Source: Acholoe squamosa (taxonomy: Eukaryota; Annelida; Polychaeta; Phyllodocida; Polynoidae). Taken from it: a stretch of DNA of 64,000 nucleotides. The translations under genes were made by a program, and so were the position numbers. Shown in pieces: positions 1 to 64,000 of this stretch (positions within the stretch are counted from its first letter, which is position 1; each line of letters starts with the position of its first letter). A model generated the notes under the pieces. The model worked only from the letters and a program-made list of their open reading frames with translations. It searched no databases and was not told where the DNA came from. The stretch spans positions 27,719,495-27,783,494 of the forward strand of contig OX439048.1 of assembly GCA_949317995.1 (NCBI GenBank). Reading direction: 5' to 3'.

Positions 1-2207
1 ATATTAATGGAAATGACAAGAGGATATATATGTAACATCATACATTAAAAGTTCCCTAGTTTTATGTATTTTTCAATATAAGGAAAATATGAGGAATTAG
101 AGAATAATAATGCACACTGGTCCAATTTAGGTATCTGGTTTTCAACTTTAATTGCACACTCTGTCTAGAGAATTAAAATTCCTATATTTTTATGCTATCA
201 CCAGAAAGCTATAAGGTACGCTCACAAAGTGTATACATTTTACATTCAAATTCATCACTGAATAAATAATCACTGCACAGGAAAACGTTCTTAGGGGGTC
301 CAAATTAGGCAACTTCCCCTACATGTATTTATAAGTTAGTTATCTGGATTCTTTCTCTTTTTTTTCTTTTTTTGAGATAGGTCAGATGCCTGTTAGGCCT
401 AAGTGCAAGCTAAGCTCAATGTGGGGGGGGGGGATTATTTATAACATAGGCTTTCGGCGTTATAATTTTTTTTATGTCAATGAGAACTCCTTTTTATTTC
501 TTGGAAATGTGAAGTTATTATCCATTCTGTTGGATTGCATTATTCTCTTTGAGACGTTCGCTTTTCCAAATACCATTCCTTTGTCCAGGTAAGTCATATC
601 TTTTGTAATCCAATCCATACTTGTTTCAATAAGTCCCATGGATGGGTTGATGGAAGGCAAGCAGCCTATGCCACAACATTTATTGGTTATGGAGTATACA
701 ACATAAAATCGAAGGCAGTCATTATGTAAAATTGACTTCAAATTATACTCACGCTATTCAAGTGGAATTACAATGTACATGTATACTTAAATTCAATATA
801 GGAATGGGGCGGAGGGGGAATACTTTTTTTTTTCAACTGGGCAAAATGTTTTTCATCTATTTTCAGTGAAAAAAAAAAACACTCGTTACTATGGGTGAAA
901 AGGGCGTTTTTTTTTTGCTCATCTCTGGGGAAGCCCACCGCCCCACTGTCGTTAAAATAAAGTATTATTTTTAAATACAATTTGGGCAGTTAACATTCTC
1001 CGTCAAAGTCCGGAATATAACTTTCGACTTAAAGGTTAACTTTTGACTTAGAAAGAGAAAGTTAGAAGATCATTCTGGTCTGAAAGTGTGACTGAAAAAG
1101 ATTTAAAAAATAAGTGGACCAAGGATTCGGGCAGTACAGTCCTCTGATTGTGCAGAGTGTCTAGTCCTGGATACTCCAATGTATGAGCTGAGTATGTGGA
1201 AATAGACACTCTCTACAATTAGAAGACTGTACTGCTCGAATCCTATAGGTCTACCCAAAGTCTGGTCTAGGCGTATGCTCATAAATGTCAGTGGAGTGGT
1301 GTTGTGAATTCTCATTATGAAATACTTGGTATGGTTCCACTATTTATTGACATTTCTAAGTGTATACAGGCTACATATTTATAAAGAGGCATTATGTATT
1401 ATTAATCATGTTTAATCCTAATCTTTTTCAATAATGATTGCATATTGCCAGAGAATTGACATATTATTTCTCTTTTTGGCCAGAGTGTGCCATCTAGCGA
1501 CATCCAAACAAACTAAACTTTAGTGGGGTCACTGTGAACTTTTCTCACTTTACAAAGAAAATTCCGCCCCTTTTGAGTGAAAAAGCCCGCATGCGACTAT
1601 AAAATAAAAGAGGGGACGGAAAAATTTTAGATCCCTCAGAGGGGGGGACGGAAAAATTTTCGTTGCGCAAGCGCCAAATGGCACTGACCAACCCCCCCCC
1701 CCGTTGTTAAATAATGACCAGTCCCTTAGGGTAAAACACTAGGGATATCACTCCATGGGAAACGTGATGCTGATTCATTTTACATGGGGCTTGTTTTTTC
1801 TACTACCTTTAGTTAAAACCAACCGCTGAGAAAATATTATAATCACTGTCCGTTGAGGATCAGAACTCTAGAGGCTATGCATTATAAACCTAATATTTTG
1901 AATGCATGCCATATACCTATACCGTTTTCCCTCTAAATAGCGCACATAAATAGGCCTACATGTATGGAGAGAAATTTTATTGATGCTCAAAACCAAAATT
2001 AAATGAGCGCACATATTTAAACTCTAAAATATTGTTTTTTTTTACCCTAAATCCCCTGCCTTTATATACTGCTACCGGGGCCCATGGCCCTAGAGACAGT
2101 TGGCCCAGGACTGATGGCCCCAGAAAATGAGACTGATGGCCCCACTTTTGGGACTGAAGGCCCCACTTTTAAATTTGATGCCCTGTGTATAATCTGATGA
2201 AATAATT

Positions 2208-2209
<2 letters not shown>
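1..2209. other. Non-coding AT-rich stretch, no gene seen
   Basis: No ORF here has coding character. The visible structure is low-level repetition. A motif GGGGACGGAAAAATTTT occurs twice, near 1613 and 1646, and a looser relative (GTGGCGTAAAAATTTTTAG) lies near 3742. From about 2075 to 2170 there is a degenerate run of TGATGGCCCCA-like units. Several short poly-G and poly-A tracts are present. I see no exon with convincing splice sites. Confidence 0.5.

Positions 2210-2262
<53 letters not shown>
2210..2262. repeat. (AT)n microsatellite
   Basis: About 53 bases of uninterrupted alternating A and T directly upstream of the MULE-like exons. It is a simple-sequence repeat and probably polymorphic. 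No function is implied. Confidence 0.95.
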
Positions 2263-2265
<3 letters not shown>

Positions 2266-2323
2266 ATAGAATGAATGTTTATATGTTGATGACTACTTAT
2301 GGAGCATCTTTGGTGTATTTTAG

Positions 2324-3017
2324 CACAAGTTTGGAGGTGTTAGAGCCACAATAACAAAGGCCTACCCACTGAGGCAGTGTGGTAAGCCCAGGGGGTGGGT
2401 GCCTGGGGATTAGAGCTGACACCTTTCAGCTTGCAGCACTGATTGACTGGGCACACTGGGCGCAAGCCATCTTCGACAAGGTGACAGAGCTGGGTCTAAA
2501 GGAGGGGCCAATCAGACAGTACCTCCGACAACTGATGGTGATCCCTAACCTCCCCGAGATCAACATCCAGCCAGCCTTCATGCAGCTAAAGACCCGGTGC
2601 CCACCTGTGACGGAGGGAGACAACCACCTCGCAGATCTGCTGGACTACATAGACAACACCTGGGTGTCCAGTGCCTGTCGCCCACCGTCATCTTGGTCAA
2701 CCTTCAAGCATGCCATCCATACCAACAATGATGCCGAGGGTTGGCACAACAGACTAAACCAGCAGCTGCAGCACAACCACCCCAACATGTACCAGCTGAT
2801 TGACCTTCTTCATGAGGAGGCTACGTTCCTTCCCTACCAAGTACAGCTGGTCTCCCAGAAGAAGCTCTACTGTCCGCACAAGCAGAGTGATGTCTGCAAG
2901 GAGAGAGCTCTGAAGGCTCTGTGGAAGCAGTACAGCCGCAGACACCATAACATCACCACTACCGAGTACCTACAGAGCTGTGCTGAGCTGACTGACATCC
3001 GGATCCAGGAGGAATAA
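2324..3017 (+). pseudogene. MULE-type transposase, C-terminal part (two exons)
   Basis: This is the 3' part of a Mutator-like (MULE) transposase or a host gene derived from one. The open frame running to the TAA at 3015-3017 contains the family's C-terminal signature. A W-x-x-F segment is followed by TNNDAEGWHNRLN (residues 115-127 of the frame opened at 2379), then a P-x-x-Y-x-L-I segment. An LP-x-I-x-I-x-PAF-like block lies upstream. The frame opens with GTG, not ATG, so its first codons are probably not coding. A better reading joins a 58-bp exon (2324-2381, preceded by TTTTAG) to 2437 through a 55-bp GT-AG intron (2382-2436). The join restores the C-x-x-x-x-W/F-x-x-x-x-x-Q-A-x-x-x-K-V-x-E-LGL pattern normal in MULE proteins. 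No N-terminal half, zinc finger or first catalytic Asp region is seen upstream, so the copy is partial or its other exons lie outside the window. Confidence 0.72.
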
Positions 3018-3047
3018 GCTGACAGACTCTGAACACAGAAATGTGAT

Positions 3048-3428
3048 ATGACATTGTTCTCTATCTCAATGTATCCAGAACCAGGGGAGTCCTACTGCAG
3101 GGCAGAGACCCCAGACAGCCCAAGGTGTGATGCAGGAGACCCAGAGGGGCCCTACTGCGGGGCAGAGGCCACAGACAGCCTCACCTGCAGTCCAGGAGAT
3201 CCAGGGATGCCCTACTGCAGGGCAGAGGCCCCAGACAGCCCCAGGTGTGATGCAGGAGACCCAGAAGGGCCCTACTGTGGGGCAGAGGCCACAGACAGCC
3301 CCAGGTGTGACACAGGAGTCCCAGGGGTGCCCTACTGCGGTGCAGAGGCCCCAGACAGCCTCACCTGCAGTCCAGGAGATCCAGGGATGTCCTACTGTGG
3401 AGAAGAGTATGTGTGTGAAGGAAAATAA
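3048..3428 (+). repeat. 60-bp tandem repeat, open in several frames
   Basis: Six consecutive units with an exact 60-bp period run from about 3080 to 3410, starting 30 bp after the MULE-like stop codon. Because 60 is divisible by three, each unit gives a 20-residue repeat. In the ATG-started frame (126 aa) the unit contains RCDAGDPEGPYC and an acidic-proline spacer. A second plus-strand frame (Q- and T-rich) and the minus strand are also open over the array, which is what an in-phase repeat without stops would give by chance. Two unit types alternate: one with TCACCTGCAGTCCAGGAG (3181 and 3361) and one with GTGTGATGCAGGAGAC (3121 and 3241). This may be the 3' UTR of the transposase gene or a small repeat protein. 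I cannot tell which. Confidence 0.8.
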
Positions 3429-3439
3429 CACGACCAATT

Positions 3440-5390
3440 TACTATTGAAAGCATGACTTGTAAACATTTCTTTTTTGGTTTTAATGAACCCTAAACGGAC
3501 TCTTTTACTAACAAAGTATTACAGTGAGGTGCTGGGATGTTTCCATTTGTTAATTTGATAGGAAAAGTCGATATGCATTTACCGGGTATGCAGGATTTTT
3601 TACTAGTATCTGCTAGGTAATAAGGGAGTTTTCCATTTTTAACAATAGGGGGAGTTGGTGAGTTTGGGGGGGGGTGACATAGAACATTTGGACCCCTCCT
3701 GAGAGGGTGGGGAAAAAATATTTTGATCCTTCTTCAGGGGGTGGCGTAAAAATTTTTAGACCCTTCTCTATGACGTGCGAATTGTCGGGACTTGCTGCGA
3801 AAACCCGCATTTGATAAAGTGGTGGGTTCAACTTCTCAAGATATTACTTATTACACTATATATAAAATGCCTCCTAGGTCACTGGTTAGAAATGTGCAAT
3901 ATATGACTGTTCAGCCTACAGTACCCTTGGGGTACCAGGTGAAGCAAAATTTTCAGGATGTGAAGCAATTAGGAAAGAGCCAGCTAACTCGACCTGGTGT
4001 GCAGGAATTTCAGCAAAAATGTATTCATAACTTAGAAATGTTTACAAACCTGACAGGTTATAATGTTTTACTATTTAGTTTTTTCTTTAATTCAGAGTTT
4101 TGTAAAACGTTTTATAGCCTCAAAAATCGGCAGTCAAGCTGTAATTTCCACCATCTTGGATCATGATTCAAAGAAATCGGCGGTCATCTTGATTTCATTT
4201 ATCAAGTAAACTGGTCACTGATTGTAGATCTGGTTTCCTCTTACAATTCCCTTTAATTTGATATCTCATATGTAAAGATCTGATGAGTACTTCCAGAGTA
4301 ATTCACTAAAAACAAACCTCCGAGAGAATCTGCTTGGAGAGTGCTAAATTGTTTGATGTTGCTATGAAACACATCGTTGCTAAGTTAAGCGCTGCTAAGA
4401 TAAGCTCTTCTACTGGAAGACACCAGGGGGCTCTGGTGGTCAGTAGGCAGAATTTGCAGTGATCAGTAGGCCACTCAGCAGAATTTGCCATGATCTGTAG
4501 GCAATATAGGCCTATTTATGCATCAGGATGTACCTTCTTTTTTAAATTTCAAAACATGGGGTAATAAAACCTCTTGCTCAGGTGGAGTATGTGCCCCCCA
4601 CACCAAGCAGTCATATCGAAAACCCCACTTATAAGCCAAACCCAAATATAAGCGGCACCCCAGCTTTGGGAGAATGCTATACATTTTATCATCAGGTCAT
4701 AACAAAATGAGTGGGGGGGGGGGAGATTAGATATATATCTTTTTAATTTTCTCAGCAGTGGATATATCTACTACCAGAGATACCTACTACCTTTCTTCTC
4801 CAGAGATATTTTCTAGAAATAGATTTTATATCCATATGGGTAAACTTTTAAACTGAGTATGTCAGTCATTTTCAAAAACCATCATAATGCACAAATTTGG
4901 CCTCTAGTTTTGCAACATGTCTAAGCCCCTGGTGGGATGTCTCCTCAGACCCCTCTCCAGGCCTTTTTTCCAAAAAAAGGGTTAGGTTTTATAGGCCCAA
5001 GTTTTTTTTCATCATTTGGTGTTGGCAAGTATGCAATGCCCTTAGAAAATGAGGGAAAATTTCCATTTTGAGAACATAGATACAGCCCCTCACAGGTAAA
5101 AATAATGTTTTGTCCAAAAATGATGTACAAGGCACATTCCACATATAAGGTGCTGAGTTGAGAGACATGCTATGTTCTTTAGTAAAGGGACCCAGGCTAA
5201 AAGATGACCAGACTTTGGGCTGATTCTATAAGGTAAAGGGGCCCTCATATTTATGTAAAAGACATGCTTTACACATGGGAAATGTCAGTAGGTACAGGAA
5301 AAATGAAGGGGTACCCCTGCATCCCTGGCTAAATCTGCTGCTGGTATCCTTGAGTACCAAATGCTAAAGTGGTGTGTGACTTGGACTAGC
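3440..5390. other. Non-coding stretch with scattered repeat fragments
   Basis: No gene is supported. A plus-strand frame of 124 codons (3792-4166) opens with TTG. Its middle, from about 3880 to 4050, is rich in Q, V and T and ends near a possible donor at 4057, but I do not recognise it. From 3660 to 3790 there are G-rich segments resembling those at 1.6 kb. At 4600-4660 there are ATAAGCC-type motifs shared with the MITEs at 16.2 and 19.8 kb. Confidence 0.4.
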
Positions 5391-5399
5391 TATTGTGCT

Positions 5400-5845
5400 T
5401 CACTTTAACCATGGGACACATATTGTCCACATCACATTTTTTCACATTTTGTCCACAAAGGCCCAGTGCAAGGTGTCCATAAAAGATGTACTGTCCACAC
5501 ACTATTTTTACAGAGTGTCCATAAAATAATTTTTTTCCATAACCAAGAGCATCATGGTATCCACAAAAGACACTCTGTCTACAATCTATATCACAAAGTA
5601 TCCACAAAAACATGGTTTGTCCACATACCTTTGTCACAATATGTCCAAAACCACTATTAGTCCACAAGATTTTACCACAGAGCATCCACAGAAACCACAC
5701 TGTCAACATTCAACTTCAGTAATGTTTCCACAAATTAAAAATTGTCCACAATCTATCAACCCAAATTGATCACAAAGTATCCACAAAAAAAAAAATACCT
5801 TGTCCACAGTGCATGGTAACAAAGTGTCCACAAAATACATTGATT
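5400..5845. repeat. Degenerate TGTCCACAAA minisatellite
   Basis: The core TGTCCACAAA or TATCCACAAA recurs about every 20-35 bases, more than a dozen times over 440 bp. The intervening sequence is variable and AT-rich. The three ORFs of 64-107 codons in this interval on both strands are products of the repeat (recurring VSTK-like or VCGQ-like peptides) and should not be called genes. Confidence 0.85.
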
Positions 5846-6086
5846 TTGCAGTTACTGATTCACCAACCAGCAGAAATGGGGTTTTATGGCTTTTGTTAAG
5901 TTTGTGCTCAACTTGATGCCAATGTTTACTCCATTCAAATTAAATCTCAGAACAACCTTAGGGATATTTCCCATACCTAAGAATGTCATTTGCTTCCCAA
6001 AACAGTCAATTTGAAATTAATGTCAAAAATGGTGGATTTGATAGGTGGTGCCAGTAATAACAACAGATCTGCTCAGTCGGTGGTAT

Positions 6087-6260
6087 TGTAAAGGTCTCAT
6101 ACCCGGCCTTATATACAGGGCCACAAGAGTCCAGGCCGAGAAGCCCGGAGAGCAGTGCTGCCACCACTCGCCAGGCATAGCCGACCCTAGACCCGAGTGT
6201 CCGCCCCGCTCGGGAACTGACCAACTCGTACCGATACTATCCTGAAACCGTGCCCCTACA
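6087..6260 (-). repeat. 3' LTR, internally deleted
   Basis: It matches the 5' LTR over its outer portion, including the TATA box (6107-6115), and over its last dozen bases (6087-6100). The intervening R/U5 region present in the 5' copy is missing. A G-rich tract lies immediately upstream in minus-strand sense, at 6261-6270. The deletion removes most of the part downstream of the promoter. Confidence 0.75.
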
Positions 6261-6839
6261 CTACCCCCAACAAGAATATGACAAGGTGCTACACAATTAG
6301 GGTAGTAACTAAGTTATAGTATTAACACAAATATACAATCTAGGGTGCACGGCTAGCGTACGAGTTGTCTGGCTCAAAACCTGGTAATAACTCTATAAGG
6401 TGTGTACTGAGTACCATAGTAACAACATATAGTAAGTATCACACCAAAACAGGTATAAAATAGACACATACCGAACTCACACATAGTTTGATTATAGAAC
6501 TCAATAATTCGACTGATATCATACAGTAGTACATAAAGTTAGGTTATTATGTATAACAACCTCAAACACTTTGAAGTGTACCTTAATATCAGACAACATG
6601 TCAATCAGTACGTATCACTTACAGTGACTAGTCATACTCGAAGTACCTGATAATAATGTTCACCTCTTGACCCCTTTTGTTTTTTTTATACAAAAATAAT
6701 CCAATGTACATAATTTACACTTATTCACATGAACACCTATAGGGCTTGTAATATTGAATATACCGGAAAAAAACAATCATGAACACATTCATAACTAAAT
6801 GTACCAGTCTGGTCTTAACAATTGCCAGATTCAGATTAG

Positions 6840-7790
6840 TTATATATGGTAAACTACCAGGGTAGTAGAATACCTAACAATTAGATTCTGAACAGTAACT
6901 TTAATACGTAAATATAGATGATATAATGGGACAATTAAAGTATTGTCCATGAAAGTCTCTGAACGTATCCTGTGCTGTCCTATAGTCCTGAAATGCATGT
7001 ACAGAAGAACTGGTACAGCATAAATCAGAGTCAAATAACACGGCATTCCTAACAGCTGCACTACCGAATCGTATTCAGATTCCTTTCCCCTAATCTGATC
7101 CTCAATTTCCCTTAGACGGAACGTTTCGGTTGTCCTACTACCTTCCAGGTCTTCAAGGATTCTTTCCAAATTCAATTTCTCCCTCCGTAAGCTCCCATTT
7201 TCAGACGTAAAATCCTCAACAGAAATTTCTAATTCCAACAATTGATTCTTCCTTCGTTCACATTCCTTTTTCTGAAATTCCAACAGTTTTTCATTCCTTA
7301 TTTTCTCCTGGTCATACCTTTTCTTCCATTCCAGATGAGCCATCCTCTCAGCTTCGAACCCACTTCTCTCCTCACGGTACCTGTCCAAGACTATTGTACT
7401 CATAGGAGCCGGTTGGTTTGACCCGCCAGGATTAAAAATGGATTTGGACAACAGAGCTGTACTTAACTGATTCAGAAAAACTCCCTGATTGGATAAAGGC
7501 AGGATCTGGATAGACTCCCTTCTCCTCTGGGGTTCAGTTGCTGGAATCTGAGCTAACAGAATAGGACTACCGAAGGTTCCACTACCTAATAGTTTCGAAT
7601 TCCGAACATTCGGAACCGTCTGATTAACCGCTACAGTCCCTTCAAGGCCCATAGAGGCATCCTCACTGGCTTCCGAATCAGTACTTCCCGAATCCCCAAC
7701 ATTCTGAATCGGTTCCCTATAGTCCATATATGCAGCTCCCCCGACACATGGTGTTAACGGAGCCGACTCATTCTCAAATACCCAAACCAA
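6840..7790 (-). CDS. Coiled-coil gag-like protein of the LTR element
   Basis: The frame has 316 codons from a TTG-type opening. The first in-frame ATG is at 7725-7727 (residue 22). The frame is actually open back to 7889, inside the LTR. A separate ATG in good context near 7802 lies in another frame and stops after nine codons, so a frameshift near the true start is possible. Residues about 1-130 are acidic, then S/P/Q-rich. Residues about 135-245 are highly charged (E/K/R with regularly spaced L), predicting a long coiled coil. The last 60 residues are hydrophobic and look like read-through. No zinc knuckle, RT or protease motif is seen. Position inside the LTRs and on the promoter strand suggests a gag-like role. 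That role is inferred from position, not homology. Confidence 0.55.
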   Translation of the reverse strand: MVWVFENESAPLTPCVGGAAYMDYREPIQNVGDSGSTDSEASEDASMGLEGTVAVNQTVPNVRNSKLLGSGTFGSPILLAQIPATEPQRRRESIQILPLSNQGVFLNQLSTALLSKSIFNPGGSNQPAPMSTIVLDRYREERSGFEAERMAHLEWKKRYDQEKIRNEKLLEFQKKECERRKNQLLELEISVEDFTSENGSLRREKLNLERILEDLEGSRTTETFRLREIEDQIRGKESEYDSVVQLLGMPCYLTLIYAVPVLLYMHFRTIGQHRIRSETFMDNTLIVPLYHLYLRIKVTVQNLIVRYSTTLVVYHI

Positions 7791-7852
7791 CTTGTTCAGC
7801 CATGGCTGCGCACTCTTACTTGTCCTGGTCTTGGCACCAGTCTTGGCACCAG

Positions 7853-8315
7853 TGTAAAGGTCACATATTCCGAGTTCAAGTTCGTATTTCTAATCTGGAA
7901 AGGACTACCAAACGACAATCTCTGGTACAGAAGAGGCAACAAATTTTATTCAGGATCCTATGTACAATCAGACAAAAGGTTTCCGAATGCAAAGGTACCC
8001 GTATCGAAGGTATCCGTATCAGAGTATTCAGACAATCAGACAATGAGCTACCTATGTAAGTTCTCAGAGCCAGAGGAGAGAAGACACTCCTTATACGTAC
8101 AGAACCCGTCAAGGTTCTCCCCCTGTCAGTCGCCGACCCAGCCTTATATATGGGGCCACAGGGGTTGGGTGGCGACCCCTCGAGTCCAGGCCGAGAAGCC
8201 CGGAGAGCAGTGCTGCCACCACTCGCCCGGCATAGCCGACCCTAGACCTAAGTGTCCGCCCCGCTCGGGAACTGACTAACTCGTACCGATACTATCCTGA
8301 AACCGTGGCCCTACA
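7853..8315 (-). repeat. 5' LTR with TATA box
   Basis: This 463-bp repeat begins TGTAGGG and ends TTTACA in minus-strand sense. The TATATAAGG box is at 8142-8150, pointing toward the gag-like frame. Its distal part is GC-rich, unlike the surrounding AT-rich DNA. The 4-bp target duplication GTAT follows at 8316-8319. Confidence 0.75.
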
Positions 8316-9010
8316 GTATTAATGGCACCCTATCATTCTGCTGTGTAGTTGATATTGGTACGTACTGCATGTTTTCTCTTCATTTGTCACTGGACTGTAC
8401 ATGTTTCATAGATTAGCAAGGTTCCTTTTATACATTCTTGTTTTGTTCTGGAGATATAAGATACTTAAGGAATAAGGCACGCAGAAGAGTTTTGAGTTCG
8501 AAAATTGTTATTGGTCAATCAATCATAATCACATACGTTGTTCATGATGGTCAAAGGTGAATACGACATTAGCAGAAGTAGTATGCAGAAGGGGAGCGGG
8601 TGTGCATCTATTATCCAATAAAGACTGGGGGTTACACTCCCTCCCCTTCGAAGTGGCCTTATTCCTGTTATAACAAGGTGTCAACAGTTACCACTGCCCT
8701 GCATTATTAAATCATATATTCATGGCTACCAAGATATTTGCACAGCAGACCTATTAGAGGAGCTGTGCATCCATTGGACTGCCATGCCTATATAACCCAA
8801 TATATGCATGGCAAGGAAAAATCCCTGTCCAACCACATCTCTCATCACTATAATTAAGTTTCAAAAAGTGCAAGTTTCATATTATATGGACATGATTTCA
8901 ACACCACTTTCCCGAATCCTAACACATGCATAAACATGGAAAAGGAAGTTGTAGCCATTAGTAATGACTCTTCATTAAATCATTTCTGAGGCAGCTTCTG
9001 CTGCCCTCCT
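8316..9010. other. Non-coding, nothing recognised
   Basis: AT-rich single-copy-looking sequence without coding frames, clear repeats or promoter motifs. Confidence 0.5.
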
Positions 9011-9120
9011 ACTACCGTAATCTCTCACGTAGAAGGCGCAGCCCGCGTAAATGGGGCACCCCTAACTCAGAGAAGGCTGGTTGGCATAGAACGCACACCT
9101 ACCTCCTCTGAATTGGTATG
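9011..9120. mobile_element. Fragment of TACCGTAATCTC-type MITE
   Basis: TACCGTAATCTCTCACG followed by GGCGCAGCCCGCGTAA is closely related to the left end of the complete element at 19839. No matching right end is seen nearby, so this is a one-sided fragment. Confidence 0.6.
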
Positions 9121-10420
9121 TAGTAAAACCCAGCATATAAGGCACACCCAAAACTCAAGGGGACTAGTCTGAGTCTCCTTGTAGCTGGGGATAGCCTTAG
9201 TTAGAGTTAAGATTAATTTGGTTATGATGCTGACCATATATTTTTTTGAATGCCACAAATGAGGTGTAACTAGAAGTAGAACTAACATTGTAGCATCCGT
9301 TTTAGGATTATAAATGATCATGATCAAGATACAGTTTGCATTATTATTACAAGTGTTAGATTGTATTCCCAGTACTGTGCATGTAGTTGTAAACAGATTT
9401 TAGGTTATCCATGCTTAGATCACTGTTTTAGATGATAATTTCATGTTATCATTATTGAATAGAGGTGAAATGAGGGAAGACTACAAGTCGACATCCGAAG
9501 CCATCGTGATGCTGGTGCTGAGTGGTTTATTCATACAAACATGATGACGTTCATGAGCTTATGGTTATACGCGTTCCCGCGTTGATGCAACATTCATCAA
9601 ACATAGGATTGTACATTTCTAACACTCCTTCTCAATACTAATGTTTCATGACATACCACATGTACTACATGAACTACTTAGTATGAAACTTACCATGAAA
9701 CTAGTTACCAAATAACCAATACTAGGTTATGGATTTACTCAAGACTTGAACTATATCATAGCAATGTCCTTGCTTTCTTATAAGTGTCCAGTTTCTCCAA
9801 ATCTTAGAGTAAACAGTTAAATACTACTATAGTATTCAGTTCATAGTCCTTCTGGACAGTCCTCCAACTGTTTAGTTTCAGTTTCACTTGATCGCCGTAT
9901 GCCTACCATGGGGGCATACAGGCGAGATATGCAGAGCAGGGGGCATACGGATAGAGGAGGGGGCATATGGAAAAGACCATGGGGCATACGGAAAAGTAGT
10001 GCCAAAACACAACCCTACTCCTGATATAAGCTAGCACTACAAAATATAGTTCCCTTCGTAGATCTAGAAATGACCTGGATTATAAATTGCTGTGTGTATT
10101 TCAAGTGCTTTGAACATTAAGCACACTTTGAAATGACAAAATAAAGCGCTTACCTAGTGTGAGGGTTTCCGGGGGGGGGGGGGGGTTTCCACACCGTCTG
10201 CCGCTCAGGGAGCTCTACACGGTGTGGGATACTTATGGGTGAATGTCAGAAAAAGTGCACATATCTGGTGCACACAGTACAGAAAGATAAAAGTCAAGAT
10301 AACATTACAAAAGTGTATTATATTGATAATGCAACATCTTGCCCTTATGAAAACCCCTGGTGGACTGGCTTCCTCCAAGAACTGCAGTTTTTATTCATGG
10401 CCAACTGGATATCATTGAAT
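9121..10420. other. Non-coding, small tandem repeat inside
   Basis: No gene seen. Four spaced copies of GGGGCATACGGA-like sequence lie at about 9910-9995. A small hairpin with arms CCACACCGT and ACGGTGTGG lies at about 10188-10227, just after a poly-G run. Confidence 0.45.
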
Positions 10421-10424
10421 TTTG

Positions 10425-12216
10425 TGAGGCGTCTGTGACGAAAACTCTAGGATTGCTCTAAAACAAGTTAGGACAATCACAGCAACTTGAAATTTGGGCT
10501 GCAAGTACCTATTACCAACTGGATTAAGCATACAAGAATGCAAAACTGTATCTTTAACAAATTTTTGTGAGAGCCTGGACATAATTATCAAAATATTGAA
10601 AAATTGGACATTTTTGTCTTCAAATCACTAACTTTACTGTAGTTCTGTCAATAATGCCCTGATTAGCTCCAGAATTGCTCTAACTAATACTCATTATGTC
10701 TAGTTTGGGGAAAATAAAACAGTAGAGGCCTCACTAAAACCAATTTTGTACCCTTGAGTGTTGAATGTCTTCCGAGATGGAAAAAAATTAGGATAATCCA
10801 AATTTCACACAGGTAAAGGGGCCCCCAAAAGGTTTTTTTCAGCAATTGCAAAGTTGATCTGTACCTAAATGGACTTAGGCTAGGGGCATCTTGTGGGAAA
10901 GTATTAGTTGGTTATATGGACTGAAAATATTTTTTTGGGGGGAAAATGTTGAAATGAGGTGTCTGTGACGAAAACTAAAAATGCAATAAATTTAGATAAA
11001 TATACTGGAAATGTAATTATTTTAGGTCAGGACATTGAGTAATAATGTATCATAGTCTACCACGAATAAATATTGTATAGATGATGGTTTGCAAGATTAC
11101 AAGACCAGAATTTCATTTCCTTCTGTGACGAAAACTCATTTCTGCACTTTGGTGCTTGTTGTGGCCAAATAAGTAATGGGATTCTAATTATAACACACAC
11201 AATTGATGAATAGGAGTACAAAACACCATATTAACCACAAAAAAGTCAATTGAATACCCTCATTTCATGTACAGGTAGGAATTTCTGGAGCAATTTGAGG
11301 CAATTTTAGGTCAAACACAATTTTAGACCCACCAACTCTTGAATAAAATCAACAGAACATGTAGAAAATGCCCTAAAATAATTGGGGACATCATTTCTGC
11401 ACATTTCAAGCCATTTTTGACCTTAGGGCAGCATATGGTGCTCGCCAGAGAGAATTTTGTTCAACAGGAGTTTTCGTCACAGACGCCTCACGAATATGAG
11501 TCTCTATCAAATATTGCCCAAAATCAACATGGCAGGCACCTGCCAAGTCCAAGAGGCTTGCTGATTCAATCAAGCTATACTGTTTTCATCAAAATGAGAC
11601 CAAATTAACCAAATCTAACCACATCAGCAAGTACTAGGGGATATAATCTTTGGACTGCGAAAGAAATTTGATCGGATTCCTAAACTTTGATGGCAAAATT
11701 TGTCAAAGTCTGCAGAGAATCTTCAGAAAATCTTTGATAAACAACCAGATGTAACACTTATTTGACAAAAACAAGGCTCCCCAAGTAATTGACTTTCACT
11801 AGGTAACACCAGATGATTCTGACTTTGCAACAAACAAAATCGTGAGGCGTCTGTGACGAAAACCCCCTATATGAGAAATGGTACTCAAAATGCTACACTG
11901 CAGGCCCACAGCATACCAATGCTTGTCAGAATTGATAAGCAGGCTGTGTTGGTTGATATGGCATGTAAGAAACACAAATGGATACTTAAATAAATTAGCA
12001 ACATTATAACATGTAGTTGATGTGTCTAGCTGTGACAAAAACCCAGTCCACATTGACATTCTGACCCACAAATCCGGGACAATTTGACCGATGGCTAAAA
12101 TCTTTATACCACCTTCATCCCCTTATAAGTTCTTTACGTGACATGTATTAGAGACATTATATCACTATTATTGATAGAGTTATTCTGACCTAAGAGTTAT
12201 TGTCACAGACGCCTCA
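10425..12216. repeat. Cluster of a 22-bp motif in both orientations
   Basis: The motif TGAGGCGTCTGTGACGAAAA occurs on the plus strand at 10425-10446, 10955-10976 (one change) and 11843-11863. Truncated or diverged plus copies are at 11122-11136 and about 12022-12044. Inverted copies are at 11469-11490 and 12195-12216. The DNA between copies is AT-rich and does not look repetitive. Such a set could be ends of nested or tandem DNA transposons, or spaced sites in one larger element. No transposase frame is present. Confidence 0.75.
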
Positions 12217-12499
12217 AAGAGTAAAATTCCACACATGAGTGACTATAGTGAAAAATTCTCAATCAACATCCACCTAAACTGACATAAATAGTGTAGGCCT
12301 AATATATGCCTAATACCACAGGCAATTTTGGATAGGTTCCTAGTCTTTTAGTGGACAATGGGACATGTGCAAAATGACCTAATTAAACTGCAAAAAAAAC
12401 CCAGACTCGTTCCTACGCCGCCTCCGACGCATATGCTCGTGAAGCATACTGGTACCCCGACGCTTCAAACGTTGTGTTTGGGTTTAGTACTACTTGAAT

Positions 12500-12615
12500 A
12501 TTGAGGCCATCTGACCCATCTGACCTCTTGAGGCCATGTGGTTGTGGGGCCATTTGGCATGAGGACATTTGACAGGGGGGCATGTGACCGGGGGCTGAAA
12601 AGATTGAGGTCATGT
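12500..12615. repeat. Degenerate GGCCATNTG repeat
   Basis: Units such as GAGGCCATGTGG, GGGGCCATTTGG and GGGGGCATGTGACC follow each other. The minus-strand frame of 97 codons over 12413-12706 comes mainly from this repeat and is not supported as a gene. Confidence 0.6.
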
Positions 12616-12654
12616 GCCCTAGAATCTCGCTGGACAGGCCAGCCCAGGGCACCG

Positions 12655-12735
12655 CCATGGCACTTGTACGCTGGGCATCTGCGGTCTGTATAACTACCGC
12701 AGGCATAGGGCTCCACCCCCCAACCCCTCTCCCCT
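12655..12735 (-). repeat. Dispersed repeat, second copy at 59.9 kb
   Basis: On the minus strand this reads GGTGGAGCCCTATGCCTGCG followed by GTAGTTATAC and CCCAGCGTA. The same series appears on the plus strand at about 59876-59945. Both copies follow a G-rich run. The family is not identified. Confidence 0.7.
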
Positions 12736-13189
12736 TACTTCCTCCTGTGTCAAGGTCAGGTCACAGACATGGAGAGCAAGGATTATAGAAATTATAATCT
12801 TGTTATATCAAAGAGATTCTTATCCTAATCCCTTAATTGGGGGTGATAAGTGGATGTTTATTCTGCACTCTGACTACACTATGTCAAATCACGGGTGCTA
12901 CTGTCTGCCTTCGCTATTACGCCCCGCGCCGAACTCTGCTGCTCAGGGTACCGGTACACTCTGACTGTCTCAGTCTTATTTCACACTCTCCCCCACATAT
13001 TCAGATAACCTATCAGTGATAACATCTGCTGGGATAGTGTGCTCACTCATGCACATCCAACAGTTTCCAACAAGTTGGCCAAGGCTTCCACCTGCCATAT
13101 GTAGTGGGAGAGTAGCGGGAGCGGAATTCAGGGGTAGGTTTCCAGCCTATGGCACCTGTGTCCGGGCACCTGCAACTCCAGTCGCAGGG

Positions 13190-13477
13190 CTCTTCTCCAG
13201 ATGGCGCCTCTGGCAACAGCCTCGCTTCCGGTGAGAGACGTCATCGGGTCGAGTTATAATGGCTACAGGTAAGCTAGAGTCTGCAAAAAATATCTGCATT
13301 TCCTATCCTTCCGGAATATGTGCATCATGTGAACAGTCCCAATGCTTTCTTACAGAACTCTAGGACCATGATGGCTATCTAGAAGTGCTTATATCCCCGG
13401 CTTACTGGAGAAATAAGGGTCTATACCCAACGGACCACAGTGGTAAACAAACCGAACACCCACAATCTTGAGTCAAG
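13190..13477 (+). promoter_or_regulatory. CpG-containing promoter and 5' leader of GPATCH8-like gene
   Basis: Directly visible are an ETS-type CTTCCGGT (13225-13232), a CRE-like GACGTCA (13238-13244) and an ATG-plus-donor configuration at 13259 (ATGGCTACAG followed by GTAAGC). The coding ATG at 13478 sits inside CAAGATGGCGG, the classic YY1 motif that often overlaps start codons of housekeeping genes. There is no TATA box. Together these fit a TATA-less broad promoter just upstream of the coding exon. A GTGAGA donor at 13231 could mark an alternative leader exon. Confidence 0.55.
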
Positions 13478-13522
13478 ATGGCGGAGCGCTTCGCTCGTTT
13501 CAACGAGGACAGAGAGTTTGAG
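13478..13522 (+). CDS. GPATCH8: First coding exon of a GPATCH8-like G-patch protein
   Basis: ATG at 13478 opens 15 codons giving MAERFARFNEDREFE, followed at once by the splice donor GTAGGATT. As I recall, vertebrate GPATCH8 begins with a near-identical 15-residue peptide (M-A-D/E-R-F-x-R-F-N-E-D-R-D/E-F-Q/E), and its first coding exon ends there before a residue G. Identity of about 11 of 15, an ATG inside a YY1-type motif, and a promoter-like upstream region make this a real exon rather than chance. GPATCH8 family proteins are nuclear, with a G-patch and a C2H2 zinc finger, and are linked to RNA processing. Those domains would be in later exons. I searched downstream by eye for the D-Q-Y-E-E-G-coding exon and did not find it. 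Confidence 0.75.
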
Positions 13523-14032
13523 GTAGGATTTTACTCGTTTCTTAACTATAAACTGACATAATCACATGGTGTGTATGGTGTGTATTATCTATATTCGGGA
13601 CATAAATGGTAAGAACCGTGCTGCTTGCCGGAATCAAGTGGGAATCTGTAGTTTATTTTGGAGGTCAGCTGAGTGGGCGAAAGCTTCGCTCACTCACTCA
13701 CTCAGAGTCTCAGTCACTGACTGACACTCACACAGTGACAGTGGGCTGGTTGTGGTTACAGAAAACCTGGAAAGGTTTGGGAAGCATAGGCCCATGGGCC
13801 GTTCATGGCTAATTGTCATACTTGTTTAGCAAACATCCACCGAAAAACCCTTGCCTTCTGAAGTTCTGAAAGAGCACCAAAACAGTTTGCTGCTTCAAGC
13901 AGAGCCAATAAGCCTTATCACGTCTGATTATAAAATCATTTTTATTCCTGCAAACATTTGTGCTGGATATTTCTAAAAGACTAAATCCCACATGATTCGA
14001 CCCATGATTCTAATGACAGAATACACACCTTA
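13523..14032. other. Start of presumed GPATCH8-like intron 1
   Basis: Non-coding. It contains a CACTCACTCACTC and CTGACTGACACTCACACAGTG run at about 13690-13740 that folds on itself. Confidence 0.4.
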
Positions 14033-15060
14033 CTAAGCGTAGCGAAGTCAGCCAAATATGGCGCCCGCTCCCCCTATCTGTCACAGTGCTGAACAGCTGT
14101 TGGTAAAACACTGATTCTGAGGGTTCTACTAGGCAGAATTACTTCAAATTAGTATCAAATTGAAGAGGAAACCTTTCTCTATCTCACTGGTATAGTATTT
14201 TCCTTCTCTCACATAACTTTTGTTTCATCATAATGGGAAACAATTGGATGGTTTTGTAAATTCTGTCAGACCACACTCAGACACTGTAAGGGTGACTAGA
14301 ATAGACATGCACTTATTGCAGAAATACATAGTTATTGTCCTTCCTAGACATAGCTAGACATGATACAATGTAATGACCTTGTGGCCAATATTTAGACCTA
14401 CATTTTGAGGGGATTTTGGATGATATCAACTGATTATTAAGAGCAGGGCGGTCTTGCAAACTTCTACAACTTTGGACCAAATTTCCTAAATAAATATTTG
14501 TTACAGAAGCTAACAGAACCAACAGGGTTATTCTTCAACCTCGTTTTAGTCAGAATATGGTCAGTTTATACAGCAATAGGGCTGCGATTTTCTGCGATTT
14601 TGAATCTACTGAATGCATAATCTCAAAAAATTACTGAAATTTTTTTTAGGTTACTGATTTCAGCTTGATATTTATACAATTTACACCTCTAGTAATAAAT
14701 TGTCACTTAGATATGTTAATCTCCTATTTCCAAGCTTTAAGGTGGTGTTTTTGGTTAGAAGATAGACCTTTCCAATCAGAATTTATGAGTTATTATGTAC
14801 AGTGATGTCCAATTACCCCACATGTATTGTATGTTTAATGGTTGGTCTTATCTGGATATTTTGATGAAAATGTGGGGTTGAGAAATGACAGAAAGATTTT
14901 CATATCTCCAATATATAAAGTGGCATAGAAATACTTCTAAAAGGAGTATCAACTCCATTCAAAAACCTATGGATTGTAAATTTTATACCCTTTCATTTCC
15001 TGCACAATTTCCGTAATTCTGTTGAGGTCCGGATTTTCGGCTGACTTCGCTAACTAAGGT
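14033..15060. mobile_element. 1-kb non-autonomous DNA transposon candidate
   Basis: The ends are inverted. The left end has TAGCGAAGTCAGCC (14040-14053) and the right end has its reverse complement (15039-15052). Weaker complementarity extends outward through CCTTAG-type bases. CCTTA occurs just outside at 14028-14032 and 15061-15065 and could be a 5-bp target duplication or part of the inverted repeat. The interior is AT-rich with no transposase frame. Confidence 0.55.
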
Positions 15061-15267
15061 CCTTAGTCTCGCTCTCCTAGATCTGTAGAGTATCTTTTAC
15101 CCAGGACAACGAGCACAAACTGAATCATTAGCCTTAGCCTTTAATAGGGCAAAATTGATTCATGGATGTTGATTGATGTTAAAGTTGGCTTTCCATTGGC
15201 CACCCACCATACCTGGTAGGCCTATGACAAAAGCCCCGGTCTAGGGGGTCTAGATGGGGGGTCCCCC

Positions 15268-15480
15268 ATGTCCCTTGTCGATTTTAAGAAAAGCCCATGT
15301 CAAATGTCACTAAATTTGTATTTTCCTCTGTCCTTGTCACTAAGCTCTATGTCACATGTCGATTTGAAGAAAACTCCATGTCCCCTGTCACTATCTTTTT
15401 TGTCCCATGTCCTTGTCCCTAGAAGCTCCATGTCTTTTGTAGATTTTAAGAATAGGCCATGTCACACTGTCGATTTTAGG
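15268..15480 (+). repeat. 81-bp tandem repeat
   Basis: Units start at 15268, 15349 and 15430, each with ATGTC, then TTGTNGATTT and AAGAA. The period of exactly 81 bp keeps a plus-strand frame open (repeated MSxVDxKKxPC peptides). I read this as a repeat artefact rather than a gene. Confidence 0.75.
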
Positions 15481-15499
15481 GGTCTAGACCCAAAGTAGT

Positions 15500-16190
15500 T
15501 CCGATTGAACCCTGTTATTATGGACATGGCGACTTCTAGCTCGTGTTTCCCACATATACAATGTTCCAATCATTTCACAACTTCCCAGGCCTATTGGCAA
15601 TTTCCCCAAGAAATTACTTAATTATCAAAAAATCTGAAGGGTGAGAGGTGCGACTTGGTTCGGTCGCAACCCCAAGAAGTCCCTTCATGCTTCTTCCCAA
15701 CTCACATGCTTGCTCTACAGTGAGTTGGGTCCCGGACGCCAATTTGGCAACTACATCTCGTGAATGCTGTCGTACGACAAATCCTGCCGCACATCAGTTT
15801 ATGTCGCATGAACATTGTCACAGCAGGATATCCACTGCCACACACATACAAGAGAAAGTCACCGCGAATTACCGGTGGTGGATATCCCCCAACTAAAGTT
15901 TAATAGCACAAGCTGATTAGACCAACATGTTGTTGGCGTTCCATTGGATAGACCTACTCATCACCATCGTATGGCCAAGTAGCACGAATTGATCATTGGG
16001 CAAACTTTGAGCTTATAAGTTATTGATGGATTTCTATCAGTCGCTCATCACAGTGATGTAAAGTAGGCCAAATGTGTGCTGACCAAATGTAACCATTGCT
16101 AAACTTCCATAGGACATTGGCATTGGGTCAGTACCTACCAGATTCGCAGCCAACATTGGCACTGCCCCAGATGCTATCTATTGGGTAGGC
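15500..16190. other. Non-coding, nothing recognised
   Basis: A frame of 82 codons at 15648-15896 has mixed composition and no recognisable domain. I see no other structure. Confidence 0.4.
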
Positions 16191-16191
16191 C

Positions 16192-16423
16192 TACCGTAAA
16201 TCCCCGGTCACAAGCCAGCCCCGGTCATAAGCCAGGGGGTGAGTTCAGGAAAAAAATAAAAGCCGGTTTTTGGGTCAAATTTTTACCATTTTCTCTTTAT
16301 TCTATAGTAAAAAAAAAAAAAAAAAACGGTCATAAGCCGGAGGGGGGGGGGACTTTGGGAAAAATTTAGAAGCCGGTTTGGGCCCAAAATAGAAAAAATG
16401 TTTATAACCGTGGATTTACGGTA
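16192..16423. mobile_element. MITE with TACCGTAAATCC inverted ends
   Basis: The left end TACCGTAAATCCCCGG and the right end, as reverse complement, TACCGTAAATCCACGG match at 15 of 16 bases. The terminal TA on each side fits a TA target duplication, as in Tc1/mariner-type elements. The interior has repeated CATAAGCC motifs and poly-A. At 232 bp it is too short to encode anything. Confidence 0.8.
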
Positions 16424-19400
16424 TATCAGCTACTACATTTCTCTTTGCGAATGTTGACGTCTGACAGAACATGCAGGGGCAGTCACAGGTATCAAAAGTC
16501 GATGATTTCTGCAAATCCTGTTACACACGCCTTATCCATTGCATGAACGTTGTCCCCGCAGGGGTTCACTGGTAGAACATTTTATGCGACGGCCTACAAA
16601 CCGCAGAAAATACACAGAAGTGGATCATGGCTTATGGCACAATATGTTGGTGCTACTGTTTATGGAAATAAATTGACTGTACTGAAACTAGCGCTAGCGT
16701 AAAGTTTGGGATACACTCTTGATGCAAATGTTAGATTCCCGAAATAAAAGCAAGGGATCCACTGTTGCATATCTTTTTAAAGTGCATAATAGCAGAAAAG
16801 GTTATAACAGTTCATCCCCTGCTGCAACAGTGCTTTGACGTCCAAGTGTAGTCAGAGAAATCAGGGTACCGGTACCTGGTATATCAATTAATACATGTAT
16901 ATGTGACCTAAAACTGTTGCAAGGCCTGCGCTTACGAGGAGATGCAGAACAAATGTGTGACATTGGGTTCATCACTAAATAGTCTCTATTGCTACACCTG
17001 GGGCTTGAAAATTGTCATTCTTCTTAAGTGTCAAACCTATAAGCCACACCAGTACAATGTACTTAGTACAGAGTGATTGTATAAGCCGCACCGAGGGGAT
17101 GAAATGGTCTATAAGTTACTGCCCAATCTTGGTTTTACCTTGGTACTGTTGGCATGATGTAGTGTTAACTTGGAAATATACTGTTACCCCGGTAGTACCG
17201 GTATGTGCTCTTATATTGGCTTACTAACATTGGTTAGGTTATGAAGGGACTAAATCATAGTAAATGTTTGCAGTAACTTAAGACCTCCTTCGCAAGGTAT
17301 AGAAAGTCTGTTTACATATGGGATGGTCAGCTGACTGCTAGGCCTGACTGGCCTCCACACATGATATACCGGTACGTGTATTTATGACTAGTCCATAGTT
17401 AGATATGTACTGCCGTCACTATCATAACGGTAGAGCATGCGCATATTGATTAATTAGTAAAGCACATACGACAGGGCTGTTATGTAAGGTAAGGGTACGT
17501 TAATGAAGTGTTGACAGAATCATGTTCATAGATTTATTTTGACCACTTGATATTTATATTGTTAAATATAGTTTATGACAGTTTCACTCAGTTTCAAACT
17601 TGTTGTAAAATAGCAACAGATGTAATAAGTGTGCACAAATACCTGAGTGAATCTGATCCTACATTCAACGTCAGTATTGTTGGGTTTTTTTTCGTGTTTT
17701 TTTTCATAACCGATGCATATAAAAAGAATCAAGAAAAAGAATATTACTATTACATCTATTTTCATATCATGGTCATAGGCCCCACTTTTAACCTTTCCAC
17801 TTCAGTATGACATATACGTTAACCCTTACCCATTTCTGCCTTATCACCCCCCCCCCCCTTAAAACACCCACACACTGTAACTGAGTGTCAGTTGTGTTGA
17901 TGTTGGCACTGCCTAGCAACAGGCTGTTGTAGCCCAGAGGAAACCTCAGATTATGACAACCAACTCCAATCAGTGGGTCATGGTAAGGGGATGGTTACAG
18001 GTTCACAATATTATGACATGTATCTTAAAACCTCGTGTATAAGCTTCAGTTTGTAGGTGAAACAGACAGCAGCGCACCTTATATGACCTCTCAAAATCGG
18101 CGTGTGCTTATAGGTCATTTATTACATTAAATAGAGAATCAAATCGTTAAAATCAAGCCCTACATGTGCACTACAGTTTTCTCCCATTACCAGGCGTGCC
18201 TTATATATAAGCGACATATGCATAGTTTTACTGGACTTATACCAGAGTATACACACTATACACCTTGCACCACTGACTCTTGATAAGCTATATGCGCTAT
18301 ATTGAACAAGAAACCAGTTTCACATAGCTGGTTGTCAGTTTAGTAATGCAGGTAGAGCATCGCAAAGGTGACCTGTACTCTTTCTGAAATAAATATGTTT
18401 AAAACTTGAAACATGAACTTGACTTGACTTGACCCACTCAAGGCCTTCCAGTCTTCAGGTGGGGTGTTACCGTCGTGCACGCAGCCCCCAACCCCCACCC
18501 AACCCCTTTCTCATCCCACCATCTAGCTACAGTCCAAGGCAGGTGGTTGTGGGTGGTAGGTAGCCGAGAAGGCATGGTGCATGATGTGTTGACTGTCAGA
18601 AGGGAAAAGATCCTCCCTCTCACTGTTTAGAAAGACATGAATACTTCTACCCCTGAGTGATTTTCTTACAAGGGGATCCAGGCCACCTAGTAGGACACCA
18701 AAACTTTCACAAAAGAAGGGTGTGGCTCATATCAAAGCATATAGCTCAGTACTAAAACTGAAATACAGGGTGTTTCTTATAGGACTTTCCCAAAGCCATG
18801 AGAGCTTTTACATGAGATAGTGTGGGAAAATTTACTGAAACATAGTATACAGGTTTAGTGACTCACCAGTCGATGGAGGCACCTCAATGACAGTACTGGG
18901 GGTAGTATTGGTAGGGGAGGGACTGGAGACCAGGGTGATAGCAAGCTCGAGGGATGTCTTTTTTTTGGTGATATTGTAAACTTTGGTGTATAACACCATC
19001 CCCTGTACACTAAAGTGTGTGGTTTTCTTCACATGTCCCTGTGTGTATTATAAATAACTCACTAGGGATGTATCAGGATAACGTACCAGGATGCTAAGAG
19101 CACAGAGGATTTATGAATGTGATACAATGACAATTGAATCTCTCAAAGCTCTCTGTCTGAACACATACTACACTGAATTGTGAAATATCATTTGTGCAGT
19201 AGCCTTGAATAATTTTGAGCAAAAATAAAAAAAGTATTGACCACCAGTTCTTAAATCGGATTTTTCGATACAGATCAGCCAATGATTAATTCACTTAAGG
19301 CCCCCCCCCCACCCTCGAGAAGTGTTATTATTTTCAAACCTCTGAAAATCCCTATCTGATAATTTGTTGCAATACCTTGCGGGCACCACAAGATCTGAGA

Positions 19401-19838
19401 TCACAAGACTGTAACAGTAAGCTCTAACATGGGTACATAGTATTTTTTTTTCACGATAGGGACCACCTGGTAATTGAAAAGAAAGCAGGTGTAGCCATAG
19501 CTCTTATACACGTCGTATTTCCCGTTTTATTGCACCTCTGCGTATCAGTTTCAGTTATTACACTGACAAGCGCAAATACAAGGCATGTGCTAACATAAGG
19601 AATGACAAATTGAATATCATTACATCATTTTACCCTGCGCTATAATTCAAAAACCAGAGCCCAATAAATGGAGGTTCTGTATGCATTGCTGGTAGTGTAG
19701 TCTCACAGAGGATTTGCCAGTACACCATATAAAGTGGGAATCTACAGAGTGTAGCGAACTGTCTTTTTATGGCCAATAAAAGCAGTGAATACGACAAACA
19801 TATCATGTACATGCAGGGCTACTGACACTACCGTAATC
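16424..19838. other. Non-coding stretch with ATAAGCC-motif fragments
   Basis: Scattered ATAAGCCGCACC-like motifs occur at about 17040-17090 and 18050-18190. A possible internal exon on the minus strand at about 18880-19000 has a good donor (CGACTG followed by GTGAGTC). Its peptide is T/S/P-rich and unrecognised. No other gene signal. Confidence 0.35.
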
Positions 19839-20078
19839 TCCCGCATATAAGGCGCAGCTCGCGTATAAGGCGCCCCCCCCCCAACTCACAGGGGGCTGTT
19901 TTGCATAGAAGGCGCCCCCCTGAGGGCAGATTTTTGTTAGTTTAGTACTGTTCTATAGTAAGAATACCTCCTCTATAAGGCGCACCCCAAACTCAAGGCA
20001 ATGCCCCTCCCACGTATAAGACCCAGCAACATTTTGTTTGGCGTAGAAGACGCGTCTTATACGCGGGAGATTACGGTA
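19839..20078. mobile_element. MITE with TACCGTAATCTCCCGC inverted ends
   Basis: The left end TACCGTAATCTCCCGC is followed by ATATAAGGCGC. The right end is its reverse complement with only two or three changes over the first 26 bases. TA flanks fit a Tc1/mariner-like target duplication. The interior repeats TATAAGGCGCACCCC. Fragments of the same sequence occur at 9.0, 17.0, 18.1, 20.1-20.3, 55.4 and 60.0-60.5 kb, so the family is abundant here. Confidence 0.85.
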
Positions 20079-21640
20079 CCTCTATATCCCCATCCATAAG
20101 CCCCCCACCTCCTTTCACACACAGACACCGCCATTGCTGTAAAACTCCACGTATAAGCTTTACTCTGGCATAAGCCGCACCTGTCTGTGAGCTGCTCCTG
20201 GAGTCTGAAAAATGAAGCTTTAGCATGTTCACAATAAAAAACAACAAAAAACATCGTATAAGCCGCACCTGACTTGTAGGATATATGCCTTGTGGTAGCC
20301 TACTGAATTGCCTAAAAGCTGTGAGTTATATGCGAGGTTTTTTGGTACTAAAACCTCACATTGTGATGATCTAGGTTGTGGGAGAAAGGGCAGGGTGGGG
20401 ATAGGCTATTGGGGTATGGTACATATATCGGCACTAATGCTGGGGTCGAGCCGGATATGGATTGTATTGATTGTTTAAGTAGTTTGCCATGTTGTCCCTA
20501 GGGTAGTGTAGTTAACGGCTTAATCCATTACCTCCTAACCACAGAATTTATGCTCAATATAACACCAGTTTCTTCACAATGGCCATTGATTTATAATTCA
20601 TCAATACTTCGAACAATTAAAAAAATGATAATAAAAAACTACTGTGTCATAATCACCCATTCCTTCCATTTCCCAGATTAAAAAAGTAAAAAAAAAACAA
20701 CAAACAATGCAGATAGTGAGTGAGTGAGGAATGTGTCAGTGCCCGCGCATATGTGCACCATACACATCCTGAGGGGATAGAAAAGAGGAGAAATAGGCCA
20801 TTTTAAGTGGGCTAGGGAAGTCCGTCAATGCAGATAGAAAAAAGCGTCAATATATTGTGGTGGTACCTTAACCATACGTTTTATTTCTCCTGCATATGGC
20901 AATCTTCCATTACCCTGTCCCAGAATGAGAAGCTGTGTGCCCCCAATGGTGTTGCTATGGAAACCCATGACTGTTTACCCTATACAGGTGTAGAGCTTCC
21001 CCCAGGCCTCAGCATACATCTATAGGTGAGGCGAGAAGTAGGGATGGGAGCTGCTCTCGACCTGCTCTGACCCTGTGTTTAGTATTGACATGGTTTGACA
21101 GGAGGAGGAGGGAGGAATGAGCAAATGAGTTGAGCTCTTCACTTATACATGCGTTTGCGTTAAAGTGCCCTGGCTCGTTTGCATTTTGAGCCCTAATTTA
21201 GCACAGCATTTAGAAATATGAGATAAGCGATTTTAATTTCTTCACCTAACCTGAACAGTCATTTTGAGACCCTGCACTTATATGAAACCGGCTCTTTTGA
21301 AACCCAGCACAGTTTATATCCTATAGTGGTCAGTGAGGAGAAGGTAGCAGTATGTTCAGTAGGATCAATCCATAACCCGGTTAGTGAGGTCAACTACCCT
21401 GGTCAGATTCACCCCTAACCCCCCCCCCCCCTCCTCCAACCTTCCACCCTCCCACCCTTAACCAGTCATCCTCCCTCCAACCCCTCTCTATTACTTGTCT
21501 GATGAGGGCTTCTCTAGTCTAGTCCCCCAGGGGTAGTCCTCGATCGGTTTGAGGGGGAGGGATAGTCAGACATTTGCAAAGCAGTAGTTGGTCGTGCAGA
21601 TCAGGCCTGGTTATATGGGAAACCAATAATGTATTCCGAC
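20079..21640. other. Non-coding, ATAAGCCGCACC fragments on the left
   Basis: Motifs of the neighbouring MITE family continue to about 20280. A 65-codon frame at 20828-21025 ends next to a GTGAGG donor-like site, but nothing in it is recognisable. The rest is unremarkable. Confidence 0.4.
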
Positions 21641-21642
21641 TT

Positions 21643-21785
21643 GGTGGGATACATTATTGACCAATGAGAAGATTCCTTTCATTCAGTGCCGACTTTTCAG
21701 GGTGCATTACATAATACCTGGTACCCATCAGCTCGCTGTTATCAGTCCTTATCTCGCAAGGTATCAGCTTCAGCAGGGGTCAGCC
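21643..21785 (+). mobile_element. Single arm of a foldback element
   Basis: The order GGATACATTATTGACCAATG, then ATTACATAATACCTGGTACC, then CTGTTATCAGTCCTTATCTC matches the left arm of the foldback element at 53386. No opposite arm follows, so this is a one-armed copy. Confidence 0.65.
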
Positions 21786-22760
21786 CACTAAGGAACACGC
21801 TAAGGCCATATAGTAGAGCTCTAGGGATACCAGGTTAAAACTAGAGCAAACATTGTACATACATATTCATTATGACTGCATGCTCTAATGCCTGCTATGT
21901 TATTACTGGATGATTATACTGATTATTAAGTTATGTACGTCACTACCGGTACATACTCATTCCTGAATAACCTCAGGCCCCTATGTTTAGATTTAAGAAA
22001 ATGATTACAAGAACAAAATAGGAGCACCCCACCACTCCCCTTCAAGGACATCAAACGTGGCAGAATACTTAAAACCTTGCTTAGTATGTACGCGCCAATC
22101 TCAATTATTAAAGGTCCAATTTCTCACTGATTTCCTTACCAATTTTTTATACTTAAATCTGCACACCATATATTTCTGTTATTGACCATATAGATAGGAG
22201 CTGAGTGTGGCAGAAAACAGATGGTGGAGGTAGGAGGGGGACTGGGACTTGATATGATTTATTGAACAGGCCTAAACAACTTCAAGTAACTTCTGCTTGT
22301 GCCAATGCATTATGTATCCACACCACAAGTCCCCCACTCTACCAGCTCTCAGTCCCTCAACATGGCTTCTTAGGGCTCTTTTGGGACCACATACTGCATT
22401 ATGCCCATTTGTCGTCATGATGTAAAAAATAAATTGTTTCAGGTAACCCGACCCTACCAAGCCAAACAGGGCCGACCCTAATATTTTTCTCTATTTTTGA
22501 AGAAATTATAGTTCTTTGGGCAAGTTTTCAACAGACTTTGTCATTTCCAAGTCGCTGTGACTCGATCCCGAATCACCGCAAGTCGATCCCGCGTCACTGC
22601 AACTCACAACCCTGAGTCTTTGTAGCAGTTAAAAAAGAAGTTGCAAAATAAAAAAAAAAAAATCCGACCTACCCTACCCATTTTTTTTTTCAGCAGGTTT
22701 TTTTTTTGGCCTGATGCCCGGCTGAGTAGACCAACGGCCTAACACACTCCCACAGGGTCA
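21786..22760. other. Non-coding, nothing recognised
   Basis: AT-rich with poly-A and poly-T. No supported feature. Confidence 0.4.
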
Positions 22761-22822
22761 CCATGATGCACCAGTGCAGGTTTGACCAGTAGATACACCT
22801 GCAGTGCATCGGTGCATCATGG
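22761..22822. repeat. CATGATGCA palindromic element
   Basis: CCATGATGCACCAGTGCAGG and its approximate reverse complement ACCTGCAGTGCATCGGTGCA (then TCATGG) face each other across about 15 bases. This is one of several small hairpins sharing a core with the 73-bp satellite. Confidence 0.7.
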
Positions 22823-24353
22823 CACCAAAGGGACATGAACCTGTAGGCATTATTTGCTCCTTAAAGGGCTACAAGTGTTGCTGAATTAGACCAATCATTA
22901 GTCATAGTCCTCTAACTAGAGATAAGACCTTCTGGGGGCTCCTGTATTCTAGACACGATTCAGAATGAAACAAAGCTACTATAAGAGCCGTATACCGTGT
23001 TGACTTTGCTATTGGGTGTTAGCTATGGAGTTCTTTGTAGAAGGGAGTGAAGAAAGGGGGGAGGAGGGAGGTAGGATGAGTGAGGGGGTGGGTGGGTGGG
23101 TTATAGGAGATAATATGGGAGATCCATATTCTTGATTACAGCGTGGCCAGAGCTGTCTCTCTGAATGCAGCTCTTGTGGCGATACAGCCATGTAATACTA
23201 ATACAACCAGGCATAACTCCACCATTTGCCAGTTATGTCAAGATGTTAATCTACCAAATGCTACCAGTAATGTTGAATTAATAAGGCACCTATGGCATAT
23301 CTAACGCATCTGCATCATTTGAACTGAGTCATATCGTTTGTGTGTATGTAAGGGTGCTTTGGAGGCTAATTTTTTGATAGTTCACTTTTCACCTTCTGTG
23401 TCGCAATACTAAGCTTGAGTTTACTTTTACCAGCATTAACTATGTGCTTTTTTCATTAAAAAAAAAAAAAGAAAAAAAGACAACACCACTATACATAAAC
23501 TTAGTAGTAAAATGAATGTGGTGGAATGCAAGGCTGAACAAGCTCATCTTTTGTAAAACTAGGTGCAGTCTCAGATCAATGTTAGATATCATTGAAGTTG
23601 TTTTCTTTTTTCTTCCATACCGCACTACTCATGCTATTGTATCTTGTATTCATGAGAAGAGACTGCCCTGGCAATTTCCAATTCCTGGGTATACTAGAAA
23701 TCATTTTACAAAAATGTGCTAAACTACAGCTAATAAGATGTAACTAGAGAACAGCTCCAATTCCTAGAATATCAGGACAAATTGATAGGACCTCGCGTAT
23801 AACCCACGGTTTATACTCGAATCTTTCATTGCGCCTTATAGACTCTCAGCGTATACAGTACCTGTGTGGATTAGGGCAGTAGTATGAAATGATGGCTTTA
23901 CAGACTAATGGCAGCACATGGAGTTTGGATTAATGTGAAGGACATTGTAGTAAGGAGGAGACTGATACGTGCTCACCTCACTGCCACTACCAGCCTGAAT
24001 TATTGATCCAACCCAAACTCTGCCCCTGCTAGTCGCCATGGAAAACTGACTGCTGTGGTAGTGGATGGGTGAGGTGAAATGGTGAGGGGGGGGGGGCAAT
24101 GGGAAATATTAGATTGGAGGTTGTGGGGGGGGGGGGCTCTTTCCTTGTTGGGGAAGGGAAATGCTTTCAATAGAACATTATAGGGTATGTTGTATGGACA
24201 CTAGGCTTAAGTGAAACCTGGAGTTAATGATAATTAGCTATTAGATATAATAAAGAAAATATATGTGCGTGTAGAATATTGTTTTGGTACATTAGAGGAA
24301 TAGCAGGGATGAGAACTAAATTAGCCAGATGTCTCTTCTCCAAGTGTATGCTA
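22823..24353. other. Non-coding with one possible minus-strand exon
   Basis: On the minus strand an ATGGCGACTAGCAGGGGCAG-led frame (start at about 24041) runs to a donor AGTGAG followed by GTGAGC near 23974. It would encode about 22 residues. Support is weak and no homolog is recognised. A C-rich frame at 23009-23191 looks like low complexity. Confidence 0.3.
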
Positions 24354-24526
24354 CAGGGATGTAAGTCTTCAGGTTTTATCAGGATTTCCTGATTTCTGAA
24401 AATATTGAATGACATGTATTTTCCTTATATGAGTGGTAAGGAGGGCTGTTTGGCAAAACAGAAGGCTTTTATATCAAGTAAACATATGACTTCCTGATTT
24501 TTGCCCATGTGTGACTTACATCCCTG
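24354..24526. mobile_element. hAT-like MITE, TIR CAGGGATGTAAGTC, copy 1
   Basis: This 173-bp element begins CAGGGATGTAAGTC and ends GACTTACATCCCTG, a perfect 14-bp inverted repeat. ATGCTA flanks it on both sides (24348-24353 and 24527-24532), a 6-bp target duplication. The interior matches the copy at 33514 almost throughout, including TTTCCTTATATGAGTGGTAA. Confidence 0.92.
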
Positions 24527-25900
24527 ATGCTATTTCAGGGCATAGACAAAGGCTATATTTATTTCATACACACATGCATGCTATACGAATATATACACAC
24601 AGAAACACGTGCCAGTCTACTCGTGTCCTCTCTCACTAACTTACAGTAAGTTTAAGTGGGCCCTTGGTCTTCCTACCTTGTACTTTGTATTTAACTTTAA
24701 AATAGTAGATTGAAAAAAGTCATGATTGCACCCAGTGAACCATTGCAATGTGATCATGAGGGTTTAAATATGATATGGTTGGGTGTAAAAATAAGTAGCC
24801 AAACCCTCATTCTTCCATTTTAAGTACACTTCAATAGATTGTGCTATTAGTGACGGCTAAGCTTTGAGAACCGCTCAAATGGTGCCAAGTTGACCACTAT
24901 GTTTATTTCCTGAATGAACATTCAGCTAGGCTCCAGCTTTTATTGACACATTGGGTGTGATAAAAGGAGAAAGAATTTGCCTACTGACGGTGCTTTAGAT
25001 GTCGATGGGGAGAGGAGTGAAAACATTGACCATGGCGTCATTTAGCGTTCACTAGTACATAGCACCCTGTATGCGGCTTTGAGGCTCATATAAAAACCCC
25101 CTCAGTCAAGGTGTGCCTTATAAGCGGGGTATTTCTACTCTGAATCAGCACTAAAATTTCGAAAAAGAAATACATTTATCGTGTAATTCCATCCATTTAG
25201 ATAGTTTCCCTATGACATGCACGCTTCTGGCAAGTGTCTCTTGGCCTGATTTTGAATACAAAGACCTGAAGGCTGGCACCCATCCACAACGGGCGTATTC
25301 ATGTAGAAGACAGTAGACCTCCTGACCAGAATAGTAGGCACCCCTTCCTGCCGTATCAACCTATAATATGGCCCCCGGACGTAAAACTAAACAAACAAAC
25401 AAACAAGCATATTTCAAGGGGTCTTTTTGGAATAGGGCAAATCAAATTGTCTTTTTCAGCTATATACACAACATTTTGCAATTTCCTGCATTTTGTTGCC
25501 TATATAGTGGTATCTCTGACTCTAAAATTATAAGCATCTCAAGTAGGTGTTGTTCATGAATAAGCACTTGGAAATGAATTCTTAATTATAAGTGCCTGGT
25601 GCTCATATCAACCGAATCTGGATGTAGACTAGATTTATTCTTCAGTATATAACGGCGTATACAGTACAGCGTCTATCTCTTGCCACTCTGCTGATGTGGC
25701 CAACGATCAGCACGATAATACAATATTGACGGGCCCATATACAGCGATATATAATGCTGTCGCGCGTGGCTACACACAAACCTATGAGTGTGGCACAGAC
25801 ACATGAAGGGCTTTGAATCTATAGGCACCTGGTGGAATAGATTTTAGATCAATGGAATATTTCCCTCCACTTTCTGTAAAAAAAGTTGGATGCAGCTTAT
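24527..25900. other. Non-coding, nothing recognised
   Basis: AT-rich, with a short (AAAC)n run at about 25390. No supported feature. Confidence 0.4.
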
Positions 25901-25904
25901 ACCG

Positions 25905-25960
25905 ATTTTGACTGCTGTTATCAGCGCTTATCTGCCAGTACCAGATCAAGCTATAGTGGT
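25905..25960 (+). repeat. Fragment of the 53.4-kb foldback arm
   Basis: TGCTGTTATCAGCGCTTATC followed by CAGTACCAGATCAAGC resembles the inner part of the left arm at 53386-53536. Confidence 0.5.
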
Positions 25961-27700
25961 GCTCAATAAAAGCCCTGCTTATCAGAAATATACCAGTGTT
26001 GATCAACAGAATAATGCTTTGGAGTTAAGAAGAGGGCATATGAAATGCAAATTCTTGCACATCAGCCACATATTATTGGCCGAGAGACTTGTCTCCTCGG
26101 CCATATGTACATCATGTAGAAGGGGGACAGCAGGTCATGTCAAAAACAGCCAAAAGCCCTCTACTATAGATCAGCTACTGAAATCAGTCAACCATGACGA
26201 AGACTGGTGTACCAGTGTACCAGTACCAGTGTACCAGTGAATTGCTATTATTCCAGGTCATTCTGGGACAGGCTGATAGCTTCCACACCCACTCTAAGCG
26301 CCTCTAAGTACCTGTAGTCAATTGCTATTGTCCCAGGTCATCCAACAGCACCACAGCTCTGTCCCCTAGAGTCTCTGAGTGTTTGTTCAATCACTTCATA
26401 ATTAGATGTCTCTACTACGATCTCTCGGCCATTACATCTGTGATGTACAATTCACTCTTAATAATGTCCTCAACCAAGCGTGATCTCGTACGGGCTTGTG
26501 TCTTTAGGATATAAGTCTGTCCTTGACCTTTGTTCGAAATCTATAAGCCACGTCTGATGCTTGTGTAAGCCTTTGTACCACAATACATGGTATACATGAT
26601 CTACAATTGATTGTTACCCTTCCCATTAAAAAGGTGATGTAACAGTGTGCATAGCGCCTTTAAGTATTAGAAAAAAAAGAGGAATTTATACCACTTTTAG
26701 ATAAAGTATATACACAAACTTAGAAGCTGATTCACCTTGAGCCTGCTTTTCCTTTCTAAACCAACAACAAATCGACTTTATTGCTGCCTTCCCCTCTTGC
26801 AGCCTTAGGACGTCTCTATCAGGGATCTTTAGAATCCTGCTATATAGTTCTTAACTGAGCTCTAGCCAGCTCAGACAGTCTAGTGCCAACTGGCCTTGAA
26901 CTAAGTAGATCCCCCACACTGAAGCTGCACAGGGTGTGAAGGGGAAGAGCCAGTTGCAAGGTGGTTAGGGTAGAAGCCCTGCAGGTTGGAGGAAGCACTG
27001 TTGGGAGTGTGTAGTAGAATTCCATTGGGGCAATGTTGGAGCACTACTGGACAGACATTGACAGGAGCATGTGGATAATTGCCACTAGAGACAGGTTTTG
27101 TGATCTACTCCATCACTATACCATATGTCCATCATATGACCGTGTAATCTAACCACTTATGTGGAGTCAGACAAAAACTGGGTTAGCAGAGAGAACATAC
27201 ACTAGCAGGGCAGCAGCAAGAGAGAGGAAGAAACACAATTTGTGGTATGTTAGTACTAGTGAGGAATGAGCCGACCTGTCGATCACTGGAAGCAAGGTGG
27301 AAGGGAATTCTTACCCAGAAAGGTACTGTACCTTGTTGAAGTTGATCCAATTCCAATATTTAGCTTTATTGTAAGTGGCACATACATGTAGTTTACCACC
27401 CACCAACTTCTGTGACCAGTGTGGTCTTTGCCATTAATGTCGCCAGTTATTATGCTGCTTCAACCCCACCCTATGTCAGATATTGATTGGCACACTGTTA
27501 TGAGTACTTAATTATGGGTAGCCTTTGTATTTGATTTCAAATGCTACAGTCTCTCTTAACCCATTGAGTGCTAGCATCAGAGGCCGTCCCCATGGCCAGG
27601 GCAACCAATTTTGCTCTGCCCTCAAAGGGTTAATAGGCTGAAATCCCCGACAGACTAATTAAACGAAACAAATCTGAAATGAAGTGACAGGGTCCTGTAA
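25961..27700. other. Non-coding, short TGTACCAG repeat
   Basis: TGTACCAG or CAGTACCAG is repeated five times at about 26208-26240. No gene is otherwise supported. Confidence 0.4.
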
Positions 27701-27709
27701 TTAAATGCC

Positions 27710-28321
27710 TTGGTCATAGGTCAGAACAGGTCAGCCTGGCTGAATTCTATAAATAGTGAGGGGTTATTTCTCAGTATATATGAGCGGCTCGTAGTGGGAG
27801 ACCTGCTCTCAAGAGGAGACCGGCTTTCAATAGGAGAGATCTGTCCTGATAGGCAGTGTCTCCTCTTCAGATTAAACAGATTTTACCCTCAGAAGCGAAG
27901 TTGCACAAATGAGGTAGTTCTTTGTTCGAGTCGTTGTGGTAGTTGTGATCAAGAGAATATGTTTTCTAAGAATGCGGAGCAGTCAAAGCTCTCAATAAGA
28001 CGCCTGTTATGGGAGGGGTGGTTTGACCTCAGAGGAAGAGGTACTCCCTCTGGGGCAGCTGCTCTCTATAGGAGCGCCCTGATAGGGAGAGCTACTCTAA
28101 GACAGCTAGTAACATCGACAGGGAGATGCTCTCTCAATCAGATGGGAGCTTATGTCTATGGATGGGAGCTAATGCCACTAGGAGAGCATTTTGGAAGAAG
28201 AGCTACTCCTGATCGTAGAGGCCACACGAGCAGCTCCCATATGGCTATAGAGTGGGAGGATTATATCACAGCAGTGATTAATGAAGCAGCAGGTGGTGTT
28301 TCCATAGAGCGTGTCGTGTAG
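27710..28321 (+). other. Long open frame without ATG, possible repeat-derived ORF
   Basis: A 203-codon frame opens with TTG, with the first good internal ATG near 27959. Outside the mobile elements it is the longest frame in the window. The DNA contains diverged purine-rich units such as TAGGAGAG and AGAGCTACTC, which produce recurring R/L/G-rich peptides. I see no domain, signal peptide or membrane segment. It could be chance from a repeat without stops, or an exon of an unknown gene. Confidence 0.2.
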
Positions 28322-28363
28322 CGTGCCGAGCTAAGCTAATTCACTCTAAGCTGATACTAATGG

Positions 28364-28480
28364 AATATAGCATAAATATGGAAGCCCAAGGTTTGTATAT
28401 TAAGGAATATTGCACTCGCCTTCGGCTCATGCAATATCCTCAATATACAAACCGCGGGCCCCCATATTTATGCCATATTA
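28364..28480. mobile_element. Perfectly folding palindromic MITE
   Basis: The left arm (28364-28414, with GCATAAATATGG, GGTTTGTATATT and ATATTGCA) is the reverse complement of the right arm (28430-28480) at nearly every base. The loop is about 15 bases and includes GCCTTCGGC. The termini are AATATRGCATAAATATGG. Coding potential is nil. Confidence 0.8.
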
Positions 28481-28715
28481 CGTTCATAGCACCTTTTCTT
28501 CCATAATAACATTAATATCCTACATGATATCAATGGTTGAAAGAATATGTTCAGTGGTCACCCATAGACTCCATAGTGTGAGTAAACAGACCACCCAAAA
28601 CGAGTTGTATCATAACCATAACCTATTTCGTTTATACCACCATTTCCTCTACTAGGATGCATCAGAATGCATCAGAATATTAATAAAACAAGTTGAAAAA
28701 AAAATTGTTCACCTT

Positions 28716-28805
28716 ACCATGGGATTCGAAACCACGAGCCAGAATGGCAAAATACATTCTTGGTCTGAGTCCAGTGTCTTATCCATTACACCAGCGTGAG
28801 TATGC
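28716..28805 (-). pseudogene. tRNA-like sequence with long variable arm
   Basis: On the minus strand there is an A-box-like GTGTAATGGATAAGACACTG, a CTCAGAC anticodon-loop-like segment, a paired variable arm (AGAATG and CATTCT) and a B-box-like GGTTTCGAATCCCA with one extra T. The layout resembles a class II (Leu or Ser) tRNA. The stems are imperfect, so I call it a tRNA-derived pseudogene or the head of a SINE. Confidence 0.45.
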
Positions 28806-28925
28806 ATAGGTGTGAACGCCTGTAGCAGTAGAATGCTATGGCTATGTGAGCCCTAGCCAGGCCAGACGTCTACCACCACTACTGCACTCATGGTAAAGGA
28901 TACAACAACACAGGTTTCTCTCACC

Positions 28926-28995
28926 TGACCTGGTGGTCTAATGGCTATGGTTCTAGCATTCCACCAGTCAGGCTGGGGTTCGATCCTCCTACAAG
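28926..28995 (+). pseudogene. tRNA-like sequence, Glu/Gly type
   Basis: CCTGGTGGTCTAATGGCTAT and GGGGTTCGATCCTCC match the A and B box regions of tRNA-Glu closely. The anticodon stem and acceptor stem do not pair well, and the anticodon position would read TCC. It lies head-to-head with the tRNA-like sequence at 28716-28805. It is probably a pseudogene or SINE head. Confidence 0.5.
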
Positions 28996-30235
28996 TTCGC
29001 ATGATTTTTCACTTGGAAAACCACCAAAATGTTCAACTTGACCTCGAAAAAGTATATCCAAAAGTTCCATAAAAAAGCACATGTGTGTATATATGCTCTG
29101 GTAAGGCACTGGTAAAGGAGAACATAACAGTAAGGGAATGGCCGGAATAGTGGTATAAACTGATATATCCATAGAGCAAACATGAGATGTTAGGAAGTGA
29201 CCTGAGATATAGAAATATATACCAGCTAATACCATGAAAGATGGGAGATAAATGCAGTATATGATGGCAGTCAATGTATTGGTAGTATTGATTGGCAGCT
29301 ATTAAGCCTTGCAAAACTTTTATACACTGGAGGAAAAAAGACAAAAACAATATGGCTTTTAGGTCTGTTTGGAGGTAACAGACTGACTCTAGAACATCTA
29401 CACACTTTATTGGCTTTCTGCTGGCAGCTGCTGCATTTGAGGGAGCTTTTGCCTTAGAGTGGATGAATTTTAGATTTATATGGTCAGGTAACACTCATTG
29501 CTAATATGTCGAGCTGGCAAAAATAGCCCTGCTAGTCAATGCCATTCGGCCTTATATGTCTCTGTGTTTGACAGATAGTACTGTGAAAGCCCAGACTAGT
29601 ATAAGCCAGCTTACTGTTGTCACTTTTAGTGTTTTAAAAGGTGCTGGGCACATTGTAAAGGGAGAGCTTGTCTCTGGTGCAGAAGGTGACATTAGGGGAT
29701 GGAAAGTGACACATAGGCACAGTAATGTAATAATGTGGTGTAGCCCTACCTCTCCCACCCCTCCAGCCCAGTCCCCATCAATGATGCAGGGCAGGCCATG
29801 GAGAGGTGGGAGAGACTTTAAACACATGGTAGCTTTAGGGCTGGTGTAGGCCTGATCTCATGGACACATTACAGTGGTTGTGTTTATACAGTGTATATAC
29901 ACAGTATACAATACCCTGTGCAGCAGTACAAAGGGACAGTAATCTGATTTGTGCTGAGCATGCTGCTCTTATCCATCACACAACTTCACATATATATGCA
30001 TTAGCAACACACTACACTCTACTCCATCGGCCCTCGGTGTTATACCACATGTGCTTTGTTTTGCTCTTGTGTGAGATACACATGTAATTGCCCCTTCTCC
30101 ACTTGTTCCTGCATTGGTATGGTGTATTGTCTTTACTCATCTCTTGCTTGTAGCGCTCCATGCTTTACTATCAGGTGTCAATCATTCTACTCTCAAAATA
30201 TTAACAAACAGTAAAGCCTTTTTATTTTGGGCTGT
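28996..30235. other. Non-coding, unassigned frames on both strands
   Basis: Frames of about 90-150 codons occur on both strands (29033-29494 minus and 29556-29849 plus). Neither has a recognisable domain, and they overlap others. I do not call a gene. Confidence 0.35.
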
Positions 30236-30240
30236 ATAAA

Positions 30241-30594
30241 CAGGGGTGTGAAATCTCAGAGGAAACTCTGAATTCAGAGGTTTTGATGCTCTCCAGGACC
30301 ATTCCTGAGTTCTCTGCAAATCTGCTGAGAAAATGAATTACCGTTTATGAAAGGGGGGGGGGGTCTTAGAATTTTACGCAATGTTGGATCTAATTTAGCC
30401 CAAATGGAGATGGTTTAGTCTCTCCATGGTTATTCTTAACCTTCCTTTACTGTGAGTTTACAACATAAGGTGGATTAAAGTGGCTAGATCACTATTTTAA
30501 TTACTTTTATTAATGTAAAATTATGAAGTACTAGTCACTGTGAGGTGATATAATATGCTTCAGAGAAAATGGTTTTCAGGGTTTCACACCCCTG
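30241..30594. mobile_element. Non-autonomous hAT-like element with 5-bp TSD
   Basis: It begins CAGGGGTGTGAAATC and ends GGTTTCACACCCCTG, a 13-14 bp inverted repeat. The duplication ATAAA flanks it at 30236-30240 and 30595-30599. CAGGG termini are typical of hAT elements. A 5-bp rather than 8-bp duplication fits the divergent hAT groups with short duplications. At 354 bp it has no transposase. Confidence 0.88.
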
Positions 30595-30599
30595 ATAAA

Positions 30600-33150
30600 C
30601 CTAGGGTTCAATTTGCAAGTTGTAAACTTAAATTGTAGCCCAAGGTCCCAAGATTACAGTAAAATATTCGGTCCTGCAGTCTAGCAATGTCTGCAGGCCC
30701 GGCAGCAATTAAGCTAGCAAAAGCCTTGGTCCTTCGAGTTTTCGTATTAACTGGTTGAGCAGCATTCATGCAGCGTGGTAACCAAGTGATGAAGGCGGCA
30801 AGTTACTTGCCAGTGCCGTGACAGCAAAAATGCATCATGCCAACAATGCTTTCAAGCATCATGTCATTATTATAGGGTTAATTGATGCCCTAATCTATCT
30901 TCACACCTTCCCCTGCTATCTCCCCCTACCTGCTGTTGTCTCCCGTCCAGCTCGTGTTGCCATACTTCAGCACACGTTGGGTGTCAGGTTTAAGAGGCTC
31001 CCAGCTCACAAAGCCTTAAAATATTCTAGTGTGGTCGATTACAGCACAGTGCACGTACTAACAGTGTACAACTGTCACACAGGCTGTGAGGGCTGTGTGA
31101 GAAATAGACACAGGTACACAAGAGTTGCTCCACACTGAGTGCATCTTCATGAGTTAGCCTTGAATCAGTATTCCTCGAGGTGTAGCCGAGTGGAGTACAT
31201 ATTGAGGACCAACAAGCGAAGAAAAAAATCTATTTCGAGAAATTCACGTTAATCTTTTTATTTCTTGACTACGCTGTATCATGGAATAAAACTGTCGTAA
31301 AACCTTGATACGGTGTCATTTGGGACTATTTAATCATGTCACAGTGAGGAATGGGGTCGTGGAGGATGGATTACATTTCTCAACACCCCCGTGGAGAATA
31401 AACTGAAATTAATCGGATATAATTGCAATAGCCTTGGCAGGAGTATCTTTGAAGTAACCCTTCTGAGCAATTCATCCACCTAGCATATAAATATCCATCC
31501 CCACCCAAGATCACTCACGTGTCAGTATCAAATCAGGGACCACACTTTTTCACAGAGCTACATGACCAAGCACTTGGTCAGGCTTAAAACTATGGAGCTG
31601 CAAATTCCCTCAATGCAACCACAGTGTAATGTGTGATTAATGGACAGCCACTTGCTCTGGCCTTTCACGTGAGTGATTGTGCATTTGGATATTGCATGTC
31701 ATTTGATGTTTAAAATTTGATGCCTTCACAGATGGCTCGGTACACACGAATTGGTGTTTACGTGATATCAAATAAATCTTTCACAACATTGACAAGTAAC
31801 GGTATGACATTTGGACGATTTTCCTGGATATATATTCTGATCTGAGATGACACCTTTTCTGGTGTTGAACAAATTATTGCAATTTTTCTAGAAATGTTCA
31901 ATGTTAAATTCTGTTGATTTACTGAAGATGATTATCCAAAAACAATATTCGCAAATTTCCTACCCATTTTTTTACAGTAGGAAATAGTAGCTCTGTGATT
32001 TGGATGTATACAACAGAGTAAGATCTATGTTGTAGATGGAAGTATGCTGTACATGATGTGAACTGTATTCGGCACGCTCGGGTGGCTACTTATTTATGAT
32101 GATAGAAAATCAATACAGCTATCGATGTGCCTGGATTCTCACTGCTCTGACACACACCAATCCCATCTTTGTTTGGCTGATACAGAGTGAACTAATGTGT
32201 GAGATTTAGGCCACAAATGTATACAAATAGGGTCAAAGAGCAAGTTTCTGATGTCTAAACACGGACCTGATTCTCTGATGGAAAAGGGAAAGGAAAACCC
32301 AAATTGATGTACCGGTAGTTCTAACATTGAAAAAAAATGCAATTTAACTGAAACCACAGTGTAAATTTGAGAACAGTGCATCCTATTACCTGAAGTAAAA
32401 TGAACAGTTGGAGAGAGAATTTTGAAGAGAGAGAAAATCATGCAAAAAAGATGGTAACAATGGGTCAAAGCTTAAACCCTGCAAATTTGCAGAAGCCGAG
32501 TTGTAGATTGGTTATTGGCCCAGCCCCTGCTGGGTCATTGGCGGCGCCTTTTTGGTCGAAAACTGATGGTCAGGAATTGAAACTTTACATGGGAATTGCT
32601 CATCGAAATTGGTGGATAATTAAACAAAAAATCATGGAAACATATTCTTTAGGACGTTGTCTTTCATTGTACATGCACAATTCCTGGAAAAAAAATTTCT
32701 TTACCTATGAAAATAGCTGAAGAAAAAACCTGACATATTTTACCTTCCTTCTCACGAAAACGAGGCTCCATAGCATAGCATTGTGTGATAGATTTTTGCT
32801 ATAGACATAACACATGGGCTCCTATGGGAATTGTCCAATTAAGATGCCTTTTTTTCAGTATGTAAGGCCGGAAGACCGTTCATGTAATGCGATAGATGCA
32901 GGAAAAGTTGGGAAATTTTCGTATAAGACCTTTACTATATATGTACCTTATGTACTAGTCTTTACACTCTCCCTCCAGCCAGGACATCCTCGTGCGAGTT
33001 CGCATATGCACGCAGAGTGACCGGTCATCAGATTTTATTTTATAACAGTAAATTGAGGGGGTGTATTTGATTCAATTCGATTAATATTGCCAAACATGCA
33101 TGGATTATATTCAAAAAGCCATTAATTTCAAGTTAAATCGATATTATCTA
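30600..33150. other. Non-coding, nothing firm
   Basis: A diverged pair of CATCATG-type motifs lies at 30830-30865. Frames of 106-109 codons occur at 32139-32468 (minus) and 32400-32720 (plus) without recognisable domains. Confidence 0.35.
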
Positions 33151-33169
33151 TCATTTCTCCGTCAAAAAT

Positions 33170-33260
33170 GTGACTTCCGGCAAGGAGGGGTCGCGCATGC
33201 GCACGGAACATCAAAATACAAAATGGCGGACAGCGAGACAATCGCCTTATGGTGCTATCG
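33170..33260 (+). promoter_or_regulatory. ETS, NRF1 and YY1-like promoter module
   Basis: CTTCCGG (33174-33180), the palindrome GCGCATGCGC (33193-33202) and AAAATGGCGGAC (ATG at 33223) lie within 55 bp. These are core motifs of metazoan TATA-less promoters. The ATG opens 48 codons to a stop at 33366. No obvious donor is seen and the peptide is not recognised. This could be the 5' end of an unknown gene or a promoter fossil. Confidence 0.35.
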
Positions 33261-33513
33261 AAACTGCTGGATTATAACAAAATGGAGGAGAATTACATTG
33301 TCTCATGCGTTTGTATGGTTAATATGTATCCTTATTCAAGACTTGCTGCTATTGTGCAATGCTTAACTCGCCAGGAGAGGAGTTATTCGCCAATGAAACA
33401 TGCGAGCGATAATGGGTACATCCTCTATAGCCTTAAGCATTGACGACTTCGACACACTGTCACTATAGTGCCAGTCACCTACGGTAGGTAGACCCTGGGC
33501 CATATGTGATATA

Positions 33514-33687
33514 CAGGGATGTAAGTCTTCAGGATTTATCAGGATTTCCTGATTTCTGAAATTTTTGAATGACATTTATTTTCCTTACATGAGTGGTAAG
33601 GAGGGCTATTTGTGAAAAATAGAGGGCTTTTATATCAAGTAAATGTATGGCTTCCTGATTTTTGCCTATTCCTGACTTACATCCCTG
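33514..33687. mobile_element. hAT-like MITE, TIR CAGGGATGTAAGTC, copy 2
   Basis: This 174-bp element has a perfect 14-bp inverted repeat and a GATATA duplication at 33508-33513 and 33688-33693. Its sequence is very close to the copy at 24354, suggesting recent activity of one source. Confidence 0.92.
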
Positions 33688-33693
33688 GATATA

Positions 33694-34593
33694 TATCACA
33701 CGTTAAATTTTCTGTCTATTGAAACCAGTCCTGTGTGAGGTAGACCCAGCGGATGGGGTCTGCTCAGAATCTAAGGGTGTGGTCTAGCTGGCTGGTTCAC
33801 CAATATGAACAGGGTGCCAATCAGATGACCCCATCAAGTGATAAACTATGCAAGCTTAAGTTTTGGATAAAATATCCTAATTTAGAATATCAAAATTGCA
33901 GTCAGCGAAGGTAGAGAGACAGAGTCGGGTATTAGAAGCAGAAAATAGCGATTTGGGCTATTCAAATGAGAGATAAGAGCCAGGACAGAGAATGAGAGAT
34001 ACCGGGAGCGGTTTATTCAAACTGATATAATCCAGTATTCTGACCCAATATTAACTGAGAACTACTTCAAGGGTTGGTGATCGTGTACAATAGGCAGAAA
34101 TATACCACCCCACTACCACCCAGCCTTAACCTTTTAAGGGGCGCATAGTGATTTAATGTATTGTTCCCATTGCATGAGTTACACTCGTCAGGAATTCACC
34201 CATGCCCACTTGTTCCCTTCCGTCCCCCAACCCCTGACATCACACCCATGAGACCTTTGAACACTGGCTAAGACCATGAACCTGGAAGTGCCCTGCGGCC
34301 CTTGAAGTGTTAACAGCTCCACACAGAGCTGTCAGAAGCCTTCTAAGTGTCAGATCTGTAAGTTTTGTCCGTCCTTATCTCAGGACACTGGTTTGGCAGG
34401 CTCTCTGTGGTTCCATGCTCCTTGGGAAAATGTTGAGGTGGCCAGGTCTATAATTACCTCTAACTACGTACATTTGTAACTGCCAAGGTAAGATACCCCT
34501 ATGTACACCTTGTACTGCACTGGTTCTGGGTTATGATCCAGATATCAAACGAAACATGACATAGGGGGTTGAAGTAGAGTATAACTATAAAGG
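33694..34593. other. Non-coding, nothing recognised
   Basis: No coding frame or clear repeat is visible. Confidence 0.4.
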
Positions 34594-34599
34594 ACTAAT

Positions 34600-34713
34600 C
34601 AGCAGCGGATTTAGACTCCTTTTTGCCAGTACTTAAGAGTTTAATTACATATTTTGGACTCCAGAATTTGCCGGGAGCGCCCCCTCCTTTTTCAAATCCT
34701 GGATCCGCCATTG
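34600..34713. mobile_element. Short hAT-like MITE with 6-bp TSD
   Basis: It begins CAGCAGCGGATTTAG and ends CTGGATCCGCCATTG. The termini are imperfect inverted repeats (GCGGATYYAG core). ACTAAT is duplicated at 34594-34599 and 34714-34719. The length is 114 bp. A right-end fragment (CCTGGATCCACCG) lies near 55310. Confidence 0.8.
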
Positions 34714-34719
34714 ACTAAT

Positions 34720-36480
34720 TACTTCCCGGAGAACCAGCCTTCTTGCCATGAATATTACCTACGCTGTTGAAATGGCTCTCCCTCCAAAAATTGCTGATCA
34801 TGCAGGATTGTACAGTTTACCAGTTGCCATGTATTAATTACTTCTGTAAATGAAATAAAAGCAAAGATAAAATATACTATAGTCACTGTCGATCCCTTCT
34901 ATAGGCATACACAATGGCACATGGTAAGGGACACTCACAGACCGGCTGCTGGGCGTTGTCCCCTGCTCCAGACACTCCCACGACCGTTCACCCTTGAACC
35001 CCCACCACCACCCCTGCCCCACCCAGTCTCACCAGCAGCCACTGCAGACTGGTAGTGGACTTCCTCTTTATTATTTATATTTGTACAAGGCCCTCCCTGA
35101 CCTGGTCGATCTAGTACCAGGCCGGTGGGGTAATTGAAACATCTGTCGTGTTTTATTCTCTTGAGCGTGTTTTGTTATGTTACATTGTTCCCAATTGCTG
35201 TATATGAGATGTGGGTGTACACATCAGCATGTTTTATATTCACTTTTGTTCATAGTAATGGTAGAATCCATGACTTGTTTGAATATAAAGAGACAGTTAA
35301 GAAGTGAAATGTAAATTGTATATGGTAGAGTCGCTTATATCTAATTACACCCAGTTCTTATCAAGACAGGCGCTTGTACATTTGTACGGGGTTTCCAAGT
35401 TAGGTGCTTTTGTAAGGCAATTAATTTTAGCATTACCGATGGTACCAATTCAGATTTTTCCCTATCTTGCAGATCTATATACAAACACAATTTTGTCTGT
35501 AATGGTACACCGAAATGATGTTTTCCAATCCCATATAATACACGCTGAAGTAAAGAGCGGGTTGGGAAGCCTAGTCGTTTTGGTTTGCCCCTTTTCAATC
35601 AAACATCAGTATTTTGTTTCACATAAAATGATATTTCTGCATCAAAAACTGTAATTGATTTCCAGTAGTGTTTTTGGTCTGGCTGGATCCCAAGGATTTA
35701 TGCCATAACATGGCTGTAGTGGCTTAGGGAGTGTGCCCTGATCCTTCAATTTCCCTTCATAACAGACAGGTGTCATACTAGTGATTGTGCATGATCAAGT
35801 TGTCATATGAGAAATATCATAAGACTAGTGGTATATAGTGTGAATACATTAAGCTCTCATAAAATAGTGTTATTTCCAGTTGTCACTGGTTTATTCAGCT
35901 TTAGGCAACATGTAAGGAATATCAATCATACAGTAGTTAGTATGTAGGTAATTTGTACATACAGTAAATATACAGTAAGTTATAAAGTATAATGTTCTGT
36001 TCCACTCCACCTGTGAGGTAATAATAATACAATGTCCAGCATAGTTCTAGGTGGGTTCCCACACCTAGCTCCTGACCTGCTGCTTAGAGGAATAATGTAA
36101 TAATGAATAACTTTACCCTCTGGTGGAAGTCTTGAGGAAGATACCCCCTGGCCACTAATGATAGAAACCAATGCCTGTCTAGCATAGTTTCACCATAGTG
36201 CAGTGGTATAGCAGGTAGCAGGAGATGACTGGAGCTGTTACCTCTAGAGCGGTTCTTGGTGTTCTGTCTTCCTGGAGGTGCAGACAGGCTATTTGTAGCA
36301 AATCTTGGAAAAGCACCTCCAGACTGACTGGGGCCAGTAGCATCTGCCTAACTCTACAATTGTTAGAGGGGAGCCTTTCATGTGTCACTGGGTGCACAAA
36401 GGACCCCCATGGACGCCGCTGTGTCCCCCATTGTCTTGGTCGGTTCTGTAACTTCAAACCCTCATAACTCGGTCGTTTAC
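34720..36480. other. Non-coding, unassigned frames
   Basis: A 116-codon plus frame (35304-35654) and an 85-codon minus frame overlap. Neither is recognised. A C-rich strand lies at about 34960-35030. Confidence 0.35.
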
Positions 36481-36484
36481 GCAG

Positions 36485-36515
36485 CTACAGCCGCCATTTT
36501 ACGCATGTGCAGAGT
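36485..36515 (-). promoter_or_regulatory. NRF1-like plus YY1-like pair
   Basis: On the minus strand GCACATGCGT is followed at once by AAAATGGCGGCTG. The ATG gives only six codons before a stop. It has the same motif order as at 33.2 and 41.7 kb. Confidence 0.25.
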
Positions 36516-36758
36516 TGAATATGCCAAGTTTGAACTGCCCGCTGGATAGGCGCGTAACTCCCGCCGGTTTGTCTGTAGTGCACTCGGAGCTCCATTCAGT
36601 CTCCATGGCATAACTTCCTTAATAATGGGAGTTCCGCCTTGATCTTGGGCTCATTCTGACCGTCTAATTATGGGCTTTCCATAAATGCTTTGATATTTGA
36701 CCTAGCTCGCTCAGGAGCGACGCTAGAGCGACCGGACGGTTATGGCGTCGTGCTTATT

Positions 36759-36815
36759 GCCACGATGACCTTAGTCATCGTGGCTTATTGCCACGATGAC
36801 CTTAGTCATCGTGGC
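36759..36815. repeat. Duplicated 26-bp palindrome
   Basis: GCCACGATGAC, then CTTA-type spacer, then GTCATCGTGGC occurs at 36759-36784 and again at 36790-36815. Each has 11-bp perfect arms and the period is 31 bp. The arms could form two adjacent hairpins or bind a dimeric protein. They sit in a comparatively CpG-rich patch, from about 36700. Confidence 0.85.
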
Positions 36816-37070
36816 TTAAATACGTCAAGTATAGCCAGATCGCTGCCCATTCTAGCCCATTTTCTGACTTGCCCCTGGTCTTCAACCCTTGGCTATTTAT
36901 AATTTTAGACTTGGTTCTACCTCCTGTGAACCCTAGTCTATGGACTGTTAGTAGTAAACCCATAATCCTATTAATTGGCCTTATACAAGTCTAGTGGACA
37001 TCTGCGCATGTGCCAATACCATCAGAACCCTTCTCTAATGCCCATGTTCCACCATACATAAATTACTGAA

Positions 37071-39635
37071 TTAACCCTTTAAGAACAGGATCACATACAC
37101 ACACTGTTTATTGTCATCATGATGCACAAATGCAGCACTGCTATTAACCCTTTAAGAACATGTTCTCAGAAACACACTGTTTATTGTCATCATGATGCAC
37201 GAATGAAGCACTGCTATTAACCCTTTAAGAACATGTTCTCAGAAACACACTGTTTATTGTCATCATGATGCACGAATGAAGCACTGCTATTAACCCTTTA
37301 AGAACAGGATCACATAGACAATCTGATTATTGTCATCATGATGCACAAATGCAGCACTCCAATTAACCCTTTAAGAACATGTTCTCAGAAACACACTGTT
37401 TATTGTCATCATGATGCACGAATGAAGCACTGCTATTAACCCTTTAAGAACAGGATCACATACACAATCTGATTATTGTCATCATGATGCACAAATGCAG
37501 CACTCCAATTAACCCTTTAAGAACATGTTCTCAGAAACACACTGTTTATTGTCATCATGATGCATGAATGAAGCACTGCTATTAACCCTTTAAGAACAGG
37601 ATCACATACACACACTGTTTATTGTCATCATGATGCACGAATGCAGCACTGCTATTAACCCTTTAAGAACATGATCTCAGAAACACACTGTTTATTGTCA
37701 TCATGATGCACGAATGAAGCACTGCTATTAACCCTTTAAGAACAGGATCACATACACACACTGTTTATTGTCATCATGATGCACGAATGCAGCACTGCTA
37801 TTAACCCTTTAAGAACATGTTCTCAGAAACACACTGTTTATTGTCATCATGATGCACGAATGAAGCACTGCTATTAACCCTTTAAGAACAGGATCACATA
37901 GACAATCTGATTATTGTCATCATGATGCACAAATGCAGCACTCCAATTAACCCTTTAAGAACATGTTCTCAGAAACACACTGTTTATTGTCATCATGATG
38001 CACGAATGAAGCACTGCTATTAACCCTTTAAGAACAGGATCACATACACAATCTGATTATTGTCATCATGATGCACAAATGCAGCACTCCAATTAACCCT
38101 TTAAGAACATGTTCTCAGAAACACACTGTTTATTGTCATCATGATGCATGAATGAAGCACTGCTATTAACCCTTTAAGAACAGGACCACATACACACACT
38201 GTTTATTGTCATCATGATGCATGAATGCAGCACTCCTATTAACCCTTCAAGAACAGGATCACATACACACACTGTTCATTGTCATCATGATGCGCGAATG
38301 CAGCACTGCTATTAACCCTTTAAGAACAGGACCACATACACACACTGTTTATTGTCATCATGATGCATGAATGCAGCACTCCTATTAACCCTTCAAGAAC
38401 AGGATCACATACACACACTGTTCATTGTCATCATGATGCGCGAATGCAGCACTGCTATTAACCCTTTAAGAACATGATCTCAGAAACACACTGTTTATTG
38501 TCATCATGATGCACGAATGAAGCACTGCTATTAACCCTTTGAGAACAGGATCACATACACACACTGTTTATTGTCATCATGATGCACGAATGCAGCACTG
38601 CCATTAACCCTTTAAGAACAGGACCACATACACACACTGTTTATTGTCATCATGATGCACAAATGCAGCACTCCTATTAACCCTTTAAGAACAGGACCAC
38701 ATACACACACTCTTTATTGTCATCATGATGCACAAATGCAGCACTGCTATTAACCCTTTAAGAACATGATCTCAGAAACACACTGGTTATTGTCATCATG
38801 ATGCACGAATGAAGCACTGCTATTAACCCTTTAAGAACATGTTCTCAGAAACACACTGTTTATTGTCATCATGATGCACGAATGCAGCACTGCTATTAAC
38901 CCTTTAAGAACATGTTCTCAGAAACACTGTTTATTGACATCATGATGCACGAATGAAGCACTGCTATTAACCCTTTAAGAACAGGATCAAATAGACAATC
39001 TGATTATTGTCATCATGATGCAAGAATGCAGCACTGCTATTAACCCTTTAAGAACAGGATCACATACACACACTGTTTATTGTCATCATGATGCACAAAT
39101 GCAGCACTGCTATTAACCCTTTAAGAACATGTTCTCAGAAACACACTGTTCATTGTCATCATGATACACGAATGCAGCACTGCTATTAACCCTTTAAGAA
39201 CAGGATCACATACACACACTGTTTATTGTCATCATGATGCACGAATGCAGCACTCCTATTAACCCTTTAAGAACATGTTCTCAGAAACACACTGTTTATT
39301 GACATCATGATGCACGAATGAAGCACTGCTATTAACCCTTTAAGAACAGGATCACATACACACACTGTTTATTGTCATCATGATGCACAAATGCAGCACT
39401 GCTATTAACCCTTTAAGAACAGGATCACATACACTGTTTATTGTCATCATGATGCATGAATGCAGCACTGCCATTAACCCTTTAAGAACAGGACCACATA
39501 CACACACTGTTCATTGTCATCATGATACACGAATGCAGCACTGCTATTAACCCTTTAAGAATAGGATCACATACACACACTGTTTATTGTCATCATGATG
39601 CACAAATGCAGCACAGCCATTAAACCTTTAAACCC
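37071..39635. repeat. 73-bp satellite array, about 35 copies
   Basis: Each monomer has TTAACCCTTTAAGAACA, a variable 15-20 bp block, TTGTCATCATGATGCA and GCAGCACTGCTA. Three main variants are seen. A has AGGATCACATACACACA. B has CATGTTCTCAGAAACACA. C has ACAATCTGATTATT and ends CTCCAA. Higher-order copies are visible. The B-C-B-C-B series around 37217-37580 recurs at 37801-38164 with an offset of 584 bp (8 monomers). A dimer with AGGACCACA and GTTCATTG...GCGCGAATG is duplicated with an offset of 146 bp at 38181 and 38327. No coding frame. It may be heterochromatic or simply a local expansion. Confidence 0.97.
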
Positions 39636-39639
39636 ACTA

Positions 39640-40625
39640 TAGGATTTCTCTATTGGGTCTATGGGAATTCGTTTTGACTGGGACTTCTCTATGTGATGTA
39701 TAGAAATTCTCTATGAGACTTCTATATGGGACTGGGACTTCTCTATTGGACTTCTTTATAGGATGTATGGGACTTGTCTGGGAATTTTCCATTAGATTTT
39801 CTTATTGGACTTCTCTTTATGACTGGAACTTCTCTTTGGGGTCTATGGCACTTTTATTTATTACTGGGACTTCTCTATGGGATCTATATAAATTCTCTAT
39901 TAGATTTTTATATGGGACTTCTCTATTGGACTGGGACTTCTTTTTGTGACTGGGACTTCTCAATGGGACTTATTTATTGGATCTCTGCAATTCTCTAGGA
40001 CCTCTCCTTTAGATTTTTCATGGGACTTCCCTTTATGACTGGGACTTCTCTGTGGGATCTGTCAGACTTCTCTCTCGGACTTCTCTATCAGACATCTCTA
40101 TGGGACTTCTCTATGCAATCAATGGGACTGCTCTATAGGACTTGCCTATTATATTCTTATATGCAACTTCCCTATTGTACTGGGACTTCTCTATGGGGTC
40201 TGGGACTTCTTTTCATGACTGGGACTTCTCTATGGGATCTATCAGACTTCTCGCTATGACTTCTATATCAGACTTCTCTATGGGATCTATGGGCCTGGGA
40301 CTTCTCTATCAGACTTATGTGATCTATAGGACATCTCTGGGACTTCTCTATAGGATCTATGGGACTTCTCTGTAGGACTTCTCTATTAGACATCTATATG
40401 GGACTTCTGTATTGCACTGGGTCTTTTCTATGGGACTGGAATTTTCTATGGGACTTTTCTATTGGAGCTATAGGACTTCTCTGTAGTACTTTTCTATTAG
40501 ACTTCAATGTGGGATTTTTCTATTGGGCTGGGTCTTCTCTATGGGACTGGGACTTTTCTATGGGACTTCTCTACGATCTATTGGACTTCTCTATGGAATC
40601 TATGGGACCTCTCTATTAGACTTCT
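39640..40625. repeat. GGGACTTCTCTAT minisatellite
   Basis: About 1 kb of diverged units built from CTATGGGACTTCTCTAT, GGACTGGGACTTCT and GGGATCTAT, mostly 10-15 bases long. Four or more overlapping plus-strand frames of 74-86 codons (peptides like GTSLWDL) arise because the repeat lacks stops. They are not genes. The array abuts the 73-bp satellite with only about 10-20 bp between. Confidence 0.9.
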
Positions 40626-41550
40626 AATCAGTTTAAGAAAATCTTAACCTTTTAAGTCAACGTGGCATTACAGCTATGCTGTACCTGTTTTACAGACTCA
40701 AACACTACAAACCATTCTTTAAAATCCTTAAAAATCAAACATTAAAATTGTCTCAAAATCCTTAATATTTCTCCCCTCGTGTAACCCATTGTTCAGTTAT
40801 TAGAGTGCTCAGACACTCATGACGGCGTCAGCGGTGCTCAGGCACCCGTGACGGCCGGTTGCATTCACTTACAAGTTATCAGTTTGTGCACTGAACCATG
40901 AGGTCGCACACTGAGACCCTCATTTTTATTATATTGTGCAGTGAACCATTAGGTCGGAGCCTTTGATGTCAGAAAACTCTGTCTAACTGACTCTGGCTGG
41001 TGTGCAGTGGGGCATGAACGCTCTTATACAAAGTTTGAGCGCTCTTATAGCTCTTAGAACCAACCTATGTATTAATTTCATAGATATCCTTTGATTAATA
41101 CAAAATATGTTACAAATTATGGAATAATAAAATGGTATATGATACAGGGGTAGGGGTTGGATGTGGGGGGGGGGCTGTCACATTGATGTCTTTGGGTGGA
41201 GCCCACGTGTACAAAGTAAAGGACTGGCCATGAAGGGCGTCTTTAATTCTAGATTACTCTCCAAAATATTGTTGGATTCATTAGGATAATGCATGATACA
41301 AGTACATGTATGTAGTACTTACTGGAATCCTCCCCCCACCCAACATTCTGCAAATTCCTTGGTCCGCCCCTCAATTTTGATATACTATAGTACTACGGTA
41401 GTATAGAGAGCCATTTTGACCCTTTGGCCACCATAACCTGACAAACCTACCCCTGACTGGTTGGCAATATCGGCTCAAAGGTCAGGGGCCAACTAGACAT
41501 AAGTCAAGATTCTTTTCAGTATGTGACGCGTCATACTCTATATCTGACCG
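40626..41550. other. Non-coding, nothing recognised
   Basis: A pair of GACACTCATGACGGCG and GGCACCCGTGACGGCC units lies at about 40810-40855, and GTGCAGTGAACCATTAGGTC-like units occur twice (40895 and 40935). No gene. Confidence 0.4.
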
Positions 41551-41880
41551 CGGAGATGATATTCGGCCTATTTTAAAGTGAATTGAAGACTTGAATTGCG
41601 TTTTGGCTTTTGATCACTGAGATGATATACGTCCTATTTTTTGTTGAAAATGGGCAAACCAAAGTCAATGGCGGGAAAGTGTTACCCGATAAAGTAGAGA
41701 CCCCTAGTGGTCATTTATACTCGCGCATGCGCACTTCAATAAAGCTAAGAGCTCAGCTTTAGCAGCAAGATGGCTCAAGACGCGAACTTGTAGTTCCCTG
41801 TCATTTACTTCAATAGAACACTTTTAGCCACCCATGGCACATTAAAGTGAATTGAAGATTTAAATTGCTTTCGGGCATAG
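41551..41880. promoter_or_regulatory. NRF1 and YY1-like module between short duplications
   Basis: GCGCATGCGC lies at 41723-41732 and GCAAGATGGCTC at 41767-41778. The ATG there gives seven codons. The flanks carry duplicated blocks: GAGATGATAT followed by a CCTATTTT (41551 and 41620), and AAAGTGAATTGAAGA followed by TTGAATTGC-like sequence (41574 and 41844). It could be a small promoter or a repeat that carries these motifs. Confidence 0.35.
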
Positions 41881-42455
41881 AACGTACGGTACGCAAATAT
41901 ATGGTGGGTGGGGGAAGTTGAGATTGGAAATGAGTCAAATTTCCACAAGTGTTAAAAGCAGAGAGATAGAGACCGATTCCTTAGAATCATCCAAAAGTTA
42001 GTAATTATTCTCTTTAATGGCTCTAAAAATAGCCATGTAATATGTCATTGGTTTGAAAGCTTGGTTCAAATGCCGGTGAGCATCTCAGAGGCAGTTCTAA
42101 TGAGTAGCGTATACAAAAGGACCAGATGTGTCAGCATATTGAAACTAATGAAAGGACAGGGGCAGTCCTACATATAAGAGACAGTACGGTATTCATTGTG
42201 CATGTAATACAAGATATTAATATGGTCTTCTATGGCGGTACAAATTGTAAACACCCAAGCTGAATTATGATCTGGCCACCATCATGTAAGGTATTAGTTT
42301 TGACGTTGGTGTCTGGCTGCTATTTCTAGTGCCACATATTCGTCAATACACTATGACCATTTGTCGTCATGCTGTATGAATTTAGCCCTGGCTAGAAGTC
42401 ATACACCATGACTACCTGCAGGTGAGACTGCACTCCTGAAGGGTCGGCATCATGC
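41881..42455. other. Non-coding, nothing recognised
   Basis: No supported feature. Confidence 0.4.
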
Positions 42456-42461
42456 CCCAAT

Positions 42462-42603
42462 CAGGGATGAACGTCTTCAGGCATTTCCCTGATTTCAGGG
42501 ATTTTGAAGTTCCAAGGCCTGATGTATTCACACAAAAACCCAGGTTTTTGGGTCGATATTGGACCATTTCAGGGATTTTCGTGCTCTGTGACTTTCATCC
42601 CTG
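42462..42603. mobile_element. hAT-like MITE, CAGGGATG TIR, copy 3 (short type)
   Basis: It begins CAGGGATGAACGTC and ends GACTTTCATCCCTG. The CCCAAT duplication is at 42456-42461 and 42604-42609. The interior (TCAGGGATTTTGAAGTT and TTTCAGGGATTTTCGTGCTC) matches copy 4 at 56366 rather than the longer copies at 24 and 33 kb, giving two subfamilies. Confidence 0.92.
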
Positions 42604-42609
42604 CCCAAT

Positions 42610-44170
42610 TAGATGCAGTGCTGGCGAGTAGACTCAGCAGCGCTCAATTGGTGTACCATGAAGTGCAAGGTAAATCAATTTTGAGGTATCACATGGCTCT
42701 TCAAGTGTTCAGGTGATGCAGCTCTGAATCACACAACCAAGTGATCAGAAACACTGAGGCGTTATGTTGTACAACAGCCTGTCATAGTCATGGACTCTGT
42801 ATTGTGATCTGAGTGTGGGCGGGGAACAGCATCAGTATGAATAATTGCAGATGTAGGTGGAAGAGAGAGGTACAGATAAATAAAAGGTAGCAGCTTCTGA
42901 TAGACATGCAGAAAGATGCCGTTCAGGTAATGCGCTCCAAAATCTGAGGAACCTATCGGGATGAATTGGATTTCTGTCGTTCTCCCACTCCTTCCCACCC
43001 CATCATCTCCATCCGTCGACCATTTTGTAAGTGCATTGGCATGTGTATAGTAACAATGCTTAGAGGATTACCTTTCTAGGTTGTGATAACGCAATTTTTT
43101 AGTCCTGTATTATAACATCATGTCGATAGGACCAACATGATGCATAAATGCAGCCTTGGGCAGCCCCATTTATAAGATTTGAGATAATATGAGCTTTGCG
43201 AATAATGTCTTAGTTGGTGTACTACCGGTCGGCACTGCTTGTTTGTCAAATATGTTACCGTTTTCCTGGCACACCAGGGGCATTGTATGTGTCTCGTGTT
43301 TATTGAAAAAAAAAAACCCAGGGATTTCTAGGTATAAGCCAAGAGGTATAAAACAAAATGCCTCCTCACAAAATGTCTCCTCACACTCGCGGCTAAATCA
43401 TATCACCTGCTTAGGTGGCAAGTTTGAGTTTATTGGGGAAACTTGTGGCTTTAAGTGGCTGTTATCTTAAAACGCCTGAACGCACGTCAGAGCGTCTGGA
43501 GATAGGCTAAAGAGTTACCGGCATTTCCAAAATGTCGCCGCCAGCAGAAAGGATACACCGTGTCAGGGCACACGTTAACCCTCATATCTGTGTTTGGTTC
43601 CTCATATTTGTTCCAAGAACATAAACTCAAGCTGAAATTGATTTTAAAGGATATGAAATGGCAATTTCATGTGAGCAGCCACTCAAAATAGATGATCCGT
43701 GCCCGGCCCTTAGGGAGTATCCTTTCTTAATGTGTTCTCTCAAATGTCAGGTCAGTCCTGTGTCCATTTGGCCAACACTCCACTCTCCCAGCACCATTGC
43801 CCCTCTCCACTCTCCATCACAATCCTTCTCTTCTCCCACCCCATGGGCTCGAGTACAAACAGCAGAGCCAGCTGAGCTCATAACGCTGGGACCCACAGCA
43901 CCATTTCTACGCGACCTTTTTGTGCACAGTCTCCGTGGCCCAATAAGTGCACTGAACTTTTAGATGAGGGAGGCAGAAAGAAATGTAGAAACAGTAAAAC
44001 ACTAAAATATGAAGAAATAAATAGGCTATTTTAGGGATAATTGTGGCTGATTTGAGTATCCCTCGGGGACAGAGACTGAACTTTGTTGTGTGATTCTGTG
44101 ATGGCAATTAAATCGATTTAAACTTTTTAAAAGTTAAAAGGTCGTATGATGCCTTCGGGCTCATGGTCTT
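42610..44170. other. Non-coding, CATGATGCA fragments
   Basis: A half-palindrome CATGATGCATAAATGCAG lies at 43136-43153. A frame of 101 codons at 43658-43963 is rich in S, P and T and unrecognised. No gene is called. Confidence 0.35.
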
Positions 44171-44225
44171 TTATTGTCATGATACACCGATGCAGTGCTC
44201 ACCAGCATTTCATCGGTGCATCATG
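44171..44225. repeat. CATGATRCA palindromic element
   Basis: TTATTGTCATGATACACCGA then TGCAGTGCTC faces GCATTTCATCGGTGCATCAT. The first half follows the satellite order TTATTGTCAT...GATGCAC...ATGCAG. Confidence 0.65.
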
Positions 44226-45107
44226 GAGACCGTCTGAGTGTGGCCAGGGATATCCAAGCATCATGAAAACGAATGGTAATGGTGCATTAATCTACCCTAC
44301 ATTAAAAAGGTTAGAAGTCGCAATATTTAGGACAGCGGGTTGTCAAATGTAGCAGAAGTATGAAAAGTCCATACTCTTTGGATTACACCGTCATTGGTTG
44401 CCACATGTATATAATACAATATCAATAGTCAGCTAGATGAGGATAGATTTATATTACACAGACGTCAGAGCTCGCCATACCTGTGATATCAATATACAGC
44501 TACAGAAACTGTTGTATTGACGTGTGTCTTGACACCAACAAAACTAAGATGATATCATAAATACAAGGGTTACGCTTATGGCCATGCCCTATTTGTCATG
44601 GGATTTTCATGGCTCTCAAAATAATTAAAAAAAAAGTGTATTAGAACTGACTGCTGTTTGATGTCTGGTTAAGATGTAAAGATTGACTTGGTCGTACTGC
44701 ACTGCAGTGGTGTATCATGAAGTCCATAACCCAGGGTGGCCCTTAAAGGGTTAATGCCTAGTTGGCTGCAGCCTATGGCAACCACATGTCTGCCCCCTGG
44801 TGTTGTAAGCAAGAACCCTGTCTAGAGGGGAGCTGGAGGAGGTCCTCCAGGGTCAAGTCTCCTCCAGGGTGCAGTGATAGCTGTATAGACATGTAGATCA
44901 GTCTCCACTGTCTCCTCACTCCAGGGGGTAATCCTTATCCCGCCCTATACTGAGGCAATACACGACGGGAAACATGGCACACGGCTAGACGACGTAGGCG
45001 AGCGGGCTGCAGGGAAAACCTTTCTATTTATCAGCTATGTTCATTGCTCATCCACCTTTTTCGCACAGAATCTACATGAACACCTCGGTTACACATTACC
45101 ACTATAA
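44226..45107. other. Upstream flank and possible 5' UTR of the LINE
   Basis: The 5' end of the LINE cannot be located from this copy alone, because no target duplication matching the 3' flank is visible. CTTAAAGGGTTAATGCC at 44741 resembles the satellite module TTAACCCTTTAAG. Confidence 0.35.
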
Positions 45108-46595
45108 ATGAGTGCCTCCAATAATATATCGACCAGGAAAAATAGCTCAACACCGCTACTCTGCCTAGACGAGAAGGGATTACCCAAAATGGCGGACATT
45201 CCAAAGGTAAACAAACCGTACGGGGACAAATCTGTGCCGCTATTACCTCCTCTAACATATAATGCCAAACCCAAAGAAATAATAGACAAAATAAATGAAA
45301 TTGATACAAGATTAAACCTACAGGCCACTATTAGCCAGCGCACTCTTGAACTTCTACAAGGATTAGAAAAGCGCATTTACGGTGACGAAGGCGCTGTCAA
45401 AACCAAAGTCACACTATCTCAGCTTGAAACGCGCATTGACACTATTGACACAGCGCTAACCGACCATAGTGACAGTATATCCAAAAACTCCAAAGATGTC
45501 AACAAAGTCAAATCTAGTTGTGATAGCTATGAAGAAAATTTCCTAAAAATGGAGTCTGATCGGAAAAGGAAAATCCTTGTAATAGATGGATTACATGAAA
45601 ACTCACCGGTCACGTTAAGGGACAAACTAGACCAATTGATCCAAGATCTAGGCCTATCCTTTGATAATACCTGCGCAGAAGCCGTGTACAGACGAGGTAG
45701 GAAACTTGATCCAACCCCACAACAGAGAAATGACCCCAAATTCAAGCCTAGAAATAGGTCTGTAATTGTCATATTTACTGCTACACACTACAAGTCACTA
45801 ATCTTTGCTAATATCAGCAAGTTAAGAAATAATCTCACCTGGAAAGGGGTTCATCTCTCTGATGACATGTCGCCACAAGAAAAACAAATCCAGAAGGACC
45901 TTAGATCCATCCAGGCCCTAGCCAGGAGTAAACAGATTAACTCTAGAGTACGAGGGAATGCTATTATTGTTGATGGGGTTACCTACGGCTATGGTGAGCT
46001 AAACACCCTACCACATGGATTATCTATTGAAAATGCAAAGACAATCGATACCCCGGATGGTGTAGCATTTCAAGGGCCACATTCAATTTTCTCAAATCTA
46101 TATCCCTGCCAAATTCAGTTCCAGGGTCAGATGTTTGACTCTGTCGAGAGGGCATATTGTGCAGAAATGTGTACCAAATCAAACCAACCACATGTACTTC
46201 GTAAAGTTATGTCAGCTAGCTCACCTATGGAGGCAATGTATGCAGCTAAGTCCTGTAAAAAATCGAATGAATGGTTTGATGAGGAGGAAAATACCATGTT
46301 CAAACTGATTGAAATTAAATTCAATAATCCTAGCCTCAGGAACAAGCTAACAGCCTTAAAAGGCAAATACATGTACGAAGCCACACTCAACAAAACCTAT
46401 GGCTGTGGGTACCATCTAGGCCAGAAGGCGGACATAACCATAACCAATGTGGCCAGATCTAACTTTGCCAATAAGCTGGGAGAAACTCTGGTGGAGGTAC
46501 GCAGACTACACACAGGTGAAGACCCACTAAAAACGACAGAGGAGGTTCGTCTTGAAATGGCTCGTAACCAGGACTTGAATTTACCCCAAACATGA
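45108..46595 (+). CDS. LINE ORF1 protein with C-terminal NADAR domain
   Basis: The frame has 495 codons, uninterrupted. ATG at 45108 is in good context, and a second good start is at 45189 (M28). Residues about 50-135 are helical and charged, predicting a coiled coil. Residues about 150-250 (RKILVIDGL, then a VYRRGRK-type basic segment, then RSVIVIF) resemble the RRM-like RNA-binding core of ORF1 proteins. Residues about 318-466 match the NADAR (YbiA-like) fold in order: FSNLYPCQIQFQGQMFDSVE (328-347), a helical block with KKSNEW, an IKFNNPSLRNKL block, YMYEATLNKTYGCG with Glu424, and NKLGETLVEVR near 456-466. Glu347 and Glu424 occupy positions normally conserved. The usual Trp before GCG is Tyr. 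NADAR enzymes act on ADP-ribose-like or aminated ribose-phosphate substrates. Its role in a retrotransposon is unknown. Confidence 0.85.
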   Translation: MSASNNISTRKNSSTPLLCLDEKGLPKMADIPKVNKPYGDKSVPLLPPLTYNAKPKEIIDKINEIDTRLNLQATISQRTLELLQGLEKRIYGDEGAVKTKVTLSQLETRIDTIDTALTDHSDSISKNSKDVNKVKSSCDSYEENFLKMESDRKRKILVIDGLHENSPVTLRDKLDQLIQDLGLSFDNTCAEAVYRRGRKLDPTPQQRNDPKFKPRNRSVIVIFTATHYKSLIFANISKLRNNLTWKGVHLSDDMSPQEKQIQKDLRSIQALARSKQINSRVRGNAIIVDGVTYGYGELNTLPHGLSIENAKTIDTPDGVAFQGPHSIFSNLYPCQIQFQGQMFDSVERAYCAEMCTKSNQPHVLRKVMSASSPMEAMYAAKSCKKSNEWFDEEENTMFKLIEIKFNNPSLRNKLTALKGKYMYEATLNKTYGCGYHLGQKADITITNVARSNFANKLGETLVEVRRLHTGEDPLKTTEEVRLEMARNQDLNLPQT

Positions 46596-46961
46596 ATGGA
46601 AATCTCCTGATTGCCAAACCGACTCTGTGACTATGAACTTGTTTCCTATACACATAGCTTATAAACCTAAATAATATACCGGTACATTTAACATATTGAG
46701 CTTGATTACCTATAAATCCTTATATGCCTGTGGAGAACTTTTCCCCTGCCCGCTATGCCCTCCAAACCTAGCTAAAGACTCAATACTTACCGGTACCATG
46801 GGTGGCATAAAGGCCTATACCCGTGTAATTGTACCTAAATTATCTACTACTACATTGTACCAACTATCTCATATTGGTTTAATTATTGACTATATCATCA
46901 ACTATGTACTGAATGAAAGAGAAAGAGAGTTAAAATATCAGGATGTACTCCAAGCTCTAAC

Positions 46962-47213
46962 ATGTCTCAAGACGTAACTAAGCTGGCTGGCACCAAAGGT
47001 ATTCATTTTGTTCATTTAAACGCCAGAAGCCTAAGGGCTAACTACCCTACTATATGTACGGAACTGTACAATGATAAGATTGAATTATTTTCTTTCTCTG
47101 AAACCTGGTTAAAATGTGAGGACCCTGAAACTTCATACCAATTTTGTAATTATACCAGATATAGGCTAGATAGGCAAACTTTAGATGACAAAGGTAAAAT
47201 AAAAACTCATTGA
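46962..47213 (+). pseudogene. LINE ORF2, N-terminal endonuclease fragment
   Basis: These 83 codons start at the ATG at 46962, the expected start of ORF2. They contain the first endonuclease blocks, HLNARSL and SETWL (the latter with the catalytic Glu). The frame ends early at TGA after KGKIKTH. The segment that should follow (glycine-rich strand and the YRPP block, roughly 80 residues) is absent from the DNA, and the downstream frame is shifted. Confidence 0.88.
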
Positions 47214-49635
47214 TGGTATTAATGACTCTAATGATATAAATAATTATGAAATTATTATCATGGGTGATTTCAATTTTAACATAAAGGATGACAATGATAT
47301 GGTCAACCAACTACTAAATAAAATGAAAGGTCATGGCTTTATGCAAGAAATTAATCAATCAACTCGTAAAAATGCCATATTGGACCTAGTTTTCACCAAC
47401 TTGAGAAGAAACTATATTCAAACGGGTATACTGGAATCTTATATTTCAGACCATCTTCCTATCTACTTGGTTAGAAAGAAATGGCATATCAAACCTGAAA
47501 AAACAGAGATTACTGGTCGGTCCTACCTGAAACTCTCTGATGAAATTTTGTTTGACAAATTTGATAATTATGACTGGAACGTATTTAATCAGGCTAATAG
47601 CGCAGATATTGCATGGGATGAATATGAAAAAGCTGTACGTTCAATCCTTGATACCTACTGTCCTGTACACAAATTTACTGTTAATAAGTTAAGAGATCCC
47701 TGGATTACCCCACAAGTAATTGAACTTATTAGAGACAAAAATTTAAAATTAAAAACAGCTCGCAGATCTGGAACAGAAAATGATTGGAAAGCTGCTGATA
47801 AATTAAGAAATAAATCAAACAAATTAATCAACAAAGCACGTAGATTATTCTACAAAGAACAAGCTGAATCCCATAAAAATAATCATCGTAAATTTTGGCG
47901 AGTTATAAACAAATTAATCCCTGGCCATGAGAACAGAGCTAGTGATATAAATTTAGTGGATCATGAAAATGATAATATGACTATCCCCAGGAATGAAACC
48001 TCTGACTTTATTAATGAATATTTTTCCAACATTGGACCTAAATTAGCTACCAATATGTACACGCCATGGAAAAGTTATGATCCTCCTTCTGTTAACACCC
48101 TAAAAAATTTCCAAACTAATACCCAAGAAGTTATTAAACTAGTCCACGACATCAACCCACTTAAATCCTCAGCTATTGACCAGATATCATCAAAAATCCT
48201 AAAAAAACTTTTCTTTCATGATCCTGATAAATTAGTTAAAATCTTTAATTTATCTTTTACTACAGCATCGGTACCTGCTAAATGGAAGATCTCACAAGTT
48301 ACGCCTATACCAAAAGCTGGTAACTTAAAAATGGTAAATAATTACAGGCCTATCTCATTAATCCCCTTACCCTGTAAACTAATTGAGAAAATTGTCCACA
48401 ATAGATTATATGGTTTCTTAAAAGATGAAAATATCTTAACAAATTTTCAAGGTGGTTTTCGCCCAGGCTTCAGCACTGTGGACACATTAGCTAAATTCAC
48501 AGATGACATTAAAAGAGACCTTAATATTGGTAATTCTACCGTTGCTGCCTTCATAGACCTGAGGAAAGCATTCGATACAGTAGACCATTCTGTACTCCTT
48601 ACTAAGCTTCATAATTATGGTATAAGATCGAACACACATCACTGGTTTAAAAACTACCTGGTCGATAGGAACCAAATTGTCAAAGCAAATGGTATTACTT
48701 CTAAAATGTGTAGAGTAATATGTGGTGTTCCTCAAGGTTCAATATTAGGACCTCTACTATTCCTGGTGTATGTAAATGACGTAATTAAATGTATAAAAAA
48801 TTGTAAAATTAGATTATATGCTGATGATACTGTAATCTATTCCTCTCATAATAATTTTGAAACTGCTAAAATTTGTTTACAGGAGGATTTAGAATCCTAT
48901 AATACCTGGTGTGAGCAGAACAAGTTGTCGGTTAACATTGCCAAAACTAAAATCATGATTTTCTCATCTTGTACCATGAAACTTAACACCCTATCAGCTA
49001 ATATTACAATGAAAAATTTAATGTTACAAGTTGTACCTAGTTATAAGTATCTTGGGGTTTTATTGGATCCTCTACTAAACTATAGTCTACATATCAAAAA
49101 CCAGGTAAAAACAATTGCTCATAAAACATACCTACTATGTAACCTAAGGAAGTATATCGACACTAAGTTATCTTTAAGAATATTTAAAACCACTATTTTA
49201 CCATATATGGATTATGCTGATATTATTATACATACTACCCATGAAAAATACCTGGAAATGCTCCAATATGCACAAAATCGTTGTCTAAAAATCTGTCTTA
49301 AGTTGCCACATCTTACAAATACTCGTTATGTTCATAATATATCAAACTGTAATTTCTTGTCTGATAGAAGGCAAATACACCTATTGAACTACATGTATAC
49401 AAGATCTAGATGTAACGACTATATCGACCACAGACAGATAAGAACAAGACAGCATTTGGCTCCTATATGTAAGGTATTATTCCCTAACACTGCATCATAC
49501 ATGAAAAGTATCGAATACTTCGGTGCCATTAGTTGGAATGCTCTCCCAGTAATAAGAAGAAACACTGAAACCTTATCAATTTTTAAATCAAATAATAAAA
49601 AACTATTAAAGGAACTTATTCCTGGAGTTGGGTGA
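47214..49635 (+). pseudogene. LINE ORF2, remainder of endonuclease plus reverse transcriptase
   Basis: The frame is open from about 47216 (LIDG...) and through 791 codons from the ATG at 47260 to the stop at 49635. It opens with the last endonuclease blocks, GDFN, ILDLVFTN and SDHLPI. RT motifs follow: PKAGNLKMVNNYRPISL, GFRPGFSTVD, FIDLRKAFDTVDH, GVPQGSILGPLLF, and the catalytic LYADD (Tyr520 to Asp523 of this frame), then YKYLGVLLD. The RT itself looks intact. Because the middle of the endonuclease is deleted at the junction near 47213, this copy should not be able to nick target DNA by itself. Confidence 0.92.
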
Positions 49636-50040
49636 CCATTCCAACTATTGAAATCTATTGAAATTATTTAAATCCTAGTCTTGCCATATTAACTAATCAA
49701 ATTATTCTCCGCCCTCTCTCTCATTTCTTTCTTTGTACTACTCTAACCTTGAACTGTACTAGTTCCCTTATATTGTTACTATTTCTCACCATCTTGGTAC
49801 GTATCCTTTTTATTATCTGATATGTGTGTCAATGCTACACAACTATGATCACAGTGTGGGTAGGACCAGAAGTATCAACCCATACACCCTACGTGGTGGG
49901 GATGAGGTCCATTGCCTTCTTTAGTCTCAGTTTAATAATTTTGTATTTAAACTTATATGTGTTAACGTGATGTACATTCTATACCTTTGTAACTGACTAT
50001 TCCGTATCTGAGACAATAAAGAAAATTTAACTTAAAAAAA

Positions 50041-50317
50041 ATGTCCGCCATCCATCCTTCAGACCCTGACTGCAGCCGATCGCTTACTCTACTAGCAGCG
50101 AAGTACTACTAATGCTAATTAAGGCCTCATTCAACATGCGATTTGATAACTAATATGTTATCCTAGTTAAGTGCAGTAGGTACAGGGTTGTTATCATACT
50201 ATACTTCACTACTGGTATTAGTAGTGTTGGGTATACAGTCACATGCAATGCCACAGCATGTTGTCATGAGAATCTACCATCTCTATACCTAATCAACTAA
50301 TAGATAGCTGCATCAGC
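50041..50317. other. Flank downstream of LINE
   Basis: Non-coding. ATGTCCGCCAT immediately after the A-run is the exact reverse complement of ATGGCGGACAT at 45188-45198 in ORF1. This is probably coincidence. Confidence 0.4.
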
Positions 50318-50322
50318 AATAT

Positions 50323-50669
50323 CAGGGGCGTAGGAAAAGGGGGGGCCAGGGGGGCCTGGGCCCCCCCAATCATGAAGGAGGTGGGGCCTGAGTATGTCTG
50401 GGCCCCCCCAATATTTTCCAAGAACTCATAAACACATTGGAAAAGAAGCTAAAACTTTACATCTCAAATTAGATTATTATGGTGATGTCATAGGGAAAAT
50501 GGGGGTCTGAGCCTAAAGTCAGATCCAAAATTTACCAAAAATTACTTTTCTATATGAATTCTATATACGCATTATATAGACGCCATCACGCATCAGCTGA
50601 CAATTCAAGGTCGTCGCGATGGTGCCCTCGCCGGGCCCCCCCAATAAAGATTTGCTTCCTACGCCTCTG
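50323..50669. mobile_element. Non-autonomous hAT-like element with 5-bp TSD
   Basis: It begins CAGGGGCGTAGGAAA and ends TTCCTACGCCTCTG. An inner G-run/C-run pair (GGGGGGCC and GGCCCCCCCAA) extends the fold. AATAT is duplicated at 50318-50322 and 50670-50674. The length is 347 bp with no transposase. CAGGGGCGTAGGA termini are characteristic of a hAT-type family. Confidence 0.9.
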
Positions 50670-50674
50670 AATAT

Positions 50675-53184
50675 GTCTGCTATTATGAGAGGAGGGATAT
50701 GGCTGAACGTAGCACTGGTTGGCTTGTACACATATATAAGACCAGACATCGTATACAAAAACAGAAAAGGTATCATGGCTGTCTTTATTGTAGATCCTAC
50801 ACAGGCTCTCATCCGTTGAGAGTCATAATATCCTCAGGTCTTATACAGCATCCTTCGCTCAAATGTCGCTCCTGTCCATCTCCTAAATCCACCATCTCTT
50901 ACTCCACCCATTACATCAACGGGATTTAGGAATACCCTCAACTAAAGGTTGTTGGAAGGCCTAGAGGGCCTGGTTCATAGGGTGGAGTAGGGTAGGAAGC
51001 TGCTCCCCTCCCCCTGACCCTTATCAGGGTGAGAAGGTGAGTAGCTCATTAGTGCGGCTGGGATCTACAGGTGGCGCGGTGTGAGCAGCTCACGAGCTGA
51101 TCAGTCAGTGAATAGTGTCTAGGGTATAGCTGGGATCATGTCAAAGACCTCTGTAATACAGTGTTTAAAATCAATCTATAGACCCTTGGGTGTTAGTGGT
51201 AAAGTGTAGTAGTAAAAGCATGTCCTTTCCTGTCTGATAAATATAGCATATATATGGCATTTGGTGCCTTCCTGTAATGACTTGGGAGCCGTCTAGTGTG
51301 GTGTATATGTATGGGTAGGGTTATAGGGAGCAAAAGGTTACTCAGGAAATTGATGGAAAAGCTATACTACTTAGAGCATTTAAACAGCGAAATGCCATTT
51401 TCCTCACATTACTCTTTCAAAAAGATTCTATAATCCTCTATAGGATGACTTGAAGGTTAAACTATCGCCCATATTTATTTTCTCCTCGCCAATAAATCGG
51501 GCTCGGGGGGGGGGGGTATTAGGGAGAAACTAGTAGTGCTTCTAATTTTCTAAATTAATGGACCTACAAGAACGAGCTAGTATTTAATCAACAAGCCGGT
51601 TGCACATGCCAGCTGTTTGTGTATGAACCACCAATGTACTGGAGTGCCTACAATCAGCTAATCTATTAAACCCCTTTAAGGGTTGTATAATGCCTAAATA
51701 GCCTTTTCATTTCGATCAGCATGATGCATGAATGCAGCTATGGCGAACAGAATGCATCATGCTAACCCCATGGAGTTGATGCACACCCAAAAGCACGGCA
51801 TAATGCACCAATGCACAGCTGAGAAATCTACCTCAGAACTGAATTGGCGGATCATAGAGACAACCAAACACAAATCTGCACCATGCGGTCCTTACATGGT
51901 CTCCCCTTGATAGCAACATGGCACATGCCAATATCAAAGTGGACACCTGCAAGGAAATTGTAGCACAGAGCTGACATGGCAGGGCTAGAATTATTGTAGT
52001 ATGAAAGGAAAGGGATTACATTACAGAACTGGAAAATGTTGGGCGTTTCTCTTAAATCTTCAGATTATTGAAAAGAGAAGAACAACTACAAAGAATAGTA
52101 CCGAGTAATAGCATTTCAAGATCAGAGAGTATCAGATTTCTAGTATCTCATAGAAAGCCTTCTTTGAGTGAACCTAAATAGCTACGTAGATTGATGACGT
52201 GTGTGTATGGATTGAGAATTCTTGTGGTCTACTGGGGGCAATTACACGCGTATACATGTTGTCGGCCAATGTGGACTCGAATGGCTTATCGACGGGGTAT
52301 CCCAGGGATTTTTTAATGATGAAAGTCTCATTCCAACCTCGAGGTTTTGATGTATTATGACATGGCTTTAGAACTTGTATCACATATATCCTCCATTCTA
52401 AACTGCTCATTCTCTTTAGATGAAGAGAGGAAGAAAAGAAATACTTTTTTCATTGGTTCCCAGCTGCGTGTTGATAAGCGACTGGTAGACATTGGGATAG
52501 CCATCTGGACCACAACCAGTTTCTACAATGCACTGAATCCGATGTGTGGCATCCATATGCCTAATAGGGTGGCCGCTTGCATGTCTGTTTAGTGTTCAGG
52601 AGCCTGGCTATCACTGCAGACATCTGGGTTTACCGGTAGGTCCCTTGAGTTCTGAGAGACAGATCCCACCACTGTCATGTTATTATCACAGCTACATGTC
52701 TCTTGTGATGGGGTTTTGATAGGCAGTGTGTGGCTTAGGTGAGGGTTTAGGCCTTGAAGAGAGATGAATGCTACACTATGTCATTGATTTTCTATATTAG
52801 TGAATGAATCTTTGCGCAGTGCCTTATGTTATGGAGGAAAAAAAATCATTAAATCATTAACTTTTTCCATAACGGGTTGTGTGCACCCCCTTGGGCCCCT
52901 CTCCCCTGAGTCCTTGTCTGCAGTATCATCATCATCATCACACCCACAGCCCCACCCGGCCTATATCTATGTAACTACGTATGGTTTTCTGCATTACTGA
53001 AGGCAAAGCTGGAATCTGATTGATCATCTTGATCTAGTCGGCATGCACCACCTAAGCTGTCGGTAGTGATTATGTAGCGGCGGTTGGGTATGGCTGATGA
53101 TGATCTAAGAATTCCTGTCTAATTCTCCTCCAAATTGTAGCTACCCTTTACGTGCCACGTGATACCTTAGAATTCATGTTCCTT
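50675..53184. other. Non-coding with one palindromic element inside
   Basis: Apart from the palindrome at 51717 there is no supported feature. ATCATCATCATCA occurs at about 52926. A weak possible acceptor (TTGTCTGCAG) lies near 52923. Confidence 0.35.
51717..51772. repeat. CATGATGCA palindromic element
   Basis: AGCATGATGCATGAATGCAG faces GAATGCATCATGCT. CCCCTTTAAGGG lies 40-45 bases upstream (51671), so both modules of the 73-bp satellite occur here in the same order. Confidence 0.65.
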
Positions 53185-53256
53185 GGTCGTCATGATGCAT
53201 CAATGCAGTGCTGGTGAGTAGACTCGCCAGCACGGCATTGATGCACCATGACGACC
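53185..53256. repeat. CATGATGCA palindromic element, best preserved
   Basis: The arms GGTCGTCATGATGCATCAAT and GCAGTGCTGG (53185-53214) are almost exactly inverted at 53225-53256, with a loop of about 10 bases. A diverged copy of its middle (GATGCAGTGCTGGCGAGTAG) lies at about 42612. Confidence 0.8.
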
Positions 53257-53385
53257 CTTCGGGGTTGTATTAGCCACAAGGATAGTTACCAGGCTGCATA
53301 AATGCAGTACAGTGGCCGAATGCCATAATACATTTACGTGCTATTTAATGCTTAAAGGGTTAGGATCCAGAGGTATAGGGTTCAC

Positions 53386-53722
53386 CCAGGATATATTATT
53401 AACCAATCAGATGATTCCCTGTATTCACTGCAGAACGTTTTGGGTACATTATGTAACACCTGGTACCAATCATGCTGGTTGTTATCAGTGGTTATCTAGC
53501 CAGGCGCCAGATCAAGCAATGGCCGTTCCACTAGGCGTCAACACTAGGGCCTATAGGGCTTAGTACTGAGGCCTAGTGCATCCGCCATTGCTATATCTGG
53601 GAGCTGGCGAGATAACGACTGATAAGAACCAGCATGGTGGGTACCGGGTGTTACATAATGTACCCAAAAAATTCTGCAGTGGATGGAGTGAGGCATCTCA
53701 TTGGTTGATATTGTATCCCGGG
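53386..53722. mobile_element. Foldback element with 150-bp arms
   Basis: The left arm (53386-53536) and right arm (53571-53722) are inverted copies of each other at roughly 80 percent of positions by eye. They include GGGTACATTATGTAACACC, ATGCTGGTT and TTATCAGTSGTTATCT. A 34-bp spacer separates them. The terminal region has ATATTATTAACCAATCAGAT. It has no coding capacity. The transposition mechanism is unknown. Confidence 0.8.
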
Positions 53723-53746
53723 TCAGCCCTATACGGACTTAGTAGG

Positions 53747-53873
53747 ATTAATTATTAGCCAATGAGATGATCCCAGCTATTCACTGCGGACCTCTCGGGG
53801 GCCAACTGGTACCCATCTGATAGCTCTTATCAGTAGAACTAGCTGATAACAAGCTGCAGCAATGGCCGCGCCC
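53747..53873 (+). mobile_element. Extra single arm of the foldback family
   Basis: ATTATTAGCCAATGAGATGA, ATTCACTGCGGACC, CTGGTACCCAT and CTTATCAGT follow the left-arm order of the element next door. It begins only 25 bp after the foldback's right arm, so the three arms form a left-right-left series. Confidence 0.65.
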
Positions 53874-56265
53874 ATGCAACAACCTGCTAACTCGGAATAG
53901 ACAAGGTGTCAGGCTGAGGATGGATGATGAGTGAAGTGCAGTGCACAAAGTGTGAGAGACCCCCCACCCAACCCTGTGAAAGAACCCCCCCCCAACCACC
54001 ACCACCTCCTCTCCCACCAACCACCTATCACATACACACCCTGCCAGTCCCTGTCTTTACTATTGGGGTATATGTACTCAGTTCTCCTCCAGTGCCTGTG
54101 ATCGATGTGTGAGCATTCCTCCAGACTGGACCTGAGGTGTGAAAAACAGACATTGGGTTTGAGAGGAACTCAAGACTTGCAGGAGTTAACAATTTAAGTG
54201 GTGGAATTGTCGTGAACTCCGGTGAAAAGGTCCATTGTGCTTTTCGCATTGAATAAAAGGCAAACGCAGTGCTTTGGAAATGGAAAAGAAGAGATGGAAA
54301 AATGGCACTCCATGGTGAAGTAAAATTTAGCATTTCTTTGTTTTAATTCAAAACCAATCATGTCAATAAGAAAATGACAACCCAGCTTAGTGCCTATCTG
54401 AAGTCCGGCAAAAGTAAAAATTCCAGCGAAGTGAAATATCTTGTTTCTTTGTGGATAAAGGTATAGTTTCTTATCAGACAAATAAGGCTACAATCAAAGG
54501 AAAGATTTTGGATGAGAGAAATCTTCTCTCCTCCCAGCTCCACCACCAACACCAATATCAAGTGTGGGTCTTCTTCCATACTGCCTGACAGTTGCTCTTT
54601 TAGTTGGTTTTATTTGAACTTCCTGGTACCACAGTAACACAAGAAGCTTGTCTCCATTACTACCTGGCCATGTACCTGTCTATCCAATCACCTTAGACAC
54701 CACCACACCAGACCGACTCTACCTACATACATGTATCACCTCCAGGGTCTTTACTCTCCATCCTACCCTTCCCTTACTCCTGGGCATCAGTAAGCACGCA
54801 CACAGTGGTGGTGAAAATTGACAGTCTCCTTTCTCACCCTTTCTCCTTGCACTGTCGGGTATGGGAATTTGGGGTAACATACTGAATCATTTTAACTAAT
54901 GTACCAGTAGTGTACAGAGAACTACCCCTCCCTCTTTCCGCACCCTACCCTACACAATCCACTGGCCCTATGCCAGTCCACAATGGGCGGCGTTTTACAG
55001 CGTTTACGCCAGGGGGCGTAGTGATCTCTCTGTGCCCACCCTTTTACCTCTCACACAGTGAACCGGCTGTGGCGCAGTGATCTGTAGTTATGTAGATTGT
55101 CGTTGATAGGTGATTGTGGCTGTATGTTGCTGCACTCTGATAGCTAGATGATGGTCCATATAAAGCAGTATTACACAGACGATGTATGGAGCCAGCTTCC
55201 TGTGTATAGACTCTTATTTGCCATATCATTGCCAAAATTGACCTTAGTACTCAATTTATAGTCTAAATAAAACATCTAAATTTTGATCGTGCCCCTCCTA
55301 CACAATCCTGGATCCACCGTCGGGCAGGCCTTGATTTTGAGAAGTTTAGTACATGCACTGTTCTCCATAATGTAATAAACCCGCCTATTAGGCGCACCTC
55401 CAACTTTGGCCAATGCTATAAGGTGCACTAGGGGTCTATCCTTATGTATAGGCCACAACTTACAATGCAGTTACAATATAGGTTTCATCTTTCTGATGGC
55501 ATATGCCTGTGTGGATTAGTGGGAGGGGAAACCCATGCCTCCATGTATGTACATGTCATCCGGGCATTGTATATCATCTCCTTGCTTTTTGGTCAGTTCA
55601 GCATAAAGAGGCGGAATAGTTCTTTGAAAAAGAAGGCTGTAACCGTAAAATCCTGCATGCAAGCAGAGACCCTAAGTCACACCCTGAGTTGGGGCCCATC
55701 CTCTTGGTCCCACCAGGGATTTCATTGACTCCCCTTTTTCTGCTCACATTTAGTGCTAAAACCCCGCCCATAAGCCACAATCTAAATTCAGAAAGACTCT
55801 AGAATAAATCTAGTCAGTGCCGAAAAAATGGATAAACGCGGCTCAAACAGGGTTTTACGATAGAATTGCATGGTTTTGGGACCAGTACATGTGTACATTT
55901 GAACTAGATCTCATCTTGCTGAGCGGTCTTCCCTAGCCCACTTAAAAGGGTCTACTTATAATCTTTCCTATCCCCTCAGGTTGTGTGTGTGCGCGGGCAC
56001 TGAAACATCCCTCTGTGAAATTGTGTAATGTCATTCTCACCATGAATATGACCTTAGCTGTCGAAATGGCGTTAAACATCTATTACTCACTCACTCACTC
56101 ATCTTGCTGAGGTAGGTAAACATAAAGTATGATATCCAACTGCAGGGATTACGGCATTTGTATGGGTATCTCACGTTACTATTACTCGGTGAGATACGCA
56201 TGTATCTTGAGCCTTAACAATTAATGTCAACTGATCCAAGTGTACTTGTCTACCCACACTTTTTA
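53874..56265. other. Non-coding, low-complexity and MITE fragments
   Basis: A CCACC-rich run lies at about 53960-54030. ATTAGGCGCACC-like fragments lie at 55385-55440. A fragment AATCCTGGATCCACCG at 55304 is from the 34.6-kb MITE family. CACTCACTCACTCATC lies at about 56088. No gene is supported. Confidence 0.35.
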
Positions 56266-56267
56266 GG

Positions 56268-56822
56268 GTACAGGACACTAATTATTTTCTCACTGTTGGC
56301 TTATGTAGCATATGGGCGAAAATAAAATATTTGTGTGAATTTCTGGGCTTAGCCACTGTTATTTTCAGGGATGAAAGTCTTCAGGGATTTCCCTGATTTC
56401 AGAGATTTTGAAGTTTTGGGCCAATTTTTGGCTGTTTCAGGGATTTTCGTGCTCTGTGACATTCATCCCTGTATTTTCTTGTAGGCACACATTTTTCCCA
56501 TTAATTTAGGGCCATGAGATGTTGTACAATGTGATTAACTTTTCCGCTATCGGCCATATAGTGCGGACATACCCAGGGGGTTTTGCAGTGAATGATTGCA
56601 ATAGATTCTGTAATTGAAAAGAGTGCACCCCCCTCAACTTACCCTCAAATATCAGCCTAAATAACACTCAAATTGAACAATATACATCCTAAGGATTAAT
56701 TTGATGCCTGGTTTGCCTACCCACTGTCAGAATTTAGACCAATAACCATTGTACAACACCATTCAGTGCGGAGCTACAAAGTGTCTCCTGCTGCCACCTC
56801 CCGTCAATTGGTGTTCTGCAAC
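56268..56822 (+). mobile_element. 445-bp MITE family, copy 1 (interrupted)
   Basis: It starts GTACAGGACACTAATT and ends TTGGTGTTCTGCAACC; the ends are inverted. It matches copy 2 at 57800 along its length, except for a 112-bp insertion (element plus 6-bp duplication) at 56366-56477. No coding frame. Confidence 0.85.
56366..56471. mobile_element. hAT-like MITE, CAGGGATG TIR, copy 4, nested
   Basis: It begins CAGGGATGAAAGTC and ends GACATTCATCCCTG. TATTTT is duplicated at 56360-56365 and 56472-56477. The uninterrupted site GTTATTTTCTTG is present in the related MITE copy 2 near 57890, which proves the insertion boundaries. Confidence 0.95.
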
Positions 56823-57798
56823 CTAAAGGCCTGGGTTGGAATCTTGGTGGTCAATGAAATAGCTTGGAAAGCTTTTATTCACTGGCCCAGTAATGTCTTT
56901 ATCAAGAATCTTTTACTTTTATGCCCTTCAGGTCCCTCAAATCTCTCTTAGAATGAATTCCCAGAGCAGGTATCAGTCTGTGCGCTGTCCATAGATTTCA
57001 TCGATTTCTAGCATTGACATGGAGGTATGGTCCTTTCCCATAGAAAAAATGGTCACAGGGCCAAGAAATTTGACATGCTGATAGCCAAGGGGCACCACAT
57101 GAGGTGCTGTGTGTTATTCTCTTTCTAGGTGCTATAATTCACAGAAATATCTGGCTAAAATGTATGAAAAACCCTCGGAAATATAATGTTATAAAGGAAT
57201 AAATTCAACAAAATGCATCTTAAAACCCCTTCCACCCCATAAAGCAGGATTTGCATGCAAATCCCATAGAGTAACAGAAATTCAGAGGTGAAAGTGCAAT
57301 GGCTTACATGACCCTATTTACACATTATTCAAGCTACCCTATGTGAGGACAAAAAGATGAACCAGATATGGTGAATACAAGGACATTTTATTAAGTGTCA
57401 GTAGACATTCATTGGCTGCATAGCTCGGGGAGAGAAAAATGATGTTTTCCCCCAATGCATGAAAAGGCCTCACATAGAGCACTGAGGAGATAGAAATAGA
57501 TGGAAACAGCTAAGAATGTAAAATTCAGGTCATTCTGACCCTGAAAACCATAATTTTGGTTACCTGGCACCCCCAAGAGAGAAGTATCAGGCTTGCAGAT
57601 TGACACCAGAATATTTCTCATAAACCTCTCCAAGGCCGAAACTCCGCTACTACGATTTTCAGTGATATCTCACTAATTTTATTGATTCCCTTGCCCTTTC
57701 TCACCATAACATTGTCAAACTGACTTACCCTAAACAAAATAACCACATTTTAGCAAAATTTGACAAATTTGGTAGAAGGCCCTATATAGCCCGTAGAG
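56823..57798. other. Spacer between two MITE copies
   Basis: Non-coding. No repeat or gene recognised. Confidence 0.4.
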
Positions 57799-58246
57799 GC
57801 TGCAGGACACTAATTATTTTCTCACTGATGGCTTATATAGCATATGGGCGAAAATAAAATATTTGTGACAATTTCTTGGCTTAGACACTGTTATTTTCTT
57901 GTAGGCACACATTTTTCCCATTAATTTAGGGCCATGAGATGTGGTACAATGTGATTAACTTTTCCGCTATCGGCCATAGAGTGCGGACATAACCAGATTT
58001 GGGGGTTTTGCAGTGAATGATTGCAATAAATTCTGTAATTGAAAAGAGTGCACCCCCCTCAACTTACCCTCAAATATCAGCCTAAATAACACTCAAATCG
58101 TTTAATATACATCTTAAGGATTAATTTGATGCCTGGTTTGCCTACCCACTGTCAGATTTTAGACCAATAATCATTGTACAACACCCTTCAGTGCGGAGCT
58201 TCAAAGTGTCTCCCGCTGCCACCTCCCACCTTGGTGTTCTGCAACC
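57799..58246 (+). mobile_element. 445-bp MITE family, copy 2 (uninterrupted)
   Basis: It starts GCTGCAGGACACTAATT and ends TTGGTGTTCTGCAACC. It contains the blocks shared with the other copies: GGGCGAAAATAAAATATTTG, TTTTCCCATTAATTTAGGGC and CACCCCCCTCAACTTACC. Confidence 0.85.
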
Positions 58247-59875
58247 TTTAGCACTACCCTCTCCAGGGTACACGTAGTGTAGGAGTCTTCAGTCCAAGGC
58301 AGAATGTGATAGATGGCGCCTCCTGGTGAGATCACAACCAACTAATAGTTTGGTGCAGCTGCTGTATAAATTGTACATAGGCCCCCAGCTGGACTGCAAC
58401 TAGTTCTGGCAACATGCACTGATAACCGCTGATATGATGGGGACAAGCTTGTCCTTGGAAGTGAGTGTTAAAGAGGGACAGGGGGGGCCCATCATGATAT
58501 AACTTATGATATCAGTGTGCTTTGCCACATATGGAAATTGTGGATCCACTGGGTATGGATCTAGGTTCCATATAGATAAATACATTTACTAGACTATAGT
58601 TAATGGATTGGCTAAGCATGGACCTGTTGACAAATATATTGATTAAAGTTTTGTTGTGTCCTTCTTAGAAAATGATCAGTGTTTGTGTTTTGTTGGAGGC
58701 AGTTATTTTAGCAATCCACTTCCTCCTAAGTGTATTACTAAAGTTGAACAGAGTATCGTGGCATATTGATATTAGGTTACCGTACCACCGGTACCAGTAA
58801 ATCACCAAAAAAAAAAAAGAAAAAAAAGGCTGAAGGTGGATTGTATTATAGTGTATAGAAAAATTGCCTCCTGTTACCAAACAAAGAAAATATATAATAA
58901 TGAGTACGCTGTACCTAGTTTATGTGTTATTGAATTGAAATTTAGCCTTTATGGCAGCCATTATAAAGTCATGGGGTCTTTACAATCCTTTGTTACTGTT
59001 TGACTGGAAGCATCCAAGCATTACGTCCCAGTCAGTGTACTACAGTCTGAAATTAAAAGTGTTATACTCGCTTTGCTTCCTGTGTACAGTAGTTGTTCAT
59101 CCAACTGGAAGCTTATGTGCACAGGAACATCAAAGCATTTTTTGTACAGGATTTGGGATGAAAACGAAAACATAAAGGGCAACAAAGAAATCTCAGTTCA
59201 ATTTGCCCAGCAGGAATGGCAAACGTGTTATTTTATCCCGCTATTGCCCAACTCTCTACGTATAACTTATCTGTCGGTTGTGTTTTCCAAATCAACTTTA
59301 TACCTTTTGTTTACGTTTGGCCTACTACTGGTAGGTTCAGTATAATGTGCCATACCGTTCATACTGCACTATTATACATGTAAACTAAAGTTATATTTTA
59401 TCTTTTTTAACAGGTGAGTTCCTTTTCCTGAATTCAGATGGTGAAGGTATGAGTTATGATTAATCTCCAGTATTTACACTTAATGTCTAACCTCTATCCG
59501 CTGTATTTAACCATGTATGCAGTATTGTACCAATCTTGTATACTATTACATTATTAGCTCTGTGCCTACTACATAGTACACCTCAAGGGTAGTCCTACTC
59601 AAAGGGGTCCTGCTCAGTGGCTCCACCTGGGTGTAAAGAGAAGAATCGACCTGCTTCCTAGTGCTAGTGCTGCTACCTAGTGGATCCTAACATATAAAAA
59701 AAAACATGGACTTTTCTATTATTTTTCTACAGTGGAAACCTTGCCCAACTTGTTGGATCCTGTTGGTTCTGCATGGGTGCACACACTCTCCCAGCAGAGT
59801 TTATCACTGGTGGGATTTCTGAACATGTGGTGGAGAGTGTGAACTAAGCCTGAGACAGACAGAGTGCAGAATAAA
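58247..59875. other. Non-coding, nothing firm
   Basis: No supported gene. Short frames at 58951-59345 are unrecognised. Confidence 0.35.
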
Positions 59876-59945
59876 CGGGGAGAGGTAGGTGGGGGGTGGA
59901 GCCCTATGCCTGCGGTAGTTATACGGACACAGAAACCCAGCGTAG
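59876..59945 (+). repeat. Dispersed repeat, partner of 12.7 kb
   Basis: GGGGTGGAGCCCTATGCCTG then CGGTAGTTATAC and CCCAGCGTA are shared, inverted, with 12655-12735. Confidence 0.7.
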
Positions 59946-59959
59946 TATTTTTCATTTAA

Positions 59960-60490
59960 ATATTGGATACTTCGCGTACAGCGTGCATTTTGCATATAAG
60001 GCTCACTCCTAACTCAAGCCCATCCTACATGGGGTCAAATTATGGTCATTCAAGAACTGTTCTATGGTTTATAACCTTGCTTAAATCAGATAAGCAAAGC
60101 ACACTCCAAACTTATGCGCAGCAGGGGTCCATCCTCCCAAGACTCTTCTGTTCTGGCAATCCCACGTCCTATGTACAGAACGGTACAGAACATGAGTGGC
60201 AAATGATGTAGATACTAAGGCGCACCTTCGATGCGTGGTGTTCGGTAAGGACAGAATGTATATTGAATAAGATTGCCATAAAAGCTCCCGTATAAGGTTC
60301 ACCTTGTGTATAAGGCGCACCCTGTGTTGATGGAAATGCACATGGGGCTTGATTTTGAACACGTTGCTAATCCAATATAATTTTAACCCACATATAAGGC
60401 GCACCCCCTCTTCTGGTAGGTTCTGTAAGGCGCAGTACGCCTCAGATTCACATGTAAGCCACGGCTTATGCGAGAGGTACTACGGTACAT
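59960..60490. repeat. TATAAGGCGCACC-motif cluster
   Basis: Spaced motifs include CATATAAGGCTCACTCC, GTATAAGGTTCACC, TATAAGGCGCACCC, CATATAAGGCGCACCCCC and, at about 60475, GAGAGGTACTACGGTA. The latter resembles the right terminus of the MITE at 19839. The cluster looks like one or more decayed members of that family. Confidence 0.6.
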
Positions 60491-60673
60491 GCAATGCAAT
60501 GCAAGGGGTAAAATACCCTTTGTACACCCAGCGAAATTGCATCTGTAAAATGTTGATCAGATGTTATGTTTTAGCCATCAACAGGTGATTTATAAGACTC
60601 ATTACAGAGAGACTGTGCAATGAGAGTGACGCCTCTGCTGTAGGATTAAACCTCTCAGAGACAAGACATAATG

Positions 60674-61116
60674 GTTGCAGGACACCAATTGACAGGAGGT
60701 GGCAGCAAGAGACACTTTGTAACTCCGCACTGAAAGGTGTTGTACAATGATTTTTGGTCTAAAATCTGACAGTGGGTAGGCAAACCAGGTATCAAATTAA
60801 TCCTTAAGGTGTATTTTAATTGATTTGAGTGTTATTTAGGCTGATATTTGATGGTAAGTTGAGGGGGGTGCACTCTATTTAATTAGAGAATTTATTGCAA
60901 TCATTCACTGCAAAACCCCCAAATCTGGGTATGTCCGCACTCTAAGGCCTATAGCACAAAAGTTAATCACATTGTACCACATGCCATGGCCCTAAATTAT
61001 TGGGAAAAATGTACAAGAAAATAATAGTGGCTAAGCCCAGATACGTGCACAAGTATTTTATTTTTGCCCAAAAGCTATATAGGCCAACAGTGGAAAAATA
61101 ATTAGTGTTCTGCAGC
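60674..61116 (-). mobile_element. 445-bp MITE family, copy 3 (inverted)
   Basis: On the plus strand it starts GGTTGCAGGACACCAATT and ends AATTAGTGTTCTGCAGCC. This is copies 1 and 2 reversed. TAAT occurs just outside on both sides and may be a target duplication. Confidence 0.85.
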
Positions 61117-62585
61117 CTAATTGCCAACTTGTCACTCATAGGGGAAGCTGCTGCCACCTGGTATGGTTGTGTGGAACTCCTGGGTGTGCTGCTTCACAAG
61201 GTTGCTGCTTCAGCTCCATGACTGTAGAGGGCAGCATTTGCGTTGGCTCAGAAAAGAAAAGAATGGACTAACCACCTCAAGTTGTCTTTTTGGACTGGTG
61301 TTGATGTACAGTGAAATTATATTCAGCTTTTATTTTCTTCGTTATAAACCTTTGGCGTAGTGTATCTACCTCATTTGACATCCCTTAGAAATAAGGACAC
61401 ATGGAAAACACAAATACGTCAGCAAAACCACCATCCTTCATTCTATTAGTCCCTATGCATCCTCAGTAAATGTGTGTATTGCTTTCTTGCAGCGAATAAT
61501 TACCACCGACGGTCATGGAAGATTTTTTTTTTCACTGAACATTATCCCATTACAGATAAAAGCATTTTCTATAACGATAGATCATATTTGATTAGACTGG
61601 ACACATTTGTGTTTTAGACATTGGGTGTAGGATGGCACTAGCTGGGAGGGGCATAGCACCAGTCAGCCTTGTAAGGAAATTAATAGAATTACAGCTCATA
61701 TTGCAAAGTGCAGGTGGCTGCGTATATAGTTAATTTAACTACTGCTGTGTCAGTATAGACATTTGGCGACCCCTTAACCCTACAAGGACTGCATTGTGTA
61801 GGTCTGCTTGATGCACCCATGCAGGACTAGGTTGAATTTAGCATCACCCAGACTCAGTAATGTGTGTTCACGGTAACTCTCATATACTTGATAAAGATGC
61901 ATAATGCACTAGACTCGTGAAGATATATCATCATTAAGCTATATCATTTATAACCATACCTCTACTTGAAGTTAAATATAATCTGAGACCACATCTGGCT
62001 CTAGTAATGAAATAAGAAAACATTAGCTTCCCTCTGATTATGACAGGCTGGAGATGGATAAAAAGTTAACAGGTGTCTTTGGTCGGAGACAATTTGCTGT
62101 CTCCCCAGTAAAAGTAGACTTAATTATTCACCAAGTGTGACTGCTGGGGACTGTCCGTTTTTATGTTGCGGCGGGCAGAGGGGAGGCTAACGAGGGTTTC
62201 AGTTATTTAAGCCTTAATTACTCGCTCTTGCTCTGTGAGCTTCTCCATTTTAAACGTGCGTCCGACAAGCAGCCGGCACCCCCATAAAGACACAATTACC
62301 TGTTTACTTTGCTTTGGCCAAACACTGCTCAAGAACCAAATGGAGTAAGTATGCGACCGATTTTGCATATTCGTCACTCATAATCACGATATTGATAATT
62401 TTAGATCTTGTTATGAACAGTATATAGTTGTAGCACATTTAGTATTTAAGACGTTCCTGTGTAAAGCTGAGCGTACAAGCCACAACCTGAAGCTTGTACC
62501 TGAGTGCTGGACAACCCTATTGGCTGGTTTTTGGTACACGCCGTGCAGAGCAAGACTATATCCAATTGTTTGGACGTAAAATTGA
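61117..62585. other. Non-coding, nothing recognised
   Basis: One CATGATGCA-like half element (TTGATGCACCCATGCAGG) lies near 61808. No gene. Confidence 0.35.
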
Positions 62586-62757
62586 CTCTCCCTCTACCTA
62601 TTTTGAATTCCCGGTGTCACGTTACTCATTAGTTGACAGAGAGTAAACTGTGGACCACTGTTGGTGGTCTATATATGTTCCAAACCACTCCAATTGCCAT
62701 TCCTTGTCTCCCCAGGCTCTTATACCACATTGACGTTCCCTTCTCTATTTGCCGAGC
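62586..62757 (+). repeat. Local direct duplication, copy 1
   Basis: TTTTGAATTC, GTTACTCATT, GTGGACCACTGTTGGTGG and CTCCCCAGGCTCTTATACCA recur in the same order at 63309-63480, about 720 bp downstream, with moderate divergence. Function unknown. Confidence 0.8.
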
Positions 62758-62961
62758 CAGCACAAATGGGGGAAGAAAAAAAACCCAAAAAAACAACATC
62801 CTGTCAGATGTCAAACCACCTACACGAAACGAACAAAATACTTCCAGGTGTATTTCTATCACCTAAAACATTGCTGTCTCAATGCTGAGGCTGTTCCGGG
62901 TGAGAGGTACTAGAGATACCCCCTCTCCTAGTCCTATTCGTTTAGGGAGGTGTGGGGACTG

Positions 62962-63252
62962 CAGGGTTCCCACTAGTCAGTTAAAAGTCAGTTAAACCCA
63001 TTTTCCTTTAAAGGTCAGTTAAGGAGATATTTTGGGGAAAATCATTTAAAAATTAGTTTAAAATTACCAATTCAAAGGGGGGATTGTCAAGATTTCACAC
63101 AAATTGGCAGAATTTCTTTTAACGTCCTTGCTTGGAAGTGGATAAATATTTTCGTGAGCCCTGTAAATTACCCAATATTTGGTCAGGTAAAAGCCGACAA
63201 ATGTCAGGTAAAAGCCAGTTAAAAACATGACAGATAAATGGTGGGAACCCTG
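62962..63252. mobile_element. hAT-like non-autonomous element
   Basis: It begins CAGGGTTCCCAC and ends GTGGGAACCCTG, a perfect 12-bp inverted repeat. The interior repeats AGTCAGTTAAA and GTCAGGTAAAAGCC. I do not see a clear target duplication. It lies between the two copies of the local duplication. Confidence 0.78.
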
Positions 63253-63308
63253 GATGAGGGATTCCCAGTCTGTAGGGTAAGGCAATATCGGCTTATTTGG
63301 CCATTAGG

Positions 63309-63480
63309 TTGACTCCCCCCCTACCCCCTCCACCCATTTGGAATTCTGTTACTCATTTGGTGGCAGAGAATTAACTGTGGACTGCTGTTGGTTGTATAAA
63401 TATGCTCCAACAGACTCCAACTGCCAATGCTTTCCTCCCCAGGCTCCTATACCACAATCACAGCCTTCCCGGCTGCATAT
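63309..63480 (+). repeat. Local direct duplication, copy 2
   Basis: Partner of 62586-62757. It shares GTTACTCATT, TTAACTGTGGACTGCTGTTG and CCCCAGGCTCCTATACCACA. Confidence 0.8.
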
Positions 63481-64000
63481 CGGTAGCACACACTTCCTGT
63501 GGTGGTCTGGGTGATCTATAGTGGTTCTGGCCATATCCTGTTCTCAGACTGCCCAGACTGTGTATTGAGCAGCTACTGGGCTCTAGTGGATTGGTCTCTC
63601 AACATTCCAGAGTGTAAGGAAAGGGATATTTTCTATTTATCTAACACAACGCTTTACTATATATTTAATACAGCAATGGCAGAAAACCATTTTATTATTT
63701 TCTGGTATCTGTGTTTGTTCTTTTTTACATGTGTAGAAAAAAAGAGAAATCTATGATGTTAATATGCTATAACCCCTCACACATGTACTGAAAAACAAAT
63801 AGATAAATAGACGAGTAAATGTGTAACATTCGCAGCATGTGCATACATCTTGTTGAGATATGACTCACTGCTATTTCATACTTAATGAACCAGTGATTTC
63901 AGATTCTTTCCTTGGCTTTTAAAACCGTACATTCAGTAAAAAGAGAAGATGAGAATAAGATAGAGAAGCAAGAGAACTACAATATCAATCAATAATCGCT
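63481..64000. other. Non-coding, nothing recognised
   Basis: An 85-codon plus-strand frame at 63499-63756 is hydrophobic at its end but unrecognised. The rest is AT-rich. Confidence 0.35.

What the first reader, a model, noticed from the sequence alone, without database searches (positions are those of the whole stretch)
46059..46505. NADAR (YbiA-like) domain fused to a LINE ORF1 protein
Residues about 318-466 of the ORF1 protein follow the NADAR block order: an FSNLYP-type start, a G-x-x-F-x-S-V-E helix start, a KF-x-x-P-x-L block, an E-A-x-x-x-x-Y-G-C-G block and an NKLGETLVEVR-type end. Both usually conserved Glu residues are kept. NADAR proteins are known for NAD and ADP-ribose-linked chemistry and for removing ADP-ribose from nucleic acid in some bacteria and phages. 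A retrotransposon carrying one could be counteracting host ADP-ribosylation of its RNA, its cDNA or the nicked target, or could be using the fold only for binding. The domain lies in an uninterrupted frame, which suggests it was under selection in the source lineage. I cannot say whether this fusion has been reported.
Basis: partly seen in the sequence, partly recalled or inferred. Interest (0 to 1): 0.88.

Follow-up and report, generated by a model that had tools for sequence, protein, structure and literature searches.

The report
ADP-ribose-enzyme domain in LINE retrotransposon protein
A family of jumping genes in this animal-sized genome carries, inside its RNA-binding protein, a NADAR domain of the kind that removes ADP-ribose from guanine in other organisms; the domain is kept by natural selection in many related jumping genes, although this copy's own lineage has lost one of the residues needed for the reaction.

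Summary
ORF1 of the LINE at 44970-50039 (ORF1 45108-46592, 495 aa) matches Pfam NADAR at residues 324-466, E 7.5e-13, above the curated cut-off. It is no private artefact: the ORF1 protein has 87 matching rows in the genome, and Pfam NADAR 150 scored matches. ORF1 is coiled coil + RRM (L1 ORF1p-like, E 3e-7) + C-terminal NADAR. The NADAR part evolves under purifying selection (dN/dS 0.08-0.18). NADAR-ORF1s occur with at least three kinds of ORF2: one L1-like, one intermediate, and the window's, which is not L1-like. Among 64 NADARs the two active-site Glu are kept in 64 and 62; the Lys needed for hydrolysis in E. coli C7 NADAR is Lys/Arg in 35 but Met in 29, all from the window's family and its sister family. 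So most sampled lineages look enzymatic, the window's own less so. NADAR in LINE ORF1 was already reported, in one sentence, for Tx1 LINEs of Crassostrea gigas (PMC12477816). New here: non-L1 LINEs, breadth, selection, the Met lineage. Activity is untested.

The parts
44970..50039 (+). whole LINE copy (5' end GGGAAACATGGCAC..., 3' end AATAAAG...AACTT followed by an A-run)
   Evidence: limits of similarity to locus L020 (29 mismatches in 5071 aligned bases, one deletion of about 202 bp); different flanks outside
45108..46595 (+). ORF1, 495 aa, with stop codon: coiled coil + RRM-like part + NADAR
   Evidence: open frame; ORF1 profile hits LINE-1 ORF1p 2ykp E 3.1e-7 and NADAR 8bau E 4.2e-25
45411..45900 (+). 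coiled coil and RRM-like part of ORF1 (limits approximate)
   Evidence: profile positions 102-250 of A2 align with LINE-1 ORF1p; coordinates estimated by eye from alignment A2
46077..46505 (+). NADAR domain, ORF1 residues 324-466; E347, M354 (Lys or Arg in most other lineages), W389, K404, E424, N455, G458
   Evidence: Pfam PF08719 E 7.5e-13; residue mapping
46917..47210 (+). start of ORF2 (N-terminal piece of the endonuclease), cut off by the deletion
   Evidence: open frame; no Pfam match on its own; corresponds to the start of the 973-aa open frame of L020
47203..49635 (+). rest of ORF2: end of endonuclease and reverse transcriptase
   Evidence: RVT_1 E 7.8e-41, Exo_endo_phos_2 E 3.6e-4 (below its curated cut-off); 56 matching rows in the genome

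Best explanation
Shown: this is a two-ORF non-LTR retrotransposon (LINE) whose ORF1 protein has a coiled coil and an RRM-like part as in L1 ORF1p, with a NADAR domain at its C-terminus, and the NADAR part is maintained by selection in the two families tested and keeps its active-site residues across many LINE lineages of this genome. Inferred: the coiled coil and RRM assemble ORF1p on the element's RNA, so each ribonucleoprotein carries an array of NADAR pockets. In most of the sampled lineages (Glu, Lys/Arg and Glu kept) NADAR acts as an N-glycosidase that takes ADP-ribose off guanine (or a similar ADP-ribosyl adduct) on the element's RNA, on single-stranded cDNA or at the nicked target, and so protects reverse transcription from host ADP-ribosylation. 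In the window's own lineage a Lys-to-Met change happened before its present families split; the pocket, its two Glu and its Trp stayed under selection, so there the domain probably binds ADP-ribose or acts on an altered substrate, with weaker or no guanine hydrolysis.
For: NADAR match and solved relatives. L1-ORF1p-like RNA-binding part. Pooled dN/dS of the NADAR part 0.178 (8 pairs over 97% aa identity), 0.113 (115 pairs, 85-97%), 0.081 (67 pairs, 85% or less) in 20 window-family ORF1s, and 0.110 (21 pairs) in 7 sister-family ORF1s; N-terminal and RRM parts 0.05-0.31 in the same sets, the 27-residue tail 0.02-0.22. Codons in 18 intact copies: E347 GAG 11, GAA 7, no replacement; E424 GAA 15, GAG 2, one Lys. 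Among 27 representatives under 70% identical, out of the 64 NADARs (two of them stand-alone, L001 and L002; median pairwise identity 0.28): E347 27 of 27, W389 27 of 27, E424 26 of 27, residue 354 Lys 23, Arg 2, Met 2. E. coli C7 NADAR loses efficient hydrolysis when this Lys is mutated and keeps it in vitro with Arg (PMC11543638 section 12). NADARs of several subfamilies, one from an oomycete, hydrolyse guanine-ADP-ribose (passages). Guanine-N2 ADP-ribosylation of DNA is known in clams (CARP-1; PMC11209040 passages), so such a modification exists in some animals.
Against: No activity was measured. The window's own family lacks the Lys; the D130 and W133 places are Asn or His and Tyr in the Met-type sequences. 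E88A in E. coli C7 NADAR had only a minor effect in vitro, although it abolished rescue in cells, so Glu conservation alone does not prove catalysis. No host guanine ADP-ribosyltransferase was found: the Scabin-like Pfam search gave 0 matches, but its control rang nowhere either, so it is inconclusive. Conservation of Glu, Trp and Lys could partly be structural. The copies for dN/dS were chosen for open frames, which leaves out decayed ones.
Confidence: 0.45

Rival explanations
1. Binding only: the NADAR fold serves as an extra nucleic-acid or ADP-ribose-binding module of ORF1p, for example to recruit the RNP to ADP-ribosylated DNA breaks or to pack RNA; no catalysis is needed in any lineage.
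For: Met stands at the catalytic Lys in 20 of 20 window-family and 9 of 10 sister-family NADARs, and both families are still under purifying selection. Transposon esterase domains also have low turnover (PMC3905857 passages).
Against: Lys or Arg is kept at this place in all 35 other NADARs (two of them stand-alone), together with both Glu in 34 of those 35, at a median identity of 0.28 between representatives; a mere scaffold would not be expected to keep a full set of catalytic residues.
Confidence: 0.27
2. Small-molecule target: NADAR in the RNP destroys soluble ADP-ribose derivatives or another N-ribosyl metabolite used by host immunity, as proposed for phage NADARs, rather than adducts on nucleic acid.
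For: YbiA acts on riboflavin-pathway N-glycosides, and phage NADARs are proposed to act on soluble ADP-ribose signals (PMC9503650 passages; PMC11543638 passages).
Against: In the 14 ORF1s that I chose for alignment A2 the domain follows the same coiled-coil/RRM-like part, which points to a nucleic-acid or RNP target; no signalling system was looked for here.
Confidence: 0.13
3. RNA-metabolism adaptor: as in nematode SNA-3, the NADAR domain contacts cap-binding or spliced-leader machinery and helps translation or export of the LINE RNA.
For: [quoted passage not shown] mutation of its NADAR residues inactivates it (PMC9303266 passages).
Against: SNA-3 is reported as nematode-specific in that paper; nothing in these data points to a splicing partner (none was looked for).
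Confidence: 0.1
4. Chance resemblance or a one-off fusion artefact in this copy.
For: None found.
Against: Pfam E 7.5e-13; 87 genomic rows matching the ORF1 protein, 82 reaching residue 437 or beyond; purifying selection.
Confidence: 0.01

Closest known systems
NADAR domains in ORF1 of Tx1 LINEs of Crassostrea gigas (PMC12477816, passages read)
   Same: NADAR (YbiA-family) domain in the ORF1 protein of a LINE; the authors suggest processing of the RNA intermediate
   Different: Those are called Tx1 there, a clade of the L1 group (grouping recalled). ORF2 of the window's family (locus L020) finds no L1 ORF2p at E 0.001, only R2, R2-like and retron/group II RTs. The passage gives no test of selection, active-site residues or linkage; its supplementary figure was not seen.
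NADAR in Gypsy Pol of Ectocarpus (same paper)
   Same: retroelement that carries a NADAR domain
   Different: LTR element, domain in Pol, from a brown alga
Type II ORF1 (coiled coil, RRM, CTD) of L1, CR1, L2 and R1 elements (PMC4120745, passages read)
   Same: coiled coil and RRM-like part of the window ORF1 match L1 ORF1p
   Different: the word NADAR is absent from that survey of 448 Jockey-superfamily elements
SGNH-esterase ORF1 of CR1/RTEX elements (PMC3905857, passages read)
   Same: enzyme-like domain attached to ORF1p; that paper calls the esterase ORF1ps unique among ORF1ps in harbouring an enzymatic function
   Different: unrelated domain and chemistry; NADAR would be a second enzyme-like kind
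NADAR/YbiA proteins, P. nicotianae 8bau and E. coli YbiA 2b3w
   Same: profile matches E 3.4e-26 and 1.3e-20; both Glu and the Trp kept
   Different: solved as stand-alone proteins; P. nicotianae has Lys at position 50, the window family Met

Membership tests
NADAR superfamily, YbiA subfamily | significant match to the family profile over most of its length | tested here: met
   PF08719 E 7.5e-13, profile positions 9-160 of 163, 49.5 bits over the cut-off 35.1
NADAR superfamily, YbiA subfamily | catalytic-site Glu pair (E43, E125; Glu at 125 marks the YbiA subfamily) | tested here: met
   E347 and E424 in the window; 64 of 64 and 62 of 64 NADARs; meaning from PMC11543638 section 12
NADAR superfamily, YbiA subfamily | Lys at the K50/K95 position, essential for efficient guanine-ADP-ribose hydrolysis | tested here: not met
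   Met354 in the window and in 29 of 64 NADARs; Lys 30 and Arg 5 in the others. Bears on activity rather than on homology.
NADAR superfamily, YbiA subfamily | hydrolysis of ADP-ribosyl-guanine or of an N-glycoside | not testable with these tools
   needs protein
NADAR superfamily, YbiA subfamily | YbiA fold | not testable with these tools
Type II ORF1 (coiled coil + RRM + CTD) | coiled coil followed by a single RRM as in L1 ORF1p | tested here: met
   ORF1 profile A2 against LINE-1 ORF1P 2ykp E 3.1e-7 over profile positions 102-250; against it: no Pfam transposase 22 match at E 0.1 in the six ORF1s scanned
Type II ORF1 (coiled coil + RRM + CTD) | C-terminal domain (CTD) | tested here: inconclusive
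   only 2ldy at E 0.013, over profile positions 165-251
L1 group (L1, Tx1) | ORF2 nearest to L1 ORF2p | tested here: not met
   intact-frame relative L020: no L1 ORF2p at E 0.001, best R2 E 4.7e-13; by contrast L011 ORF2 hits L1 ORF2p E 4.9e-103
Jockey superfamily (CR1, L2, Jockey) | RT clade by phylogeny with named references | tested here: inconclusive
   no named reference RTs were available; motif impression only (recalled)
Recently mobile LINE family | near-identical copies with open frames at different places | tested here: met
   L020, on another contig: 29 mismatches in 5071 bases, ORF1 495 aa and ORF2 frame 973 aa open

The most novel reading that the evidence does not exclude
ORF1p-borne NADAR is an old enzymatic part of a broad LINE radiation: an ORF1p with a de-ADP-ribosylase that keeps LINE RNA or cDNA free of host guanine ADP-ribosylation (of the CARP-1 kind known from clams), with one sublineage, that of the window, that swapped the phosphate-binding Lys for Met and so shifted to another substrate or to ADP-ribose reading.
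Probability: 0.33. Interest if true: 0.85.

Novelty: new variant of a known kind. Interest (0 to 1): 0.6.

Why it matters
NADARs are known as antitoxins and as phage or viral proteins, and can undo guanine ADP-ribosylation, but their roles in animals are open (PMC11125620 passages). A large set of LINEs that keep this domain under selection suggests that nucleic-acid ADP-ribosylation, or ADP-ribose binding, matters for retrotransposition in some animals, and it gives a natural set of Lys, Arg and Met variants to test that. In ORF1 proteins the only domain that PMC3905857 (2013) called enzymatic was the SGNH esterase (passages).

Tried and rejected
Private fusion artefact: rejected. L1/Tx1 membership of the window element: rejected on ORF2 similarity. 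An ORF1 swap between RT clades: the first trees put the NADARs of L069 and L073 together and their RTs apart; a comparison of places (by eye) showed that the other listed copies of the L073 RT do not lie beside the NADARs related to that of L065, so the linkage was taken as false and L073 was dropped; trees rebuilt without it leave the deep RT forks open. Host guanine ADP-ribosyltransferase: Scabin-like Pfam, 0 matches, control silent, inconclusive. Host phylum: molluscan haemocyanin Pfam, 0 matches, control silent; Gibbula magus was considered from assembly size and does not fit (longest scaffold 117.5 Mb, against contig C1 of 127.1 Mb); phylum not established. Target-site duplications: looked at by eye in the flanks, none evident. 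dN/dS between window family and sister family: synonymous sites saturated.

Full report
1. What is there. The window lies in a genome of 1.48 Gb (63 contigs) at G000:C14:27719495-27783494. ORF1 (45108-46592, 495 aa) is open. Pfam-A gives NADAR at residues 324-466, E 7.5e-13, 49.5 bits against a cut-off of 35.1; the frame after it gives RVT_1 (E 7.8e-41) and the end of an endonuclease (E 3.6e-4, below its cut-off). The LINE copy spans about 44970-50039, by its similarity to L020. Against L020 it shows 29 mismatches in 5071 aligned bases and lacks about 202 bp near 47207, which breaks ORF2 in this copy; L020 has open frames for ORF1 (495 aa) and ORF2 (973 aa).

2. Not a private artefact. The ORF1 protein finds 87 matching rows in the genome, the window's own included; 82 of the 87 reach residue 437 or beyond and 5 end earlier (one of these continues in a second row). 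By identity they fall into the window's family (75-100%) and a sister family (52-55%). The ORF2 piece finds 56 rows. Of these 56, 34 have an ORF1 among the 67 rows that I compared within 3.5 kb upstream and 22 do not; only the best candidates are scored by that tool and copies may be truncated, so this is a lower bound. Pfam NADAR finds 150 scored matches out of 3224 first-look candidates; the same search rang in 3 of 14 control genomes.

3. Architecture of ORF1. A profile of 14 ORF1s (A2) matches solved NADARs (8bau E 4.2e-25; 2b3w E 4.9e-18) and LINE-1 ORF1p (2ykp E 3.1e-7; profile positions 102-250, coiled coil and RRM). So this is an L1-type coiled coil + RRM ORF1 with NADAR at the C-terminus; the CTD is not proven (2ldy E 0.013). 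Many unrelated coiled-coil chains also match the N-terminal part at weaker E-values, from 3.5e-6 on, and Pfam shows no transposase 22 match at E 0.1.

4. Several kinds of LINE carry it. (a) Window family and sister family (L020-L028): ORF2 of L020 finds no L1 ORF2p at E 0.001, best is R2 at 4.7e-13. (b) L011 and L019, two loci whose ORF2 pieces are 94.7-95.7% identical, both with NADAR-ORF1 about 0.5 kb upstream: ORF2 of L011 hits L1 ORF2p at 4.9e-103, so L1 group. (c) L069 type: ORF2 hits L1 ORF2p at 3.4e-25 and R2 at 4.7e-19; of 19 NADAR rows that I took as this type, 18 have an ORF2 row downstream, 16 of them at 1251-1260 bp, one at 2013 bp and one at 5502 bp that shares its ORF2 with another; 1 has none. 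(d) L009 type (L009, L010, L013, L016, L017, L018): ORF2 about 30-32% identical to the window's; within it NADAR and RT trees agree on ((L013, L017), L016) and on (L010, L018). (e) L071 type: a second copy, on C12, has its ORF2 1799 bp after its NADAR, against 1801 bp on C4; the two ORF2s are 100% identical, so they may be one duplication; a 50% identical ORF2 on C2 lies 866 bp after another NADAR. L012, L070 and L072 rest on one locus each; in the NADAR tree L012 goes with L072 (99/97) and L070 with the window clade (98/98), in the RT tree these forks are weak (52/0 and 73/98). L014 and L015 have broken ORF2 pieces, L074 is in pieces, L073 proved a false neighbour; none of these is claimed. 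Deep RT forks are open, so I do not claim one or several acquisitions; in a quick tree the L011/L019 NADARs sit with the two stand-alone NADARs L001 and L002 at SH-aLRT 88.

5. Selection. Nei-Gojobori dN/dS of the NADAR part, pooled: 0.178 (8 pairs over 97% aa identity), 0.113 (115 pairs, 85-97%), 0.081 (67 pairs, 85% or less) among 20 window-family ORF1s; 0.110 (21 pairs) among 7 of the 10 sister-family ORF1s held. N-terminal part: 0.311, 0.111, 0.114, 0.180; RRM/CTD part: 0.076, 0.081, 0.048, 0.091. Caveats: the copies were chosen for open frames; pairs share history and are not independent; synonymous sites are near saturation in the third set and saturated between families. In 18 intact copies E347 is GAG 11 times and GAA 7 times with no replacement; E424 is GAA 15, GAG 2 and Lys once. 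Selection was tested only in these two families, not in the other NADAR LINEs.

6. Active site. Mapping to P. nicotianae NADAR (8bau) was done by alignment with roles from PMC11543638, section 12, read in full. Of the NADARs held, rows of the same place fetched twice (L004, L006, L007, L008), the stop-broken L003 and a fragment in L023 were left out; in the remaining 64: E43 place Glu 64 of 64; W89 place Trp 64 of 64; E125 place Glu 62 of 64 (L029 Lys, L067 Ala); K50 place Lys 30, Arg 5, Met 29. The 29 Met sequences are all 20 of the window family and 9 of 10 of the sister family. The tenth, L024, has Lys; in the NADAR tree it stands just outside the Met sequences (fork 86/82), so one Lys-to-Met change is the simplest account; the RT tree places L024 with the window family at weak support (84/46). 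With 27 representatives under 70% identical (L001 and L002 stand-alone among them): Glu 27 of 27, Trp 27 of 27, Glu 26 of 27, Lys 23, Arg 2, Met 2. The paper reports the Lys as essential and Arg as a working substitute in vitro (not in cells). So most sampled lineages keep the residues of an active NADAR; the window's family does not keep all, and also differs at the D130 and W133 places.

7. How it may work. Shown: fusion, conservation, selection in two families, linkage. Inferred: ORF1p coats the LINE RNA and brings NADAR along; hydrolysis of guanine-ADP-ribose on RNA, cDNA or target in Lys/Arg lineages; binding or altered chemistry in the Met lineage. CARP-1-type guanine ADP-ribosylation of DNA is known from clams (PMC11209040 passages), and NADARs undo the products of ScARP and DarT1 (PMC11543638 passages); whether this host has such an enzyme is unknown (inconclusive), and its phylum was not established (inconclusive).

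8. Known or new. PMC12477816 (its three NADAR passages read) reports NADAR in Gypsy elements of Ectocarpus and, in one sentence with a supplementary figure not seen by me, in ORF1 of several Tx1 families of Crassostrea gigas. Searches for other reports in the held library: NADAR + retrotransposon (20 of 104 listed), NADAR domain (15 of 15), DUF1768/YbiA + LINE + ORF1 (3 of 3), NADAR + LINE + mollus + transposable (15 of 48), NADAR + ORF1 + Tx1 (10 of 27); I saw no other report in these listings, which are partial. The Jockey-superfamily ORF1 survey PMC4120745 does not contain the word NADAR; the gastropod LINE survey PMC11203168 has no NADAR in its listing and no DUF1768 or YbiA in its text. 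I did not read these papers whole.

9. Verdict. The mechanism is open; the Lys-to-Met change in the window's lineage makes the simple enzyme story weakest for this very copy.

Noticed in passing
L009:3399-4139, L016:3370-4167 and 4286-5017, L010:5844-6551, L017:4825-5586 and 5576-6217, L018:5863-6777, L013:4618-5442 and 5360-6004: In the six L009-type NADAR LINEs the 1.8-3.5 kb between ORF1 and ORF2 holds one (L009, L010, L018) or two (L013, L016, L017) further open frames of 214-305 aa, homologous to each other; 4 of the 9 match GDSL lipase Pfam weakly (best E 3.7e-5, under the cut-off), and 6 of 9 have a GG(F/I/L)NDLC motif. The usual catalytic Ser block seems changed (recalled). So these LINEs have three or four ORFs.
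   Followed up: partly
L001 (C17:9901769-9902218) and L002 (C14:682108-682554): Two NADAR frames of 222 and 247 aa with the strongest Pfam scores listed (184 and 169 bits) and all catalytic residues; possibly stand-alone host genes.
   Followed up: partly
G000:C4:91041721-91043592 (L073): LINE family with 75 listed ORF2 matches that merely lies next to the NADAR element at C4:91039251; a caution against linking by neighbourhood alone.
   Followed up: yes
window 47207: About 202 bp are missing in ORF2 of the window copy compared with L020, otherwise 0.6% different.
   Followed up: yes
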